From: Dipodascopsis uninucleata var. uninucleata
Lineage: Eukaryota; Ascomycota; Lipomycetes; Lipomycetales; Lipomycetaceae
Assembly (NCBI GenBank): GCA_030568195.1
Contig: JAJLTO010000005.1
Coordinates: 682,001 to 746,000 of the forward strand
Reading direction: 5' to 3'
Length of the DNA: 64,000 nt
Shown here: positions 1 through 64,000 of the stretch, piece after piece
Layout of the letters: each line of letters opens with the position of its first letter
How positions within the stretch are numbered: the stretch's first letter is position 1
Notes under the pieces: model-generated
What the model was told of the DNA's origin: nothing
The model's input: only the letters and a program-made list of their open reading frames with translations
Databases searched by the model: none
Program-made: the position numbers and the translations under genes

Positions 1-79
1 AGTCCCGCTCACAGTAGTAACACCAAGGTCTAGCGAGCATCTTTTCCAGCATCGCCCTTGCAGACTTTTTCTTTGCCAT
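1..79 (-). CDS. BuGZ/ZNF207-like C2H2 zinc-finger protein, N-terminal part only
   Basis: The ATG is at 79-77 and the frame stays open to the window edge. The 26 visible residues begin MAKKKSARAMLEKML and run into ARPWCYYCERD. The PWCYYCxRDF-type zinc-finger start close to the N-terminus is characteristic of the ZNF207/BuGZ family (PWCWYCxRxFxDEKILIQHQ...), which in animals binds microtubules and the kinetochore protein Bub3. Fungal members are poorly studied. Only the first cysteine pair is in the window; the histidines, and any proline-rich tail, lie beyond it. A TTAGGGTTA word sits about 130 bp upstream. Confidence 0.6.
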   Translation of the reverse strand, partial: MAKKKSARAMLEKMLARPWCYYCERD

Positions 80-465
80 GTTGTTCTATGATTCCATAAA
101 ATCAAGTTTTGTTTAAATAATGCTATGAACTTTCTCCGTATTTTCTGTTGGATCACAACTTCCATTGACGGTCAAGAACTTCACGCTACTTGAATCATCC
201 AATTAAGATATTAGGGTTATTGGTGTACCAATAAATATATGCGGCCAAACTCTTTGCACGACTTTAGAGCACATTTGTCAAATTAGCTCTACACGTTTCT
301 ACGAATCTGAGGAAATAGTGCCGAATGAAATAAGATTATTATTTATGAGATCCAGTAAATCTCTGATAACTAAAGGCGTTGCCATGTAATTAGTAAATGA
401 TAGCGTATACAACAAAGTCACTCAAAATAAAATCGATGTAAATCCAATAATGATTACAATGCTAC
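80..465. other. Intergenic: promoter of the zinc-finger gene and 3' flank of MTC1
   Basis: AT-rich, with no open frame of note. The only recognisable word is TTAGGGTTA at 211-219, a telobox-like motif repeated in other promoters of this window. Confidence 0.5.
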
Positions 466-1795
466 TCAAGCTTCGCTTTCACTCAAATCAATTCCGATAG
501 CCATACGGCTAGCGACATATCTTTGAGCAGCTACACCGACCGCTAGGCCCAATCCCTCCTCAACCCACTCTGCTATCCATTCTCGTGGATCAACCTGGCC
601 CGGTATCTCACTATCGCTGTCTAGCCATTCGCACCACTTCAAAGGAAACGATTGAGACTGAGTCGTGTACGATAGCTCATAATACGGGTCAACTAGATAA
701 ATAACAAATGCGAAGAGTTTATCGTCCTCACTAGAAGCCTGAGTAGTATTGGTGAAAGAACATGCTTGTATAGAAAGATAGATGTCTGACTTTCGAATTG
801 GCGAGTCTATACTAAAGCGTTAAAGGAAATGAATCTAGATACACGTAGAAATATTATACTTACCACCATCAGTTTGGTCAATTTCCTTTCCCTTTCCCAT
901 AATCTGCTCAACATTAGCTATTGCTAATTTGGTGCCAGCTTCTAGTCCTCCTTGAAAAAGCCCCATGTCACGTTTCATTCCCTGCTTGTCAGAATCCCTC
1001 CTACGGCTCTCTTTTCCTTTCTGAACAATAATCAGCTCTCCTCCTTCGACTTGCTGCATCACCCTATCGAAGACTGAATAAACGATAGTATCTATAGCTG
1101 GATATCCAACAATATCATGGAATATATGAATTCTAAGCTGTTCATGGCGCATAATTGGAGGTGCCAGCGTTGATAAAACGGTTGAGAAAGTTGAGGCCAG
1201 GGTCTTCGAGATGCCTGCACCATAACATTTGCATTAGTAAAAATAGACTGCCATTCACATAGCAAAGGATAATAAAGATATTTTGCATACCAAACCTATT
1301 TAGTGCATCAATATTTTCCTTTACTTTACTCTCAATAGCTTTTGATTCTGAGCTCGTCTGAATATCTCGCATCTTTGCTTCAGCAGTTTTCACAGCCGCA
1401 GAAGCTGAATCCCAGATGCCACTCGAACCGAACCAACTGGTAAGCGACGCAACGGGATCTCTACGCTTTGTAGGACTACTAGAGTCGGATGTAAGAGATC
1501 GAATAGACTCAGCAGATTTCTTTATCTTTTCAGCAGATGAAGTATCGACTTCAGGCTTGCTCGAAGTGTCCCTCTCTTGAGCTACCTGGGTATTAGCATC
1601 CTTTGGTCTAGTGTCGGTCGAAGATACAGCTTCTTTTCCAGGTGCTGTACTCTGCACTAGTGAGTCTAGAAATCCTAAAACATCTTTCTCTTCTGATTCC
1701 GTATTATTTGAATTAGATGGAGTATTCTGCGATCCGGGACCTAGAGAGTCCAAAAACTCCAAAACATCCTCATCCTTAGGCTTCTCCTGTGTCAT
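466..1795 (-). CDS. MTC1: Maintenance of telomere capping protein 1 (Mtc1), three exons
   Basis: Exons: 1795-1291, 1214-864 and 806-466, joined as 398 residues. The N-terminus (DEDVLEFLDSL, repeated as DVLGFLDSL) is the DUF5427 signature of yeast Mtc1. The middle is Ser/Thr-rich. Exon 2 encodes the conserved core APPIMRHEQLRIHIFHD...YPAIDTIVY...DRVMQQVEGGEL. Introns are 76 nt (donor GTATGC, acceptor TGCAG) and 57 nt (donor GTAAGT, acceptor TATAG). The splice phases restore one frame, and the protein ends at TGA 468-466. In S. cerevisiae Mtc1 is a cytosolic, vesicle-associated protein of unclear biochemistry, found through synthetic sickness with cdc13-1. It is shorter here than the 478-residue yeast protein. 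Identification is firm from the core; exact splice sites are my reading. Confidence 0.88.
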
Positions 1796-2431
1796 TCTGT
1801 AAAGGTCAGCTCCAAGGCCAAGTAGGTGGACAACTATGCAAGATCCTCACGATTATATTTTCCGCCGACTTTCAAACGATGAAGCTTATCTCGTTTGATA
1901 TAGATAAAATTTATAGAATCGGGTGATAAAAGATTTTGGTGATAAGTGCTGAAGTTGGATAAAAGAATATTGTTCTTGATCTAATAGACAGACTTTTTTG
2001 TAGATGTATCTTCAATAATAAATTACTCCTATTCGGTATAATCTAAATATGATGTAGAAACACTGTATAAAATCGTTATTGTGCAACGAAGATAAAGTAG
2101 CACTAAAGAGCCGATAATACTGCTGGATTAAAGTAGCTACGATAGTAAAAAATTATGTGGGAGAAGATTTATTGTGGTGATAAATAAACACTTCCTTGGT
2201 TTATTATATATAATATAAATACAACAAAGAATAAGTTGTACGAGAAAAGAAGCAAAGTGAAAGATATAATACTCATAATATTAATGCATCAAATATAATA
2301 AGAAATAGTTTATGAAGATTTAGAGATGGAAATTTATGCAAGCATAACAATTCCTACAGTACACTAAATAGGTATGGTTCTCGACTTCGTATGTGGTTGT
2401 TCCATTTCTCGCATTTATTATATTTATGTAC
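1796..2431. other. Intergenic: MTC1 promoter and RPN11 3' flank
   Basis: About 640 bp, very AT-rich, with several TATA-like runs. I see no gene, repeat or structured RNA in it. Confidence 0.5.
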
Positions 2432-3794
2432 TCACTTAAAAGATATGTTGTCAACCATACTAGCAAGCAACACACATACATTGTCCTCCATACGCTTACT
2501 AACGTTTTCTTCCAAGTGCTTCTTTGGGTCTTGCTTACCAACATAACGAGTCTTAAGAGCTTCCGGACTTAACTCCTTCTCCTCCTTAACGCGTTGTGTA
2601 TACTGCTCAGCCAACTTAACCATTTGCTGAACAGCTTCCAGGTTCTCCTTATCATGCTGCTTGAAATCCTGAAGTGTCAATCCCTTTGTCCACTCTGTCT
2701 TGTGCAAATTCAGAAGCATAGCGCCTTCTAGCTCAGTCTTCTTGTAGTTAATTCCGATAGAATAATAGTGACGGTTTAATCCGTGAATAAGTGCTTGAAT
2801 AGAAGGTTTATTTAGATGGCCCAAGTTAGATGTAGTCTGTCGCGGTTCCTGCCCCATCATCATGAGAGTAGGATTAATCAGACGAAATGCGTCAATTACA
2901 ACCTTTCCTTTAACGGACTGGATGGGATCAACAACAACTGCCACAGATCTGGGTGTAAGTTGCTCGAAGGATTGCTGAGTATTTATATCGACAGATGACA
3001 ACCAACATCCAAATCCTGGGTGAGAATGATACCATCCAACAACCATTTGATCTCTGCATTTTATAATAATTAGAAAACAATTCTTACTTTGGATATCATA
3101 ATGTGAAGTCATCTTGCGTCCCCCCTCCAAGCAGATACTATGTTGAAAATGAAAAAAAATCACTTGCCTTCCGGTTTGCTTGAGCATCTCCATCATCTTA
3201 GTTTGGAAAACAGGATCAACTGCCTCAACGCTGACTCCGGTTCTAGTTAAAGGAAGACAATTGTAAGTATTATATAATTTTATCTAATATTCAAAAGAGT
3301 GCAAATCTAACAGAGCAGCATCTACTCACCCACTCTGAGGCATGGCAAAAACGTCGATGACTCGAACCGTGAAATCATCGACAAACTCTCCAAGCATCAA
3401 ACCCATCTAGCCATCAAATCAGTATTTCTTCTTTCCTATATCTTTTGAAATTTGGAGTTGAAACTTACGACTTCCATCGGCACACCAGCTCTATAAATGA
3501 ATAATTAGATCATATCCTCTCAGGTTCATATCCTCCTCCACAGAGGCCTATTTCCCAACTTACCGGCCGTGCTTAAGCATTTTCAGCAGTGCCAAAGATG
3601 ATATATAAACGCATTCAGAGTTATCGACGATCGTAGGATCCTACACATATATATGTTAAAATTCTTGTTGTCATTTAGCATCTTCTATGAGTCTGAAAGT
3701 AAGTCTTGCGACTGATTCGTACCATTAGTGGCATGCCACCAAGGCCGCCTAGGTTTCCACCAGACTGGCCGAGTAGTCTGTTCAACCGCTCCAT
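2432..3794 (-). CDS. RPN11: 26S proteasome lid deubiquitinase Rpn11, six exons
   Basis: Exons: 3794-3723, 3640-3564, 3490-3469, 3406-3330, 3242-3168 and 3053-2432, giving 314 residues (human PSMD14 has 310). Rpn11 is the zinc metalloprotease of the proteasome lid that removes ubiquitin chains from substrates as they are engaged. The MPN+ domain is complete. The JAMM zinc site reads H117-S-H119-P-G-F-G-C-W-L-S127-S-V-D130, and the preceding [11 protein letters not shown] strand is intact. Conserved blocks include [45 protein letters not shown] and the C-terminal [14 protein letters not shown]. Introns are 82, 73, 62, 87 and 114 nt. The third exon is only 22 nt. The last intron uses a GC donor (AG|GCAAGT) and contains no in-frame stop. 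CTG encodes invariant leucines, arguing for the standard code. Confidence 0.96.
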
Positions 3795-4266
3795 TTGGTT
3801 CGATTTATAAAATATTAAATACTGATCAGTATATGATACCAACCTTTGATGAAATCACCGATTCCTTCACTATAGCGATTTTTTGATATCCGAAATTGAT
3901 GGTCTAACCTCTCTGTTTCTTTTGCGCCGAGTAAATGCAATTTGTAGAGGCAGTATCTTCCAGCAATAACTAGAACTCCCAGGACGGGTAACTTGACTGT
4001 TCACTTGGTGATGCTTAATGTCAACAAGGATAGTCAGCACAAGATATAACATAAACTAAATGCTAGAATTCATTCAAGAATAAAGATTGAAGTTATTTCT
4101 AGCCATGCAGCAGGTGTCTGCAATAAGGTTCTATTGAGAAATTATAAACTACTAGGAAGTAGAACTACAAATACTTTGGTTTAGACTATACATGAATCTC
4201 GACAGACAAGAAAGCCCGGTGAGTATTACATATCGATAACTGACCTCTGTCGAGGAGTGCACGACA
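3795..4266. promoter_or_regulatory. Bidirectional promoter between RPN11 and GPI2
   Basis: A 472-bp gap separates two divergent start codons. I looked for an Rpn4-type PACE element (GGTGGCAAA) on both strands and did not see one. No other assignable motif is visible. Confidence 0.45.
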
Positions 4267-5487
4267 ATGTCCCAGATACAACGGAAAAGAGTAGAGAGCT
4301 CAAAAAAGCGGCATAGGCGAAGACCTCAGAGGCCATGGCGGAAACTCCTGTGGGTACATCAGCCATATCCAGACAATTATGTAGACGTATCATTCCTCTC
4401 TCAGCTGAAGAGGAATATGCACGTCCAGCAATACTCGTTTTGGGCTCTCGCATCCGATTCGACTGTCATTATTTCTCACATTTGCACTGTTGCTATTTTT
4501 GCAATTGTATTCACCGTAATCTATAATCTAGACTGGAATCCTGCATGGTTTGCATTTTTGGGGTCTGCATTCACATTGATTGGATATTTTATTTGGGATT
4601 ATTTAGGACGAAACACTACAGACCTAGGTATGTATCATTTTTAATAAAGGTATATTGGTTCATGACATATACATGAATATACAAAGAGAAAAGACAGCCA
4701 AATGGGTGTCAAAATTTTTAAGAATAAATTTACGTTGCTAAGTACCTTAATTGTTTAGTTATCACGGCGAAATCGGCGATACTGCTTGTGTCTACTCTTC
4801 TAGGTCTATCGCCTGTACTGAAGTCACTTACACAATCTACATCCTCCGATTCAATCTGGGCGCTGTCATGCTGGCTGTTCCTTCTAAATATCTTCTTTCA
4901 CGACTATTCATTTGCTCGTAAAAAGACGTTAGTTATATTTTTGTTGCATGGTCAGCCTATAGGCATTAGTGATTGATGATGCTTTTAACTCAATATTGTG
5001 ATGTCCTAACTTCCATTCATTAATCCTTATGTCTAGTGTTCCTCCTACACTATCCACAAATCTAGCGCTTGCAGCTGCGATTGTACTAGCCTCACGACTA
5101 TCTACTACAATAAGCGTGTTTTCGTTTCTGCTGTTCTCCATAGAATTATTTGGCCTCTTTCCTATATTTTCCCGCTGGCTCCGTGCTTATTCATTTATCG
5201 GCCATCTAATTCTAACGTCGACATTATTCATAATAACAGAATTTGGCATTTACATAATAGGTGGCTATTGGGCTTTAGGTATTTGGACAATTGCAATTCT
5301 AAGCTCCTGTTTTGTAGCGCCTGGTTGGCTCATCGCCCTTCAGAAGTACAAAAAGTAAGTATACGATTAATTTACACCACACCTTAGCATTTGCCTTAAC
5401 TTCCATACGCTGGAACCAGTGCTAACTTTCTACAGTGAAATTCAAGGTCCCTGGGATCCTGCAAAGCCGGTACTAAGAAATCGGTAA
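4267..5487 (+). CDS. GPI2: GPI-GlcNAc transferase subunit Gpi2 (PIG-C), four exons
   Basis: Exons: 4267-4627, 4759-4927, 5037-5354 and 5436-5487, 299 residues. Gpi2 is a multi-spanning ER subunit of the complex that transfers GlcNAc to phosphatidylinositol, the first step of GPI-anchor synthesis. The family start PWRKLLWVHQPYPDNYVDVSFLSQL is textbook, followed by DSTVIISHICTVAIF. Later exons give LGLSPVLKSLTQSTSSDSIWALS, HDYSF and LSTNLALAAAIVLASRL, each matching PIG-C. Four to eight hydrophobic segments are visible. Introns of 131, 109 and 81 nt have donors GTATGT, GTTAGT and GTAAGT. The second donor is chosen because only GTTAGT at 4928 keeps frame with the TGTCTAG acceptor, whose branch site is CTAAC. 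The tail is GPWDPAKPVLRNR. Confidence 0.93.
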
Positions 5488-5798
5488 TAGTATATCTAGG
5501 CACTGAGTCAGTAAAAAATTAGACTGTTTAATTAGATATTTCTTGGCCCTGTTTCATATTACTGGTTGTATTTCTAATTGATTTTTGTTGACAAGCTCCT
5601 TTACAATATCAGAGTATTAGAAGTTAAATTTGCCTTACAAAGCAAGAGAAATTGAATAGCAACCCAAAGAGTTTTTTATCTATATAAAAAATGCCATAAT
5701 TTCAAAAATTGCTAACGTACAGATGATGCTACAATATTATGAATTCTCACTGAATATTTAAACATAAAAATAATAATTACCCGTAACGTTAATAGCTG
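5488..5798. other. Convergent 3' flanks of GPI2 and PIF1
   Basis: About 310 bp of AT-rich sequence between two stop codons. No gene or notable structure is seen. Confidence 0.5.
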
Positions 5799-8228
5799 CT
5801 AATAATTACCATAAATCTCCTTCAAAACTACATCCTCCTCTTCCTCTTCATGCAATTGCAGTGTTCGTCCCTGGCCAACGCCAACGAATCTCGAGGATGA
5901 ACTATTGGAGCTTGATCCTAATGTCTTCAGTGAAGCATAGAACTTTGTAACCTTGTCATGAGCCATAACCTTACTGGAGCTGAAATGTAACACTTGTAGC
6001 GTCTCTTTAGAAGTTGCTCGACTTAAGGCAACATAAGCCTGTCCCTTTTCAAAGACCCTACCAAGGTCTACTTTAACACGTTCCAAGGTCTGGCCTTGAG
6101 CTTTATGAATAGAAAGTGCCCACGCCAAAATTAGGGGTATCTGTGTTCTCTGTGCTTGCACTTCTCCATTTGGTAATAAAACCTTCCATGTTTCACTAAG
6201 AATTAGAACATCTCTTGTAGTTCCATCGGTCAATGTGAACCTCACCAATGGCCATTGCTTTGTGTTTTCATTCTTTTCCAAATCTGCTAATCGCTTTCGT
6301 TTTCTCTGCAGCAACGCATTATCCTCCTTATCTTTGAACTGAAAATCGTCCGCAATTACGCCTGACACAGCTCCCATTTCATCTACACAGGAACCATCAG
6401 GATCGTTGAAAAGCATATCACCATAGACCATGTACGTCGATTCGCTCATAAATCCTATCACTTTACCAAGCGAACCATTCACTAAAGTTTCGTCCATATT
6501 TTTAATGAGCATCACTTGACAGTTCTTCTTCAGTATTACTCGTTCAGGAGCCATCAGATTGCTCAGTAACTTGGAACGCATCGTAGGATCTGCTGTACCT
6601 GCATCGACAGCTTCAAATATATATTCTCTCCCTGGAAGAGCACTCATTCTCCGTCCATTGGCATAATCAACTTCGTTTCGCGTACAAAAGAGTTCAGTAG
6701 GTTCAAGTCCATCGTGATATTCAACCTTTCTAGAAAGCGAAGCAAATGTTTCGATTGAAGATTTCGATAACCTACCAGTACGCATTTCATTAAGCATGTC
6801 AACAAACTCTTGATCTCTCTGTCGGAATACTTGCGTTAGACAAATAGTGTTTGGAATTGCCGTATTCCAAGAATTCGCTTCAAATGCAAATTTAGACGTT
6901 TTACCATTTTCCGCGACAGGTGGCAGCTGGAAAAAGTCGCCTGTCACAATGATCTGGATGCCGCCAAAAGGCTTGCTATTATTTTTTATTTTCCGCGCAA
7001 TTTGCTCCAACTTGTCGAAAAGGTCCCCATCCACCATAGATATTTCATCCATGATTAAAACTTTCGTACGCAGCCAACGTTGAGTTACTCGCCTATTTTT
7101 CTTTATCCTCTTAACGAGCTCTTCCACGCTCTCGCGACCAAGTCCAATACCTGCAAAACTGTGTATCGTAATTCCACCAATATTACACGCAGCTAAACCG
7201 GTAGACGCAGTAATGGCCACGGCGTCAATTTCCTTGGAATATTTCTTTTTCAAAGCGGAGATGATTTCTCTTAACAAGACAGATTTACCTGTACCTGCCG
7301 ACCCTGTATAGAAAACGCTTTTTAACTCGTCCACAACTAGCTTTATGACTAGTTTTTGTTCGTCACTCAAAAATATTCGCGCAACACGTTTTGGCTTCAC
7401 CATTAGGTCAGTAGGGAAATCTGTATTGCTCGCATAATCTTCCCGCTTGTCACTACGCTTAGTTCTCGTAGCTCGCTTATTAGTCGATATGGGTAAAATA
7501 TCTTCACACGAATCTATCAATGAAGCAGCTGATTTAGTACCATTACTGGCGGTATTCCATGGGAGTTTGCGGCTCTTCTTTCTAGTATTTGACACATTTT
7601 CAGGATTACTAAGGTCCTCGAAGACTACTTCGCTAGCAATTGCCTGTGTTGACGCAGATCGTACTTGTTGCTGACCAACCCTATTATTATTCTGCGTCTG
7701 AAGTGTTTGAATGGTAGTAGTATAATGCGAGTTTGGCGATGATGACCATGGCATTTTGGGGGAAGATTCGATGTAGCCTGGAACACTCAGCGCAATATCA
7801 TCTTCTCCATCAATATCTATGTCGTCTAGATCGTCCAAGTCGTCCTCCGCTATTATAATACCTTGAACCGACATAATTTGGCGAGATTTCGCTGGTGACT
7901 TGGAAGTGCACTGTGATATATTCCCTATTATATTGCTGACACTAGGTGATCTAGGACACAATGCTTGTCTAGACATTGCTGATATTGCTGTCGTTGGCGA
8001 TCCGTTTGTACCCATACTTCGCGTCTGCGAGATCCTACACTCGTCCTGTATCCGTGCAAGGCTATATGGTACAAGACTGCTTCGAACGTCTTCCCTGGAG
8101 CCAAAAAGGTGATTATCTATCAACCTTACACCTGAATACCTTTTTGCTGGGTACTTCTCTGCTACTCTCCTGAAGAACTTCGCGAACATACAAATTGACC
8201 TGTTCACTGAAAATAACAAAGAGGCCAA
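5799..8228 (-). CDS. PIF1: PIF1-family 5'-3' DNA helicase
   Basis: Single exon, 809 residues. Pif1 helicases unwind G-quadruplexes and R-loops, act in Okazaki-fragment processing, restrain telomerase and maintain mitochondrial DNA. Visible motifs: Walker A GSAGTGKS (309-316), Walker B IMDEIS (392-397), GDFFQLPPV, the VFRQRD block, and the C-terminal SIHKAQGQTLERVKVD followed by QAYVALSRA. The N-terminal ~280 residues are divergent and low in structure, with an acidic run (about 127-144). The first 30 residues are basic and hydroxylated with no acid, like a mitochondrial presequence. A second in-frame ATG at codon 14 could give a shorter form, as in S. cerevisiae where two starts make mitochondrial and nuclear Pif1. 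It lies convergent with GPI2 and divergent from MRPL10. Confidence 0.93.
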   Translation of the reverse strand: MASLLFSVNRSICMFAKFFRRVAEKYPAKRYSGVRLIDNHLFGSREDVRSSLVPYSLARIQDECRISQTRSMGTNGSPTTAISAMSRQALCPRSPSVSNIIGNISQCTSKSPAKSRQIMSVQGIIIAEDDLDDLDDIDIDGEDDIALSVPGYIESSPKMPWSSSPNSHYTTTIQTLQTQNNNRVGQQQVRSASTQAIASEVVFEDLSNPENVSNTRKKSRKLPWNTASNGTKSAASLIDSCEDILPISTNKRATRTKRSDKREDYASNTDFPTDLMVKPKRVARIFLSDEQKLVIKLVVDELKSVFYTGSAGTGKSVLLREIISALKKKYSKEIDAVAITASTGLAACNIGGITIHSFAGIGLGRESVEELVKRIKKNRRVTQRWLRTKVLIMDEISMVDGDLFDKLEQIARKIKNNSKPFGGIQIIVTGDFFQLPPVAENGKTSKFAFEANSWNTAIPNTICLTQVFRQRDQEFVDMLNEMRTGRLSKSSIETFASLSRKVEYHDGLEPTELFCTRNEVDYANGRRMSALPGREYIFEAVDAGTADPTMRSKLLSNLMAPERVILKKNCQVMLIKNMDETLVNGSLGKVIGFMSESTYMVYGDMLFNDPDGSCVDEMGAVSGVIADDFQFKDKEDNALLQRKRKRLADLEKNENTKQWPLVRFTLTDGTTRDVLILSETWKVLLPNGEVQAQRTQIPLILAWALSIHKAQGQTLERVKVDLGRVFEKGQAYVALSRATSKETLQVLHFSSSKVMAHDKVTKFYASLKTLGSSSNSSSSRFVGVGQGRTLQLHEEEEEDVVLKEIYGNY

Positions 8229-8410
8229 AGAGACCCCTAAATATTTGTCGCACTTTATATACGATTAAGATAAGATCTATTTAAATCTATAATGCATACG
8301 TCTGAATGACAAAAATTTCCTTCTATAATTAATTTATACGCGACAAAATGTAGAATGTGCATATTCGTACTCTATGACTTCTTGGTGATGACCGACTTTA
8401 CCGCGTTGTG

Positions 8411-8419
8411 AAACCCTAA
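8411..8419 (+). promoter_or_regulatory. Telobox-like AAACCCTAA in the PIF1/MRPL10 promoter
   Basis: The word AAACCCTAA lies 108 bp before the MRPL10 start and 183 bp before the PIF1 start, in their shared 299-bp promoter. Tbf1-type factors bind such words in yeasts; here that is inference from the motif only. Confidence 0.4.
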
Positions 8420-8527
8420 TATTTAATGTATGAGCTACCCACACAAAAAAAATCTGTTTTCGTACAGTCAATATACTGTACTTAGTGTCTGGAAATTTCA
8501 TAGACTCGAAGACACAATTCTGTCAAC

Positions 8528-9546
8528 ATGAATAAACTTGGGCTTTCATTATGTGGTAGTCTTGGAAGCATATGTGGTCTTAGAGAGCCCCTTGCTAAAA
8601 GCAATGGTTTACGCTTCGCAAGCATATTATCATGCTTGCATGACAACCCAAAGGGACAGAAGAATATGAAGCGTGTTGGTCGTGGCCCTTCAAGTGGTTA
8701 TGTAAGTGATCATAATAAGCTGGAATATATCAATACAAGATATATAATATTATATTATTGGTACTAATGTTCTCATAACAGGGAAAAACTGCTGGTCGTG
8801 GTGAAAATGGTCAGAAGAAAAAATCGAGTGTTCATCCGTGGTTTGAAGGTGGTCAAACACCAATGCACCGTAGGCTTCCGAAGCGAGGATTTCACAATAG
8901 GTAGGCGTCATAAATCCATTGATGGAAATGTAGCAGTGGTCTTTTTGTATAAGGTGTTCTAACAAAAATTCGATAATTTCAGTGGAGAGAAGAACTACGT
9001 TGGAATTAACTTGAGTCGCCTGCAGGAGTGGATTGACAGTGGAAGATTAGATGCTAGCAGACCGATTACTATGAAAGAAATGCTGGATTCTCGATTGTGC
9101 CGTGGTATCAAAACTGGGGTCAAGCTTCTTGCAAATGTATGTTGGCTTTATACTTAGATTTTTGAGTAATGTTAATTTTATGTGGATCTTGGATACTAAC
9201 AATTTTGAATAGGGCAAAGAGAAATTCACAACTAAGGTTGATATAACAGTATCAGGAGCTTCCCGAGAAGCAATTAAAACTGTTGAGGCAGCTGGCGGTA
9301 AAGTGACTTCCAAATACTACAATAGATTAGGTGAGTAAATCTATGAGTGTCTGGAACAATTTTCTTGAGAGTTATAGACCAGATTTAGCTAACAATTATT
9401 TATCTTATATAGCTCTGCGAGCCCTCTTACATCCAGAATTCTTTAAAATAAAGCCTTTGGAAGCACGTCCGATCAAAAAGCGAGACTTGGATTACTACAG
9501 AAACCCTGACGTTCGTGGATACTTAGCTCCAGCGATCAAAGCTTGA
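8528..9546 (+). CDS. MRPL10: Mitochondrial large-subunit ribosomal protein uL15m, five exons
   Basis: Exons: 8528-8701, 8782-8900, 8983-9136, 9213-9330 and 9413-9546, 232 residues. The L15 signature is plain: [23 protein letters not shown], then [17 protein letters not shown], which contacts 23S-type r[16 protein letters not shown] continues the family pattern, and the C-terminal [16 protein letters not shown] is a mitochondrial extension. The first ~30 residues lack acids until the glutamate at 20 and resemble a matrix-targeting sequence. The four introns are 76-82 nt, with donors GTAAGT, GTAGGC, GTATGT and GTGAGT and acceptors CAG/TAG. The splice phases join without gaps. The start is the first ATG and precedes the targeting-like segment. 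Confidence 0.95.
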
Positions 9547-9870
9547 ACATCCCAAGTGACATGACCAAGTGTTCACTTATTGTAATTAGTACTATTTGTA
9601 ATTAGTGTTTGATTCGTTATACATGTAAACGTATATTAAAGAATAGTTTATAGGAATTCTGGTGATTATCTTTTTAAATATGATATCGCTCATAGCTAAG
9701 GTGCCTTAAGATTTTGACAGGAAGCTATTTCTGTTCATTAAATCCAAATCTTCATATTACCCAACCGATCATTTTTAAGAAATTTCTAAAAAATTCGCAA
9801 CTTCCAATATTTAAGAGGCACTGCTCATTGATTATATATATAAGACTAACACTGGGAAACTTCGGACTCG
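9547..9870. other. Intergenic between MRPL10 and PPIL2
   Basis: About 320 bp between tandem genes, AT-rich, with a TATATATA run just before the PPIL2 start. Nothing else is seen. Confidence 0.5.
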
Positions 9871-11535
9871 ATGGGTAAGAACACAGACAAGCTCTTCATT
9901 ACACACTCAGAATGGATAAGTGAAGACGGTCACGGTGGCTCTAAAGGAATCTCCACCCGCAAGCGCGAGATTGATCTGGCGAAGAGAAAGCTTCCTTTTA
10001 CTCACTGTGCGCTCAGCTTACAACCTTTTCAGTCTGCTATTTGTGATCGAGACGGAAATGTGTTCGATAGGATGTAAGTTTCATATTTTGCTATATTTAG
10101 TACAAAGTTTCGCTAATAGTTTTGAATGATCGATAGGCAAATTGCAAGTTGGTTGAAAAAGCATGAGAAGAATCCGGTGACTGGACAGCCGTTGCATGAA
10201 AGTGACCTTATCCCACTTCATTTTCACAAAAACGAGGATGGCGAATATATAGATCCAGTTTCATACAAGGTGTTCACAAAAAACACAAAGATCGTAGCAT
10301 TGGATAATACCGGAAATGTGTTTTCGTATGATACGATTGAGAATTTAAATATCAAAGCCCGCTATTGGCAAGACCTAATCACAAGCGATAAGTTCTCGAA
10401 GTCCAACATTATAGTACTTCAGGTAAGCGAATATAAATCTTTAACACGACTTGAGCGAGTAAATAGCTTACAAATTATCAATAGGATCCTCATGCCATAA
10501 TTAAAAGCTCGAAGCCGGAGGAAGGTATGTTTGGTATTAAAACTTTAGGTCTTATCATGCACTCACAGTCGTTCGTGATTAGCTATTGCAAATTCAAATG
10601 GAAATTCTGTGGTATCAAAAAGGCTTTTGGACACGGCAGATGATGAGCGAATCAGAACAAAGAAGCAAGAGCTATCTGCTTTTAGGTCAGCTAGTACAAA
10701 CGGTAGAGCAGCAGCATCTCTCACCTCCACAGCAGTTAATCCTTACACTAAAGCAGAGCGATCGATTCTTTCCGACGAAGAACTTATTTTCAAGTCTAAA
10801 AAGAATCTAGAAAAAGGATTCGTTCAGATGAGAACCAATATTGGCGATATAGACATCGAACTAGAAACGAAATTGGCTCCTCGCGCTGTTTACAATTTTA
10901 TTAAGTTGGCGCAGAAAGGCTATTATACTGGTGTCTCCTTTCACAGAAACGTAAAAAACTTCATGGTAAGTTTGTCAAAGTATCTAATATATAGTTTCAC
11001 GTATGTACTAATAAGCTGTGAATATGTCGATAAGATACAAGGTGGCGATCCCACAGGAACTGGAAGAGGTGGTGAGAGTATATGGGGTGAACCATTCATA
11101 GATGAGTTTGATTCACCTCTATCTCACAACGCCAGAGGTATACTTTCTATGGCTAATAGAGGAAAAAATACTAATACAAGTCAGTTCTTCATAACATACC
11201 GTGCAGTTCAACAGCTTGATAGAAAACATACTATATTTGGCAAAGTCGTTAAAGGATTGAACACATTAGACAAAATGGAGCGTTCTCTCACTGACAGCAA
11301 CGATCGTCCCAAAGCAGATATTACAATCAGAAGTATTCTTGTCGTTATAGATCCTTTTGAAGAGTTCCTCAAGAAAATAAAAGCAGACGAAGAGGAGAAT
11401 CATTCAACATCAAATAAAGACAAGGAGAAAAAACTTAACGACGATAACATTACTTGGTCTGGTCGAGTTCTAGCAAACAACGACCACGCTAACGCCAAGC
11501 CGTCCATCAGAAAGATAGGGAAATACTTAAAATGA
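9871..11535 (+). CDS. CYP8: U-box cyclophilin (PPIL2/Cyp60/CYP8 type), five exons
   Basis: Exons: 9871-10073, 10137-10422, 10485-10524, 10583-10965 and 11035-11535, 470 residues. The protein joins an N-terminal U-box (FTHCALSLQPFQSAICDRDGNVFDRM, residues ~40-110) to a cyclophilin peptidyl-prolyl isomerase domain (~258-420; [39 protein letters not shown]). PPIL2 orthologues are nuclear, combine E3-ligase and isomerase folds, and are spliceosome-associated. The linker TGNVFSYDTIENLNIKA is conserved. Introns are 63, 62, 58 and 69 nt. The last one is a multiple of three without an in-frame stop, so retention would insert 23 residues inside the isomerase core. The symbol is the usual fungal one; family assignment is firm. 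Confidence 0.92.
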
Positions 11536-11756
11536 CACTTAAAATGACAATATCCAGCGGCTCCTAGAATGCCATACATAAGTATTGGAAAATCACATAC
11601 AGGGTTCTGTACAATATGTATTTTACGAATAAGCAGAGAAAATATTTATCGTGTATTAATGCTAAGATATCTTAATTCATCATGAAACTATCATAACTGC
11701 AATCCTCTCTTTAATAAATCGATTGTGCTGTCACTGATATAATAGCTAGATACTTT

Positions 11757-12626
11757 TTAAGCGGCGCCAGCTGCAACGAGCAAAGGTTTCAATTCACCCC
11801 TCTGCTTCAGAGCCTGCAAATCCGAGTTGCCTAAGCAGATAGAAGCAAATGTTAGTAGACTGGCTTGTAGAATATAGAGAAGCAGATATATATACACATA
11901 CCACCAACGAACTTTCCACCAATGAAAATGGCTGGAACGGTCCTCTGACCAGTAATTTCATAAATTGCGTTTTGAATTGCAGATCCGCCGTCTATTAATT
12001 GATTAGTAAGTGCCTCTTGGAGATAGACACGAGAAAATGAATTTCAAATGACTCTGCATCTGCACCATAGCTTGTACTTACCAACTTCATCAAGTTCAAT
12101 ATCAGTATGTTTGACACCCTCTGCATCTAGAGTAGCCTTGGCGTGCTTGCAGTATCTTCGTTTTGTTAGTAAGCACGAGTAGAGAAGAGAACTTTAACGG
12201 CAGATGCAAATCGGTTTTGATTTGCTGCTAACCTGCAGAATAACCATTATGCAAATATTCTACTTACGGACAGTATCTAGAAAGCCATATTGTCAGTAAA
12301 AAGATAATAATTCTTTATTTTGATTGTTTTACTGTCGTTGCTTCAATCCTCCATTGCGTACAAGGACTGATAAGGACCGACGAGCACACTACCAGAAATA
12401 TTAATCTCAAGGCCTCGCATGTAATTCATGGCCTTATTTCTAAAAATTTCAAAATAAATACATACGATTTGCTGAACACCATAACGGTGTTGCTCTCAAC
12501 GAGAGACTTCACTTCTTCTTGATACTTTGACATTGTTCGGATAGATCGAATATCTGCTAGTCGAGGTAAAGAAACAGTTGACCGTCCTCTATTCAAAACA
12601 CTTTTGGCTACGTTATACAACAACAT
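11757..12626 (-). CDS. GRX2: Dithiol glutaredoxin (Grx1/Grx2 type), five exons with a 9-nt micro-exon
   Basis: Exons: 12626-12466, 12276-12268, 12155-12082, 11991-11902 and 11830-11757, 135 residues. Glutaredoxins reduce disulfides and glutathionylated proteins using glutathione. The active site C56-P-Y-C59 follows VMVFSKSY. TVPAIFIGGKFVGG supplies the cis-proline and glycine pair that bind glutathione. The tyrosine and cysteine before CPYC's proline come from the 9-nt exon 2, whose flanking introns are 189 and 112 nt. The first 31 residues are arginine-rich and acid-poor, and Met32 starts the normal cytosolic form. That matches S. cerevisiae Grx2, made as mitochondrial and cytosolic forms from two starts. 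All exon phases agree. The symbol follows that resemblance and could be GRX1. Confidence 0.9.
12268..12276 (-). other. 9-nt micro-exon (ATACTGTCC) of the glutaredoxin gene
   Basis: On the minus strand the 9 nt lie between TTCTAG and GTAAGTAG. They encode most of Tyr-Cys-Pro of the active site and keep frame (phase 2 to phase 2). The next exon begins with the same six bases, ATACTG. Confidence 0.82.
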
Positions 12627-12995
12627 TGTGGCGACGTGACAATAAGGAAAACTCGAGAATAGGGTTTATTTACTGACTAAGCACCAATTAAGCAATGCAA
12701 ATACGTAACGGAACTTGTCAGGGCTCGAAAACCCTTTTTTTTTTCTGGAATAGTGAACTGGGTTTACCCCCTTTATATATTTGTAGAGAAGAGCTTTCTG
12801 TATTCAATATTCGCTTCTAAGCCACACGATCGCTAGACAAATTAGGAAACTTACATTATAAAGGTCATAGCAGCGGTTGCATTAAAATTCTAGAACGCTA
12901 TATGCCAGGATGAATACGAGCGGTATAAACGATCCACTACAAGTACAAAATTAGATGTTATGACATTGGATCTGTACGCTGTAATATACTATATA
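12627..12995. promoter_or_regulatory. GRX promoter and AIM18 3' flank
   Basis: About 370 bp. AGGGTTT at 12661-12667 is 35 bp before the GRX start, and AAAACCC at 12728-12734 lies in front of a run of Ts. These belong to the telobox-like set seen in this window. No gene is seen. Confidence 0.4.
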
Positions 12996-14104
12996 TCAAT
13001 AAGAGACGTATCGCGCAAGGGAAGTTACAAAAGATTTTTGGGCTTGCTCGCTTGCAGCTTGTGGAGCAGTAATGTAGTGAAGCAGAAGCGCGGTAGTGAC
13101 TGACTTGTCTTCAACGGATCCTAAAAATTCTGCGGGATCGCCAGGCTTGCTGTAATAATCGCAGCAGAGTGTAGATGCGGTGTTTGTAGAAAGTCTTAAC
13201 TCGCCATTTTTAGGAACCACTCGCTTGCGCGAAAAAACTGTGCGCAGCTGTGCAATGCCTTCGTTTAGATCAACGTCTTCGTTCTTTGACTTAGCCATAA
13301 TAGATCTGATAAATCCGTCGCGCAAGTGCCCAAAGTCCGTGTTTCGAACAGGCACAATACGTAAAGAAAATCTGACACCATCATCAAGCATTCTCCGAAA
13401 CAATTTCTTCCCCATTACGGGATCGGTCAACATAGTTTCTAAGTCAGAATCATTTTCTGGAATTTCCTTAATGCAGGTCCTGACCTTGGCCAGGTCATCC
13501 TCAGCAATATATATACCAACTAGATAGCAAACGAAGTATAATGGTCAGTAAAATTTTCTTGCCTTTTAAAACCAATATTTGAAGCCTGCTCACTACACTC
13601 AGCAGAGCACGGAATGTCGTGTGGTAGTTTAGTGCTATGAGAGTTAATCTGCAATACTGTTGTACGTAATAGAATCTTACCTGCATAGACGTTTATTCTC
13701 AGGAACGAAACCGTTCTCATTCCAAGACCAAAAAGTGAGAACGGTGATCCAGCTACACTAATACGATACGGAAATGGATCAATTGACTTATCAATTCGCC
13801 TCGCGTCATCTGTGAAATTGTCTTTAGCTGGAGATTCGACAGGTGCCTCGAGCTTAACTTTTGGCTGCGTTGATACATTTGCTACATTGAATATGCATAT
13901 TGATACTACACCAATAAGCAATGTTCTAGTGATTGACGAATTTAGGAAATATCTATTAGCATTTGCTGAGTTGCTGCTAAATTCTCGCCGGAAGCTGTTA
14001 GAGAAGCCATGACCCCTGGAGGATATTCCACGCAAACTATTCGTCAGTGGTCGCGCAAAGTGCGAGGAGCATCGATTAATCTTATTCATACTAAAGATCT
14101 TCAA
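12996..14104 (-). CDS. AIM18: Aim18/Aim46-type mitochondrial chalcone-isomerase-fold protein, two exons
   Basis: Exons: 14104-13681 and 13519-12996, 315 residues. The N-terminus is rich in Arg/Ser/Asn with no acids for about 40 residues (presequence). A hydrophobic segment (RTLLIGVVSICIFNVA, ~60-75) follows, and the C-terminal ~200 residues carry the chalcone-isomerase-like core: FSLFGLGMRTVSFLRINVYA-VGIYIA, VRFSLRIVPVRNTDFGHLRDGFIRSI and AEFLGSVEDKSVTTALLLHYI. In S. cerevisiae Aim18 and Aim46 are inner-membrane heme-binding proteins of this fold without isomerase activity. The 161-nt intron (donor GTAAGA, acceptor TCTAG) falls between VYA and VGIYIA. Met6 is an alternative start. It is divergent from the MDR transporter. 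Confidence 0.88.
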
Positions 14105-14697
14105 CAGTAATACTCACAAACGTATATCACCGAAAGAGATGAATAGAGCATCTGAACTCAACAAGAATCTGCGATCAGAGCACTAGTCATCTATTTTCAG
14201 AGCACTTCGCTGAACTCATTCGGAGTATGTAACTTAAGGGTATATAGTATACAGGACAGTCAAACTGAATAAATTAGGGTTTTATTCGCTATGTGAAAAT
14301 CACTTCGACAGCGGAATAGGGCTAAAGTCACTTATCGCGAACTGGAATTTTTGACAAACTCCTTATCAGTATGTGGCTTTCTTGGTAACTGGGTCTGTTA
14401 CCCACTTAATGAGTGACTGTGTGTCATGTACTAGGCCAAATCAGTGAAGACTTAATATCTATTATCTATACTTGACTAGTGCTGTCGTAGGAATGATTCG
14501 CGTGAATTAAAATGTCTTATTTTCTGATTTACTAGAGGTGGAAGATATCAGCAACTTATATTCTGCTTGGGCAATATTATTGAATATTTGTATACCTCCC
14601 TCCTACATCCTGAGAGTTCAGATTGACAATTCTGCAGAGGAAGGAAGGGTGCTAGGCTAGAGAATATCGAATAGAGCACTCGTGGTAATTTATCAAA
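14105..14697. promoter_or_regulatory. Bidirectional promoter between AIM18 and the MDR exporter
   Basis: 593 bp between divergent starts. TTAGGGTTTT at 14274-14283 lies 170 bp before AIM18 and about 415 bp before the exporter, so it more likely serves AIM18. No pleiotropic-drug-response element of the TCCGYGGA type is seen. Confidence 0.4.
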
Positions 14698-17600
14698 ATG
14701 GTGGACCACGAAATAGACGAAAAGACTAAGCTGGTCTCCTCGGGAGAAGTGAGCTCTTCTGCAAGTTTTACAAGCAAGAACATCGGGGAAACTGAGTCAC
14801 TTCTTTTGCTAGATAGTCACCTTGATGAATTCAGCCAGCTTCCACAGAAGGATGCTACGATCTTGCGCAGCCAGGTCTCACTCAAGTCGGTTACAACTGG
14901 CTTTTTTGATCTGTTCAGATATGCGACATTGAAGGACAAATTGGTTCTATTGCTTGGTTTCTTCTGTTCTGTAGGTGATGGCTGTATGCGCCCACTCATG
15001 ACTGTTGTCTTCGGTAGTATTACTGAGACCTTTGCGGATTATTCAGGCCAGTTCCAGGAGAATGGATTTATGTATAACATGACCGTTTATAATAGTACTG
15101 ATCATTATTTTAATGGTACTTATTATAACGGTACTTACTTTAATCAGACGTCTATGGACTTCGATTTTGGATATGAATATCCAATGTATATCAGTCCTGA
15201 CGAATTTCAACGCAGAGTTAACAAGTTAGCTCTCTATTTCGTTTATATTGGTGTCATTGATATCCTTATTTCATACCTTGGCATTTACATCTTTATTGAT
15301 CGCGGTGAAGTCTTATCCAGCAGAATTAAGGAAAAATATCTTGCTTCTACGTTAAGGCAGAACATTGGCTACTTTGATAAGCTTGGATCCGGTGAAATTA
15401 CAGTGAGACTTGCCTCTGATACAATTCTAGTTCAAGACGCAATGTCAGAAAAAGTTGCTTATATTACTTCGAATGCCACCATGTTCGTTGCTGCTTTTGT
15501 AATCGGATTTATCAGATCTTATAAGCTCACATTTGTCATGATGTCTGTCGCTGTTTTCGTCTTTGCGACTTATTTCTTTGTTCTGCGCAAAATGGCGCAA
15601 TTCTACAGAAAGGCTCTAGAAGGATCTTCTAGCGGTGGATCCATCGCTGAGGAAGTTCTTTCAAGTATCAGAAATGTTCATGCTTTCGGAATTCAAGATC
15701 GTTTGGCAGAGAAGTATGATCAGTTCTTGGATATTAGCGAGTTTTGGGGCGTAAAAGCTGGAATCGCATTGGGTTTTATTACTGCTATCATGTGGCTTGG
15801 AGTTTATTCGAATGATGCTCTTGGATTTTGGCAAGGTGGAAGATTTATTCTCTCGGGTGATGCTTCCGTTGCTGGCGTAATTACTACATTGATGGCGATG
15901 GTCCTTAGCACTTTCGCTATGAGTAATATCTCGCCATATGCTAGAGCTATTACAAATGGTATGGCTGCCGCTTCTAAGCTCTTCGCCACCATTGACAGAG
16001 ACTCTGTTATTGACACGTTTTCCGAGAGTGGTATCAAGCTCGACAACGTCGAAGGTAATATTGAATTGAAGAGCGTCCGATTCATCTATCCATCTCGGCC
16101 TGATGTTACCATTCTTAATGACTTCAACTTGAAAATCCCGGCTGGAAAGACTGTCGCACTTGTTGGTGCTTCTGGATCGGGAAAGTCTACTATCATTGGT
16201 TTATTAGAGAGATTCTACCAGCCACTTGGTGGTGAAGTTCTGTTGGATGGTGTCAATATTACTGAAATGAATACGCGTTGGCTGCGACAGCAGATTGCAC
16301 TTGTATCGCAGGAGCCCAGTTTATTCAGCTGTTCAATTTTCGAAAATATTGCTCATGGTCTTATAGGAACGAAGTATGAATTTGCTTCTGAAATGGAAAA
16401 GCGAGAGCTTGTGGAAGAAGCTTGCAAGCAGGCCAATGCGATGTCTTTTATTGACACTTTTCCAGAAGGATTAGATACTAGCGTTGGTGAGCGAGGATTT
16501 CTAATGTCGGGTGGACAGAAACAGCGCATTGCTATTGCTAGAGCTATTGTGGGAAATCCAAAGATCTTACTGCTAGATGAGGCCACATCGGCTTTAGATA
16601 CTAAGAGTGAAGGTGTAGTTCAGGAAGCACTGGATAGAGCATCGAAGAACAGGACTACTATTGTTATTGCTCATAGACTTTCAACGATAAAAGACGCTGA
16701 CAACATTGTTGTCATGCGTCGTGGTGTAATTATGGAGCAAGGAACACATGATGAACTATTACAGAAGCAAGGTGAATACTATCAGCTTGTGGAGGCTCAA
16801 AAGATTGATCAACAACAGGAAATGGAGAAAAATGAAAGGGAACAGATTGATGTTGAAGATGAGAAATTTGAAGAGGATGGCGCTCTTGGGCTTCATCCTA
16901 CGAAGACGGGAAAGTCAGTCTCTAGTGTATACTTACAGGAACATCCTGAACCTGAGTATATTGACCCAAGTTCCTATTCTCTGTGGCAACTAGTGACGTT
17001 TCTGGTGAAATTAAGTCGGCCCGAAAACAATATTAATTTAATTGCTGCAACTCTCTCTGCAATTACGGGACTGGGATACGATGCGTTTGGAATATTCTTT
17101 GGAAAATGTGTTGAAGCTTTTAGATCAGTTAACACCGATCCTGATTTTATGAGTTCTCAACTTGCACTTTACGGCGGCCTTTTTTTTATGCTAGCTCTAG
17201 TTGAAGGTGTTGTTACTAGTATGTCTCTTGGATTGTTCTCATTCACATCTCAGAAGCTTGTTCATCGCATTCGTCTCCGTACTTTCAAGCAGATGTTACG
17301 TCAGGACATTTCTTATTTCGATCGAGACGAGAACACAACAGGTTCATTGACAAGTAAATTATCGCAGGACGCACAGTTCGTTGAAGGATTTGGTGGTGCT
17401 ACTTTTGGTCAAATCATGAATTCCATGATGGTTATTATTTCTGGACTAATTCTTTCTCTTATTATCGCTTGGAATTTGGCGATTGTTTGTGGCGTCTGCT
17501 TACCTATTATAATTGTCAGCGGCTTCTGGAGGTTTTATGTCATTTCGGTGTTTCAAAATTACACTAAGAAATCAAACGAAATTGCTGGTAGTTATGCATG

Positions 17601-18750
17601 TGAAGCGTCCTCTGCTATTCGTACGGTCGCTTCACTTACACGAGAGCAGGATGTTATAGATCATTATCATCAGATTATTGAGGAGCAAGGCAAAATTAGT
17701 AAGAGGGCTGCGAACAGATCGGCATTTTGGTATGGTGTTGCGCAGGGAATGCAGTACTTTATTTTAGGTCTTGCTTTCTGGTATGGAAGTACTTTCATTA
17801 GACGTAATGAATATTCTTTACTTCAGTTTTACGTCACATATAGTACTGTTGTTGTCGGATCCGAAGCGGCGGGAATTATGTTTTCTTTTGCACCTGATAT
17901 GGGTAAAGCTAAAAATGCAACTGCAAATATCAAGAAAATCATAGAGGCTACTCCTGAAATTGACACCTGGAGCACTGAAGGAAAGATCCCGGAGAATGTT
18001 CAGGGTGATATCGAATTCCGTGATGTTCATTTCAGATATCCGACTAGGCGACAAGTTCCAGTACTACGAGGTCTCAATTTGAAAATCAAAAAAGGTCAAT
18101 ATGTCGCTCTTGTTGGTGGATCTGGATGTGGTAAGAGTACCACAATTGGCTTGATAGAGGCTTTTTATAGACCTTTGGCTGGTCAAGTTTTATTAGACGG
18201 TGAGAATATTACTGAATTTAATATTAATGCTTATCGGGAGCAGATTGCTTTGGTTCAACAGGAACCAACTTTGTATTCCGGTACTATCAGGGAGAATGTC
18301 ATGCTTGGAACTCCGCACTCTGTTACGGATGAAGAAATATACGCTGTGTGTAAGCAAGCAAATATCCATGATTTTATAATGTCTCTTCCAGATGGTTACA
18401 GCACGCTGTGCGGATCTAAGGGAAGTCTTCTTTCTGGGGGCCAAAAGCAGAGAATTGCTATCGCTCGAGCATTGATTAGAAAGCCAAAAGTTCTTCTTCT
18501 GGATGAAGCTACTTCTGCTCTTGATTCGGAGTCTGAGAAAGTGGTACAAGCGGCATTGGATGCTGCTGCAAAGGGTCGAACCACCATTGCTGTTGCGCAT
18601 CGACTTAGCACTATTCAGAATGCAGATGTTATTTTCGTATTTGAGGGCGGAAAGGTTGTTGAATCGGGTACCCACCAAGAGCTTTTGGCACAGAAGAGCA
18701 AATATTATGAGCTTGTTCAGCTCCAGGCTCTGGAGGAAGGTTCCGCCTGA
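14698..18750 (+). CDS. Full-size ABC-B (MDR/P-glycoprotein) exporter
   Basis: Single exon, 1350 residues, TMD-NBD-TMD-NBD. First NBD: Walker A GASGSGKS (~490-497), signature MSGGQKQRIAIARA (~603), Walker B ILLLDEATSALD. Second NBD: GGSGCGKS (~1140), LSGGQKQRIAIARAL (~1245), VLLLDEATSALD. Both catalytic glutamates and both H-loops (IAHRLS, VAHRLS) are present, so both sites look competent. This is the architecture of S. pombe Pmd1 and Aspergillus Mdr1 drug exporters, and of Ste6. Length and symmetric NBDs favour a general exporter, but a pheromone exporter is not excluded. The loop after TM1 (residues ~127-150) packs five N-glycosylation sequons. An acidic linker (EKNEREQIDVEDEKFEEDG) joins the halves. 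The start ATG is the first in frame after an AT-rich leader. Confidence 0.95.
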   Translation: MVDHEIDEKTKLVSSGEVSSSASFTSKNIGETESLLLLDSHLDEFSQLPQKDATILRSQVSLKSVTTGFFDLFRYATLKDKLVLLLGFFCSVGDGCMRPLMTVVFGSITETFADYSGQFQENGFMYNMTVYNSTDHYFNGTYYNGTYFNQTSMDFDFGYEYPMYISPDEFQRRVNKLALYFVYIGVIDILISYLGIYIFIDRGEVLSSRIKEKYLASTLRQNIGYFDKLGSGEITVRLASDTILVQDAMSEKVAYITSNATMFVAAFVIGFIRSYKLTFVMMSVAVFVFATYFFVLRKMAQFYRKALEGSSSGGSIAEEVLSSIRNVHAFGIQDRLAEKYDQFLDISEFWGVKAGIALGFITAIMWLGVYSNDALGFWQGGRFILSGDASVAGVITTLMAMVLSTFAMSNISPYARAITNGMAAASKLFATIDRDSVIDTFSESGIKLDNVEGNIELKSVRFIYPSRPDVTILNDFNLKIPAGKTVALVGASGSGKSTIIGLLERFYQPLGGEVLLDGVNITEMNTRWLRQQIALVSQEPSLFSCSIFENIAHGLIGTKYEFASEMEKRELVEEACKQANAMSFIDTFPEGLDTSVGERGFLMSGGQKQRIAIARAIVGNPKILLLDEATSALDTKSEGVVQEALDRASKNRTTIVIAHRLSTIKDADNIVVMRRGVIMEQGTHDELLQKQGEYYQLVEAQKIDQQQEMEKNEREQIDVEDEKFEEDGALGLHPTKTGKSVSSVYLQEHPEPEYIDPSSYSLWQLVTFLVKLSRPENNINLIAATLSAITGLGYDAFGIFFGKCVEAFRSVNTDPDFMSSQLALYGGLFFMLALVEGVVTSMSLGLFSFTSQKLVHRIRLRTFKQMLRQDISYFDRDENTTGSLTSKLSQDAQFVEGFGGATFGQIMNSMMVIISGLILSLIIAWNLAIVCGVCLPIIIVSGFWRFYVISVFQNYTKKSNEIAGSYACEASSAIRTVASLTREQDVIDHYHQIIEEQGKISKRAANRSAFWYGVAQGMQYFILGLAFWYGSTFIRRNEYSLLQFYVTYSTVVVGSEAAGIMFSFAPDMGKAKNATANIKKIIEATPEIDTWSTEGKIPENVQGDIEFRDVHFRYPTRRQVPVLRGLNLKIKKGQYVALVGGSGCGKSTTIGLIEAFYRPLAGQVLLDGENITEFNINAYREQIALVQQEPTLYSGTIRENVMLGTPHSVTDEEIYAVCKQANIHDFIMSLPDGYSTLCGSKGSLLSGGQKQRIAIARALIRKPKVLLLDEATSALDSESEKVVQAALDAAAKGRTTIAVAHRLSTIQNADVIFVFEGGKVVESGTHQELLAQKSKYYELVQLQALEEGSA

Positions 18751-19873
18751 ACGTGACATAGATTATAGTTAGCATTTCAACTGGTGAGACTTTTTGGTAA
18801 TGGGAGTTGGGTTTCAATTATTCGTTTATTTGCCGATTGTTTTGTGTTATATGCTACGAACTTTTTTATGACTTCTGTAGAAGTGTGATGTTGAACGCCG
18901 ACTGCGTTACTCGAACTGCTCTAGTAATGTGCACGTTTGGTGCGTCATATCTATTTTTTTTTCTGTGGCCATTTTATACTATTAACATTTTATTTTTCTC
19001 TCATGTAACTAAAATTTTACTTTCATGGAGATACTCAGTGTGACTTTCGAGTAGACTTTCTAGACCATTATTGTTATTATCATTAGATTTTAGACTATAA
19101 GAATTATAAGGCTAGTTTTAGACGATACAAGCGATGTTTATTCTACTATAAATTTTTTGATCATATTTGTGAACTTCCATCATCTCAACTCTTTTACATC
19201 GAAGCTCTTTAAGTCTCCTTAAGTCTATATAATATTCTGAATTTTCCTCGGCGTTTTTCCCGTTTACTTGCACGTACTGCTTTCTAGCTCACCGCTAGCT
19301 CTTCTTTAGTGTGTACTCGACAATAGATGGGGAACGTAATGACATAATTAAATACATCACGTGAGTGATCATCGCCTGTCAACACAATGAGATGGGGGGA
19401 AGGAGGCCGGGTAAATATGCAAGTTCATTTAATCTACGGTAACATTCGCTGCTTCTAAATAGTAGACGTATGAGGATAGTGAATCCGAATATCATCATCG
19501 GCAGTTGCGAGCATTTTAGATCGACAACTGGAAGGAAATTTTTGACAGCAACTACAGGACCTAGCTTCAAGTACAAGAAGAATACTCAAAGGAGTGGATC
19601 TTGGTGCTGGTGTTATATATAGGAGTATTCAGACTAAGGTGATTGTCGTGTTACCTTTCAGGTTAGTGATAGCTGAGATCATGAGCATCTGCAAGAAGTG
19701 CTTCAATATCTATGAAAATCATATCTATATATATTGTGAATATGTTATTAAATAAGGAAGAAATGGTATATTCAAGGGCTATGGCTTACATTTTTAAGTT
19801 ATAGATATTCCATTTGTAAATATATAAGAAAAATCAAGTATTCGACAAATATAGTTGGACAAGCAGATTGACG
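18751..19873. other. Intergenic: exporter 3' flank and promoter of the DUF2415 gene
   Basis: About 1.1 kb. The first 500 bp are T-rich, as expected of a 3' flank. A perfect palindrome TCACGTGA (19357-19364) lies ~510 bp before the next start; bHLH factors of the Cbf1 type bind this E-box. No gene is supported. Confidence 0.45.
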
Positions 19874-21537
19874 ATGACGATTGAAACGACAAGGTGAGTG
19901 GCGAGATCAAGTTAACTGTTACGATACGATATCTGCAGATATATAATATAAGAACCGTGGATATAGCATTATATGCTGAGTGTACCTACTGACTGAGAAT
20001 TTATTGATTTAGTGGCGCTTCTCGGCGGACATCAACATTCGTGGATACGGATAGCTTCGAATGGCATCCTGCGAGAGTAACCATAAAACATTGGCAGCTT
20101 AGAGATCTAGTCTGCAAGACATCTGTGCCAAATGAGGTAATGTACGTTAGTGATCGCACTGTATGCAGCCTAGATCTTCGTAAGGGCAATATAAGGACCG
20201 CGGTAGAATTTGATTTCGAGCCCAGATGCATGGCAGCTGATTTCGGAGTTGTAGCAGCGGGCGGGATGTATCGAGGGCAGATAGGTATTGCTCGCCGTCA
20301 ACGCGACCCTGATTCGAAGCTGGATGATGTGCATGAGGCTACACAGACAGCAACAGTATTTGAATTAGGTGGATCTATCAACAACTCGATCAGCTTGTAC
20401 AAACCCGGCAGTTCAAGCGTACATGCACTTGTCTGTAACAACGATCATACGCTTCGTGTTTTAGATATTCGTGACAGCAGATACACTCTTGTTGACACCG
20501 TCCAAATGAGAGTACCTCTAAATCATGCCAGTATTTCTCCAGATCGCAAGACTATTATTGCTTGCGGCGACTCAGCTCAGTTATTTATGTTTCATCCTGA
20601 CGAGGGTATCTCTGACCATATTTGGGCACATAATTCTACATTGTCTACTTCAGGTGATGCCGGGTTCTCTACGGCTTTCAATTCTTCTGGAACGTTGTTT
20701 GCAGTAGCATCACAAGATGGAAAAGCTAGTGTATATGATAGTCGGTATTTGCAAACTTATTCTGATAGCACAGGCGCGCAAACGACAGAGCCGCTTATAC
20801 ATGTTATCTCAACTAGGCCTCGTGAAGGAGCAGGCGCATTTAGATGCCTCAAGTTTTCTACTGGTGCTGAAGACCTTCTGATGATTGCGGAGCAGACTGG
20901 TTTAGTTCATGTAGTCGATGCAAGACGATTGGAAGATTCCCAGGTGCTGGAGATACCTTATGATACAAGACGAAGGAGAGTTTCGCGTGAGAATCGTCGC
21001 GGACACGGTAGCACTTCATCCAGACCTACGTCATCTGGCTCAGCCTTTATCAGATCTGCTAGTGGCCGTAATGATAGTACGGCTTTAATAGGACAAAGTC
21101 CATCTGCTCGTGGTAGCCGAAGAAGATTGTTTGGGATTGGAGCGGTTGATATGGTGGATGCCGCTTCGGTATCACAAACTGGTCAACGAATTGAAGCTAA
21201 TACCAGTACATCCGAAGAAATTAGTGGATCTCGAACGAGCATTCAAGATGCTGGTTTAATAGAAGAGGGTGATCGTGGTGGATGTGAAGAGCAAGCCTCC
21301 GAGGTCGAGGCAGAAAATGATGATCATTTCTATACGAGAGATCCTGATTTGGATAGGGAACTTACATATACTGGATACTATGACCAACGAGGATTTGAAC
21401 GGGAGAAAGAAATCGCGGGTATTTCGTGGGATAGCGAAGATGGTGGATCGATCGTCGTAGGTTGGGATCGTGGCATCGGCAAGTGGTCCATCGATAAATG
21501 GAGTCGACGCGTCTTCCCGTCTTATTCCATGCGATAG
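19874..21537 (+). CDS. WD40-repeat protein with DUF2415, two exons
   Basis: Exon 1 (19874-19893) is only 20 nt (MTIETTS...). After a 119-nt intron (donor GTGAGT, acceptor TTTAG) exon 2 (20013-21537) continues in frame, 514 residues. A start at Met 20041 would also work but would drop about 16 residues. Body: a beta-propeller-like region (residues ~30-310) with CSLDLRKGNIRTAVEFDFEPRCMAAD, LRVLDIRDSRY and FAVASQDGKASVYDSR, then LKFSTGAEDLLMIAEQTGLVHVVDAR, the short DUF2415 motif. A Ser/Arg-rich disordered region (~315-440) is followed by a conserved tail (AGISWDSEDGGSIVVGWDRGIGKWSID). The family is fungal and its function is not established. The propeller suggests a scaffold. Confidence 0.8.
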
Positions 21538-23620
21538 CCGTTGTAACACAGCATCTATTACTTTCATTATTTCTTACCAGAAGAGGGAGGCGAGGTGGGG
21601 GCGGGGGGGGAAGGTGGTTACGGTTCTTTTTAAAATTTGGAAAGGCAAAATGTCTCTTTCTTCCAAGCACCTCCAACTATCAGAAGTATTTCACTAGAAG
21701 TTAGCAGAGGCATTTCTAAAGCTAATTTAATAATATTGTTTGAAAGTACATCATTAGTTACTTTTTGATTTTTTTATTTTCTTCCGTTGTGGATTTTATT
21801 TCAAATTTATTCTTATATTCATTTCATTACTATTCGTGCGTATCTAGGCTATCATTATTACTGTTATTGTTATTTCAATGCTGGTTGATTGTTTTCGGGG
21901 CGTAAGAATGGACCAGGAGAGCATTTATGAATTTATGACTCATGTATCTATGTAGGTATCATTGTAATTATGTATAAATGAACATTTAAATGTCATTTCA
22001 TTATCTAATTGTCTGGCATATATCTATTGTAGACAATAATCAAGCGCGCTGACCGTAAGACGGGAGAAAAGATCTTGTTTTTGACTGTTTTCGTGCAACT
22101 CTGGTTCCTATTAAACCTGTTGCTTATAAAATATAATTACAGATAAGTGTTCAAAATAGTATCCCAGATTACTAGGAATATTAACAAGGATCTATGCTTG
22201 ACTGATTTAAGGATAATACATAATTGTGGAGCTCATGCCAATATGGCTCATAGTAGCAACGAACCCTATGCGCTTCAAAGCGTATATTTTCAGCATTTAC
22301 ATATGTGAAAATGAAGAAATGCTGGAGACCTACGTCGGCATTCATTTTCGTTTCTCGGCATTCGTTTCAGACACCGACCCGTCCACATTTGTTCTAGAGC
22401 GTTTAAATGAAAATATATTGATAATCACCGAGAAAGTCTAATAATGGAGTATGCTTAGTTTGTAAGAAAACAGGTAGTAGTCGGTATGTATACAACAACA
22501 AAAAACTAAAAAAATTGCACTATATAGGTCGAAAAGGTTCTTCTCCTCTGAGTTTTCTCAAAATGAGATATTAGCAGTCGGTTTGTAGTTTTCATCGTTA
22601 AGATCTGGACCTTCACTCCACTTGTCATGATATCTTCAATACAGCAATTATGTTTGAGGCGTCACTAATTAACAGTTAAATGAAACGATAGATTTCACAT
22701 ATAAATGTAGAATGAATTAATTATTTCGTTTATTTATGCTGGCTAGTTACTAGACCACCGATTCGCAGATCAGAAAGATCTTAGCTTTTATGATTAACCA
22801 GTTTTTCGACCATTTTTCCCTTCAATAGTAGATCGCTCATTGCTGATTGTTGCGTGGACTATAATCTGACACTATCAGGGATGTGTTGGAACATTCTCAG
22901 ACTTTTCTGAGTTAAACTAGAATAATTCTGTCAGCGCTAAAAGAGAATAATGAAGTACGGCGGTTATAAAAAGAACTATATTCTGGAAGCTACATACAGG
23001 CTCTGAGTCCTATGTCTAGAGGCTCTATATCTGCAACTGGAAAGTTTCGAGTAATTCCGAGTACAAATTAGAGCGAACACATATAGTCATATCTTTTTGT
23101 ATACTTTGCATGTCTCTTCCAAATTTACAGCCAACCACTCACTTCCCTTCTCTCTCTTTAGATTCTGTAAGGCTCTCGACAGCCTAAAAGAAAAATTCCG
23201 GTTTGGGCCTTTTGTGTATGATCTCAGGTGGTGTAAATTACCAGGCGGCTTATCTTGCTTTGTTGATTTCTCGCCCGGAAATGCACACGAACTCTACGGA
23301 AGACGCATACACGGAAGACATACACCATGGTACACAGCGCTCAGAAGAGAATAAGTAAAATAACTAGATATAGAGATAACTGTGCAAACGGTTCTGTAGC
23401 CATTTATTCGTCTAGTCGTCTGCTCGCTAAACCTGCTTGAAGATTGAGTGCAATGGACACCGACACATACGACATCAAGAATGGACTAGATATAACTACA
23501 CAACGACTGGCAGAACTATACAGGCTAGCGATTCAGCCTCGAAATAGTCTTTGGTGAAGGACGTAAAAGAACAACGGGCGATGTACCGTGAAAACAACAC
23601 ATAACGACTTCGTGCCGTCT

Positions 23621-23771
23621 AGAGCAGAGCAACGCCTTCTGCGCTACGGCTCTTTGCCTTGAACCTAGTAAAGTCAAAGCCCTGCTCTGTCCAAAGAGGC
23701 ATGGAGGTGCTGCAGCTCTGACAGCGCAGTTACGCAACTGCTTCTCTTTAGCAGTTAGATCGTTCACCTCC
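23621..23771. ncRNA. Possible structured RNA or stem-rich segment (weak)
   Basis: Two neighbouring segments of 68 and 69 nt are each closed by a perfect 7-bp stem: AGAGCAG/CTGCTCT (23621-23627 with 23682-23688) and GGAGGTG/CACCTCC (23703-23709 with 23765-23771). Inside the second, GCAGTT-ACGC-AACTGC forms a 6-bp hairpin. The size resembles tRNA, but no A-box, anticodon-loop geometry or TTCRA loop is present, so I do not call tRNAs. Chance complementarity in G+C-rich DNA remains possible. Confidence 0.15.
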
Positions 23772-24357
23772 AAGTCTAGAAGACGGGACTATTTCTACAA
23801 CCGCATTATTCAATTTACTAAATAACTGCCCATGGATCTCGATCGAGGGTCCAGCACGGCTCCGCGCCACCATGATTCACAAAATAACTGCCTTCAGACA
23901 TATTGCATAGCGACTTATGCTTCTTGAGAATCCAGACAAGCAAATGAAGGGATATAAGGCTGACAAAATTAAATTTCGGATTATCTCTTTATCCTTAATT
24001 TCTGTCTCTTTCTAGACACCTTAAAATATATAGAGTTTGGTTCAACAGGGCCAGAGACGCAGGTAGATCAGGACTATACCTTACAGCGTTAGTGGATTTT
24101 ACGAAAGTTGATAGTTACTAGTGGTAGTGGCGCTTAGCAAAACATTCTAATTTCTGTTATGTACAGCTGTGTACATTTCTTTGTATTCAGATACATTCTA
24201 TTACTGGATTGTATACTAAGATTTACGTAACATATTTAGGTATATGAGCTTGTACCAACTATCATATGTACGCTATAATTAATATTGATGTACATGCATC
24301 TAAATTGATATACATTTATATAATACAGAAGACAAACTGAGAGCATACTAAAGTTAG

Positions 24358-24636
24358 ATGAACCATTCTTCCTTGAACAGAGTACTGCTAGCTTTTATTA
24401 TTCTTTGTACGACTTTTACGCCTCCAAAGAACCTACCGATAAATCCATACGGCAGCAAATTATCTTCTTCAACAAAAGAAAAGCCAAATGAAAGAATTTT
24501 GCTAAAAGAAGGTAAAAAACAAGAAGAAGTGATACAGAAAGCTGTAAGCGGAAGTAAAAACACTCTTACGCTGTTGTTGACGGTGGTTTTAGTCGGTCGG
24601 CTGTGTTGGCCTTCTTATGATAACTGTATAAAATAA
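24358..24636 (+). CDS. Hypothetical 92-residue protein, two hydrophobic segments (doubtful)
   Basis: ATG-initiated frame. The N-terminus NRVLLAFIILCTTF is hydrophobic, the middle is lysine-rich, and NTLTLLLTVVLVGRLCW near the C-terminus could span a membrane. I recognise no family. In AT-rich DNA a frame of this length is not rare, and an antisense frame covers part of it. It is listed because it is the only ATG frame above 80 codons in the 3.5-kb gap. Confidence 0.2.
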   Translation: MNHSSLNRVLLAFIILCTTFTPPKNLPINPYGSKLSSSTKEKPNERILLKEGKKQEEVIQKAVSGSKNTLTLLLTVVLVGRLCWPSYDNCIK

Positions 24637-25069
24637 ACATCATCATAGTGAACGTTACTAGCAGCATATAGTAAGAATCTTGATTCTGCATAACCTTCCT
24701 CTCAACTCGAATCTCGTACAGTAACTGCGCCTTATTTTCAACGCATCTCCGGACAAGAAATTTTTTCAGACGGATTTACTAATATTAATTTACTCCTACA
24801 GTCTGCTGTCAGTCGCGGTTCTTCCTGTAACTCTTGCTGGCAACGTACTTTAAAGGATAGGAAAAGACTGACAGCTCTTTTGTATTTGCAGCATTTGAGG
24901 TGGTCAGATTTTTATCGACAAGATTTGGGCGTTAGGATAGCTGTGCAGTATTGACAGTTTTGTGTTTGGCGACTGCGGGCGTACGGTGCTCAATGTTTCT
25001 CTGTTATATGCGTGCTCAATTACAAATTAAAGGTCTGAACGCCTTTAGTTGGCTCAAACATCTCTAATC

Positions 25070-27158
25070 ATGTCCAAGAAGCCGGACTTCGTGTCACCTG
25101 CAAGTGATAGTGATGGGGGTGCTGAAAACGACATCGGTGCCGATGGTGCTACAGCCAACTCTGACGGAACAACAAGCAGTAAAACACCACATCGAAGAAC
25201 GCGATCTGGATGCTATACCTGCAGGCAGAGGCGAGTAAAGGTATGATGATCCTCCCCCTTTCCGATATTCTATTATTCTCTAGTTCTTTCATTCTAGGAG
25301 ATACAATTTTTGCGTATTGGCTACTTCTCACATTTTATCTTACATTGCGTGCGAGTATTCTAACAATCCGTTTTAGTGCGATGAGACTAGACCGCGATGC
25401 ATACGGTGTCAGAAAGGTAGTAGAGAATGCTCATTCCCAGAAAAGACTGTCTTAACGAGGAAACAGCGATCGAGGCAGATGAAGCTATTGAAGAAGGCAG
25501 CTTCTGTAGCGGCAGCAGCAGCATCATCATCAACCTCACAATCAACAGAAGTTCCGAGCCATTCGACCACTATCAAGACTGAAATCGATCATCTCGAATC
25601 TACGTCACATACGTCCCCTGTCGTGAATCCGGCGTCGTCGTCTCTTCCTGTAACGGGCCTGAGCGATACATCAGAAGATGTATCCAACTCGATGTTGAAC
25701 ACACCTTCATCTCAGTTAGACAGTTCCCTTGGTGTTCCATCAGACTCTTCACATACAATCCTACCACAAATTGCCGATCCAGCTCAAATACCTTTCTTGA
25801 CAGAGCAGTTTCCCAATGTACACCCTGATATTGCGGCACTCATGCTATTTCATAGACAATACATAACACACTGTCATTATTTCATTTCCAACGATCCGAT
25901 TGATTTTTTCCAGCGGCTAACATATACAATTCCTTCGTCACCATCGTTAATGTATGCACTCGCTGCGTTTTCAGCATACCACTATGCTGTTAGATATGGA
26001 GAAATGTATCTTGAGAACATGTTTCATTATTACGAGTGCTGTGTGCGTTCTCTTCTCACTGATATCTCTGAACCTGATTTATATATACTGACGGCAATCA
26101 TAATCCTTTCACTAATTGAAGCCTATCTCGGAGACACTCTTAATGAGCTGGCGCATCAAAATGCAGTCTTTCACATGTTCCAAACCACCTACAACCTAGA
26201 TACTGCTTTTCAGACAGACATGCAGCTTTATTTTTTTTCGTGGCTACGATTTTTAGATTTACGGCAAGCTTTTGTATCAGGTGGTGATTTGCATCTGGAT
26301 TTAATATGGCAGGCGAGGCATCGCCAGATTATTCATTTAGTTCGCGAAGATACGGGTCAACCTACAGATATTATATATAGGCTACATAAATTCTTCATCA
26401 ATCTTGCCATCAATTTTGTCGATTTATATCATTTTGCGCAACGAGTCCAAAGAGGTGAATTGTCTCCAGTAAAGACCATGCGGCAAGGTGAGGTGCTACG
26501 ATCAACAATGATGGCATTATTCGAAACTATGGATCAATCAATTTTTGAGCTAGTAGATCCTCCACCAGATACTTTACTCTCAGATGAAGATCGCGAACTG
26601 GTTCCTCCATTGTGCTATAAGCATTGGCGAGTAGCTTATGCTATGATCATTTTTTATTCGTGGAAACTTTATTATTCTTCTTTTGTCGATAGGTCGCAAG
26701 ACCAAGAAGATCGATCTGATATGGCCCTAACTATTTGTCGGTGTGTTTCAGGATTAGAGGCAGTGAAGCACATTAATCGTGGGTGTTTAATTGTCGCTCA
26801 TAACTACATCTGCCTGGCAGCACCTCTTTTGAAACCACCCTATCGTAATTGGGCTCGTAGGAAATTAGCCCAGATACAGGCAGAAGGCTATAACTTCTCA
26901 GATCATTTCAGACATCAACTTGCAAAAACATGGCAAAATGAAGAACTCACGCGAGGTTGGCTCGAAGGTATCGATGCTCCAGCAGAGGCTGCATTTGGAG
27001 CAGCAATTCCTTTCGACAAATTGCTTCAGGTTAAGATTCCTCAGATCAATAAACAGAAAGAGCCTCTAGCCGCTGCGCTACGTGAATTCCGAGGAATATT
27101 TAATGCTATTAAGGTCGGAGAAGAAAGGAAAGGAAACTGGCGTTCCATCCATCAATAA
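25070..27158 (+). CDS. Zn2Cys6 fungal transcription factor, two exons
   Basis: Exon 1 25070-25240, exon 2 25377-27158, 650 residues; the 136-nt intron (GTATGA...TTTTAG) cuts the zinc cluster. Spliced, the cluster reads SGCYTCRQRRVK-CDETRPRCIRCQKGSRECSFP, giving the six cysteines that hold two zinc ions in Gal4-type DNA-binding domains. A basic linker (TRKQRSRQMKLLKK) and Ala/Ser-rich low-complexity stretch follow. The C-terminal ~400 residues, starting near PFLTEQFPNVHPDIAALMLFHRQYITHCHYF, resemble the helical fungal transcription-factor regulatory domain. The true start is taken as the ATG at 25070. Neighbours do not reveal targets, and I cannot assign an orthologue. Confidence 0.88.
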
Positions 27159-27860
27159 TAATCGGTAACCATCTAGAAATTGTAGGAAAATGGCGACATT
27201 TGATTATCATTGCAAAATATTTGTTTTCCAGGAGTTCGGCTTTATGACGTTTATGTTATTTTATTTTCCTTTCAAGACTTATCATAGGCTGATCTCTATT
27301 CTAAAATCATTTACTTAGATCAAGGGAATTTTTGAATAGACTGACAGCCAGATAATGCAGCCAAGAAAGATTTTTGTTAATGTATGAGTATTTCTGGATT
27401 ACTATCATTTAGTTCTTTCGTACTTCATATATTATGTACTTTTATCTGTAATATTTATTATTTACTATTGACCCTCACTACATTTCTTATAATAGCGCTT
27501 TCTCACATTTTACCTCCCGCTGTTTCTCTTAATGTCTTTCTACTTCTTTTCTTATCGTTGCTGATATTATCATTATCTGGTGATAATTTACGCTGTTTTT
27601 CTATTTTCAATTCTCTTCACGTTTATTTGTTTTGAACGTTCAAAAGCTTTTGGTGTTTGTTTTAAAATTTTCAGCAGAAAGATTAAAAGAGTAATTTTTT
27701 GCAAAATTATTTTCTTTTATTGACTATTGAAAGCTGTTATATATTTTTTTAGGTCAGTGATTCATATCAATTCAATTGATGAAGGTGAACACATCTCATC
27801 CTATGCTACTCTTATTTTTACGTCATCTTCCAAGATTTTCCAAGTTCACTTAGAGTTATA
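27159..27860. other. Convergent 3' flanks of the Zn2Cys6 gene and TDA10
   Basis: About 700 bp of T-rich sequence, as expected of 3' ends. The 83-codon frame at 27384 is hydrophobic only because of T-richness, and I do not support it. Confidence 0.5.
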
Positions 27861-28787
27861 TTACAATATTTCAATCCGAATTATTTCACGATTATCTCCC
27901 ATAATAAAACGAAGCATTCTATTTTTCATCTTTTCCATTTTATCCCTCCATAGAGCTCTACTACGAAGACCGTTCCAATACAGCTCGTAGCACGGCATAT
28001 AACCATTCACAAACTCTTTCACGGCATCGTCCGTCATTCCTCTACCATTGGTCCTTTTGCGCAGTTCATGCTCTTGCTGCATACGCCATTTGTATACTAT
28101 TTGCGCACCATTATCGTTATCGACGTCTAATAGGACAAATGCATCGAACGTGCTCCATATCTGATGATAAGACTTCAACTTTTCATTAATGGTTTTGATG
28201 TCATCAAGAGAATGCAATTTCATAAATTTATTGTTATCATTAGAATCAAGATTGTACTGATGTTCCAACTCCTGGTTTGTTACTGCCTGAAAACCCACAC
28301 ACCATCCTTCCAGCACAATGAGGTCAATCTTACTTTTGTCGACCGATGTCCACTCGGATATGTCCATACGATCACCGTTACCATCATATGCTGATTTATC
28401 GTACTTGGGCAGCTTCACCAAATCATCACCACCACTGGTGGTAAGCTGAGTAATTGTCTGTAGGCAGAGATCTATATCATGAGTGCTGGGTACTCCACGA
28501 TGTTGCAGCATTTTGTTCTGCGGGTTTTGTCTCGCTAATTCTTGTTGCTCCGCATATGTCAGGTAGCAGTCGTCAATAGAGAACACCGCAGTAGAACCAT
28601 CGGGCCGAGCAGTAATGAGTGACGAAACTAGCGTTGATTTCCCTGATCCTTGGAATCCAGCCAATCCTATAATCAAGGGACGATTTGTATCTCGTAATAG
28701 GAGCTGCGTGTTGATAAATTCCAACAGGCCAGGAAGTTTATCAGTCTCTTTTGATAGCATTTTCTTGATCTTAAGCTTTACACACAA
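27861..28787 (-). CDS. TDA10: Tda10/glycerate-kinase-like P-loop kinase
   Basis: Single exon, 308 residues (S. cerevisiae Tda10 290). The P-loop GLAGFQGSGKST (~42-53) is followed by STAVFSIDDCYLTYAEQQELA, HRGVPSTHDIDLC, LPKYDKSAYDGNGDR and the catalytic-region LIVLEGWCVGF, all typical of the YGR205W family, which is related to plant D-glycerate 3-kinase and to phosphoribulokinase. The C-terminal WRMQQEHELRKRTNGRGMTDDAVKEFVNGYMPCYELYW is also diagnostic. The substrate in fungi is not settled; glycerate phosphorylation is inferred from the plant enzyme. Met10 is an alternative start. It is divergent from FOX2 across a 696-bp promoter. Confidence 0.92.
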   Translation of the reverse strand: MCVKLKIKKMLSKETDKLPGLLEFINTQLLLRDTNRPLIIGLAGFQGSGKSTLVSSLITARPDGSTAVFSIDDCYLTYAEQQELARQNPQNKMLQHRGVPSTHDIDLCLQTITQLTTSGGDDLVKLPKYDKSAYDGNGDRMDISEWTSVDKSKIDLIVLEGWCVGFQAVTNQELEHQYNLDSNDNNKFMKLHSLDDIKTINEKLKSYHQIWSTFDAFVLLDVDNDNGAQIVYKWRMQQEHELRKRTNGRGMTDDAVKEFVNGYMPCYELYWNGLRSRALWRDKMEKMKNRMLRFIMGDNREIIRIEIL

Positions 28788-29483
28788 TCTCTAGATCTCG
28801 CATTTAAACGATTCTTCTGTATATGTTGTCTATAATGTATGTATTAGCCGCTTCTAATGACTTCTATAAGCTGAGACTCCTAGAACTGGACTCATATATT
28901 TTTCAGTAGATCGTTATGTATACTTTATCTGTTCAAGCGGAGAAGCCAGTCTCGAAACTGATGAGTTTAAACATTAGTCATTAGTCACAAGTCTGTATCG
29001 TATTATATAATATGCTTTATACTTTCGTCAAAAGTCACGTGATTAAATAACTTCATGAGAGATATGTGGCGGTGCAATGGAGGCTAATAGCGACTGTAAT
29101 AATCACGTTCATATGCGGTACCATACCCTTGTATATTAGTCAAAGTTTTCCGCTTATGTTGATGTCATACGTAAAGAGAACTCGGTCTACTATTATTTTC
29201 CGTAATAATCTTTATTATGGCCTCGGTTTATGATGTACCTATGATTTTCATAACCCCACCAACCAATGCCGGATTCAAATGCAGACAATATTTAGTAGCA
29301 CATGAACGATCCCCACACTATATAACAACTCTTAGTTTCTTGTTCTCATAGTATACACTGTTGAATACAGATTTGCACTTTTAAACAATCATACATTATA
29401 CGAATATTACAATCTACGGCGTAGCTTCGTAAAACTCAAAAACTCAAGAATATCCTTAAGGAACCCGGGGTTGAATATATATA
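28788..29483. promoter_or_regulatory. Bidirectional promoter between TDA10 and FOX2
   Basis: Notable words: TCACGTGA palindrome (29035-29042), ATGTGGCGGTGCAA (29064-29077), AATCACGTTC (29101-29110) and CCTCGG (29221-29226). The 14-mer and 10-mer recur in the same order before PDH1. CCTCGG is the core site of the FarA/FarB/Ctf1 fatty-acid regulators known from filamentous fungi and some yeasts, and lies 258 bp before FOX2. Binding is inferred from the words alone. Confidence 0.5.
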
Positions 29484-32192
29484 ATGGCCGCTGGTGGGAA
29501 TCTGAGATTCGACGGCCAAACAGTCGTAATTACCGGAGCTGGAGGTGGCCTCGGAAGGGCCTATGCTATCTTCTTTGGCTCGCGTGGAGCTAATGTCGTC
29601 GTCAATGATCTCGGCTCTAGCTTTAAAGGCGAAGGATCTTCATCTAAGGCAGCCGACGTTGTCGTCGAGGAGATCAAGTCCAAGGGTGGCTCCGCAATAG
29701 CCAACTACGATTCTGTCGAAAATGGAGATAGGATCATTGCTGATGCTGTTAAGGCGTTTGGTACCGTTCATGTACTTATAAACAACGCTGGTATCCTGAG
29801 AGATGTCTCTTTTAAGAATATGAGGGATCAGGACTGGGAGCTGGTCCAGCTCGTTCACCTCAAGGGTGCATACAAGACCACCAAGGCCGCCTGGCCCATC
29901 TTCAGAAAGCAGAAATATGGTAGAATTATTAACACCGCATCAGCTGCTGGCTTATACGGTAGCTTTGGTCAAGCAAATTACTCCTCTGCTAAACTTGGCC
30001 TGGTTGGCTTCACCGAAACTCTGGCAAAGGAAGGTGAAAAATATAACATTTTGGCAAATATCATTGCTCCCATGGCCGCTAGCCGTATGACTGCCACGGT
30101 TATGACAAAAGATATGCTTGATCTTCTCAAGCCTGAATGGATTGTTCCCCTTGTTGCCTACCTTACTCACAAAGACACTGAAGAGACATGTGGAATATAC
30201 GAGGTCGGTGCTGGGTTTGTTTCTAAACTTAGATGGGAGCGATCCAATGGAGCTCTCTTCAAAACAGACAGTAGCTTCACACCTTCCGCAATTTTGAATC
30301 GCTGGAAAGAAATTGAAGATTTCAAGACAAGTCCTCCTCAATATCCGAATGGTCCAAACGATTTTATGGGACTTCTAGAGTCGGCCAAAGAACACCCGTC
30401 CAACGATCAGGGTAAAGTGAAAGTAGATGTGAAAGATAAAGTTGTTATTGTTACTGGATCTGGAGGTGGTCTGGGACGAGCGTACGCCCTATTGTTCGCG
30501 AAGCTTGGAGCCAAGCTCGTTATCAATGATGTGGGAAACCCAGACGGCACTGTTGACGAGATCAATAAGCTCTATGGTAAGGGACGGGCCATAGCTGATA
30601 AGCATTCCGTCGAAGATGGAGACGCAATTGTACAGACTGCTGTCCAAGCTTTTGGAACTGTACACGTCGTTGTAAACAATGCTGGTATCTTGCGTGATAA
30701 GTCCTTTGCAGGAATGACCGACGAGCAGTGGGATCTTGTGATGGCGGTTCACGTCCGTGGTACTTATAAAGTTACAAAGGCAGCCTGGCCATATTTCTTA
30801 AAGCAAAAGTTTGGCAGAGTAGTCAATACGGCATCAACATCTGGAATTTACGGCAACTTTGGACAGGCTAATTATGCCGCTGCTAAGTGTGCTATCCTTG
30901 GATTCACTAAGACAATTGCACTTGAGGGCCAGAAGTATAATATATTGTCTAACTGTATCGCACCCAATGCAGGCACTAACATGACTCGAACCATCATGCC
31001 GGAAGAGCTTGTTCAAGCTTTTAAACCTGACTATGTTGCACCACTCACAGTCCTCCTTGGATCTGACAAAGCTCCAGTGAACGGATGCCTGTATGAAATT
31101 GGTTCCGGGTGGATTGGAAAGACGCGCTGGCAGCGTACTGGGGGCGTTGGATTTCCCATCGACAAGCCTCTTACACCTGAGATCATCGCTTCTAAGTGGG
31201 ACAAGATCACCAACTTCGAGGACGGCCGAGCAACGTATCCAGCATCCACTCAGGAAAGTATGGGCGCGATAATTAGTAATATGTCCAATGTATCGTCTAA
31301 TAAGAAGGATGCCGCGTCCTCTGGTGGTGACGATTCCAAGTACTCCGAGTATATGTCTGAAGCGCTCACGACGTACAATTCTAAAGAGATAATTCTTTAC
31401 AACATTGCTATTGGTGCAAAGGCAACTGAGCTCAAATATGTTTATGAATCTTCAGACGATTTCACTCCTGTTCCAACTTTCGGTACAATACCATACATGA
31501 ATGCCCAGTCTGGAATTGACTTTGGAAAGCTCGTTCCAAACTTCAATCCAATGATGCTATTAAACGGCGAGCACTATATGGAAGTCAAAAAGTGGCCAAT
31601 TCCTATCTCAGGAACGTTAATAAATCGATCAGTACCCATTGAAGTGCTTGACAAGGGAAAGGCAGCTGTTGTCATTACTCGCACAGAAACAATCCACAAA
31701 GAGTCTGGAGATCTTTTGTTCGTGAATATTAACTCTGTTTTTCTTCGTGGAAGTGGAGGATTTGGAGGAGTTTCCACCGCAAAAGACAGAGGAGCGGTCA
31801 CTGCGGCCAATAAGCCGCCCAGTCGCGAGCCAGACGCTTCTGTTACCGTTGAAACTAGCCCGGATCAAGCTGCTCTCTATCGCTTAACTGGCGACTATAA
31901 CCCTCTTCATATTGACCCTTCATTTGCTGCAATGGCGAAGTTTCCTAGACCTATCTTGCATGGACTATGCTCTTATGGTATTTCTGGAAAAGCTGTTGTA
32001 GATAAATTTGGAATGTTCAAGAACATCAAGGGTCGATTTCAAAGCCATGTCTTCCCTGGAGAAAAGCTGAATGTTCAGATGTGGAAAGAAGGAAATAAAG
32101 TTATCTTCCAAACAGTAGTTATCGAGCGAAATGTCGTAGCCATTGGTGCTGCTGCTGCTGAGCTTGTTGACAAGAATAGTACGAAACTATAA
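29484..32192 (+). CDS. FOX2: Peroxisomal multifunctional enzyme type 2 (hydratase-dehydrogenase)
   Basis: Single exon, 902 residues (S. cerevisiae Fox2 900). It catalyses the second and third steps of peroxisomal beta-oxidation through D-3-hydroxyacyl-CoA. Two SDR dehydrogenase domains lie in tandem: TGAGGGLGRAYA (~17-28) with NNAGILRD and Y166-SSA-K170, and TGSGGGLGRAYA (~325) with NNAGILRD and Y464-AAA-K468. Both keep the catalytic Tyr and Lys. The C-terminal MaoC-type hydratase 2 hot-dog region has GDYNPLHIDPSFAAMAKFPRPILHGLC, containing the Asp and His used for hydration. The protein ends in TKL, a usable variant of the PTS1 peroxisomal signal. It fits with the SKL-tailed SCP2 protein and methylcitrate genes further along. 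Confidence 0.97.
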   Translation: MAAGGNLRFDGQTVVITGAGGGLGRAYAIFFGSRGANVVVNDLGSSFKGEGSSSKAADVVVEEIKSKGGSAIANYDSVENGDRIIADAVKAFGTVHVLINNAGILRDVSFKNMRDQDWELVQLVHLKGAYKTTKAAWPIFRKQKYGRIINTASAAGLYGSFGQANYSSAKLGLVGFTETLAKEGEKYNILANIIAPMAASRMTATVMTKDMLDLLKPEWIVPLVAYLTHKDTEETCGIYEVGAGFVSKLRWERSNGALFKTDSSFTPSAILNRWKEIEDFKTSPPQYPNGPNDFMGLLESAKEHPSNDQGKVKVDVKDKVVIVTGSGGGLGRAYALLFAKLGAKLVINDVGNPDGTVDEINKLYGKGRAIADKHSVEDGDAIVQTAVQAFGTVHVVVNNAGILRDKSFAGMTDEQWDLVMAVHVRGTYKVTKAAWPYFLKQKFGRVVNTASTSGIYGNFGQANYAAAKCAILGFTKTIALEGQKYNILSNCIAPNAGTNMTRTIMPEELVQAFKPDYVAPLTVLLGSDKAPVNGCLYEIGSGWIGKTRWQRTGGVGFPIDKPLTPEIIASKWDKITNFEDGRATYPASTQESMGAIISNMSNVSSNKKDAASSGGDDSKYSEYMSEALTTYNSKEIILYNIAIGAKATELKYVYESSDDFTPVPTFGTIPYMNAQSGIDFGKLVPNFNPMMLLNGEHYMEVKKWPIPISGTLINRSVPIEVLDKGKAAVVITRTETIHKESGDLLFVNINSVFLRGSGGFGGVSTAKDRGAVTAANKPPSREPDASVTVETSPDQAALYRLTGDYNPLHIDPSFAAMAKFPRPILHGLCSYGISGKAVVDKFGMFKNIKGRFQSHVFPGEKLNVQMWKEGNKVIFQTVVIERNVVAIGAAAAELVDKNSTKL

Positions 32193-33094
32193 GCTGAAGT
32201 AATGCATTTACCGAAGAATGGATTTATCGTGACTAGTAAGCTTCAGTTTCTTTGAAGACGAAGATGGCTATTTCTTGTAGTAGAATAGGTCAAGTGCTCA
32301 CATTTATATTTATATACGTCATAGCTTGGAGGACCTTCTCCGTTCTATAGTTGTATCGTTTATTTTAGTTATGAATCAACTTCCTTATCACTAAATATAA
32401 ATTCTCAATTGGTAAAGTATGTTATAATAGTAGATCAAAAAGAACGCCGTAGAGACTTTCTGAAGTCCAATGTCCAAACAACCTCAGTTAAGACTCAATT
32501 ACAGTTGAGCATAACAAAACTATTGGCAATCAATATAATTCTGACTTAGCTGAGATCAGGAAACTTGCATTATAGAGAATAAACCAATAAGTAATATTCA
32601 TAACTAACACAATATAAAGGACAAGAAAAAATCAATTAGATAAGTACTTCAATCATAAAAATTTATATGATCTAAGAGGCATACCACTTCAGATAAGTAA
32701 ACTCCTAAGTATCCGAATGCTGTCGAAGATACTCATTTACATACACATATACCTATACATATAACGCATTTACACAATAATAAACTAGCTCATGTACAGC
32801 TGAAAAACAAAAAAACTGAAACTGAGAAAAGTCATGTAAAAACATGAAAAATCGTAAGAACGCATATATAATGTTGAAAACTCCGTTATATGGATACCTG
32901 CAATAGGCTTTATATATATTATATGATGTTTTTTATAAAATATTAATTCTAAAATAGCGCACAATCATCATCCACGATCTATATATATATATATATATAC
33001 TATTTACTTGCTGCTGCAAGTATGCATTGAATAAACTATTGAAAACTCATTAAATAATAAATATTAAAAATATTATCGACATCATACGAAATAT
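32193..33094. repeat. Convergent 3' flanks with a short (AT)n tract
   Basis: About 900 bp between FOX2 and the RING gene, very AT-rich, with an (AT) dinucleotide run near 32978-32999. No gene is seen. Confidence 0.45.
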
Positions 33095-36091
33095 TTATTC
33101 TATCGCATCTAGATCCGTCACCGATGCTGTAGTTTCAGGAGCATTTTGCTCTGCTGGCTGACTCATAGAAGTACTTAGCAAACTCGAAGAATCTTCATTT
33201 GATTCTAATACACCAACAGCACGGCATAAGGGACATGAGTTTCGTCCAGTTGTGAGCCACTCGTCAATGCAAGCTTTGTGGAACATATGACCACAACCTT
33301 TGAGCTTTCGACAAGACTCATTCTTCTCAAACTCAGACAGACAGACTAGGCACTTTTCAGATACATGGTCATCATTTGCTATAAACTCACCACCTGATCT
33401 TTCGACGTCCTGTTGCGTAGCAACTGGTGGCTTTGCAGGGCCAATGAAGCTGGATAAAAGTAACATGTCTTCATAAGTAGGAGAATCAGTGAAGAGCGAG
33501 GGTGTTGTCAAAATTGGATGATTTTCCGGGTAAGAACCTCCAAGAACATATATTATCCAAGAGCGCATATTACCACCGTTGGATCCGTTTGATCCTTCAC
33601 GAGTTGATCCATCAGTGGTGGCAGCAGATGAATGAGAATGAGAATGCCTATGAGCAGAATGTCCAAAACGCCTATTATTCTCACTTGTTATCGTTTCGTC
33701 ATCAAGATGATCATTGTTATCAACATCATTAATATCTCCATTCAAATGAGACAGTGTAGACCGTAAAGAAGATCGTCTAGACCAGAGTCTATCGCTTGAT
33801 CGGGTTGACCTATCATCTCCTTCCTCAACATCAACATCCATGTCACTGTCCTCACCATATTCCAACACTTCGTTGAGATCAAGATCATCGTCACTGTCGT
33901 GGCTATTTGTATCGCCACTATTGAACTCTGGGAACAATGAACTTAGCCCAAGGGGTCTTCGTCTACGATCATTATTCAAACTAGTTGCTTCGCTTGCTTC
34001 GGATCTCCGACGACGTCTACTAGGTCTCTCCGATGACAAACCACCAAACGTGGAGCCGCCCATAGCAGTAGAAATTGGCAAGCTATCCAAAAATGGCGTC
34101 GATGGATCATTTGCGTTGGCTCCACTGCCATTTACAGAACTTTGAGCACTGATAGAACGTATTCCAACAATTATAACAGGGACCATTCTACTTCCTGAAC
34201 CACTATTATTTTCAGAAGCGCCAAATCTGAACATGCGAAAAAAATTGAGCGCAGGCCTTTGCTCGTTATTCTCGCCATCCGTATTACTGCTGTTACTGTT
34301 ATTATTATTATTATTATTGTTATTGCTATTATTATTGTTATTATTATTATTATTATTCGATTCGTTACGAAGTTCAGCGGCTAAACGACCATTCTGTAAT
34401 GCCCTCAGAAATCCATCAAAGCTTCCATCTACCAAACCATCTCGCTCATCGTCTGAAACAGGCTGATCATTTTCTGTTCCATTCGAATCAGCAGAGTTCT
34501 GAGATGAGAGAGGGCTAGAACTGGATAAAAACGACTCGTTGGTATTTCCTACTAGAGATGCAGCGGTAGCAGCAGCGGCAATAGAGAGGAGACGTGACAG
34601 CATTGCAGCTTGATCTTCACCAGGTCGTAAACGAGTAGTAGTATCCGAACTAATTGCATTCGTCAAATCTCGTGCACTATCTGTATCTCTCCAGGATCGA
34701 GTACGCGATGTATGTCTTGATCGTGTAGTACTTTGAGACGAAAAATTATTCCGCGTGCCACTGGTAAGAGATGTCGCGAGAGACGATGCCTGTGCAGAGG
34801 ACGCTGGATGCGAAAATAGTGGCAACGGAGTCAATCCAGTAGCCAAAGCATTTGTCGTATCCGTAGCTGTATGAGGACGAGGGCGACGCCTAAAATAAGT
34901 AGGCTCAGGACGCAATGAGGAGTCAACCCTGTTAGTACCAGATGCTGTAGAAGGCTCAGAGATTTCTGCATTAACATTATCATCATCTGACGACGGCTGA
35001 TCAGGTGACGAAGAAACAAAAGGAGACAAAATATCAGTACTGTATCTTGAAGAACGAATGGGTGGCTCTGTTGGAACTGGTGGTGGTGGCGGCGGACCAT
35101 TTCGACGAGATGGTGACGATGTTATAGAGGATGGTTGAGAAGACGAATTGCTTAGAGAACTTCGCATTCGTGAAAATCGGTTGCGCAAGAAACTTCCATT
35201 CAGGATAGATGATCGTTGAGACTCTCCATTAGATGATGAAGATGACGCAGAATCGCTCGGCGCAGCAGTTAGTGAATTGTTACGTCTTTTGGAAAGTGTA
35301 GAAGGTACGGTAGAAGATGAAGAAGTCACCCCACTACTCAGAGTACCAAGTACTCTTGAGGTCGACGTAGGAATGATGCGATATCCGTCTCTGACAGATC
35401 CACTATGAACTCTTCTAGGAGAATGTGAGCGGGATTGCGAAATTCTCGAAGATGGCCCAGAAGACTGCCCTGTACTGTTACCAGAAGAGTACGATGAAGT
35501 ATTCTGTAGACTACCATCCTCACTTTCGATTCTTCGAGTAAATGGCTCTAATGATGAATAAGCTCTTTCATTCTGTGTAGATGGCTCCAAAGAACGGTCC
35601 ACACCACCTACAACAGATGTAGCACTAATAGAAGGGTTGGTTGACCGTGAATGAAGATGGTGATTCTCTTGATGATGTACAGACTGTTGCATTAAACCCA
35701 AGCTAGTGAGATGCCTTGAAATCCTTCTAGATCTACTACTTGCACTATTACTGGAGTTACCACAGTCACTAGTATTTTCAGTAGATGATGAACCTGAAGA
35801 TGATATTGAAGAAAAAGCGTTTTGCGATCGAGAAGATGACTCTCTGTTTTGGTCCTCCGAATTACTGAGAGTTTTGTTACCAATAGCAGTAACTGGACTT
35901 CTCAATGTCGCACTGGTAGTATCTATGGAAGAGTTGAAATCTGAAACCGACAACGAGTTATTTGAAGATGTTGCAGACTCACGCATTGTCGAATGAATAC
36001 CGGATGACTGCTGTCGAGTGGGTATACGATTGTCTAATGGGTTAGAAGGACTTGAACTATACTGACCCATTCTCTGTACAGAAGGAAACAA
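33095..36091 (-). CDS. Large Ser-rich RING-H2 protein, probable E3 ubiquitin ligase
   Basis: Single exon, 998 residues. Residues 1-830 are largely disordered and Ser/Asn/Arg-rich. They include a long asparagine run near residues 580-600 and an acidic stretch ([28 protein letters not shown]). The conserved end starts at [20 protein letters not shown] and [22 protein letters not shown]. The RING-H2 domain follows (~914-955): C-LVC, C[14 protein letters not shown], W, CPLC. All eight zinc ligands are visible (C3H2C3). The GSYP...NHP block next to a C-terminal RING recurs in fungal proteins of unknown substrate. E3 activity is inferred from the RING alone. Confidence 0.85.
34290..34358 (-). repeat. 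AAT/AAC trinucleotide tract encoding polyasparagine
   Basis: On the minus strand about 20 Asn codons, mostly AAT, interrupted by a few AGC/AGT serine codons, lie in frame inside the RING gene. Such tracts commonly vary in length between strains. Confidence 0.8.
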
Positions 36092-36764
36092 CCTTTCAAA
36101 ACAGCAAGAAACCTAATGAATTTTCAAGAGAATCTCGTAATTATGCCAGCAAGATAAAACTTTTTTCTTCAAATTTTTGAACTTTTGATATAACGAGATT
36201 ATGAATATATAACAGTAAAATGGCGACAATCAGCTGTTATCTGAAAATGAATACGGATGGCCGCAGTTAAACCTATAATTTTTGTAAATATTAAAGATTA
36301 GCGATCTTTCTAGTCTACCCCATGTCACAACAAATAAATATATACGAGAAAGTCTTTGTTTTAAAAGACAGGAAGTAATATCACCATGAGCTATTAACTT
36401 TTAAAGAAAAGAAAACTATAAAAGATAAGTGGAACTTCTTGCCATAAGCACGAGACTCAGGTCAATCATACGTATATACCAATACAGAATCCAAAGATTT
36501 CTAGACTAAAATCCAATGGATTGATGAACCTGAAGAATCGTAATCTCTGTCAAATAAAGACATTTAAAAATATGTTTCCATCTTTATACTTCACCATGGT
36601 AATAGCTCCATCCTTCATCGACAAAACCCATGAAGTCCAAGGTGACTACTCCATTTCAAAGTATAAATAAGGCAACATCGAATTAACAGCGAAGACTAGG
36701 AGATCTTCAGAACAATATAAAGACATCTTATAGAACCATACCTGTATCTTAAGCAGAACACTGA
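36092..36764. other. RING-gene promoter region
   Basis: About 670 bp, AT-rich. No telobox, CCAAT or other recognised motif and no gene was seen. Confidence 0.45.
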
Positions 36765-37369
36765 ATGTATATAGTAGCTGGACGGGTGATATTATGTTAT
36801 GTAGACTGTAGTTCTATACCGTTCACTATTGCAGCACTGTCATATATACATCAAATTGCAATACGCAAACTGTCAGGAAATATCGTTTCGACTCTTAACC
36901 GTTATTTTACCTTCTCAGCTTTCACCAGATGTATTTCTAGATTTGTGTATATGTACGTGCGAGAAGGAGGTACGTTAAGGAGTATATCCGTAAGTATCTG
37001 TTTGAAAATGATACTACGATATTAATAGCAGTATTTGCGTTGCAGAATATCAATCTACAGAAATCGTACTCGTCTGTATACCAAATGACACAAGAAGTAC
37101 TATGGGTGCTGAAATCCGTAGTTCATGAATCGCGCGGAAGAAAGGAAAAAGCGGAAGTTCTGCTAAAGCACAAATTCAAAAGCTTTCAATTGCTAGCAGA
37201 AGATGGATGTGTCATCAAATATGAGTTTGAGACCGACAAACTTGGAAACGCAGAGAGCAAGTACCTTCGTATGTACGACCGTCGTTACGCAAAGCACGAC
37301 AGCGTACTCAACACAATATTGTGCACTCTGCCGATAAGAAGAAATATCTGGCCAAGTAGCTTCCTCTGA
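36765..37369 (+). CDS. Hypothetical protein, two putative exons (doubtful)
   Basis: A frame from ATG 36765 to 36989 meets a GTAAGT donor. A TTGCAG acceptor at 37045 restores the same frame to the stop at 37369, giving 182 residues with a 56-nt intron. The first part is hydrophobic and the second charged (ESRGRKEKAEVLLKHKFKSF, DGCVIKYEFETDKLG), more protein-like than most chance frames. No clear branch site and no family similarity are visible. It may be a lineage-specific gene, or coincidence. Confidence 0.28.
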
Positions 37370-38888
37370 TGCAGAATATGACTAGTACGGTTATAACAGT
37401 CTCCACTGAGTGAGGCCAAAATCCAAAGGCTAAAGAGGTACTATTGTTGGCTACATACAGGCAATAAGCCTAGAAAACCCTGATATGCACTAATAGAGAG
37501 GACGTATTACGCTTTTCCTTCAATATTACGTAACACTTTTGATACTATGACAAATCTTGTGTCCACGAAACATACGAGCCAATGCTAACAAGTGATGTGG
37601 CGCTTCTTGCCTTAGTTTACTGCGCCCGACAGACGGTATTTTATCCGCTTCTCCTACGTTCGTAAAAAGCTCTCTATTTTCCGTTACCGTAAGACTCTCA
37701 GACTGGAAACTTCTAATTAGGGCAGAACCGTGCACGGCAGGCATGACTGTGTGGATCCGCCGCATATGTAGATGGCAGATAGGTTGGGTGCCAGATTTTT
37801 GCTCACTTCGCTTGCCCTATTTTCTGTTGCGGCTGGACACTCACTTATTAGATGAGAAGGCGGCATTAGGGACATTTGAGGGTCAACTACGATAATTACG
37901 TAGCTTCGTGACCAAATTTACTTATGAGTTTTTGAACGTTGAGACAGTATCTATTAGTAGGTAACTTGGTAGGTACTGTGATCATAATGAGTAGCCTAAG
38001 GGTCGCCGTGGACGTAGACGGGTCGGAGTTCATTGCGTGACTTTCGGCCCAACAAAAGGGCTTGTGCGACACTGTAACCTAGACACGTCAAGCGTACCAT
38101 AGATCACAGAATAGAGGGCCACGCATCTTTAGGGAGTAGCAGGATGTTTCATGATTTTGAGGAAAATGCCACCTGGACAGTAGATGTTGCCCGCTTACTT
38201 CATACACCTGATAACTCCAGATCTCAAAACATGCTCAAAGCAGACCTTACTGCCTATTTTTACCCTTTTCTCCGCTCCAACAACTCTTGCAGCTCTCCTT
38301 TATCTATCGCAAGCACCGGTCCGTACTTGCATCTTACGGCTTGTAGCGAATGCCATGAAGACAGCCAAGACTATGGATGCATCCCACACAGCTCAGTATC
38401 CTTATATATATAATATATATGGATATCTATTGCGTTAGTCCCAGAGCCTCTACACGGATTTGCTAATGTTACTGATAAACCCTGGTCTTACACATCTGCT
38501 CTATCTTGTTTGACGTAGCCCTAATTTTTGCTAAACCGTCCTGTATCCACTAGTCGTTACGTAATCCATTAGGCATCTGGCAAATGCCCATACATGGTTA
38601 GGGTGTATGTGCGCGACAGCCAATCATCGGGGAAGCTTTTCTTAGCTGACGAGCCGGAAGAAAAATAAAAAGTACTGTTCCTCTGCTGGAGTTAGAGAAG
38701 GTGAAGAGTGGCATAACGAATCCTTCTGTTATTTTCTCATTATATTACAGAAAACAAGAGTTCCATAACTGCACGCACCGGTACGTATATTGTCCGCAAA
38801 GACTGCTAATGATAATGAGCAGATTGACCTTTTCTTCTGAATTTTTTTATATGCTAATTTGACATTAATGGATTGAGTATAGTTAAAG
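37370..38888. promoter_or_regulatory. 1.5-kb intergenic with a CCAAT box before QCR10
   Basis: CCAATCA at 38620-38626 lies ~265 bp before QCR10 and fits the HAP2/3/4/5 site that activates respiratory genes in yeasts. The stretch 37.5-38.2 kb is richer in G+C than its flanks and holds only short frames without ATG or family features. No RNA gene was recognised. Confidence 0.4.
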
Positions 38889-39183
38889 ATGGCTATTCAG
38901 TATAAGTACACTCCTAACTTCCTTGGATTCACCCCAAAGATCGTCGGCCGATGGTAATTAGTTATCTTGCATTTATGACATTTACTTCCAATATCGTGTT
39001 AACAAAGATTTTTCGTGGATATATAGGACTCCGGTTTTGGCTGTCTGGGGTGGTATTGTTGGCGTTGGTGCCGTTTACTTGTTGGAGCCAGTTCCTCGAG
39101 TTCAGAACGTCATTCTTGCAAACATTCCAGTTATCGGCAAGTACTGGATTCGTTCTAGTGATCCAAACGACACTCCATTCTAA
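38889..39183 (+). CDS. QCR10: Cytochrome bc1 complex subunit 10, two exons
   Basis: Exons 38889-38953 and 39027-39183, 73 residues. The sequence MAIQYKYTPNFLGFTPKIVGRW-TPVLAVWGGIVG followed by VPRVQNVILANIPVIGKYW and a DPNDTPF end matches fungal Qcr10. It is a small single-span inner-membrane subunit on the periphery of respiratory complex III near the Rieske protein. The membrane segment is ~24-42. The intron is 73 nt (donor GTAATT, acceptor ATATAG), and the split TGG codon reforms a tryptophan. The donor is not the usual GTANGT, but no other choice keeps frame. A CCAAT box upstream agrees with respiratory control. Confidence 0.85.
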
Positions 39184-39602
39184 ATAAATTATTATGCACT
39201 GCAATTTTTAGTCATAAGAGTTAGTTCTGGTATTTTTGATTTGCTGATTGTGCGATGGTGTGTATTTGTCTTCGTAAGAATGGCTTCGCCTGAAATCCAG
39301 TAAGTTGGATGCCCTGTCATTGTTTGACTTGTTATTGAGTTCGCGAGAATTGCATTTTTACACATCAGCAATGGAGTTTCATTAGCTTGTATTTAATAGA
39401 CGAAATTATTTATTATTCTATGAATTACATTCTGCGAAGTAGGTTAAATGGCTCGTGCAGTGACAACTGAACTATCTATGAAGTAAGACGGTGTGAGACT
39501 GTCAGAAACTACCGAGTCATTTCCATTTAAAATGATGACTATCTCTAAAGACTTTGAAGCCACATATTCTTCTTGAATTCTAAATCTTATTGTCTTCACT
39601 AT
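39184..39602. other. Convergent 3' flanks of QCR10 and the RMD gene
   Basis: About 420 bp, AT-rich, with no feature seen. Confidence 0.5.
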
Positions 39603-41355
39603 TTAATGGGCTATTTTTCGGAGAGCGGAATATCGTAACGCAATTTCGGACTGTAGTTGACAAGTTAGAGAAGAAAATTGTATAAAGCACTGGTTGAATA
39701 TCTTACCATAGATACCACTATAGATACCACAATCAAGACTATGACGATCCAAGTAATATCTAAAAGAGATGATGTTAGTTTGGCACAGTTAAAAAACGAG
39801 ACAAAGTGATTTTACTTGACATGTTCGTCTCTGCAATTGAATCTGCCAAGACGTCTGCGAGATCCAAAAATACGCGGCATCGGAAATTAAGAATTGATAT
39901 CCGAGGTTTAATTTCTAAATAATCTCGAACTGCAGTGTAAAATTCATGATATTCTGGTTCTTCTTCCCACACAAACTCAGGAACATCGAGAATATTACTA
40001 CTAAGATTCACATCAACCCGCAATCGGAATATCTTTCCTTCTATTTTCATTACTTCTGTTCTGTTTAAGTCTCCTAAACTGCCCTCAAGAGCAAGTTTTT
40101 TAGGTACATGCTTTAAATCGTTTTCTGAAATCTGCTCCATCTTCGTTTCAAAATATGACAACTTCGTTGACTGTGCAATGGCATGGGATATCATCAGTTT
40201 ATGCATCAAAAGAACATGCTTGTTTGTAGGACGAAGTGTAATTACATCGTTCATAATTCGCGAACTTTTACTGTATATGGAATATTCGAATTCGAATTCT
40301 TCCATCTCTCGATCTTGTTCAGAGATTGGCCGGACAATCATTCCCGTTCTTGCGACTGTGTGAGATATTTTATGCTTCATAGACACTTTTCCTGGTTGCG
40401 AACTTGGAATTCCAGATGTCTCTGCAAATTCAATATCTGCAAGTATATCACGCTCTTGATGTTCTGTAAAGTTCCAAAAAACAACTATTCCATAGGCAAA
40501 AATAAACAACTCTGCTTTAGTATGGAGCTCCTGTATAATATCCTGCTTAGTGTCATCTTCATCGTAGCGAAATCTCTCTGTATTATCATCCATTAGATTA
40601 GTAGGTGATAGCTCACCATTCCTAACTCGGTATCCTGCTCTTCCACCGGGAAGAAGCGGTAGGGAGTAAGGAACATAGAGAACAGCATCTGGACTACCGG
40701 CACCATAAATCCGAGATCCATGAGCGTTGTGAGCCTTCTTTAGAAATGCATTAAATAAGCCAAGATGATACTTTTCTGCGGTCAAATAGGCTGTACATCG
40801 CCTTGATTCGGTGGCACCTGGCGAAGTTCGACCTCTTCCCGGTGAAGGTGATCTAGGTGGTGGTGATGGAGGCGATGGCAGGATGACGACTCGACCAGCC
40901 GGTGAAATTATCCAGTCATCGGAATCCGAATCTGATCCACTGTCGTATGGATCATCATGGTATTCATGGTACATTTCGTACTCTTCATCTTTTCTCTTTT
41001 TGCTCTTCTTGTTCATGATACTGCTCGAGAGCACCAATCGCGGATCTCTTTGCTTCCCACGGTACTGATTGCTTCGTCTAATTGATGCATCTGAAGGCGT
41101 AGTTCGTTTTCGACCAGAGGGAACATCACCAGCGCCGTCGAAAACGATGTTGCTCACAGAAATATCACTGAAACGACCTCTGCTACTCCTTGAAGTGCCC
41201 GTCGCATTCGGTGGGATTTTACTTGGCAGACGATTGAACGGAGCATATCCTGATCGAGATTGACTTAGTCCTGTTGATCCTGATCGTCTATCGTGTCTGG
41301 CGTCGGTTACCAGGATCGAAGGAGATCGATTCACCGTAGGCTTATCCCGCTGCAT
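39603..41355 (-). CDS. Rmd1/Rmd8-family (DUF155, RMND1-like) membrane protein, three exons
   Basis: Exons 41355-39816, 39759-39707 and 39650-39603, 546 residues. Residues 1-190 are disordered, Ser/Arg-rich, with an acidic DSGSDSDSDDW run and a proline-rich PSPPSPPPRSPSP segment. The DUF155 core starts at RRCTAYLTAEKYHLGLFNAFLKK. The hallmark AELFIFAYGIVVFWNFTEHQERDIL is central. Splicing of exon 2 (53 nt) supplies the membrane anchor NITWIVIVLIVVSIVVSM near the C-terminus, exactly where yeast Rmd1 and Rmd8 have one; exon 3 adds a short basic tail. Introns are 56 and 56 nt. Yeast members are needed for sporulation and the human relative RMND1 anchors mitochondrial ribosomes. The length lies between Rmd1 and Rmd8, so no symbol is assigned. 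Confidence 0.88.
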
Positions 41356-41870
41356 TATCTACAGAATTATTAGACAGGATTTAATATAGGCTATTGAGCT
41401 TCTTTGCTCTGATGACGCAAGTGTAAGCTGTTTACTCGCCGTTGATCAATTTTATTCGAATTTTGTTACACGGATACTCTCCTTCTGCGAGAAGTGGATT
41501 GGGAACAATCAAAATGGGCTTAGCGAAGAGCCGAGAGCATTTCACCAACTGATTAAAGAAACCTTCAAAGAATTTCGTCTTTCATAATAATTGCCCAACT
41601 ACATTTGCAGCAGCACATCTGGTTCCAGACAGTTGATGCTATTTATCAATTTTATTATTTAGTGTTAATTCTGCATTTCTATTCTTTATATACATTTCGG
41701 CAGTGACGTCAGCGAATGAAATTATATACACCTATTATCGTAAAACAAGAGTATTATGGATTATAACAAAATTGCTTGTCTAATCTGAATTGCTTTCGCT
41801 CTTTCTACTAAATAACAAGAGTCCAGCGAGGCGGTCCGTGTAGCTTCGAAAGCTGGAAATGCTTCGAAAG
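41356..41870. other. RMD-gene promoter and MRPL11 3' flank
   Basis: About 515 bp without a recognised gene or motif. Confidence 0.45.
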
Positions 41871-42638
41871 CTAAGTAGAGTCGCTACTGTTTCCTTCATC
41901 AAGCTGCTTCTTTCTTCCCTCCAGTGTAAGATATAAGTGTGTCCCAGCAGACTGTAAGGTATTGATTAAACCGGCACCACGAAGAACTTCAAGACAACCA
42001 AGAAGTTCCCCACGAATCTGGTCCTCAGTACCTAAGCCTTGTACCCAATTAATCTGTTCACGGTCCATAATTCTATCTTCAATTTGAGCACCCATTAATG
42101 CTAATCTACCTCCGCTCTTGTCAATAACCTCAATTACCTTCTTGAGAACTGGAGGATCAAGTTTCTTCAGGGTAATGGTGCAAGTAGGGCCCGCAAGCAG
42201 ATGTGAAATTGGATGAGACATGCGCTTGTAAGCCTTTTGAGCCTGCTTACTAGCAGGATCATCGTCTTTGATATTTCGGAGTGTGACTTTGAATATATTG
42301 ACTCGAAGGATAGTCATTCGAGCATCGAGTTTGGAAAGCTGGTTACGTAACTGCAATGAATCCTGCTTCAGCAAATTGTTGTGTTGTACAATTAGCATGA
42401 CAGGAGAATTTCGAACAATGTGCGTATATCTGTCCATCAAATAAGTCTTCCTTGAATCCGGAGACTTGAAAGTATTTCTGACTGCTGAATTTTGTGATAT
42501 TCCCGCCTCCGATGCATTTTTTATCGTTTCCACGGCCTGAGCAAACCCTCTTCGGGTGCTGTGGAGGAGACTGTTCAGCGGGCTGCTTATCCGCGTGCCG
42601 ACACCTGTAAATCGCATAAACAGAGAGGTCAACGACAT
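41871..42638 (-). CDS. MRPL11: Mitochondrial large-subunit ribosomal protein uL10m
   Basis: Single exon, 255 residues. After a presequence-like N-terminus (Arg/Ser-rich, no acids for ~35 residues) come TRKTYLMDRYTHIVRNSPVMLIVQHNNLLKQD and LRNQLSKLDARMTILR, the pattern of yeast MrpL11. The first Arg of that block is Ser-Arg-Lys-Thr here. The central part (HPISHLLAGPTCTITLKKLDPPVLKKVIEVI) and GGRLALMGAQIEDRIM complete the L10 fold, which forms the base of the ribosomal stalk. The acidic L12-binding helices of bacterial L10 are replaced by a short tail. The gene is divergent from TRP4 through a 271-bp promoter with a telobox. Confidence 0.9.
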   Translation of the reverse strand: MSLTSLFMRFTGVGTRISSPLNSLLHSTRRGFAQAVETIKNASEAGISQNSAVRNTFKSPDSRKTYLMDRYTHIVRNSPVMLIVQHNNLLKQDSLQLRNQLSKLDARMTILRVNIFKVTLRNIKDDDPASKQAQKAYKRMSHPISHLLAGPTCTITLKKLDPPVLKKVIEVIDKSGGRLALMGAQIEDRIMDREQINWVQGLGTEDQIRGELLGCLEVLRGAGLINTLQSAGTHLYLTLEGRKKQLDEGNSSDST

Positions 42639-42783
42639 GTTGTTTCTGCAATTGATACAATTCCAATAGCAGTATATATATGTGTGTGTCTGTGTGAATA
42701 TGTAAACTAGACAACACTGCTACAGCTGATGCCCTGGTCAAAGACAAAAAAAATACAGAAAAAATTACCAACGACAGTTTACG

Positions 42784-42806
42784 TTTAGGGTTTAGCGATA
42801 GAGTCA
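42784..42806. promoter_or_regulatory. Telobox and Gcn4-type site in the MRPL11/TRP4 promoter
   Basis: TTTAGGGTTTAG (42784-42795) is followed six bases later by GAGTCA (42801-42806), the reverse complement of TGACTC, the Gcn4 core. The telobox fits the other mitochondrial ribosomal gene here, and the Gcn4 word suits TRP4, which in S. cerevisiae is under general amino-acid control. Both calls rest on motif matches. Confidence 0.5.
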
Positions 42807-42909
42807 CCTAATAAAATTTCTCGATACAAACCACGTAGAAGCAGCAAAATAACAGTAGAAGCAGATTCCGATAAAGCTTTTCAGCTTACTATATATAATA
42901 TAAAGCACA

Positions 42910-44132
42910 ATGTCATCTAGCTTAAGCCCATATTTAAGGGCATTAACTGACAATCCAGCTGGACTGACGCAGAATGATATGAGGACATGTCTACATTTGA
43001 TTTTCACTGGTGACGTTCCGCCGGTGCAAACAGCTTCATTTTTGGCAGCACTGAGAACGGCTAAGTTGGACCGCAATCCTGCAATAATTGCTGCTGCTGT
43101 ATCAGCTATGAAGGAATTTTCGCTAACAGTTGAGCTGACAGAAAATGCATACGTTGATATTGTTGGTACTGGAGGCGACGGCAAGGATACATTCAATGTT
43201 TCTACCACATCAGCCTTAGTTGCCGCAGGCATGGGGATCAACGTTTGCAAAGTGAGTAAACTATTCAAGAAGCTTTCATTACTATACGTGTGAACAATTA
43301 GTTTGAACTATATATTTCTGGGATGCTAGTTACTTGCAAGACTGAATTGATTTGGAAACATACTGATTTGAGTATTGTGTAGCACGGCAATAGAGCGTCG
43401 ACTTCTACCTCCGGGGCTGCAGACGTACTAATGTCTCTTGGTGCAAGCCCACAGTGTGTCACACCTACTACGATTAACAGTGTTCTTCAGAAGTCGAAAT
43501 TTTGCTTTCTCTTTGCCCCTGTATACCATCCTATTATGGGTGTAATAGCGCCGATAAGAAAGCAGCTCGGTTTTCCAACAATATTCAATATTTTAGGTCC
43601 TTTGCTTAACCCTGCACCTATTTCCGCCAGAATAATTGGCGTCAATGTGCCGGAACTCGGTCAAGTGTTTGCTGAGACATTGCAACTACTTGACAAAGCT
43701 AATGCGATTAAATCAAGCTCCATGATTGTTTGGGGAGAAGAAGGGTTAGATGAGATTTCGCCGGCAGGAAAAACAAGAATCTGGAGAGTGAGCACTGATA
43801 GCGATGAGATTGTAGAAAGTACTATAGAACCATCAGACTTTGGCCTCGAGCGTCATGAGCTAGATACTGTTGCATCTGGTACGCCAGATGAGAATTCTGA
43901 TATGGTAAATAAGCTCCTGAACAATGAATTACCGATAGGTCATCCTGTTTTAGACTATGTTTTAATGAATTCTGCTGCACTCGCTGTTGTCAATGGGCGA
44001 GCTAAGAATTGGAAGGCTGGGGTAGAAGCTGCGCGGGAGAGCATAGCGTCAGGAAGTGCGAAGAAGGCGCTGGAGGCGTACGTAAAGGCTACGTCCGAAA
44101 TTAAAAATTCGGCATCCAGTGACTTTAGCTAA
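42910..44132 (+). CDS. TRP4: Anthranilate phosphoribosyltransferase, two exons
   Basis: Exons 42910-43251 and 43383-44132, 363 residues. The enzyme joins anthranilate to PRPP in the second step of tryptophan synthesis (cytosol). The PRPP-binding G86-TGGDG loop is present, followed by [43 protein letters not shown], which spans the splice junction. Further conserved blocks are FCFLFAPVYHPIMGVIAPIRKQLGFPTIFNILGPLLNP (substrate and Mg site) and EEGLDEISPAGKTRIW. The 131-nt intron has donor GTGAGT and acceptor TGTAG. Length is close to the yeast enzyme (380). Confidence 0.96.
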
Positions 44133-45662
44133 GTTAAAACCCAAAAACAAACGAACGAATTTGCTTATTTTTCAAAATTGTTTAGATGCGGCGTAGACTT
44201 ACACAGGCCACCATAGTTGAGTGAAACTCATGAATTCGCTGAGATTATGGCCTAGCGTCATTGTCTGCGGTTGTATATATGTATGTATATTTTAGACCGA
44301 CTTCCGCGGAGCATAATATAATATTTCGAATTCTGCAATGTCAGTTTCTGTAGCATAAATTTCGGTACTTTGGGTTACCGAACTGCCGACAATCGATATC
44401 AATAATTCCGTAGAAGCTCGGAGCGGTTGAGTGACGTGAGATAGCGACGCATGGACTGCATGCGACCGAGTATCTGAGTTCAAGAGCCTCCGCATCTAGA
44501 AGATATCAGAATATTTTTCTTTGGCCATTGGCCATGTTGACTCACATCCCACAGTAAGCGTGCCAATTACAAATGTCACTTAGTTTGTCTTTACCGATGT
44601 GTGAGAATACAGCCCTAAAGAAAACCATACCTTTTCAAGGGTGGTTATCTTACGATATTACATCCGGATAATACGATTACTACAGAGAACTACGCAGTCA
44701 CTTCAACTAACCTTGTTTAACTGTTTATGAATCCTCGCTATAACTGTGACATATTTATTTTCAACTTTTCAAATTCAGCTTATTATAATACTGAAAGGAT
44801 GCTATTTGTTTTATCTAAACTAGCATCAAGCCCAATCTGTTTACCGAAGAGCACGTCCACAGCCGTTGAGCCCACAATAATAGAGCATGGGCAGCTGCTA
44901 AAGAGAAGCCACACATATAAGCTCCACATAATGTATTGTGGCACTGCGCCACATATCTGTAGTGGATGATATTGCTACGTTAAATTATTTAAGTTATAAT
45001 GTTCTAACTAATAAGGAATAGAGAAGTAGTTTATTCTTGGAAAGGGATCTTTTCCTACACTAATAGAGTTATCGGCCGCCGACGCCCAATGATCATGGCA
45101 AACTTTATACACGCCTGTTTTGTTCGATATTTGTACCTGTATTCAAATAAACTCATGATAGTTGAACGTTATCTTGTAGATACTTTCTACCTAATCCCTT
45201 ATTACCACAAAAATATTGGAATTAAACATACGAAGATGTCTTGTTCTCTCTCTTCTAGGCTATCTACTGAGACGCAATTTGGTTGCTTTCATAAAACTGT
45301 ATCGATTTAAAGAATGATCGTTATGTAAAGTCTGAGATAATATTTAGACTCATAAAGCCTCTTATCTAGAAGCCAAATTTAAGATTGGTATCGTTGAAAT
45401 AACAATTTGTGCCAAAATGCACAAAAATCTAGCAAGAGATATCGTTTGATAGCACATACCACAAAATGTGCATTCTTTAGTCATGCCAGTCTCCAAGTAG
45501 TCACGCAGAATTCAATACGGGGCAAATATATAAAGAGATAGACAAAGTCTCACGAGAAAAGAGTCGATATCAGATTTCTAATATCACAACTTAGCAATAC
45601 TCATCTCTAGCGATTACTGTTCTGAACAGAGTAATTTGCAATAGTAATATTCATACGTCAAC
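44133..45662. other. 1.5-kb intergenic before DUR3
   Basis: AT-rich with scattered GATA-type words, which suit nitrogen control of a urea transporter but are common by chance. CGCCACAT, the reverse of the ATGTGGCG core of the FOX2/PDH1 word, is at 44947-44954. The 67-codon minus-strand ATG frame at 44292-44495 has no family features. No RNA gene is seen. Confidence 0.4.
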
Positions 45663-47811
45663 ATGACCGTAGCACCACTTTCTGAGGGAGCCGGTTATGG
45701 TAAGCTTACTATTTATTGTTATATCAGTAATCTTATGGCGGAAATTATCAGTAACTTTCGTTCGTTATTTTCAAATTTACTGACTTCGAATTCTAGGTGT
45801 GGTAGTCGGTCTCGGACTGGCATTTGCTGTGGGTATGATACTGATCACTTATTTACTCAAAAGGTATCAGCACGATGTCATTACTTCTGAAGAGTTCTCG
45901 ACTGCTGGTCGTACTGTCAAAACTGGTCTTATTGCGAGTGCTGTCGTTTCATCTTGGACTTGGGCCGCCACCCTTCTCCAGTCTTCCGGAGTAGCATACA
46001 GATATGGTGTTTCCGGGCCATTCTGGTATGCGTCAGGTGCCACTGTCCAAATTATTCTGTTCGCTACCATTGCAATTGAGCTCAAGAAGCGTGCACCAGA
46101 AGCGCACACTTTTCTTGAAGTTATCCGTGCAAGATATGGACCAGCTGGTCACGTTGTCTATATGATCTTTGGTTTAGCTACTAATATTCTCGTCACTGCC
46201 ATGCTTTTAACTGGTGGTTCAGCAGTTGTGACTTCTCTTACTGGTATGAACACAGTTGCTGCCTGTTTCTTATTGCCTGTTGGCGTCATTGTGTATACCT
46301 TGTTCGGTGGTATTAAGGCTACTTTCTTAACAGATTATATACACACTGTCATCATTTTGGTTATTATTTTGATTTTCGCGTTTGCTACTTATGCGAACTC
46401 CGACGTTCTGGGTTCTCCAGGCAAGGTGTATGATATATTGGTTTCCATTTCTAAGGAGTATCCTGTTAGCGGAAATGCTGAAGGTTCTTACCTTACTATG
46501 CGATCTAAAGAAGGTGCCATTTTCTTTGTCATCAACATTGTTGGTAACTTCGGAACTGTCTTTCTTGACAATGGTTACTGGAACAAGGCTATTGCTGCTT
46601 CTCCAGCCTCTGCTCTTCCAGGATACGTTTTGGGTGGTGTCGCCTGGTTCGCTATTCCCTGGCTTTGCGCTACTACAATGGGACTTGCTTGCTTGGCTCT
46701 CGAAAGCCATCCATCATTCCCTACCTATCCCAACAGAATGCCTAGTGCGGATGTCTCAGCTGGTCTAGTGCTTCCAAATGCTGCTGTTGCTTTGTTAGGA
46801 AAGGGTGGTGCTGCCTGCTCTCTTTTATTGATTTTCATGGCTGTCACCTCTGCATCTTCCGCAGAATTGATCGCTGTTTCCTCTGTTGGAACCTATGATA
46901 TCTACAGAACATATATTAATCCCAAAGCGAGCGGCAAGCAATTGATTATGGTGTCACACAGCTTAGTTATCTTATATGGTTTTGTTATGGCTGGATTTTC
47001 TGTTGGTTTGTACTATGCTGGTGTTTCTATGGGATATTTGTACTTGCTTATGGGTGTTATTATTTCTTCGGCTGTTTTGCCAGCTACATTGACTCTCATG
47101 TGGTCTAAGCAGAATCTCCTCGCGGCTACTTTGTCTCCAGTCCTTGGCCTCGCGTGCAGCTTGACTGCCTGGCTTGTGACCACCAGCAAGAAGAACAATG
47201 GTGTGATCAACGTTGACACCTCTGGTCAGAATGATCCTATGCTTGCCGGAAACGTTGTTGCGTTGCTGTCGCCATTACTGTTTGTACCAGTTTTGACACT
47301 TATCAAGCCAGATAACTATGATTGGCAGAGTATGAAGCGCATTAAACGTGTCATGGAAGAGGGCAGCAACGTTGATGGTGAACCAGCTGAAATTAACAAC
47401 GGCGAGAGTGCTGAAGCTCAGCGATCAGCTACACATGACGACTATGCTACTTTACTTAGAGCTTCCAGGATTGCAAGAGGTTTGACTGTTTTCATGACAT
47501 TGGCGCTTCTTGTTCTTTGGCCAATGCCAATGTACGGATCTGGATATATATTCTCTAAGAAGTTTTTCTCAGGCTGGGTGGTTGTTGGTGTCATCTGGAT
47601 TTTCCTTGCTCTACTGATTGTCGGTATCTATCCGCTTATTGAGGGAAGGCATGCACTGCTACACACATTCAAAGGTATTATCGCTGACGTTACAGGAAAG
47701 AGAAGGGAAATAGTTCTTTCTGGAGCTGCTGTCGATCGTCCAGCATTGTTTGGTAGCGCGGAGGTAGTTATTGAATCTAAGGAGAATGAAGATTCAGACA
47801 AGATGGCGTAA
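45663..47811 (+). CDS. DUR3: Urea/polyamine:H+ (Na+/solute) symporter Dur3, two exons
   Basis: Exons 45663-45699 (37 nt) and 45797-47811, 683 residues. Dur3 is the plasma-membrane active urea transporter of fungi and plants, of the sodium:solute symporter fold. The join MTVAPLSEGAGYG-VVVGLGLAF recreates the PLPQGAGY-type start of yeast Dur3. Signatures include ITSEEFSTAGRTVKTGLIASAVVSSWTWAATLLQSS, the substrate-path motif of the family, GNFGTVFLDNGYWNKAIAASP and SASSAELIAVSSV. About 15 membrane segments are visible. The cytosolic part near residues 535-590 is charged. The 97-nt intron has donor GTAAGC and acceptor TTCTAG. Confidence 0.95.
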
Positions 47812-49973
47812 AGCTTTAATGCTATATATAATTTTTAACTTTTGTTTCTACGGTATATTCAATATCATTTCTGTCCTTAATATCTGTTGCTTGACCTCAT
47901 TTAATTTCAGAAGTGTTTGTCAGTTTAATGTCAGGCGATTTCTCTACTGCGATTAGTGATATTTTTCTGCTAATTCGCATTGTTCAAGCTGCTATAAATT
48001 TGTAATATTAATGCTGGTCTAGAATAATTATTTCCTCTGTAAACTTCGTAGTTTTGTATATGCGAATCTTCAGTCTGTACCATAGACGTCGAAATATCTA
48101 CATCATTCATGTCGAAAGTATGTAACTTTAGACCGACGCGTTGTCGGAAGCAATAGTTAGTATTGTTATCCATTTAGCGCTCTGCGCCATCTTACTAACT
48201 TGTGTTAGCAACTCCACTGTCTGACTCGCTTACAAGTAGAGGATAGTCACCCGGTTGGTGATAAAGGATCATCTACCACCGCGAAAACTCTGTTATAAGC
48301 ATTCTGCCAACTATCTTGCAATTACAGTATGATCTCACAACACTGATTGATCTTCATCGTGTGTTCCAAAGTGGCCGCGTTTGAGTAACGCCTGAAGCAT
48401 TTACTAGTACTACTTAGGATTGCAGGATGAAATGACACCAAAGAGCTGATTTTGTCCCTGTGTTCACACTTTCCATTCTTGCGCGAATAACATCAAGTAA
48501 TTTAGCGCAAATGGCTCAGCTAAAATTAAAAACTAAACATAGCATCATCCTGAGTCTGCTCAGAAACAATCGTCAGAAGATCGTTACCTCCTTTTCGCCC
48601 AAAACTGCCTGCGAATGCTGCCTGGCCCAGCTGCCGTACATGTCAGATATAATAACTGTTTGCTATGTTGTTATTATATTATTATATAATCAGCTGCCCT
48701 TTCGTGTCGCCATTCTATCCCATTCATCGGCTACAAATTGAATGAATGAGATTCGACAAATTTCGATTAGTCATCGATTGGCCTGCCCATTACAAAATCG
48801 TGAGACTGCGAAGTAGTAGCTGGAATATGATTACAGGAGGAAGCCACAACCGCACGTTTTCGGGGAGTGGGATAGTGCAGGGCCAGGAAGGAGGCGACAG
48901 GGCACTTTGGCTAACTTAAAGCACGCTATTGCTAGCGATTACTAGCGACTTCAATTTCTGACATACAGTATTGATAGCATTGCACAGCGGGGTTCTAGGC
49001 AATGCAACTAAAGCTCTAACAAGAGCTGTAATAGCATACATACAAAAGGCTACTTGAGTTGTCCCGAGTGAATTCTTCGTGTATCTTACGTGCAGAAATG
49101 GAGTGCGACACAATACGACACGACTAGTATAGGGATTAGTAAGTCCTGACGAATTCGACGTATCGTAGACGCCCGTTAGATCTGTATTAGATGTATCAGA
49201 TACGCAGACGCATACATATATACCAGAACATATCTGCACTATATAATTAGGCACAAAAGACAATGGACATATATATGTGCAGGCAGATGCATAGCAGATG
49301 TAAAGGTGCATTTAAATTACAGATAAAGTGCGTTAACCTTGCATAGGAATGTCGCGTTTAGTGTTCTAATTATAGTGTTGATATCATAAGCAAGCTTTTT
49401 AATATTATTTTATTATTTGTATTCCGTAGTGTTGTTTCTAAGGAGCAATTTTGGCTGGCTAACTAGTATGAAAAAGAGATTTTTGGGATATTGCAAAAAA
49501 CCATAATAAAAACACAAAAGGAACGTAAATTGAACATTCCAGGACGACTTGGTCTGTATAAGGAGATACTAAGAATTCCACCCCAATTTTGAAAATATAT
49601 ACGTCGACACCAAAAATTAAGCGTATCCTCATTCTCTAGGCATAGAAGTCTCTTACATGATCGTTCTAGTCGGCTCCTGAACTCACAGTCGTGCTCCACA
49701 CAGAGAGAAGCTCTTTTTTGTACCTGATACGACGACTCGAAAATTTTAGACCAGGATCGAATATCTGACAAGGATATCCGCTGCATTATAGAGACTGGAA
49801 CACATAGACTCGTCAGAGATTCTATTAGATTTAGTTTTGCATTTTACCATATATTGAACGGAGTCCTGGTATCGTCTTGGCTCTGAGTACCAAGTATAGA
49901 TAGACGACTGGCGGTGTTAAGCAGGACGTTAATAAAACCTAGGAAGGGGAAATAGGATAAGACACAGGTCGAG
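47812..49973. other. 2.2-kb gene-poor region between DUR3 and DFG5
   Basis: No gene recognised. The 93-codon frame at 48460 lacks an ATG start, and the 131-codon minus frame at 48916-49311 is low in protein-like features. A stretch around 48830-48900 is purine- and G-rich. I saw no tRNA, snoRNA or repeat signature. At least part is presumably the DFG5 promoter and DUR3 3' flank. Confidence 0.4.
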
Positions 49974-51392
49974 ATGCGGTCGCCTTTATTTTTCTTTTTA
50001 TCGGCTCTACTGGTCTCTTCGAGCTGCTGGAAGTCCGTTTCTGCTATAGAAATCGATATATATGACGAAGGTGAGTACTTACATTATTAGATGTGGTCCG
50101 CACGGTGGTCCCGAAATAAACGGATGCGCTAACTCGTCTGTGACGTAGAGTCTATCAAGCATGCGTGCTTCGTTTTTTCTCATGGTCTGATGACATATTA
50201 CAACGGTAACCAGACCGGTCAAACACCTGGCATGTTTGTCTCTCCGTATTATTGGTGGGAGGCTGGTGCTGCATGGGGTAGTCTTATTGAGTACTGGTTC
50301 TTGACCGGTGATGACACCTACAACGATCAAGTTAGGAGTTCTTTGCTTTTCCAGACTGGTAGTAATAATAATTACATGCCTAGCAACCAGACAACTGCTG
50401 AAGGTAATGATGATCAGGCTTTCTGGGGGTTTACTGTGATGACTGCTGCAGAGAGAAATTTCACCAACCCAAGTCCTGATGAACCCCAGTGGCTTGCATT
50501 AGCTGAGGCCGTTTTTAATTCATTGGCTGCTCGTTGGGATACTTCAACGTGTGATGGAGGTCTCCGGTGGCAGATTTATCAGTTTAACTCAGGATATGAT
50601 TACAAGAACACTATTTCTAATGCTGGTCTGTTTTTGATGGCTGCTAGATTGGCTCGTTACACAGGTAACGATACGTACGTTGATTGGGCAGAGAAAACAT
50701 GGGATTGGATTGAAGATGTCGGCTTACTGGATACTAGATGGTATTACTTCTATGATGGTGTTAATTCTGATGTGGCTTGTAATAATATAAGTAAATATCA
50801 GTGGTCTTACAATGCTGGTGCCTTCCTAGCTGGTTCGGCTTATCTTTACAACTACACAGAGGATGAAGTTTGGTATAATAGAACTGCCAATATCCTTGGT
50901 GGATTAGACGTTTTCTTTGACAGTACTGGAATAATGTATGAAGTTGCCTGCGAGAAGACAGGCAATTGTAATGTGGATGAGAAATCATTCAAGGCTTACC
51001 TTTCTCGATTTTTGGGATACACTGCTGTTCTAGCTCCATTTACTTATGATATTATCATGAATCATATAAAAGCAACAATACCAGGAATAGCGTCGTCGTG
51101 TACGGGTGGTTCTGACAATGTAACTTGCGGTGTGACATGGCTGACAGGCACTTGGGATGGTACTTGGGGTCTTGGACAGCAAATGTGTGCTTTGGAGACT
51201 ACACAGCAGTTACTGATTTCAAATGTACCGCCTCCTTACACTTCAACCGATGGAGGTACTTCTACAGGTACTTCTAATGAAACATCCAGCTCGATTGGAT
51301 CTATATCATCTGCATCGAGAGCAGGAGCTGGCATTATCACTGCTATCGTTCTGTTATTAATGCTTGGTGCTTCCTGGTGGATTGTGGTTTAA
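49974..51392 (+). CDS. DFG5: GPI-anchored GH76 mannosidase/transglycosidase Dfg5/Dcw1, two exons
   Basis: Exons 49974-50070 and 50149-51392, 446 residues. Exon 1 encodes a signal peptide (MRSPLFFFLSALLVSSSCW..., cut near VSA). Exon 2 opens with ESIKHACFVFSHGLMTYYNGNQTG, aligning with the SIKxA...LMxYYxGN start of the family. PGMFVSPYYWWEAGAAWGSLIEYW and the catalytic Asp pair in EGNDDQAFWG identify GH76. Many N-glycosylation sites follow. The C-terminus has a Ser/Thr/Gly-rich spacer and a hydrophobic end (AGAGIITAIVLLLMLGASWW), a GPI-anchor signal. Yeast Dfg5 and Dcw1 are an essential pair that move GPI-wall proteins onto beta-glucan. The 78-nt intron has donor GTGAGT and branch CTAAC. The paralogue choice (DFG5 or DCW1) is not resolvable. 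Confidence 0.93.
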
Positions 51393-52182
51393 CAAGATGT
51401 TTTAGTTTTATGTAGTGGTAATTTGCTGTTATAGTTCGTTTAAGTTTCTATTTGTTTTATGCTTTTAATGCGCCCAAGATGTTTTCGTCGCTGTTTTTTC
51501 GTTTAAGACAGTATTTTTGAAGACTCATAATCAGTATATTCAGCTTTCTGCGTACTCTGTTGATAGATCATATTTTGTATGTATATCAACTTTTGAGCTC
51601 GAGTTGTATTATTCAAGACTCACTAGGATATGTATTTTTATGGTGTAAATACTAATTGACATATTTTATCTTTTGCCAAATATCAAATTTCTCTTTTTAA
51701 GTCTAACTGTCTGATAGCTATGATTCCAGCTGAACGGAGTTTTGCGCATGTGAGTTCAAAATACTGGCTCACACGCTGTTTACTTTTAAGAGCCAGGCAC
51801 TTTTCATTCAACAATGTCATGATATATTGAAAAATATAGAGTGCAACTGTTCTCAGTGCTGACTTAAGGTGATGACGTTGATCATTTAAGGGTAAATGGT
51901 ACATCGACTTAAAGCAGAATTTGGTTGGGATCATGATTTCGCGGGGAAGTATTATGAAGTAAATCTGTCCTAAAATGGGGAACAGCACAACATCTACCAG
52001 ATCTCAAGACACGGGGTTATCATATCCTATATGAGATGTAAGACGAGATATTATATATTATTTTCGTACCTTTAAAAGTACCAATATCCTCAGATTTATA
52101 TTACCTTTTGCTAAACTATGAATACCTTTTTCCATACTTGACCTGCAGCTCTAATGAAGTAGAATCCTTGAACTATTCAATA
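51393..52182. other. Intergenic between DFG5 and the SCP2 gene
   Basis: About 790 bp. The minus-strand frame 51683-51988 (101 codons) starts at a GTG and shows no family. No shared FOX2/PDH1 word is present here. Confidence 0.4.
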
Positions 52183-52768
52183 TGTCTAGAATGCTTAAGT
52201 TAATGAAGTCACCACATGCAAATAAGCGCTCTGAAAAAGCTAATAATGATAAATTACTGGTATATTTAACCATTTATTGAAGTGGAAGTTGTGGTGTACG
52301 AGTATGCTCTAATTCGACTATATATAGACCTCTAGCGTTTTGTTCCCGGAGATCTCAAAGAGGATCAGTGAAAATCCCGAATCAGTGGGCTCTCTTAATG
52401 GATTATTCATTTTCTCGATTCTTGATCATGGGAAACTGGCAGACGAGTGGTGTCTATTGTTCAGTGGTCATAACAAACCGCCTGAGGTGTTTAATCAGGC
52501 CATTCCGTCTCTCAGGAAGAAATATAGCGAGCTAGCAATTGTTGTAATCGAAATGGAAGATCAAAACTTAATTAAGTTCATTACAGGAGGATTAACAGGT
52601 CTAAAAGGCATATCTACTGGTCAGATAAGGATTGCTGGGGATGTAGATTTGGCTTTAAAGTTGGAAGATACGTTTGTCAGTGCTGGTGGTATTGACCAGA
52701 CGCTAGAGTTTCTGCGACAGCGCAGAAAACGATCATCTTCACTTTCTCCTGTACCTAGTAAGCTCTAA
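52183..52768 (+). CDS. Peroxisomal SCP2-type sterol-carrier/lipid-transfer protein, two exons
   Basis: Exon 1 52183-52260 and exon 2 52328-52768, 172 residues. Exon 2 encodes the SCP2 domain: TSSVLFPEISKRISENPES...LNGLFIFSIL, EWCLLF, then IVVIEMEDQNLIKFITGGLTGLKGISTGQIRIAGDVDLALKLEDTF. This is a small fold that binds acyl-CoA and other lipids. The protein ends in VPSKL, a perfect PTS1, so a peroxisomal matrix location is expected, like Candida Pox18 and Yarrowia Scp2. The ATG exon (MSRMLKLMKSPHANK...) is my choice: donor GTATAT is weak, but the acceptor TATATAG joins it in frame to TSSVLFPEI, and the domain frame itself has no ATG before it. It lies head-to-tail with PDH1, which points toward it. 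Confidence 0.82.
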
Positions 52769-52916
52769 AATGCTACGAAATGCTCTGTTTGCAATTATAT
52801 GAAGTTAGGATTTACTAAAATTTACTGGGCGTAGTTTACTGATCTTCAATTAAATCAACATTTGATGTATATTTGATGTTTCGTTATATCGCAAATTTAG
52901 CCATGCATATCAGACA

Positions 52917-54467
52917 TTATTTCATCATGTAAAGATCCACATACTCGTCTACGGCCATCTCATCTAGTTCTTTACCAGATATATTCAAGATCTCACTAGC
53001 TTGAGATTCTGGTAATCGCCCACGTAGGTGGCGAGCAAACTTTTCAAGCAATACTGGCGTACCTTCTTCTCTTCGCAATCTGTGGCCAATTGGATAATTT
53101 ACCTCCTCCTCCATTTCAGTTCCGTCCGTAAACGTAATCTTAACCGCATTTCCAATAAATCTCTTACTAGGCTCATGGTAGTCTATGGTAAAGGTCTCGT
53201 CTTCTTCACAGGACATTTTTCCACGAAGCTCATCGATTCTTGGATCACTGGCAACTGTGTCTGAATAGTCGTTTGCAGTCAGGCGTCCATATATCAGCGG
53301 AATAGCTACCATATATTGAATACAGTGGTCACGATCTGCATAATTATAAAGTGGACCTTGCTTATTGATGATTCTATTTCCAGCCTCCTGTGTTCTTATA
53401 TTAACACTCTTAATATCATCTACTGTCTTACCAGCTTCGGCCATTTTGCCATGAAGTGTCATTGCAGCTTCAACTGCAGTTTGAGCATGGAACTCAGCCG
53501 GATAAGAGATCTTGAACAACACGTTTTCCATCACATAGGACCCATAAGGTCTTTGAAACTTGAAGCTATTTCCTTTGAATAAAACATCGTAAAAACCCCA
53601 TGTTTTTGCTGTTAGCACAGAAGGCATTCCTGGTTCACCCTTTTGAACCATCAAGGCTAGATTGACAGCCCTTGAAGTTGCATCACCAGCAGCCCACGAC
53701 TTACGCGATCCAGTGTTTGGAACATGGCGATACGTACGAAGCGCCTGTCCGTCGACCCAAGCTTGGGAAATGGCATCAATAGTTTGATTATAGTTTAAGC
53801 CAATTAGTTTCGACACCACAGCAGTCGTAGCAACTTTCACCAAGACAACATGATCCAAGCCAACTGAGTTAAAAGAATTCTTGATCGCAATGTTTCCCTG
53901 GATCTCATGTGCTTTAATCATTGATTCCAGCACGTCTCGGATCTTGAAGGGTTTAGCGAATGGGATTACTGATGTGCCTGAGCTGCGATAAGTTCTGCTC
54001 AGCCAGTCAGTAACTGCTAATATACCACCGAGATTGTCAGATGGATGACCCCACTCCGCAGCGAGCCAGCAATCATTGTAATCTAGCCAACGGATTATAG
54101 TGCCTATTGAAAATGCTCCTCTCACAGGATCAACTTGATAGGTAGTACCAGGGACCTTTGTACCGCTGGGAACAGTTGTTCCGGGCACCACAGGACCAAT
54201 CAATCTAGCACAGTTATCATACTTTAGAGCTTCCAGGCCACAGCCAAGAGTATCAACCAGACAGAGTCTTGCGGTTTCAAGAGCGACGTCGCTATTGATT
54301 TTGTAGTGGTGGACATATTCTGCAATGTCTCTGAGCTCTTTGTCGGGCTCAGGACGGACATTGTTTGTCACTATACTAGAACGAGCTACGGACATCGTTG
54401 CAAAGTGCTGAGCGCGATTTTTAAGGCTTCTAAAGGAAATATATCGGCCGTATTCCAACCCTCTCAT
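52917..54467 (-). CDS. PDH1: Mitochondrial 2-methylcitrate dehydratase (PrpD family)
   Basis: Single exon, 516 residues (S. cerevisiae Pdh1 also 516). It converts 2-methylcitrate to 2-methyl-cis-aconitate in the methylcitrate cycle, which detoxifies propionyl-CoA. Conserved blocks: DTLGCGLEAL, GAFSIGTIIRWLDYNDCWLAAEWGHPSDNLGGILA, KSWAAGDATSRAVNLALM, SYPAEFHAQTAVEAA and NYADRDHCIQYMVAIPLIYG. The N-terminus (MRGLEYGRYISFRSLKNRAQHF) is basic and acid-poor apart from one Glu and resembles a matrix signal; Met25 could start a shorter form. ICL2, catalysing the last step of the same cycle, is the next large gene upstream on the same strand. Confidence 0.96.
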   Translation of the reverse strand: MRGLEYGRYISFRSLKNRAQHFATMSVARSSIVTNNVRPEPDKELRDIAEYVHHYKINSDVALETARLCLVDTLGCGLEALKYDNCARLIGPVVPGTTVPSGTKVPGTTYQVDPVRGAFSIGTIIRWLDYNDCWLAAEWGHPSDNLGGILAVTDWLSRTYRSSGTSVIPFAKPFKIRDVLESMIKAHEIQGNIAIKNSFNSVGLDHVVLVKVATTAVVSKLIGLNYNQTIDAISQAWVDGQALRTYRHVPNTGSRKSWAAGDATSRAVNLALMVQKGEPGMPSVLTAKTWGFYDVLFKGNSFKFQRPYGSYVMENVLFKISYPAEFHAQTAVEAAMTLHGKMAEAGKTVDDIKSVNIRTQEAGNRIINKQGPLYNYADRDHCIQYMVAIPLIYGRLTANDYSDTVASDPRIDELRGKMSCEEDETFTIDYHEPSKRFIGNAVKITFTDGTEMEEEVNYPIGHRLRREEGTPVLLEKFARHLRGRLPESQASEILNISGKELDEMAVDEYVDLYMMK

Positions 54468-55017
54468 AGTAACTACTCTAGATCAATGTTCGTGCGAAGA
54501 ATAAAGGTTAATGATATCAGTTGTATACTCTGAACATCTATTTGATCACACTGATTTGTTTTACATCAATATACTATTCTGTATTGGTTACCAGTGTATA
54601 TAAGCAGTACTTTAATAACAGCACTGGTACAACAGCACCTATACTTATAATAAACAGGTGATCGAATTTATTTTCCATTATGTGAATATTATGTCTATTA
54701 TTATCATACATCTTGTTCCGATATCCTATATTTCTGCTTAATGATGCCGATTTGTTGCTTTCGTCCGGGATGACACATCCGAACTAAAGATTTTGCGGGG
54801 TATTCACAATGTGGCGGTGCAAAAGTACATATCCGCAATCAGCCAGACAAATCATGTGATAATGCAAATCACGTTCGAAAGAAAGGTTCTGAAAACCAGC
54901 GAGCATAAGGGCTATAATAGTTGATTAGACAGAAAAGTTGATTTGAATAGCTGGTCTCATGTTAATAACGGTAACACATCACCATTATAGTTAAAATATA
55001 TCTACAATTCGAAGAAT
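54468..55017. promoter_or_regulatory. PDH1 promoter with words shared with FOX2
   Basis: 550 bp between the divergent PDH1 and 54-residue genes. ATGTGGCGGTGCAA (54809-54822) and AATCACGTTC (54867-54876) repeat, in the same order and strand, two words of the TDA10/FOX2 promoter. ATCATGTGAT (54851-54860) is a one-base variant of the ATCACGTGAT-type palindrome. Confidence 0.5.
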
Positions 55018-55260
55018 ATGAACAGAGGACCTCTTATTTTGACGATTGAAGAAGCAGAGTATCTTCTGGACCAGCTAGTAAGATAAGGATTGTTCGCAGA
55101 TAATATAGCGTGACATAATGTGATACTGACCACATTTGAACTTGTTTGTTTCTAGCCACCACCAACGCCCGATGCACCTGAGATTGCAAAAAAAATGAGA
55201 GCGAGACTTCTCGAATTTTTGAGGGAAGTTCGAAAGGGTGCTGAAGGTACTCAGAAGTAA
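55018..55260 (+). CDS. Small conserved-looking fungal protein, 54 residues, two exons
   Basis: Exon 1 55018-55077 (MNRGPLILTIEEAEYLLDQL) and exon 2 55156-55260 (PPPTPDAPEIAKKMRARLLEFLREVRKG...) join in frame across a 78-nt intron with donor GTAAGA and acceptor TTTCTAG; branch TACTGAC is well placed. The protein has a short hydrophobic-acidic helix, a proline hinge and a basic amphipathic helix. The pattern LTxxEAxxLLDxLPPPxP followed by a helix recalls short unannotated frames in other fungi, but I cannot name a family. The clean splice signals and frame make it likely real. It shares the PDH1 promoter. Confidence 0.6.
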
Positions 55261-55423
55261 GATATGAGATGTGTCACCATGCTGTGTGGTGGGTTGTGTT
55301 TTCAAAATAATGGAAATTTTACTACATACGTTATGTATATATAATATGTATTGACGCTCATTGTTACGAATGAAGATGAACATACTACTAGTCGGCCTAT
55401 GATCGCTGTTGTCTACTTACAAA

Positions 55424-57232
55424 TTAAAATGCTAAATTCAATATTAGTAGGGTTATACACAGATTTATGCTGTATTAAGTACTTACTATGTTCTGTCGAG
55501 TCCTTTCCGACACCGCTGGTACTGCTGCTGCCTCCCTGGACATTTTGAAGTATTCCGTCGATGTAGTTTGCGCCTGACCATTTTTGATGTGTCAAAACAT
55601 CGCAATTAGATTCTTTTTCTTGCTTTTGAATCATCTCTACGTAAGCTTTCATTCCATCGACTTTAAAGCGAGTCGAAAGTTGATCTATAAAGACAGTTAG
55701 AGACTCATTAGCCGTAAAATATGCCACCAGAACTTACGAGTTATCAGCGCATCACTATGTAATCCTGCAAGTGATACAAGCTGTAAAACATAGCCACATT
55801 TTCCAAGTTCCCATACGAAGTCTTTGAGATCTTGCTCTGAATATCCATGAGCAGACCAATTAAATGATGGACTAAGATTATAAACAAGCCACTTTCCAGG
55901 GTACTTTTCGTGTATAGCGGCAGCCATCTCTCGTGCTTGAGTGATGTCTGGCGACTTGGTTTCAAGCCATAAAATTTCTGAATATGGAGAGTAAGCCAAT
56001 ACACGTCTAAGAGCAATAGGGAGGCCAGAGCGGAGATGGTAGTATCCTTCGCGAGTTCGAGGTGCGTCCCAATCAAAATAAAATCCCTCATCCCCAATAA
56101 CATCCTTTACAACTTGTCTTGATTCATGATTAGACAGTCCTTTTATTCGAGGAAGCAGCGACTCGATTCTATCGGATTTCCCAGTGGACTGTAGATATTG
56201 CACGACTGCTTCTTCAAATGTGACGAGCTCTGCTTCGTCCATCCATATGGCTTCTAATTCATTAAGCTCGAGCGGTGTACATCCACGTCTCTCTGCGTCA
56301 AACAAAACCTCACTCAGAGGTTTGGTCTTCTTGGCAACCCCAAGAATAAAGTCATGATCTAACGGATCAACAGCGCTAGAAAGCAGACTCGCAGATTCTG
56401 CATCTGTTCGAGCAATCAATATGTTGCTTGTACCCATTATATCCCATTGCATTCTCGTGGCTAGCAGCCGAGATATGTGGGTTGATGGTGGTACAACTAC
56501 TTTTCCAGCCAAGTGTCCGCACTTCTTTCCACCATGCAACTGATCCTCCATATGAATAGCGGCTGCTCCTCTTTCTGCAAAAAGCTTTGCCAGTTTCATA
56601 ACGGCTGAGAGTCCTCCATGGCCCGTATCAGCGTCAGCTATAATCGGGCGGAGGTAATCGATTCGTCCTCGACCACCCTCTCTTCTTTTTTCTCTTTCTT
56701 CAATTGACAGTGACATCCACTCATCCCACGACTTCTTATCATGAAGTTGCTGTGCCCGGAACAATCTGTCGACCTGATTTGGTACAGTATCGTAAGGATA
56801 ATCACCCATGTCAGGTGAGACCTCGTTAGTAGTCGTTAACACAGATGAACACGCCCAACCAGACACATAGAGAACTTCCTGATTAGCCGCCATTTGCGTC
56901 ATTTGGACAGGATCTATAGCTCCCATGGTATGTACAGGAGCGCCTTCCTTCGCGCGCCGACTCAATAGGTTATATAATTTGTCTGCTTGTACTGAGGATG
57001 GATATGGGATGGTCCCCAAAGTACCGCGCTTGAGCGCAACATCTCGCGCAGAGTAGGGCCTGTTGATTCCATTAAATCTGGAGGACGACCACCAATTTTC
57101 AATTTCTTTAACTTGACTATCTAGGAATTCTACTTCCTCGTCTAATGAAGGATATGGAAAACGGCTAAGTGAAGAGAATTGCCTTGACTGCATCTTCTGT
57201 AATACCGATCTTGAATATATTGTTCGGATCAT
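55424..57232 (-). CDS. ICL2: Mitochondrial 2-methylisocitrate lyase Icl2, three exons
   Basis: Exons 57232-55738, 55684-55487 and 55431-55424, 566 residues. It splits 2-methylisocitrate into succinate and pyruvate, the last step of the methylcitrate cycle. [32 protein letters not shown] (catalytic Cys238 in KKCGH), [12 protein letters not shown] and [12 protein letters not shown] are isocitrate-lyase-superfamily signatures. The presequence ([21 protein letters not shown]) and pairing with PDH1 favour Icl2 over glyoxylate-cycle Icl1. The ATG at 57232 is used; the open frame upstream lacks another ATG. Exon 2 gives [44 protein letters not shown], matching the family end. The last exon is 8 nt (CA TTT TAA) after a 55-nt intron with donor GTAAGT and branch CTACTAAT, giving the end STEHTF. 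Read-through would add 24 other residues instead. Confidence 0.93.
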
Positions 57233-58104
57233 AATGAATGTCGTGATATATGAAGGATATATCGTCACCAGCTACTTCTTTCAATTTATATTATAATTCT
57301 TGTAAGGATATCGATAACTTCAACTAGCTCTGTCATCCTACTCTTCAAGAACTGGTCTGATCCGTGGCTAGTAGCTAAATTTTTTGGATTAAATACTCCT
57401 GATGATGGGGTAAAAATATTAATATTACGCCACATCCATATGATTTATGCGCCATACATATATGCATGCAGCAAATCTTTGAAACTTTATTTTCTTGAGC
57501 CGCTGCCGTTGTTCCATCCTCCGCATCCTTACTTCTATTATATGTTGATCGATCTAAACAGTTCGAAATTCCTATATTATCTCCATTGATTGAGGATCCT
57601 GCTTTATTTGCATAATGTAGATTATCAAATTGTGTGTAAATATTAGTTGATATTTCTTGACCCACCTCAGCTGTTCCTTTGTTAGCTATACAGTCATAAA
57701 TCACGTGATATGCTACCCGGTTTCAGTACGGCTGCTTTCATACTCATGTTGTGAATATAGTAAATTATCTTAAAAAAATCAAATCACCATATTTGCAGGC
57801 GTTTTTTCCTTATTTCTTTCTGAGAAGTGTAACGCTCAGTTAAGAATTTGGCTTTCAGGCGTTCAATTCAAATAATAAATTTCCATGCGTGGTGCTCATA
57901 ATGAAATTGAATCGATAAGCTCAAGCAATTTTGACTTCACTCTTTGTATAATAAGGAGCACCTTTTCATATACCGATATATATATATATCTCTTAAATTT
58001 CAAAGTAATTTCAAATTCAATTCGCAAGTGACCTTGACGACTGCTGTGGTCGGCTCTAGAAAGAAGGGGCTTCCTCGAGGAGAAGAAGTGAGAATTTAGC
58101 AACT
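57233..58104. promoter_or_regulatory. Region between ICL2 and the type II membrane protein gene
   Basis: 872 bp between divergent starts. TCACGTGA at 57701-57708 lies 469 bp before ICL2. CGCCACAT at 57428-57435 is the reverse of the ATGTGGCG core shared by FOX2 and PDH1 promoters, 196 bp before ICL2. A short (AT)n tract is near 57976-57990. Confidence 0.4.
57375..57747 (-). CDS. Hypothetical 108-residue protein, two putative exons (doubtful)
   Basis: Exon 1 57747-57717 (MSMKAAVLKP) joins exon 2 57670-57375 (AEVGQEISTNIYTQFDNLHYANK...) in frame, across a 46-nt intron with a poor donor (GTAGCA) but good branch (GCTAAC) and acceptor (AACAG). Composition is protein-like and hydrophilic except near the C-terminus. 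No family recognised. It occupies most of the ICL2 upstream region, and its intron would contain the TCACGTGA palindrome, which counts against it. Confidence 0.27.
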
Positions 58105-59556
58105 ATGTGGAGTTTTCGACGGGATAGAGTGTTAGTAGCGCTGTGCGGATGCTTTCTGGCATCGTTATTCGTTCTCTTCACAATACTTCAACCAAAGAGA
58201 CTGTCGACAGTTTCATTTGCAATGCCCGAGCTGGAGAGTCAGCTCAAGTTCCAGCTGACGGAAAGTATGAAGCGAGGTGGATTAACCGCAGATATGCTCC
58301 GCGATCAGTCAATGTCAACTCGATCGCACAAAAATTCAAAGGGTGTGCATTATACTGCAATTAGTAGCACACTGGCAGCCAATTCAGAATTTCTCTTCCA
58401 ATGTAGTACCGCCACCAAAAGCAAAGTACATGAGATTTTCGATAGTTATGTATCTTTGAAGTACTCAGTCTTCGAGGTAGTGGTCAAATCCGAACAGTAT
58501 CCAGTCACATACAATCCAACAATTCTTTCTCTACCTCCTACTTCACATTATCCATTCCTCATAGTTGCACGCGTTCGAGGTGATGGTCTTCAACATCGCT
58601 CAGTGATCTGTGAGGGCAAATACTATGATGCTTCGTATAGGAATGCATATGGAATCGACGTTTTATCCAGAAATATTGGATGTGCCACTCATCCGCGAGA
58701 ACTCATTGTCCCTCAAACTCCTGCCAAGGAGTGCGATGGGCGTGAAATTCTTGCAAATGCACCCGGTTTTCACGATCCAAGGATTTTCTGGTCTATGCAG
58801 GGAGCTCCTATAATGATTTTGAACCAGCAATCAAGATATGGATGTTTTGGACTATGGCTTATTGACCTTAGATCTGTTTATCCTTCTTTACGATACAAGG
58901 TTAACCGCGCTCTCTTAACTGAGTATTTCACGGTAGTCGAATTGACTAGGACTGAGGGTCGTAAAAATATGGAGAAAAACTATATCTTATTTTATGACTC
59001 CAATACTGGAGAATCCTATGTTCAATACGAGTTAGGTTACAATAATCGACACTTTTCTCGCTTGATTGGTAATGGTCTCGCTACTGCTAACTTGACCAGT
59101 CCTTTCGAACTTCCTTGTATCGCTGAGGATGCTACTTGGCACCAGGCCACAAATGCTCTTAAAGTTGTTCTTTGCGACTATGGTGAGTGTGAGCCTAATA
59201 CTGACAACACTGTCTACATAGCGTTCTTGCACAAGAAGGAAGGTGTTCCTGGTACTCTGAAAGTTCTTTACAAGCGATATCTTGCGGTTTGGAAGACCTA
59301 CGCGCCATTTGAAATGGTAGCATTCAGTTCGAAGTACATTCGTTTTGATAATGAGGATGAATGGGAGCAGAAATTCGATATTGAAGGAAAATTCTTATAC
59401 ACAGTTGGCATTTCTTGGGAGTCAAACCAAAACAGATATGAAGGTTATTTAAATGAGAAAATTATCATTAGTCTGGGTGTTGGTGATCATGGAAACGCAG
59501 CTGTCGTTTTGCCAGTTCGTGATATGCTTGTATGCATGATAAAGTGCAATCGCTAG
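58105..59556 (+). CDS. Type II membrane protein, possible glycan-modifying beta-propeller
   Basis: Single exon, 483 residues. A short basic N-terminus (MWSFRRDR) precedes one membrane segment (~9-28), so a type II Golgi or ER protein is likely. The lumenal part has CEGKYYDASYRNAYGID, a stem with paired cysteines, then ILANAPGFHDPRIFW (HDPR at 223-226) and GAPIMILNQQSRYGCFGLWLIDLR. Later come LPCIAEDATWHQATNALKVVLCDYGEC and a final GVGDHGNAAVVLP. A DPR motif followed by a display-like GxPxMxxN strand recalls five-bladed propeller enzymes such as fungal beta-mannosyltransferases and mannoside phosphorylases, but similarity is weak and I do not name a function. It lies between ICL2 and NTE1 with no obvious link to either. 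Confidence 0.7.
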   Translation: MWSFRRDRVLVALCGCFLASLFVLFTILQPKRLSTVSFAMPELESQLKFQLTESMKRGGLTADMLRDQSMSTRSHKNSKGVHYTAISSTLAANSEFLFQCSTATKSKVHEIFDSYVSLKYSVFEVVVKSEQYPVTYNPTILSLPPTSHYPFLIVARVRGDGLQHRSVICEGKYYDASYRNAYGIDVLSRNIGCATHPRELIVPQTPAKECDGREILANAPGFHDPRIFWSMQGAPIMILNQQSRYGCFGLWLIDLRSVYPSLRYKVNRALLTEYFTVVELTRTEGRKNMEKNYILFYDSNTGESYVQYELGYNNRHFSRLIGNGLATANLTSPFELPCIAEDATWHQATNALKVVLCDYGECEPNTDNTVYIAFLHKKEGVPGTLKVLYKRYLAVWKTYAPFEMVAFSSKYIRFDNEDEWEQKFDIEGKFLYTVGISWESNQNRYEGYLNEKIIISLGVGDHGNAAVVLPVRDMLVCMIKCNR

Positions 59557-60480
59557 ATACCAGTGACAGAATTAGGTCCGCTAATAGTAATATAGTTTTG
59601 GTACGAAAGCCATCTTGTCATTTTTCACATTTTACACATGAATGTGCCTTAATCAAATTAAGGTATTGTTGCTCGTAGAACTAACTCTCATACGTATATT
59701 AGTTGTTTTGTCTGCATCTCCGTCCGTCCAATCCTTTCACAGAGGATTGTGCTAGTACTATTCTTTCCTGGCTATGGTGTCAAAATAGCATACAAGTTGT
59801 CCGGCCGAAGCGCCCGGCGAACGAGCCCCGTTCGATGAGGCTTCTGTTTCCTCCCAATATATCTCATCACATGACTTGATTACCGTATTCTCTATTTCAT
59901 CGACTATCAGGTTGAGGATCTGTAGATGGTTTTACGGCTTTTGGTTTCGAAATATATATCAGGTATAGCGTGATGTAGCATATTCAAATTTTCAGAATCG
60001 TGCCTCAACTAATAGACAATGATTTGCCGCTCCTCTGAGAAATAAAAGCCTCTTTAAATCTGTGTGAAGTCAGATGGCTGCTGATATTGCTTAAATGAGA
60101 ACACGTTTTACCCTGATTATATAATTATGATGATTCTGTTACATAAGAAATACCTATATCTTTCGTAGTTTCGTTAACAGCCCAGGCTCCAGTTTAAGAT
60201 GGTTGTAAATAGGTGACGACAAAGTAGTTAGTTGTTCTGATCTAGCATTTAGAGGTGCTTATATAGTTAACAAGAGTATAAGCTAGTTGAGCATAAGGTA
60301 TATAATAAAATATAAACTATTAGGATATAGATCAACAAGGATTTACGTGACAAAATACATGGTAGCTCGAGCTTGATCAGTTTACTACTTAACTATCTTG
60401 TTTAGTCGACACAGACGTAAATTGAGCTCATAAGAGCTGACTTTTATAGTTGCATAATACAACCCTTGGCTTGGTGCAAT
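59557..60480. other. Intergenic with a short G+C-rich hairpin island
   Basis: About 920 bp before NTE1. CCTTAAT-CAA-ATTAAGG (59647-59663) is a 7-bp hairpin in the 3' flank of the upstream gene. A ~42-bp island (59800-59841), about three quarters G+C, holds CGAACG-AGCCC-CGTTCG (59818-59834). The remainder is AT-rich without a gene. Confidence 0.45.
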
Positions 60481-63400
60481 ATGGCGCTACCTAGCTTGAT
60501 AAATAGGCCAAGGATACGGTATAGCTTAGCGGGATATGTTGTGATCTTTACTCTTCTCTTCGCTATAAAAGGTATTTTGGTGACTGGTGAGCCAGAAACA
60601 CACGGCTCGTTAGAGCCAACCGACTCCCATACAGCAACACTGACGATGGAAGGAAATCTCAGTGGTAACAGTATTCATACGAGTAAGGGAGTAGAGAATG
60701 CTGATCAGAAGTCCTGGTATCGTACACTTTCTAGGACGGTAGCTGAGTTGCTGATAGTGATTATATTCTATGTTCCAACTTGGCTGTTTGGATTACTAGG
60801 GATGTCCTTTAACATTACACTCTCTTTCTCTACGCTATTATTGATTCTTCTATGCTTTGGGGCTGCTGTATGGTCAATAGTACGCTACAAGTATCTCAAC
60901 GTTTATTCGCGACTGCCTGTGGAACCACATCGAACAGAGTCCAAACTGGATATGTTGTTTATACCAGATGCATTAACAGAATCGAGCTACTCCAAGCCTT
61001 TATTCTCCAGTTACCTGGACGAGTTTTTTCAGGGTATAAAGATCTTTGGTTACCTCGAGAAGCCGATATTTCATGAACTCACACGGCAAGTTCAGACTCG
61101 CAAATTTATCGCCGGTGACACGATACCACTGGAAGATGAAGAAGGATTTTGTATCGTGGTTGATGGACTGGTGCAGATATATGCTAAACAAGCTAACAAC
61201 GATTCAACCCAGTCATCTCGAAATGCGTTTAGGCAGGAAATCGATTCTGGCTATTCGCTTCTTACTGAAGTGAAAAATGGTGCTCCAATGTCATCTTTGT
61301 TTACGATCTTGTCGCTATTTACTGAGGACATAAAGTTATCAACCGCAGACGGAACTCAAACTTCATCTTCTGGATCGTCAGATCGTCCAGATATATTTTC
61401 TACTGATGATTTTCAGACAAGTCCTGGTAGGTCATTTCCTACTAATCAAGATGGTTCTATATCACCTGTCACGCTCTCAGAATCAATACAGTCAGCAATT
61501 CCTAGAAGTGGAGTCAATCCGTCTCTAAACTCGATTCATGATACTAACCAGACTGGGGCTCTCTATGGTGGCAATACCTTTAGTGGTATTCCTGGGAGTA
61601 TTGCAGGCGCTCAACATGGTCATACTACTCCTAGAAAGCGTCCTCAATCGCCAATCGACCCCGATATTATTGCTCGTGCAACAGTTGATTCGACCATTGC
61701 TGTCATTCCAGCGGAGTCATTTAGACGACTGACAAGGAAGTATCCCAAATCTGCTGCTCATATAGTACGAGTAATTCTTACTCGGTTTGAAAGAGTGACA
61801 TTCCAGACGGGTCATCATTATCTAGGATTAACGTCTGAAGTTCTGAAAACCGAAATTTATTTCAATAATCACACTGGTTATGAGCTTCCTAATTTCCTCG
61901 GTGAGGATGCAGTTTCCCGAGTAAAAGCAATTTTTGAAGAAACTTCTAATAAACATTCGAATGATTCTCTTGAGCAGAGCATTTTTCACAATGGTGTGAA
62001 TACTGAGGGTAGATCGCATGGTAGACAAATAAAGGCACTTGACTTTGCACACAACAGACACTACCAGGGAAAAGGTATGTCATCGGACAAAAAGGATATA
62101 ACCAGTGGATTTCAGCAACGACCTTCTATGGAATCTCAACGACGACCAAGCTCATCTCAAGGATATGGCGTTGACCACAGTTCACCGGGCGACCTGCTCT
62201 CCAGCGTTTCTTCATCAGTAACTACGAGACCAGCCAATAGCCTGTATCCACAGTTGTCGTTTCAAGCGTCAAACGGAAATATAAGTAGAATCTCGTCACC
62301 ATCTAGTCTAAGTAGATCTCCTGATATTGTTGACAACTTCGATTCTGGGGAAGATTTTGAGCATATAGGGGAGGATGAAATCGAAGATTATGAAAAAACG
62401 TCGCAGGAAGAAATTGCAAGATTGAAAAAGGGTATATTGGAATGTATTTTCAAGGCTCTTGGTATCTCCATGGATTCATCAAATTTGAAGGCTCCTCTAG
62501 GAGATGAAGCTAGTCCTCCACTCTCTGCCACAGAAAATAGACCAGCTCATTCGACCTCTCTCTTGAGTGCTAATTCACGACATACAAAGTATGATCGTTT
62601 AGGTCCTTTTCCTTTTGAACCTGGCTCTAGTACGTTTGCGGACGACGATTCTGTCTCTTCTAGTTTCATAAACCAGTCTGGTTCGACTGCTGTTACGTAT
62701 GCTGATATTGAATCTCGTGTTGAGATACTGTATTTCAAAGCTGGTGCATCACTAGTGAAAGAGTCCGAACCAAATAAAGGGCTCTATTATCTTATTGACG
62801 GTTTTTTAGATGTTTGTAAAGAAGAGAGATCAGGTGTATATAAGACAATATACACTATTAAACCTGGAGGAATAGGTGGTTATCTTGGATTTATATCTGG
62901 CTACAGATCCTTTGTCAATATCAGAGCCACTACGGATTCTTTCGTTGGTTTTCTTCCTAAAGACTGTCTTGAAAGACTTGCTGATAGACAACCATCTATT
63001 TTACTCACGATGGCAAAGCGTCTGACCAATTTCATGTCCAAGCTGATTCTAAATCTTGACTTTGGTCTTGAGTGGGTCCAGGTTGGTGCAGGTGAAGTCG
63101 TATATCGTCAAGGAGAGGAAGCTGATTCTATATTTATTGTTTCGAATGGCCGTATGAGAGCGATAAGAGAATCTGATGGCAATGTATCAGTTGTCAGTGA
63201 ATATGGTCAGGGTGATTCGGTTGGTGAACTAGAAGTTTTAACATCTACAAAACGGCCTAATACCCTCCATGCGGTTCGTGATACTGAACTGATTAGATTT
63301 CCTAGGACATTATTTGAGAGTTTATCTATGCGACATCCTGAAATTATGATCCAAATTTCAAGAGTAGTTGCATCAAGAATGAATGCATTATTAAACATAG

Positions 63401-64000
63401 GTACTAAATTAGATGATAATACGACTCCAAGTTCATCTATTCCCAAGTCTGGAGACTATAGAACGATTGCAGTCATACCTGTGACTGGTGGTCTGCCAGT
63501 GAAAGAATTTGGTGCAAGACTTGCAAAAGCATTTGCATCCATTGAGGATTCGAATATGATTTTGGATCAAAGTGCTATTTTGAATCATCTCGGACGTCAC
63601 GCATTTAACAAGTTTGGGAAGCTAAAACTCAGCGGTTATCTAACGGATCTTGAAGAAAGATATCGAAGAGTGCTATATATTACTGATACTAGTATTAGCT
63701 CGCCTTGGACACAGACCTGTATATCTCAGGCTGATTGCATTTTGCTACTTGCTTATGCTAATGGCGATCCTTCTATTGGAGAATACGAGAGATTGTTGAT
63801 AGGAATGAAGACAACTGCAAGAAAGGAGCTCGTTCTGATTCATGACGATAGATATGTTCCTCCCGGTCAGACTAACGTGTGGTTGAAAAACAGAATTTGG
63901 ATTCATGCACATCATCACATACAAATGCCGTTTCGAGAGCATGTGGCCCGTACACCGGCTGTCGTTAGCCGTTTGAGGAATCTCAAGAGTCGTGTTCAAA
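60481..64000 (+). CDS. NTE1: Lysophospholipase Nte1, N-terminal two-thirds (runs off the window)
   Basis: The ATG at 60481 opens a frame with no stop through 64000 (1173 codons shown). Nte1 is the ER phospholipase B that deacylates phosphatidylcholine to glycerophosphocholine. Membrane segments lie near residues 11-30, 85-108 and 112-130. The first cyclic-nucleotide-binding-like domain starts near 185 (KPIFHELTRQVQTRKFIAGDTI...FCIVVDGLVQIYA) and is interrupted by a Ser-rich insertion. TRFERVTFQTGHHYLGLTSEVLKTEIY is a hallmark of the fungal protein. Further such domains are near 745 (VKESEPNKGLYYLIDGFLDVC) and 860-920 (GEVVYRQGEEADSIFIVSNGRMRAI). GDYRTIAVIPVTGGLPV and the following linker lead to the patatin catalytic domain, whose GXSXG site is outside the window. 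Confidence 0.95.
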   Translation, partial: MALPSLINRPRIRYSLAGYVVIFTLLFAIKGILVTGEPETHGSLEPTDSHTATLTMEGNLSGNSIHTSKGVENADQKSWYRTLSRTVAELLIVIIFYVPTWLFGLLGMSFNITLSFSTLLLILLCFGAAVWSIVRYKYLNVYSRLPVEPHRTESKLDMLFIPDALTESSYSKPLFSSYLDEFFQGIKIFGYLEKPIFHELTRQVQTRKFIAGDTIPLEDEEGFCIVVDGLVQIYAKQANNDSTQSSRNAFRQEIDSGYSLLTEVKNGAPMSSLFTILSLFTEDIKLSTADGTQTSSSGSSDRPDIFSTDDFQTSPGRSFPTNQDGSISPVTLSESIQSAIPRSGVNPSLNSIHDTNQTGALYGGNTFSGIPGSIAGAQHGHTTPRKRPQSPIDPDIIARATVDSTIAVIPAESFRRLTRKYPKSAAHIVRVILTRFERVTFQTGHHYLGLTSEVLKTEIYFNNHTGYELPNFLGEDAVSRVKAIFEETSNKHSNDSLEQSIFHNGVNTEGRSHGRQIKALDFAHNRHYQGKGMSSDKKDITSGFQQRPSMESQRRPSSSQGYGVDHSSPGDLLSSVSSSVTTRPANSLYPQLSFQASNGNISRISSPSSLSRSPDIVDNFDSGEDFEHIGEDEIEDYEKTSQEEIARLKKGILECIFKALGISMDSSNLKAPLGDEASPPLSATENRPAHSTSLLSANSRHTKYDRLGPFPFEPGSSTFADDDSVSSSFINQSGSTAVTYADIESRVEILYFKAGASLVKESEPNKGLYYLIDGFLDVCKEERSGVYKTIYTIKPGGIGGYLGFISGYRSFVNIRATTDSFVGFLPKDCLERLADRQPSILLTMAKRLTNFMSKLILNLDFGLEWVQVGAGEVVYRQGEEADSIFIVSNGRMRAIRESDGNVSVVSEYGQGDSVGELEVLTSTKRPNTLHAVRDTELIRFPRTLFESLSMRHPEIMIQISRVVASRMNALLNIGTKLDDNTTPSSSIPKSGDYRTIAVIPVTGGLPVKEFGARLAKAFASIEDSNMILDQSAILNHLGRHAFNKFGKLKLSGYLTDLEERYRRVLYITDTSISSPWTQTCISQADCILLLAYANGDPSIGEYERLLIGMKTTARKELVLIHDDRYVPPGQTNVWLKNRIWIHAHHHIQMPFREHVARTPAVVSRLRNLKSRVQ

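Follow-up and report, generated by a model that had tools for sequence, protein, structure and literature searches.

A nine-base micro-exon predicted at the catalytic site of a CPYC-type glutaredoxin gene of Dipodascopsis uninucleata

The glutaredoxin gene and its neighbourhood

The window (the whole 64,000-nt stretch of Dipodascopsis uninucleata DNA that was analysed) carries a glutaredoxin gene on the minus strand, which runs from position 12626 down to 11757 according to its spliced translation. The gene consists of five coding exons of 161, 9, 74, 90 and 74 nt, the last including the stop codon, separated by four introns that measure 189, 112, 90 and 71 nt and carry the donors GTATGT, GTAAGT, GTAAGT and GTATGT and the branch-like elements TACTGAC, TACTAAC, TACTAAT and TACTAAC, respectively. 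An earlier note on this DNA had placed a 9-nt exon at 12268..12276, with introns of 189 and 112 nt on either side; these coordinates are right, and the TTCTAG and GTAAGT flanks and the ATACTG at the start of both this exon and the next one are seen directly in the sequence. The features are as follows.

12466..12626, minus strand: coding exon 1, ending ...TTC AGC AAA TC/ (spliced translation, homologue alignment)
12277..12465, minus strand: intron 1, 189 nt, phase 2, GTATGT ... TACTGAC (12298-12292) ... TTCTAG (sequence)
12268..12276, minus strand: putative micro-exon ATACTGTCC, 9 nt (resampling control and homologue C-x-x-C)
12156..12267, minus strand: intron 2, 112 nt, phase 2, GTAAGT ... 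TACTAAC (12171-12165) ... ACGAAG (sequence)
12082..12155, minus strand: coding exon 3, starting ATACTGCAAG, with the second active-site Cys and the Lys (translation, homologue alignment)
11992..12081, minus strand: intron 3, 90 nt, phase 1, GTAAGT ... TACTAAT ... TAG (sequence)
11902..11991, minus strand: coding exon 4, with TVP and GG motifs (PF00462 match, locus L005; homologue alignment)
11831..11901, minus strand: intron 4, 71 nt, phase 1, GTATGT ... TACTAAC ... TAG (sequence)
11757..11830, minus strand: coding exon 5 with the stop codon (spliced translation)

Through the split codons TC/A and CC/A the micro-exon provides Y-C-P of the C-P-Y-C active site, so that the spliced translation bears out the claim that half of the site lies on it. 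The frame stays intact both with and without these bases: inclusion of ATACTGTCC gives the product ...FSKSYCPYCKHAK... with the site S-Y-C-P-Y-C-K, while skipping gives ...FSKSYCKHAK... with the site S-Y-C-K, as the earlier note had proposed. The mRNA string containing the micro-exon is ATACTGTCCATACTGC, and the strings diagnostic in reads are AAATCATACTGTCCATACTGC for inclusion and AAATCATACTGCAAGC for skipping. The TVP and GG motifs of exon 4 presumably belong to the glutathione site.

Exon 1 contains two in-frame starts, ATG 12626-12624 and ATG 12533-12531 (MSKYQ...), from which the spliced product with the micro-exon measures 135 and 104 aa, respectively. The upstream ATG (12533-12626, minus strand) adds a basic, presequence-like N terminus, and N-terminal extensions are present also in the aligned Lipomyces starkeyi protein P0003 and in P0008. 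The two starts suggest dual mitochondrial and cytosolic forms; in yeast, the mitochondrial and cytosolic forms of Grx2 arise from two starts. The gene is convergent with a cyclophilin-type isomerase open frame (10609-11535, plus strand) across a gap of about 220 bases, and is adjoined by a chalcone isomerase-like gene, apparently split into the open frames 12996-13433 and 13520-14104 (minus strand), the second of which matched its family with 22.4 bits, under the cutoff of 27.

The active site in the family, in the genome and against chance

The homologue search returned 1126 proteins, and all but one of the 120 listed had a C-x-x-C site (114 CPYC, 3 CPHC, 1 CPFC and 1 CQYC); the sole exception was the D. 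uninucleata protein P0001. The eight named relatives from the Lipomycetaceae that were aligned (P0002-P0007, P0009 and P0010) all had C-P-Y-C. Since the family keeps this motif, the nine bases supply exactly what it conserves. Dipodascopsis tothii was not among the names of the 120 listed homologues, many of which are entries without a name, nor among those of the 12 proteins which a search with the C-terminal 76 residues gave at E 1e-12 or better, six of them in the first list.

The profile scores differed between the two translations. The included form reached 105.1 bits with TIGR02180 (GRX_euk), above the cutoff of 87.25, while the skipped form stayed below it with 83.0 bits; with PF00462 both forms (72.3 and 51.0 bits) were above the cutoff of 22.9. 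The mark of class I dithiol glutaredoxins, C-P-Y-C at the start of helix 2, is present with the micro-exon and absent when it is skipped. The gene is thus of the CPYC type (class I), and its product is a predicted dithiol enzyme.

The PF00462 profile search of the genome gave four matches: L002 and L003 are of the CGFS type, L004 is of the CPHS type and L005 is exon 4 of the gene described here. The whole protein, searched against the genome at E up to 10, had no match other than this gene and the L004 place. It is, therefore, the only CPYC gene found by searches that work exon by exon and could miss a finely split active site. The L004 paralogue, which we take to be Grx6/7-like, has a short exon at its own active site (L004:1397-1421 on contig C8, 25 nt, flanked by introns of 104 and 78 nt); an intron splits the catalytic Cys codon as TG/T, a TTTTAAG acceptor is required to restore the active-site motif, and skipping of the 25-nt exon would shift the frame. 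A genome-wide search for short exons with the pattern TACTAAC N2-25 AG N3-30 GTAAGT produced 21 matches against 31 in the reversed control, i.e., no enrichment, with a pattern too strict to find the 9-nt micro-exon itself, whose branch-like element is TACTGAC. One TACTAAC..CAG..GTAAGT string (locus L010, C3:1066905-1066953, minus strand) delimits a short candidate exon, which, judged by eye, could encode a P-loop-like stretch.

The micro-exon has the usual attributes of its kind, being internal, shorter than about 30 nt and bounded by consensus flanks (9 nt between TTCTAG and GTAAGT). The end of intron 1 is 16 nt away from the branch A of its TACTGAC, a less common form than TACTAAC. The 21-nt string TTCTAGATACTGTCCGTAAGT (12262-12282, minus strand) had a single match in the window with up to three mismatches permitted, as did one of 100 shuffles, and matched the 16.2-Mb genome exactly at one place. 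That the nine bases are intronic and match the motif by luck is barely credible. Short strings do match by luck, and in first-order Markov resampling of the 310-nt interval between exons 1 and 3, based on its own dinucleotide transitions, any S-x-C-x-x-C-K was reached in 564 of 20,000 resamples; the specificity of the chance test therefore rests on the requirement for Y/W-C-P. With that requirement, the 9-nt cassette AG/N(TAY or TGG)TGY CC/GT arose in only 8 of 200,000 resamples (in one with a GTRAG donor), and family conservation demands exactly these residues. The real interval holds 27 in-frame AG..GT cassettes of 3-90 nt, nine of them free of stops, and C-P-Y-C is restored by two of these nine: the 9-nt exon and a 45-nt version (12312..12268) which has the same donor and would insert 12 extra residues. 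The preferred reading is that the micro-exon is a genuine coding exon at the catalytic site and, most likely, a constitutive one. An exon of nine bases completing a catalytic centre is, in our judgement, very small for a relative of the budding yeasts.

The ATACTG at the start of both the micro-exon and exon 3 had been taken earlier as a sign of local duplication or of selection that keeps the register. A duplication is not required to explain it: introns 1 and 2 are dissimilar (local score 16, while 300 shuffles averaged 15.95, p 0.57; p 0.17-0.80 for the other five intron pairs of the gene), and the motif itself yields such a repeat in about 17% of cases. Because S-Y-C-P-Y-C repeats Y-C every three residues, phase-2 introns placed there would lie 9 nt apart and each be followed by N-TAY-TG. 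Given this motif and the codon use of 61 long open frames of the genome, the chance of the same N-TAY-TG hexamer at both places is 0.175 and that of exactly ATACTG twice is 0.008. An old duplication is possible.

The public protein record and the splicing of the two introns

The best homologue match, P0001 (NCBI, D. uninucleata, class Lipomycetes), is a protein of 101 aa which starts at the second ATG and is identical, letter for letter, to the skipped form. It evidently represents the same gene, and it lacks C-x-x-C because the nine-base exon was omitted; the earlier expectation that such an exon is easily missed in annotation thus held for this very gene. That these nine bases are missing is most likely due to an error in annotation. 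Exons of this length are below the size that gene finders usually model. In plants, according to the portion consulted of a survey, micro-exons of 15 nt or less are frequently missed by annotation, at times giving skipped models (PMC8831610).

P0001 presumably derives from the project on D. uninucleata strain Phaff 50-6 (PRJNA1069695; PMC11024372), for which, as stated in the portion of that report consulted, Illumina RNA was sequenced and transcripts were assembled before annotation with the JGI pipeline (PMC11024372). Since RNA was sequenced, real reads could lie behind the skipped public model. The first six bases of the micro-exon and of exon 3 are identical, however, so that reads extending up to six bases beyond exon 1 fit the skipping junction perfectly, and only those reaching at least 7 nt beyond its end distinguish inclusion from skipping. 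The repeated ATACTG would thereby draw short-read aligners to a false skipping junction, a trap that may be set wherever a micro-exon and the next exon start with the same bases.

The micro-exon would remain after the removal of two ordinary phase-2 introns placed 9 nt apart within the active-site codons. Each of them (189 and 112 nt) would be recognised across the intron, i.e., by intron definition, a mode implied for ascomycetes by the mostly small size of their introns (PMC6616335, in part). Two spliceosomes would hardly fit on nine bases together, so the introns are probably removed in sequence; the first removal, of whichever intron, would join the nine bases to a normal exon, after which their small size would be no obstacle. 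In human cells the exon junction complex represses donors just beyond a fresh junction (PMC6224609, in part), an effect which, if alike here, would favour removal of intron 2 first. The mature mRNA would then encode C-P-Y-C and a normal dithiol enzyme. It is highly probable that two such intron-defined reactions bring the nine bases into mature mRNA and that the public record errs in leaving them out. The analysis shows the gene structure, the intact frame, how rarely chance gives such a cassette, the conservation of the motif in the family and the skipped form of the public protein; that inclusion is constitutive, that the introns leave in sequence and why the annotation went wrong are what we infer.

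The splice elements themselves appear unexceptional. The intron 2 acceptor AAG fits the fungal acceptor consensus HAG, and TACTGAC of intron 1 fits the branch consensus DYURAY, as both are given in part of PMC7138796. An ab initio intron finder with a capped length range, applied to 264 kb (the window plus 20 stretches, each of 10 kb), kept 39 of 160 candidates, a noisy set whose acceptors were TAG (17), AAG (10), CAG (6) and GAG (6); with AAG in 10 of the 39 and in the L004 paralogue, this acceptor looks ordinary in the genome. The branch-site statistics, based on the first AG that follows TACTAAC where a donor lies upstream, comprised only 22 sites. Two special arrangements were ruled out: a stwintron, as both introns have complete separate elements with 9 coding bases between them, and a recursive-splicing exon, as the exon starts with ATACTG and not with GT.

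The public record also bears on two readings in which skipping is real. In the first, the micro-exon has decayed and most or all splicing in this species skips it, with loss of the dithiol site. This is very unlikely: the public skipped model is the one observation in its favour, while the splice sites and branch-like sites are intact, as are the exact Y-C-P codons, and the genome would be left with no CPYC glutaredoxin found by exon-wise searches.

The second is a regulated switch, in which skipping depends on conditions and gives a one-cysteine protein, three residues shorter, with altered or no dithiol activity. The exon length is a multiple of three, so the frame is kept on skipping, but this follows from the repeated Y-C of the motif and alone is no sign of regulation. 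The public record is the skipped form and probably comes from an RNA-seq project; the other 119 listed homologues all keep C-x-x-C. Fungal precedents exist in the 20-nt micro-exon of Trichoderma virens Xlr2, included in a glucose-dependent way (PMC11121469), in the 15-nt exon of Aspergillus niger rtnA, which is retained or skipped (PMC6616335), and in Lipomyces starkeyi, which can excise a complex intron of 252 nt either at once or in two steps (PMC7138796), each as described in part of the source; Xlr2, however, is not a case of simple skipping, with no reads joining exons 1 and 3 in the portion of the report at hand (PMC11121469). The skipped form still passes PF00462 and has a confident AlphaFold2 model, but it falls under the TIGR02180 cutoff, and the model confidence says nothing on stability or activity. 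Taken together, a regulated switch is unlikely.

The skipped product would, moreover, not be a clean dithiol-to-one-cysteine exchange. The in-frame one-cysteine site of the earlier proposal stands, but helix 2 also loses three residues at its start: the skipped form keeps K-S-Y-C, with the remaining Cys at the position of the first cysteine and the lost residues readable as P-Y-C. In the AlphaFold2 model of the intact Lipomyces oligophaga protein helix 2 spans residues 26-37 (mean pLDDT 95.3), and in that of the skipped D. uninucleata form 27-34 (mean pLDDT 95.2, a confidence not equal to stability or activity). The skipped product is thus predicted to be a three-residue deletion at the helix 2 start rather than a CGFS-type monothiol enzyme. 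Assignment to that type (class II), for which the definition in part of PMC7138851 names a C-G-F-S site and, ahead of the cysteine, a longer loop, was rejected: the site reads K-S-Y-C-K with no CGFS, the loop before the Cys is unchanged, and the TIGR00365 score was 30.4 bits against a cutoff of 117.1.

An active short form is conceivable because other glutaredoxins, ScGrx8 excepted, can largely do without the second cysteine when they act on glutathionylated substrates, and because the CPYC proline blocks iron-sulfur binding (PMC7138851, in part). By analogy, the short form, if real, might deglutathionylate substrates with its single cysteine, bind iron-sulfur clusters or be a competitor without activity, and skipping, if true, would amount to a simple redox switch at the level of splicing. 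It is distinctly improbable that the splicing of nine bases makes the one CPYC glutaredoxin found alternate between a dithiol enzyme and a first-Cys-only variant without P-Y-C, in a ratio set by stress. Constitutive inclusion of the micro-exon is the reading kept below.

Comparison with known systems

The literature matches for glutaredoxin and micro-exons, judged by titles and the beginnings of abstracts, were unrelated papers; those listed for glutaredoxin, CPYC and exon skipping contained no exon skipping; and among those listed for yeast micro-exons, a Yarrowia-clade lipase paper, in the portion consulted, only names an aligner option.

The included form resembles yeast Grx1 and Grx2 (CPYC class I) in C-P-Y-C, TVP and GG and passes the TIGR02180 and PF00462 cutoffs; the best PDB sequence matches were glutaredoxins of the CPYC type, including Grx2 and Grx1. 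What sets the D. uninucleata gene apart from class I dithiol glutaredoxins is that its active-site codons are split by two introns around a 9-nt exon.

The following comparisons draw on parts of the cited papers. In T. virens Xlr2, as in the D. uninucleata glutaredoxin gene, a short internal ascomycete exon codes for part of a functional site, and Xlr2 was likewise first annotated without the domain that its micro-exon completes (PMC11121469). It differs in that its exon is 20 nt long, not a multiple of three and glucose-dependent by RNA-seq, while that of D. uninucleata is 9 nt long, frame-neutral and predicted from sequence (PMC11121469). The 15-nt exon II of A. niger rtnA and the Lipomyces reticulon gene are further cases of a tiny exon or a complex intron in ascomycetes (PMC6616335, PMC7138796); the latter belongs to the same yeast family as D. 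uninucleata, and its complex introns can be removed consecutively or in one step (PMC7138796). Both rest on stwintrons, in which one intron is nested in a splice element of another, in contrast to the complete and separate introns of D. uninucleata (PMC6616335, PMC7138796). Plant micro-exons of up to 15 nt are similarly absent from reference models, leaving the protein a few residues short; they are backed by RNA-seq, whereas the D. uninucleata exon is predicted from its DNA (PMC8831610).
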